A DNA stretch of 5,692 bases, taken from NCBI GenBank assembly GCA_023132135.1, contig JAGLYR010000062.1, positions 1 through 5,692 of the forward strand, read 5' to 3'. The notes below the pieces were generated by a model. That model was given only the letters and a program-made list of their open reading frames with translations. It ran no database searches and was not told the origin of the DNA. Numbering within the stretch: position 1 is the first letter of the stretch; every line of letters starts with the position of its first letter. Shown here piece after piece: positions 1 through 5,692 of this stretch. A program made the position numbers and the translations under genes. The stretch comes from Candidatus Eiseniibacteriota bacterium. Its GTDB lineage: Bacteria; Arandabacterota; Arandabacteria; JAGLYR01.

Positions 1-6
1 GGGGTA

Positions 7-44
7 CGGCTGATTCAGCCGGACTCCCGAGATCTTTCAGCCGG
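7..44. repeat. palindrome plus 9-bp direct repeat near left edge
   Basis: CGGCTGA (7-13) and TCAGCCG (15-21) form a perfect 7-bp inverted repeat around one central T. Its right half lies within TTCAGCCGG (14-22), which recurs exactly at 36-44, an offset of 22 bp, about two helical turns. The arrangement resembles a regulatory-protein binding site, but nothing in the window identifies a protein that would use it, and the gene it would control may lie to the left. Confidence 0.45.
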
Positions 45-103
45 GTCATGAAAAGACCCCGTGCTAAGGCACAGGGCCGCGCAGGATGCTGCCCAGCAGA
101 AGC

Positions 104-123
104 CTGGTGAGAAATGCGGGTTA
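104..123 (+). repeat. dispersed 20-nt intergenic repeat, copy A
   Basis: CTGGTGAGAAATGCGGG (104-120) followed by TTA. The same 17 bases, followed by CTA, occur on the opposite strand at 1851-1870, so the two elements match at 19 of 20 positions. This copy is 54 bp upstream of the -35 box of the pepD promoter and probably downstream of whatever gene precedes the window. It is not palindromic and has no attached mobile-element signature. The family is not recognised. The match was seen directly; its function is unknown. Confidence 0.7.
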
Positions 124-177
124 GTCGACAATCGTAAGTCGGAGAAGTGCCGTACGCCGAATCGCTTGCGGTTCCTG

Positions 178-207
178 TTGACGCGGCCGGGGGACGGGAC
201 GTATACT
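178..207 (+). promoter_or_regulatory. sigma-70-type promoter of pepD
   Basis: TTGACG at 178-183 (5 of 6 to the -35 consensus) and TATACT at 202-207 (5 of 6 to the -10 consensus) are separated by 18 bp. Transcription would start near 213-215, giving a leader of roughly 77 nt before the pepD start codon. The -35 box lies just after the small CTTG-loop hairpin at 159-174. This is by far the best promoter match upstream of pepD. Confidence 0.65.
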
Positions 208-217
208 GCTGATTTGT

Positions 218-238
218 CCGTGGGCGGGTTATCCACGG
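218..238 (+). promoter_or_regulatory. inverted repeat in the pepD leader
   Basis: CCGTGG (218-223) and CCACGG (233-238) are perfect complements around a 9-base loop, with a possible extra T-G pair at 217/239. The element begins a few bases after the predicted transcription start, so it would form a hairpin at the 5' end of the pepD mRNA, or act as an operator on DNA just downstream of the promoter. It leaves the ribosome binding site (around 280-287) free, so it is not an obvious translational switch. It contains TTATCCACG (229-237), which matches the DnaA box at 8 of 9 positions; a single such site is not evidence of an origin. Confidence 0.4.
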
Positions 239-290
239 GAGTGTTCGTGTCTGCGTGTTCTCAGTTCATGGCATGAAGGGAAGGTGACCA

Positions 291-1742
291 ATGGCACTCG
301 AGGGTCTGAGTCCAAGACTACTCTGGCAGCATTTTGAAGAAATGACGAAGTTGCCCCATGAATCCGGGAACGAGGCGGCCATGGCGGCATATCTCAGCGA
401 GTACGCTCAGAAGAAGGGCTGGAAGGTCGAAAAAGACCGGACCGGCAATCTGCTGGTTCGCGTGCCGGCTTCTCCCGGGCATGAAGGGGCTCCCGTTGTG
501 ATTCTCCAGGGCCACATGGACATGGTGTGTGAGAAGAACTCCGATGTGGAGCATGATTTCCTGAAGGATCCGCTGAAGCTCCAGCTGGTGGGCGACTGGG
601 TGAAGGCCAGCGGCACCACCCTGGGTGCAGACAACGCGATTGGAATGGCCGCATCCCTCGCCGCCGCGGAAGATCGCTCTGTGGTTCACGGTCCGCTGGA
701 GTTGCTCTTTACCGTGGACGAAGAAGTGGGGCTGACGGGCGCCGGCAAGATCGGCAAGGGATGGTTGAAGGGCCGGACAATGCTGAACCTGGACAGCGAG
801 GAAATTGGTGTGTTCACGGTTGGCTGCGCGGGAGGAGGCGACACGACCATTCGGTTGCCCATCACGCGAAGGAATGCGCCGCGCGGCGCGGTGGCGCTTG
901 ATGTGAAAGTAGCAGGTCTGCGGGGTGGGCACTCCGGGATCGATATCCACGAACAGCGCGGGAACTCGAACCGCGTGCTTGCCCGGGTGCTGAGGAGCGG
1001 TGCCGAGAAGACCAGGATATTCATCGCCGCGGTCAATGGGGGCAGCAAGCGTAACGCCATTCCCCGTGAGTCCGAGGCGCTGGTTCTGGTTCCCAAGGAC
1101 AAGAAGCGGGTCTTCATGAATGCCGTGGCCAAGGAAGAGGCCATCGCGAAGTCGGAGCTGGCGAAGATCGATCCCGGGCTCAAGGTGACCATCACGGCGG
1201 TGGACGAGAAGCCGGCGAAGGTGCTGGATTCCGATTCCGTGAAGAAGGTGCTGGACCTGCTGCTGGCTCTTCCTCACGGGGTGGAGCTTATGAGCTACGA
1301 GATCGCCGGACTCGTGGAAACCAGTACGAACCTCGCCATGGTTCATCTGGAACCGAGAACTCTGGTGGTCGGGATGTCGACTCGCAGCTCTGTGTCTTCG
1401 GCCTTGGAAGCCCTGCGGAACCGTATTGATGCAGTGGTAGCCCTCGCCGGCGGCAAGGTTGAGAAGAACAAGCCATACCCGGGCTGGCAACCCAACCTGG
1501 GTTCGGGCCTCCTGAAGGTCGCAAAGGAGGTCCACAGGCGCGAGTTCGGAGAGGCCGCGAAGGTTGAAGCATGTCACGCCGGTCTCGAGTGCGGCATCAT
1601 CGGGGAGAAGTTCGGGGGAATGGACATGCTTTCCTTTGGACCGACGATCCAGAATCCCCATTCGCCCGACGAGAGAGTCAACGCTCCGTCGGTGGAATCC
1701 TTCTGGAAGTTCCTCGTGGCTTTGTTGGCCGAGCTCGCCTAG
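291..1742 (+). CDS. pepD: Xaa-His dipeptidase (aminoacyl-histidine dipeptidase, beta-Ala-His dipeptidase), M20 family
   Basis: Cytoplasmic metallo-dipeptidase of MEROPS family M20, subfamily C, which in E. coli splits dipeptides such as carnosine and Xaa-His. The 483-residue product matches E. coli PepD (485 residues) end to end, including the N-terminal LSPxxLW motif. All expected active-site residues are present: zinc ligands H75, D77 (in QGHMDMV), bridging D114 (TTLGADN), general base E144 and ligand E145 (DEEVG), D168 (NLDSEE) and H457 (NPHSPDE). H214 in the GGHSG motif of the lid/dimerisation domain is also kept. ATG is preceded by AAGGTGA at 281-287, a good match to the 16S tail, and the start aligns with E. 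coli PepD. There is no signal peptide. It appears monocistronic: its own promoter lies upstream and a strong terminator downstream. A role in recycling peptides to amino acids follows from the family; true substrate range in this organism is unknown. Confidence 0.95.
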   Translation: MALEGLSPRLLWQHFEEMTKLPHESGNEAAMAAYLSEYAQKKGWKVEKDRTGNLLVRVPASPGHEGAPVVILQGHMDMVCEKNSDVEHDFLKDPLKLQLVGDWVKASGTTLGADNAIGMAASLAAAEDRSVVHGPLELLFTVDEEVGLTGAGKIGKGWLKGRTMLNLDSEEIGVFTVGCAGGGDTTIRLPITRRNAPRGAVALDVKVAGLRGGHSGIDIHEQRGNSNRVLARVLRSGAEKTRIFIAAVNGGSKRNAIPRESEALVLVPKDKKRVFMNAVAKEEAIAKSELAKIDPGLKVTITAVDEKPAKVLDSDSVKKVLDLLLALPHGVELMSYEIAGLVETSTNLAMVHLEPRTLVVGMSTRSSVSSALEALRNRIDAVVALAGGKVEKNKPYPGWQPNLGSGLLKVAKEVHRREFGEAAKVEACHAGLECGIIGEKFGGMDMLSFGPTIQNPHSPDERVNAPSVESFWKFLVALLAELA

Positions 1743-1768
1743 TTGGCTGCCGCGAAACCGCAAAACAT

Positions 1769-1816
1769 GGGGGGGCAACAGGCTTTTGCCGATAGTTGCC
1801 CCCCCTCTCTCTTTCT
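1769..1816 (+). terminator. strong intrinsic terminator after pepD, possibly bidirectional
   Basis: GGGGGGGCAAC (1769-1779) pairs perfectly with GTTGCCCCCCC (1795-1805), an 11-bp stem. Inside it, GGC/GCC (1781-1783 with 1788-1790) closes a TTTT loop, so the hairpin has an inner stem separated by an internal loop. It is followed on the + strand by TCTCTCTTTCT (1806-1816), a pyrimidine-rich tail giving U-rich RNA. It starts 27 bp after the pepD stop codon. On the - strand the same stem is followed by ATGTTTTG, so it could also stop transcripts of the convergent reductase gene, whose stop codon is about 70 bp away. Confidence 0.88.
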
Positions 1817-1850
1817 GACAGCCATTTCGCTGACGGACAGAGAATACCGT

Positions 1851-1870
1851 TAGCCCGCATTTCTCACCAG
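1851..1870 (-). repeat. dispersed 20-nt intergenic repeat, copy B
   Basis: Read on the - strand this is CTGGTGAGAAATGCGGG followed by CTA, identical to copy A at 104-123 except for one T-to-C change. It begins 6 nt after the stop codon of the reductase gene and points the same way as that gene, so it would lie in the 3' untranslated part of its mRNA, ahead of the strong hairpin at 1769-1805. Sequence on either side of the 20 bases does not match copy A, so the unit is short and well bounded. Confidence 0.7.
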
Positions 1871-1876
1871 CCTGAC

Positions 1877-3187
1877 TCAGCGGAGGAATTCCTTCATGTA
1901 CTCGAAGCGGGGCGTGAATTCACCTTTCCACAGTATGACAGAACGGCGAATGGGGTCCGGCAATTCTGCGTTCTCGAACCGGCCTGCGAAATCCACATGG
2001 GCCAGTGTGAGGATGAAGGGTTTCAGGGCGTTGCTGAAGGTGGAGGAAGCGCCTCTCGGCAGCTCGCAGGGCAGGTTTCCCACGGACATGACGGCAAGGC
2101 CGGGTCCTTTGAAGCCGGAGACTGCCCGGCGGGTCTCGGGGTCATAGATGTACACCGGGTCCCCCGATTCCGTGTCGAACACCGTGCAGGCCAGGGACCC
2201 GTTCACGTCGCACGTAATGTCGCCGACAGCCACCAGTTTCGGTTCTCCGGGGCCGGCAGAGAGGTTCCTGAGCTGGTCTACGTCGGCGAGTCTCGGGTAG
2301 CGCTCGTCCCAGTAGATGCAGTTCATGAGGACACTGAGCAGCCTCAGGTGTGGCTCGAACGCGGAGCGATAACGCTCCGGGTGATCGTAGTACTCCTGGA
2401 GATCGAAGGGGTGAGATGGATCGATCCGGTCGACCAGGTCCTCCGCGGTGTAGACCACCTTGACCAGCTTATCGCGGAGCGCCGCGTTTCCCGCCACAAA
2501 AGCGGCGAGCTCGGCCGGTTGGACTTCCATGTGTGGCAGGAGGTCGAAAATTTCCTGCGCGCCCCTGGAGACGTTTCCATAGCCCGTGAAACCGACGACC
2601 ATTGGGGCAAGGTCCCCCGGAACACCCTCTGCGGCAATTCTCTCACCCACCCTGGTGATCACGGTCTTGGCTTCGTCCAGCTCCCGGTAGAGGTGGGCGG
2701 GCTGGATTTCGAGAAATGGAGTCGTGACGCCGCGCACCTCGAGTCTCCGCCCGAGAGTCCAGAGTGTGTCGATCATTCCGGCCAGGCCCGCGTAGCGGCC
2801 GAAGAAGATCAGGCGCTTCCCGTCATCATCCGTGACCATCTCGTAGTCGAGAAGCGTGCACTTTCTCTCGACGAGCGCGGCCAGCATCCCCATGTTGTAC
2901 GCCTGACCCTTGATTGTGTGCGAGAAAAACATGTAGGCGCCGCCGGAGCGGAGGTAGTTCACAGGGATCTCCTTGATGCCGAGGATCATTCCGCAGGCCT
3001 TTGCGTCGTCCACAAGCACAGCGCCCGCCGTCTCGTAGGAACCGTCGGAGAACGCGCGCCGTGCGAAATGCTCTACCCAGATCTCGATCCCCTGTGCGGT
3101 GAGATCGGCTACATCCGCAGGAATCAGCGCGGCCCTGCGCTCCCATTCGTTCTTGTCTTCCATGCGGATTCCGATGCGATTGGCCAC
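1877..3187 (-). CDS. lysine-ketoglutarate reductase-like protein (LKR half of AASS), monofunctional
   Basis: Predicted NAD(P)H-dependent reductase of the saccharopine pathway, condensing L-lysine with 2-oxoglutarate to saccharopine in the cytoplasm. The 436 residues align along their whole length with the N-terminal LKR domain of eukaryotic AASS: EWERRAALIP (14-23), ILGIKEIP (68-75), FFSHTIKGQ (87-95), FGRYAGLAGMID (129-140), GFTGYGNVSRGAQEIF (199-214), DHPERY (268-273), IYWDERYPRL (291-300), DITCDVNGS (323-331), and the final RFEYMKEFLR. K72 and H90 sit where the catalytic Lys/His pair of yeast saccharopine dehydrogenase (K77/H96) lies; the G-rich stretch at 199-209 is the nucleotide-binding turn. 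Start is GTG, with AAGGGGG 7 nt upstream and an in-frame TAA just before it. The saccharopine dehydrogenase half found fused in eukaryotes is absent, and no separate partner is in the window. Family membership is secure; lysine as substrate is inferred. Confidence 0.88.
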   Translation of the reverse strand: MANRIGIRMEDKNEWERRAALIPADVADLTAQGIEIWVEHFARRAFSDGSYETAGAVLVDDAKACGMILGIKEIPVNYLRSGGAYMFFSHTIKGQAYNMGMLAALVERKCTLLDYEMVTDDDGKRLIFFGRYAGLAGMIDTLWTLGRRLEVRGVTTPFLEIQPAHLYRELDEAKTVITRVGERIAAEGVPGDLAPMVVGFTGYGNVSRGAQEIFDLLPHMEVQPAELAAFVAGNAALRDKLVKVVYTAEDLVDRIDPSHPFDLQEYYDHPERYRSAFEPHLRLLSVLMNCIYWDERYPRLADVDQLRNLSAGPGEPKLVAVGDITCDVNGSLACTVFDTESGDPVYIYDPETRRAVSGFKGPGLAVMSVGNLPCELPRGASSTFSNALKPFILTLAHVDFAGRFENAELPDPIRRSVILWKGEFTPRFEYMKEFLR

Positions 3188-3240
3188 AGCGTTGCCCCCT
3201 TATCCATGATCGACGGCATGTCGTGCCTTCGGATTCAAGG

Positions 3241-3269
3241 ACTGTAGCAGACGGCGCCCTCGCGTTCAA
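3241..3269 (-). promoter_or_regulatory. candidate promoter of the LKR-like gene
   Basis: On the - strand, TTGAAC (3269-3264) and TACAGT (3246-3241) are separated by 17 bp, each matching four of six consensus bases. Transcription would begin near 3234, leaving a leader of about 47 nt before the GTG start. The -35 box shares one base with the left arm of an inverted repeat, CTCGCG (3259-3264) and CGCGAG (3279-3284), which could be a regulator site or a coincidence. Confidence 0.42.
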
Positions 3270-3340
3270 GTTGCCCATCGCGAGAGCCGATCTCACAACG
3301 GGGAGAGAGACCTGGCGGCTCTGCAGAGGAGAATTAGCGG

Positions 3341-3673
3341 ATGGAACTGGCAAGATATGAGATCAAGCGATGGCCCGGGCAGTTGTGCAACACGCTGGAG
3401 GAGGTCACGCAGGCGGAACTCGATGCAGAGATTGAGGATCTTCTCGATGAAGCCGACAGGTTGAAACGGTTCCCCACCGGGGATATCCGGCCCGTCCGTG
3501 AGGCCACAGAACGGGTTGGGTTCAGCGTGAGCGCGTGGAGAAGCCGGATACCGGCACAGCCGCGGTTTGCAGGCATGCGAAAGGCCATGGGAGCCGGCCT
3601 GTGGGAAATCCTGGGTTTCTGCCGCCTGTACAGGCTCCGGGATGCAGTGATGGAGAATCTGGGATGTGGGTAA
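3341..3673 (+). CDS. small hypothetical protein, 110 residues
   Basis: Function not recognised. The ATG is preceded by AGGAG at 3327-3331, 9 nt upstream, and roughly 70% of third codon positions are G or C, so the frame looks genuinely coding. The N-terminal half contains a strongly acidic, probably helical stretch (about residues 18-42, with TLEEVTQAEL and EIEDLLDEADRLK). The C-terminal half is rich in Arg and aromatic residues (AWRSRIP, RFAGMRKAMGAGLWEI, CRLYRLRD). No signal peptide or membrane segment is seen. The GLWEI...CRLYRLRD tail faintly recalls the GLWRLRVGDYR region of RelE/ParE-type toxins, but the spacing differs, the usual conserved positions are incomplete, and no antitoxin gene is adjacent, so this is not a call. 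The gene is divergent from the reductase gene and its TAA abuts the stop codon of the convergent peptidase gene. Confidence 0.6.
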   Translation: MELARYEIKRWPGQLCNTLEEVTQAELDAEIEDLLDEADRLKRFPTGDIRPVREATERVGFSVSAWRSRIPAQPRFAGMRKAMGAGLWEILGFCRLYRLRDAVMENLGCG

Positions 3674-3678
3674 TTACC
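3669..3678. other. palindromic junction of two abutting TAA stop codons
   Basis: GGTAATTACC is a perfect 10-bp palindrome. Its centre is TAATTA: TAA (3671-3673) ends the small + strand gene and, on the other strand, TAA (3676-3674) ends the M14 peptidase gene. There is no spacer between the two genes, and I see no hairpin-plus-T-tract terminator at the junction. Confidence 0.8.
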
Positions 3679-5692
3679 ACGGCCATTCCCGGCTCGTCCC
3701 CAGCCCTGGTCCCAGCAGGACGGCGTTCAGAAATGCGCGTTCCGTCGCCTTGAAAGCGGCGCGCTGGCAGGGGGTGGACACGAAGAGAATCACCTGGCCT
3801 CTTCCCACCCGTTCGCGTGTCAGGTAGGCTGTATGCGCCCAGCGCTCCCGGGCCTCGGGCCAGAGCAGGCCACTCAAACGCAGGCTATCCTCGGACGCGA
3901 ACGCTCCAACCACATCGTCGGGGCCGGAAGCCACCAACGCGTGCTCTGCATAGACCTGGACGGGCATCCACGATCCCGCTCCTTCGCCTGAGAACACACC
4001 ACATCCTGCCGCCAACCAGTGTTCCTCATCCAGATCGACCTTGAGGATGGACCCGCGCGGCTGAAAGAGCCGCATCCGCGCGTCCTCTTCTTCCAGCTCC
4101 TCGGCGGATTTCCCGACGGCCCATTTCCAGAAAGGCTCCGGGCGGCGGAGGGCTGCGAGTCCATCTTCCAGCAACCCGTCCATTGGACCGGGCGCCTTGG
4201 CCCAATGGAGGTCATCCCGGCGGAAATCCTGCTCGCGGATGTCGCCGCGAAACGTGATCCCGGACTCGGTCCCGTCTGCTTCGCCTGAGCGCCGCCCGGT
4301 TTTCTCTGCGAGCGTTGCCAGAACCTGCCGGCGGAGGCGCACGCTGCCCAAGCTGCTTGTGGAGTCGGCAACGAAGGCCGTCCCGCATCCGACAGCGATC
4401 AGGGTGCCTCCACTGCGGACCCAGGCGCGCAACTTCCGCACTCCGGGGGCATCCAACAGGCTCGGGTAGATGTTCAATCTCCTCCAGGTGTCGGGAAGAA
4501 TGAGGACGTTGTAGCGATTGAGATCGAGTCGCGACACGTTGCTCGCCGGCAGGGAGGCGAAACACAAGTCCGTTTCGTGATCCAGCAGCCAGGCCATCCC
4601 GCCGTAGCTGATGAAGGAGATCCCGTCGCCGGCAAGAAGGCCGATCCGTGGCTTTTCGAGCTGGCGGAACTGGCGGCCGCCAAGATCAGGTCCCGAGTCG
4701 GAGAGAGCGGTACTGACTCCCGTGATGACGACCCCCGTCTCGGCCGCGACGCGCCGAAGGATACCGGCGAGAGGATCGTCCGCGCTCCGATGGCGCGCGG
4801 ACAGAGGCTTCAGGCCGTTCTGGAGCACGCGTCTCACAAGCAGAGTGCCCCGAGCGAATGGCGTTCCATCCACGGTGAATGGTTTGCATCCCGCATGGAC
4901 CGTGCATCCGCTCTGCCAGAGATGGGCAAGCGCACGGAGACACCGGTCATCCGTCCCATCGATCAGGAACCCGAAGGTCGCGCGGGGATTGACCAGTTGC
5001 CCATCTCGAATCGGAGGGTCCTCTACGGGGTCAAGATGCTCCCACGGCACGTGACGGCTGTGATACACGGGCAGTCCTGAGGAGAGGGAAACCGACCAGC
5101 CGGTGGCCTCATACAGCCTGCTCCTGTGTTCCTTCTCGAGGCGCCGGCGCTCCGTGCGCAGGAATTCCTCCTCCATCTGCGGGTCGAATGCACAGATTGT
5201 TTCCACAAGACGCCGCAAGGGCTGGCGCAAGGGAACGAAGATGGTTCCCTCAGGCACGGTGCTCTCCTTCGCAGTCTCGTCCGACCAGAAGGAGCGAAGT
5301 CCGGAAATCCGCAGGTCCCTGGTGGACCGGTAGATCTCGATCTCCTGAGCCATAAGGGACCGGAGGAGGAAATCTTCCCTTGCGGGTTGGGAATGTGTCA
5401 CAAACAGCAGCGCTCCCTCGGCTCCAGAGATTCCCCGCACCCGCTCCTCCCGGTACGAACGGAGCAGGTCTTCGCGGTTGCGGGCGGCTGTGCGGAAGTT
5501 GCTCATGAAGCTGGTGATCTGGCGGCGGACGGTTTCCCGGTACACCATCACGGTACCGTCGTAGCGGGCAGTTCTCGTCCCTTCGACCCCGGCCTGCTCG
5601 TACAGAATCCCCACCGCACCTATCCCGCCGCTCCACGAGCTGGCAAAACCGGGGAACCATTCCTCGTGCCACTCGCGCGTGTAGTACTCCCA
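3674..5692 (-). CDS. M14-family zinc carboxypeptidase-like protein with GATase-1-like domain, N-terminus beyond the window
   Basis: The frame is open from the right edge, so the 672 visible residues are the C-terminal part of a larger protein; an internal GTG at 5614 is not a credible start because homology continues upstream of it (residues such as WHEEWFPGF and GGIGA). The first 60 or so visible residues are the end of an M14 peptidase catalytic domain: the Glu in AVGILYEQAG (codon 5599-5597, visible residue 32) is at the place of the catalytic general-base Glu. The zinc ligands (HxxE and a later His) should lie outside the window. A Rossmann-like GATase-1-type domain follows at about visible residues 347-441 (PRIGLLAG, YNVLILPD, LRAWVRSGGTLIAVGCG), then a region of mixed strands and an acidic segment (SAEELEEED). 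Such proteins are usually exported; the signal peptide would be off-window. It probably hydrolyses peptides or amidated substrates outside the cytoplasm. No frameshift or internal stop. Confidence 0.85.
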   Translation of the reverse strand, partial: WEYYTREWHEEWFPGFASSWSGGIGAVGILYEQAGVEGTRTARYDGTVMVYRETVRRQITSFMSNFRTAARNREDLLRSYREERVRGISGAEGALLFVTHSQPAREDFLLRSLMAQEIEIYRSTRDLRISGLRSFWSDETAKESTVPEGTIFVPLRQPLRRLVETICAFDPQMEEEFLRTERRRLEKEHRSRLYEATGWSVSLSSGLPVYHSRHVPWEHLDPVEDPPIRDGQLVNPRATFGFLIDGTDDRCLRALAHLWQSGCTVHAGCKPFTVDGTPFARGTLLVRRVLQNGLKPLSARHRSADDPLAGILRRVAAETGVVITGVSTALSDSGPDLGGRQFRQLEKPRIGLLAGDGISFISYGGMAWLLDHETDLCFASLPASNVSRLDLNRYNVLILPDTWRRLNIYPSLLDAPGVRKLRAWVRSGGTLIAVGCGTAFVADSTSSLGSVRLRRQVLATLAEKTGRRSGEADGTESGITFRGDIREQDFRRDDLHWAKAPGPMDGLLEDGLAALRRPEPFWKWAVGKSAEELEEEDARMRLFQPRGSILKVDLDEEHWLAAGCGVFSGEGAGSWMPVQVYAEHALVASGPDDVVGAFASEDSLRLSGLLWPEARERWAHTAYLTRERVGRGQVILFVSTPCQRAAFKATERAFLNAVLLGPGLGTSREWPW

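Follow-up and report, generated by a model that had tools for sequence, protein, structure and literature searches.

The miniature transposons (MITEs) of bacteria are generally regarded as debris that is short-lived and confined to its lineage. One of the closest described systems is RUP of Streptococcus pneumoniae, a MITE of IS630-Spn1 that is small, multicopy, and intergenic and shares its terminal inverted repeats (TIRs) with the insertion sequence (PMC2229807). The elements described here resemble RUP in being small, multicopy, intergenic MITEs tied to an insertion sequence through common TIRs, but RUP is an IS630-type element of a single species, whereas these elements have IS1380-type ends, occur in many phyla, and contain a conserved, covarying core. 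ERIC/IRU and Correia/NEMIS elements are also intergenic and 100 to 200 bp long, with a TIR containing TA and long RNA hairpins, and their transcripts have been proposed to affect mRNA stability via RNase E or RNase III (PMC2229807). However, their sequence is different and they are confined to related genera, whereas the core found here is present in unrelated phyla with different ends. The TIRs of our elements match those around transposases of the IS1380 family (IS1380A, ISEcp1, ISPme1, and IS1247) in several bacteria, there are short direct repeats at the target, and the genome under study has an IS1380-type transposase. In contrast to members of that family, the repeats described here lack a transposase and are only 50 to 350 bp long, and their 4-bp YTAR duplication differs from the 5-bp target duplication listed for IS1247 (PMC3281130). 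In Paracoccus, transposable modules (TMos) consist of a single IS1380-family element together with neighboring genomic DNA, which it carries and which varies in length (PMC3281130). The TMos are a precedent for solitary ends and for an element, described below, that encloses a 254-amino-acid open reading frame (ORF), although TMos hold an IS1380-family element with its transposase, while the elements here would be candidates for such mobilization.

The window, by which we mean the whole stretch of DNA analyzed (5,692 nucleotides), is the whole of contig C305, starting at base 1, from a 3.40-Mb assembly of 345 contigs. It contains two copies of a 20-mer, copy A (CTGGTGAGAAATGCGGGTTA) at 104 to 123 on the plus strand and copy B (CTGGTGAGAAATGCGGGCTA) at 1851 to 1870 on the minus strand, which are identical at 19 of 20 positions. 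A preliminary description had reported these positions and this identity correctly and had judged the repeat to be beyond chance, which agrees with the finding that none of 200 dinucleotide shuffles of the window contains such a 20-mer pair, even when 3 mismatches are allowed. The features of the two copies and their neighbors are as follows.

94 to 103, plus strand: arm of copy A on its element side, CAGCAGAAGC (matching the copy in L060 at 94% over 32 bp in a blastn comparison with the genome's other copies)
104 to 120, plus strand: right-end TIR of copy A, CTGGTGAGAAATGCGGG (TIR identity with IS1380 ends)
121 to 124, plus strand: TTAG after the copy A TIR, a target-site-like tetranucleotide (from the YTAR statistics)
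291 to 1742, plus strand: M20-family peptidase gene, between copies A and B
1850 to 1853: TTAG preceding the copy B TIR as read on the plus strand, target-site-like
1854 to 1870, minus strand: solitary TIR of copy B (listed as solo, L023), the left end, read on the plus strand as CCCGCATTTCTCACCAG
1871 to 1880, minus strand: element-side continuation of copy B, CCTGACTCAG, common to two other copies (L027 and L045)
1877 to 3187, minus strand: gene similar to the lysine-ketoglutarate reductase half of alpha-aminoadipic semialdehyde synthase (PDB 8dda, E = 7e-72)

Comparison with copies from the same genome places the homology of copy A to element ends at window positions 90/94 to 126. Its arm has a CAGCAGA box at 94 to 100, and full-length members have a CAGCAGA box beside the right TIR; the rest of the copy A element is diverged, lost, or off the contig. 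The homology of copy B to family members spans approximately positions 1849 to 1880. As previously noted, copy B lies 6 nt past the stop codon of the minus-strand gene (TGA, 1877 to 1879), and this stop codon falls within the element-derived stretch. The predicted protein aligns to residue 432 of the 436 residues of PDB 8dda, and therefore the gene appears to be without truncation, with a complete-looking C terminus and copy B just past it. Both copies are noncoding, as had been stated, under gene calls from a simple hexamer model. Their flanks, which had been called unrelated, are unrelated between A and B, but the inner flank of each copy recurs in other family members. We conclude that the window copies are two worn remnants, copy A being an element end at a contig edge and copy B a solitary end. 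Elsewhere in the window, a strong G/C inverted repeat (GGGGGGGCAAC...GTTGCCCCCCC, 1769 to 1806) lies directly 3' of the M20 peptidase gene and is terminator-like without a T run. Two open frames, at 3674 to 5692 on the minus strand (at least 646 amino acids) and 3341 to 3673 on the plus strand (110 amino acids), have no Pfam match.

A search of the assembly at ≤3 mismatches detects 113 forward and 106 reverse copies of the 20-mer (219 in total) and none with the reversed control, far more than the two in the window and too many to have arisen by chance. The statistics on copies from this genome cover the approximately 110 of these 219 that were mapped. Of the mapped copies, 112 are distinct; 68 of these lie within 420 bp of a partner, 17 face a contig end close by, and the remaining 27 are solitary. 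Paired copies are inverted, with the CTGG side inward, and have an end-to-end spacing of 181 or 182 bp, with shorter forms of 122, 113, and 53 bp. Many contigs begin or stop just inside an element end, as expected because repeats break assembly. The repeat is mostly intergenic, as the preliminary description had supposed: 99 of 111 mapped copies lie outside genes predicted by the simple hexamer model and 12 lie within them, although 83% of the sequence is coding.

The preliminary description had proposed that the repeat is a dispersed intergenic regulatory, 3'-end processing, or termination signal. The intergenic location and the bias toward gene 3' ends are what such a signal would show, as are very stable hairpins, the 53-bp form being a perfect hairpin (−32.2 kcal/mol, z = −14.8). 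However, the two strands are represented almost equally (113/106), the copies form inverted pairs with a body between them, and at least part of the 3'-end bias is accounted for by the target site (see below). In addition, a terminator scan at copy B detects none, and copy B alone folds no better than shuffles. We consider a signal of this kind very improbable; in place of a stand-alone terminator, processing signal, or regulator site, we find a transposon end present in inverted pairs (68 of 112 mapped copies).

Several arrangements depart from the simple pair. At C54:26527-27532 (L064:2528-3533), MITE arms of approximately 56 and 50 bp surround the 254-amino-acid ORF, which has no Pfam match, in an element of 1,006 bp; this is a MITE carrying or enclosing a passenger gene. 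An unrelated sequence, AATGGGACTATGCTCTGACCAGCTC, directly adjoins the TIR in L012, L031, L042, L054, L058, and L061, and CTCTCGCACTCGCCACGTCGCCGT does so in L015, L037, L039, and L060; these are probably larger mosaic or nested repeats. Two element ends that stand back to back with one TA in common (GGCTAGCC; L045:2020-2057 and L049:2573-2610) would result from the insertion of one element at the edge of another.

A search with PF13701 identified the one full-length IS1380-family transposase of this genome, at C139:3017-4396 (E = 1e-155). The TIR GTGGTGAGAAATGCGGGCTA at C139:4610-4629 is the right end of this IS1380 copy, and its left end has been lost, apparently to another transposase-like insertion. 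On that side, the copy is interrupted by sequence resembling an end of a different insertion element (L196:1-3028). Apart from the TIR, the MITEs and the C139 copy have no evident sequence in common; the MITEs are therefore elements that share TIRs with the insertion sequence and not simple products of deletion from it. Of the two traits of an IS1380 derivative, we thus find the shared TIR but no internal sequence derived from the insertion sequence by deletion, and a covariance model of the body (described below) finds nothing significant inside IS1380 elements. The C139 transposase is a candidate source of the MITEs. The same TIR, in inverted orientation, brackets intact IS1380-family transposase genes on Bradyrhizobium sp. 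CB82 plasmid pCB82_1 and Pseudomonas putida KF715 plasmid pKF715A. Clustering of all ORFs near ends in foreign genomes revealed no common transposase family. With one genome per species searched, at least 115 stretches contain the exact end pattern. They come from at least eight phyla and represent, according to record titles, Gamma-, Delta-, and Alphaproteobacteria, Acidobacteria, Planctomycetes, Verrucomicrobia, Fermentibacteria, Nitrospira, and Bacteroidetes. The repeat is therefore not specific to one lineage, contrary to the earlier suggestion.

The solitary copies, some of which end after approximately 34 nt with a small internal hairpin, could instead point to repeats of the REP/REPIN type, for which the mobilizing enzyme would be a single-strand (Y1, RAYT) transposase; the unit would then be the 20-mer plus a small hairpin, and the pairs would be REPINs. 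Better folding of the plus than of the minus strand is consistent with this, since it is expected for recognition of single-stranded DNA. However, the same end brackets DDE transposases of the IS1380 family in other bacteria, 4-bp duplications are present, and the sole Y1_Tnp match in the genome is 62 residues in a 112-amino-acid frame (E = 1.4e-6). With only this weak Y1 transposase fragment in the genome, we rejected REP/RAYT as the main reading, and with it the small REP-like family of the preliminary description; we hold it to be highly unlikely.

The flanks of the pairs show Y-T-A-R, mostly CTAG. Our first idea was a 2-bp TA duplication. It was replaced by a 4-bp YTAR duplication after a position-by-position identity test placed the two informative positions on the diagonal that corresponds to a 4-bp duplication and an element beginning with CCC. 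Identical flanking tetranucleotides are present in 32 of 65 pairs from foreign genomes, compared with 21.3 in shuffled data (P = 2e-4), and in 14 of 29 pairs from Acanthopleuribacter pedis, compared with 6.9 (P = 3.5e-4). In the window's own genome, an exact 4-bp duplication is found in only 3 of 22 pairs, which is no more than in shuffled data and suggests that these copies are older. The target site also bears on the location of the elements. Approximately 30% of ends form the stop codon of an adjacent gene: 30 of 83 testable ends in the window's genome close an open frame of ≥100 codons at the YTAR stop, compared with 6 and 12 in the other two frames (P = 4e-5), and 53 of 181 ends in foreign genomes do so, compared with 22 and 25 (P = 7e-5). 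In A. pedis, 8 of 58 ends form a stop codon, and the enrichment looks weak. The association with gene 3' ends that had been noted earlier is thus real in that many copies lie there, but it is explained at least in part by a target site that contains TAG or TAA. The element often sits in a stop codon that is restored by its duplication.

Based on these results, we conclude that the 20-mer is very probably the TIR plus target-site bases of a non-autonomous MITE family that would be mobilized in trans by IS1380-family DDE transposases. The transposase would bind the ~17-bp end (CCCGCATTTCTCACCAG / CTGGTGAGAAATGCGGG), and the element would insert at YTAR sites, most often CTAG, with duplication of the 4 bp. 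Since such a site includes TAG or TAA, an insertion into a stop codon would regenerate the stop and be harmless, and ends would therefore accumulate at gene 3' ends. Full copies (181 to 182 bp) carry a body of approximately 143 nt, predicted to fold as a single long hairpin in which three purine-rich internal loops are conserved. The evidence for a MITE is the repeat itself, its pairing, the ends in common with IS1380 elements, the YTAR duplication in other genomes, the stop-codon overlap, and the covariation of the body. Against it, the C139 transposase copy lacks its left end and has only the TIR evidently in common with the MITEs, exact 4-bp duplications in the window's own genome do not exceed the shuffled level, and the stop-codon enrichment looks weak in A. 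pedis. In addition, about a quarter of the copies, copy B among them, are solitary without a partner, although solitary ends and the ORF-enclosing C54 element would fit the known mobilization of adjacent DNA by IS1380-family elements. Compared with the traits of bacterial MITEs (PMC2229807), the elements have TIRs at both ends and are short, noncoding, and present in many intergenic copies (50 to 182 bp, 219 TIR copies). Their target-site duplication is found through other genomes and A. pedis and is undetectable in the window's own genome (3 of 22), and they are not A+T-rich, a trait that is typical of MITEs rather than defining.

Bodies of 140 to 145 nt can be aligned over their full length and fold into a single hairpin; they come from the window's genome, Holophagae, Thermoanaerobaculales, Fermentibacteria, Deltaproteobacteria, Myxococcales, and Verrucomicrobia. 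RNAalifold predicts 50 pairs, 37 of which are changed on both sides, with 90% of cells paired, and the covariation is 0.479, compared with 0.188 when shuffled and at most 0.117 when slid. For a second set of 27 matches from outside model building, which were aligned to the model, it is 0.708 compared with 0.220. The conserved unpaired boxes of the three purine-rich internal loops are CGNNGCGAG / CGCAGNAGA, CAAGG / ACGCAG, and CCGGAGGCGT / ACGTYGAGGA, and across phyla the first loop is CGAG/CGCAG. A covariance model built from the body with the TIRs excluded (R1; short calibration, so that E-values are rough) has 36 matches in the window's genome and 96 at E ≤ 0.001 in the cultured A. pedis. 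Of 117 genomes chosen from across the domain, 18 have matches to it, the window's genome included (several with ≥25), as do 22 of the 40 genomes that bear the TIR (80 matches in some). Matches are mostly 57 to 71% G+C, with some at 42 to 49%. Rfam 15 detects no family in the window or 16 loci at the gathering score and none at the element in 10 loci at a loose threshold (E ≤ 1).

The two strands of the body differ in folding. The alignment fold energy is −51.7 for the strand with GGAGGCGTAC and −30.1 for the other (−39.4 and −16.7 in the second set). On the strand with GGAGGCGTAC, G-U cells exceed A-C cells by 128 to 37 (74 to 20 in the second set), counts that are inflated by related copies and come from structures predicted on that same strand; when structures are predicted without G-U, the excess is smaller (24 to 13 and 21 to 9). 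This asymmetry suggests that the body may act as RNA or as folded single-stranded DNA.

The body is conserved more widely than the ends and may have a function. Bodies with the same boxes carry other ends, including a second end in the window's genome (TAGCCTGGGTTATTCAGGA) and an end in a genome of the same class, G006 (TAGCCCGGATTATTCACAA), both of which are similar to the ends that bracket the IS1380 transposase in G124 (L202). Ends that are not IS1380-like (e.g., in G050, where the end pair occurs only once) were matched to no transposase. In A. pedis, the two TIRs of one copy tend to change together (15 of 29 identical, compared with 6.7 in shuffled data; P < 1e-4), which reflects either subfamilies or hairpin-templated correction. 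Among the A. pedis TIR variants (L298 to L327), CCCGCAATTCTCAC is found in L302, L303, L310, L313, and L321, and L309 and L314 have unique pairs.

Template-switch correction of quasipalindromes could yield covariation mutationally. If the covariation of the body were such a by-product of replication rather than of selection, the element would be an ordinary passive MITE, and the joint change of A. pedis TIRs is also expected from hairpin-templated correction. However, correction should erase mismatches, and the internal loops stay unpaired and conserved across phyla. The excess of G-U over A-C on one strand likewise argues against it, with the reservation given above about the strand of prediction. 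We consider this explanation somewhat unlikely. It is quite possible, and we propose it tentatively, that the core represents a class of mobile structured nucleic acid that has so far gone unlisted, either RNA or single-stranded DNA with strand-specific folding, with covarying stems and three internal loops conserved across many phyla. In this proposal the core rides on different transposon ends (at least two of IS1380 type and several others) and would therefore itself be recognized by something common to its hosts.

We identify the repeat as the terminus of an IS1380-type MITE, which represents a new family of a known kind of element; a literature search for the exact sequences and for an IS1380 MITE found no relevant paper. 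No description of the hairpin core was found in the literature searched, which is not proof that none exists, and it matched no Rfam family. It is this conserved, end-swapping core that deserves attention. For the family as a whole, a target site that holds a stop codon, together with an insertion that restores it, provides a simple, testable reason for the buildup of elements at gene 3' ends. The conservation of the body over phyla while its ends change points to a selected function of the body, which can be tested in a cultured species, A. pedis.
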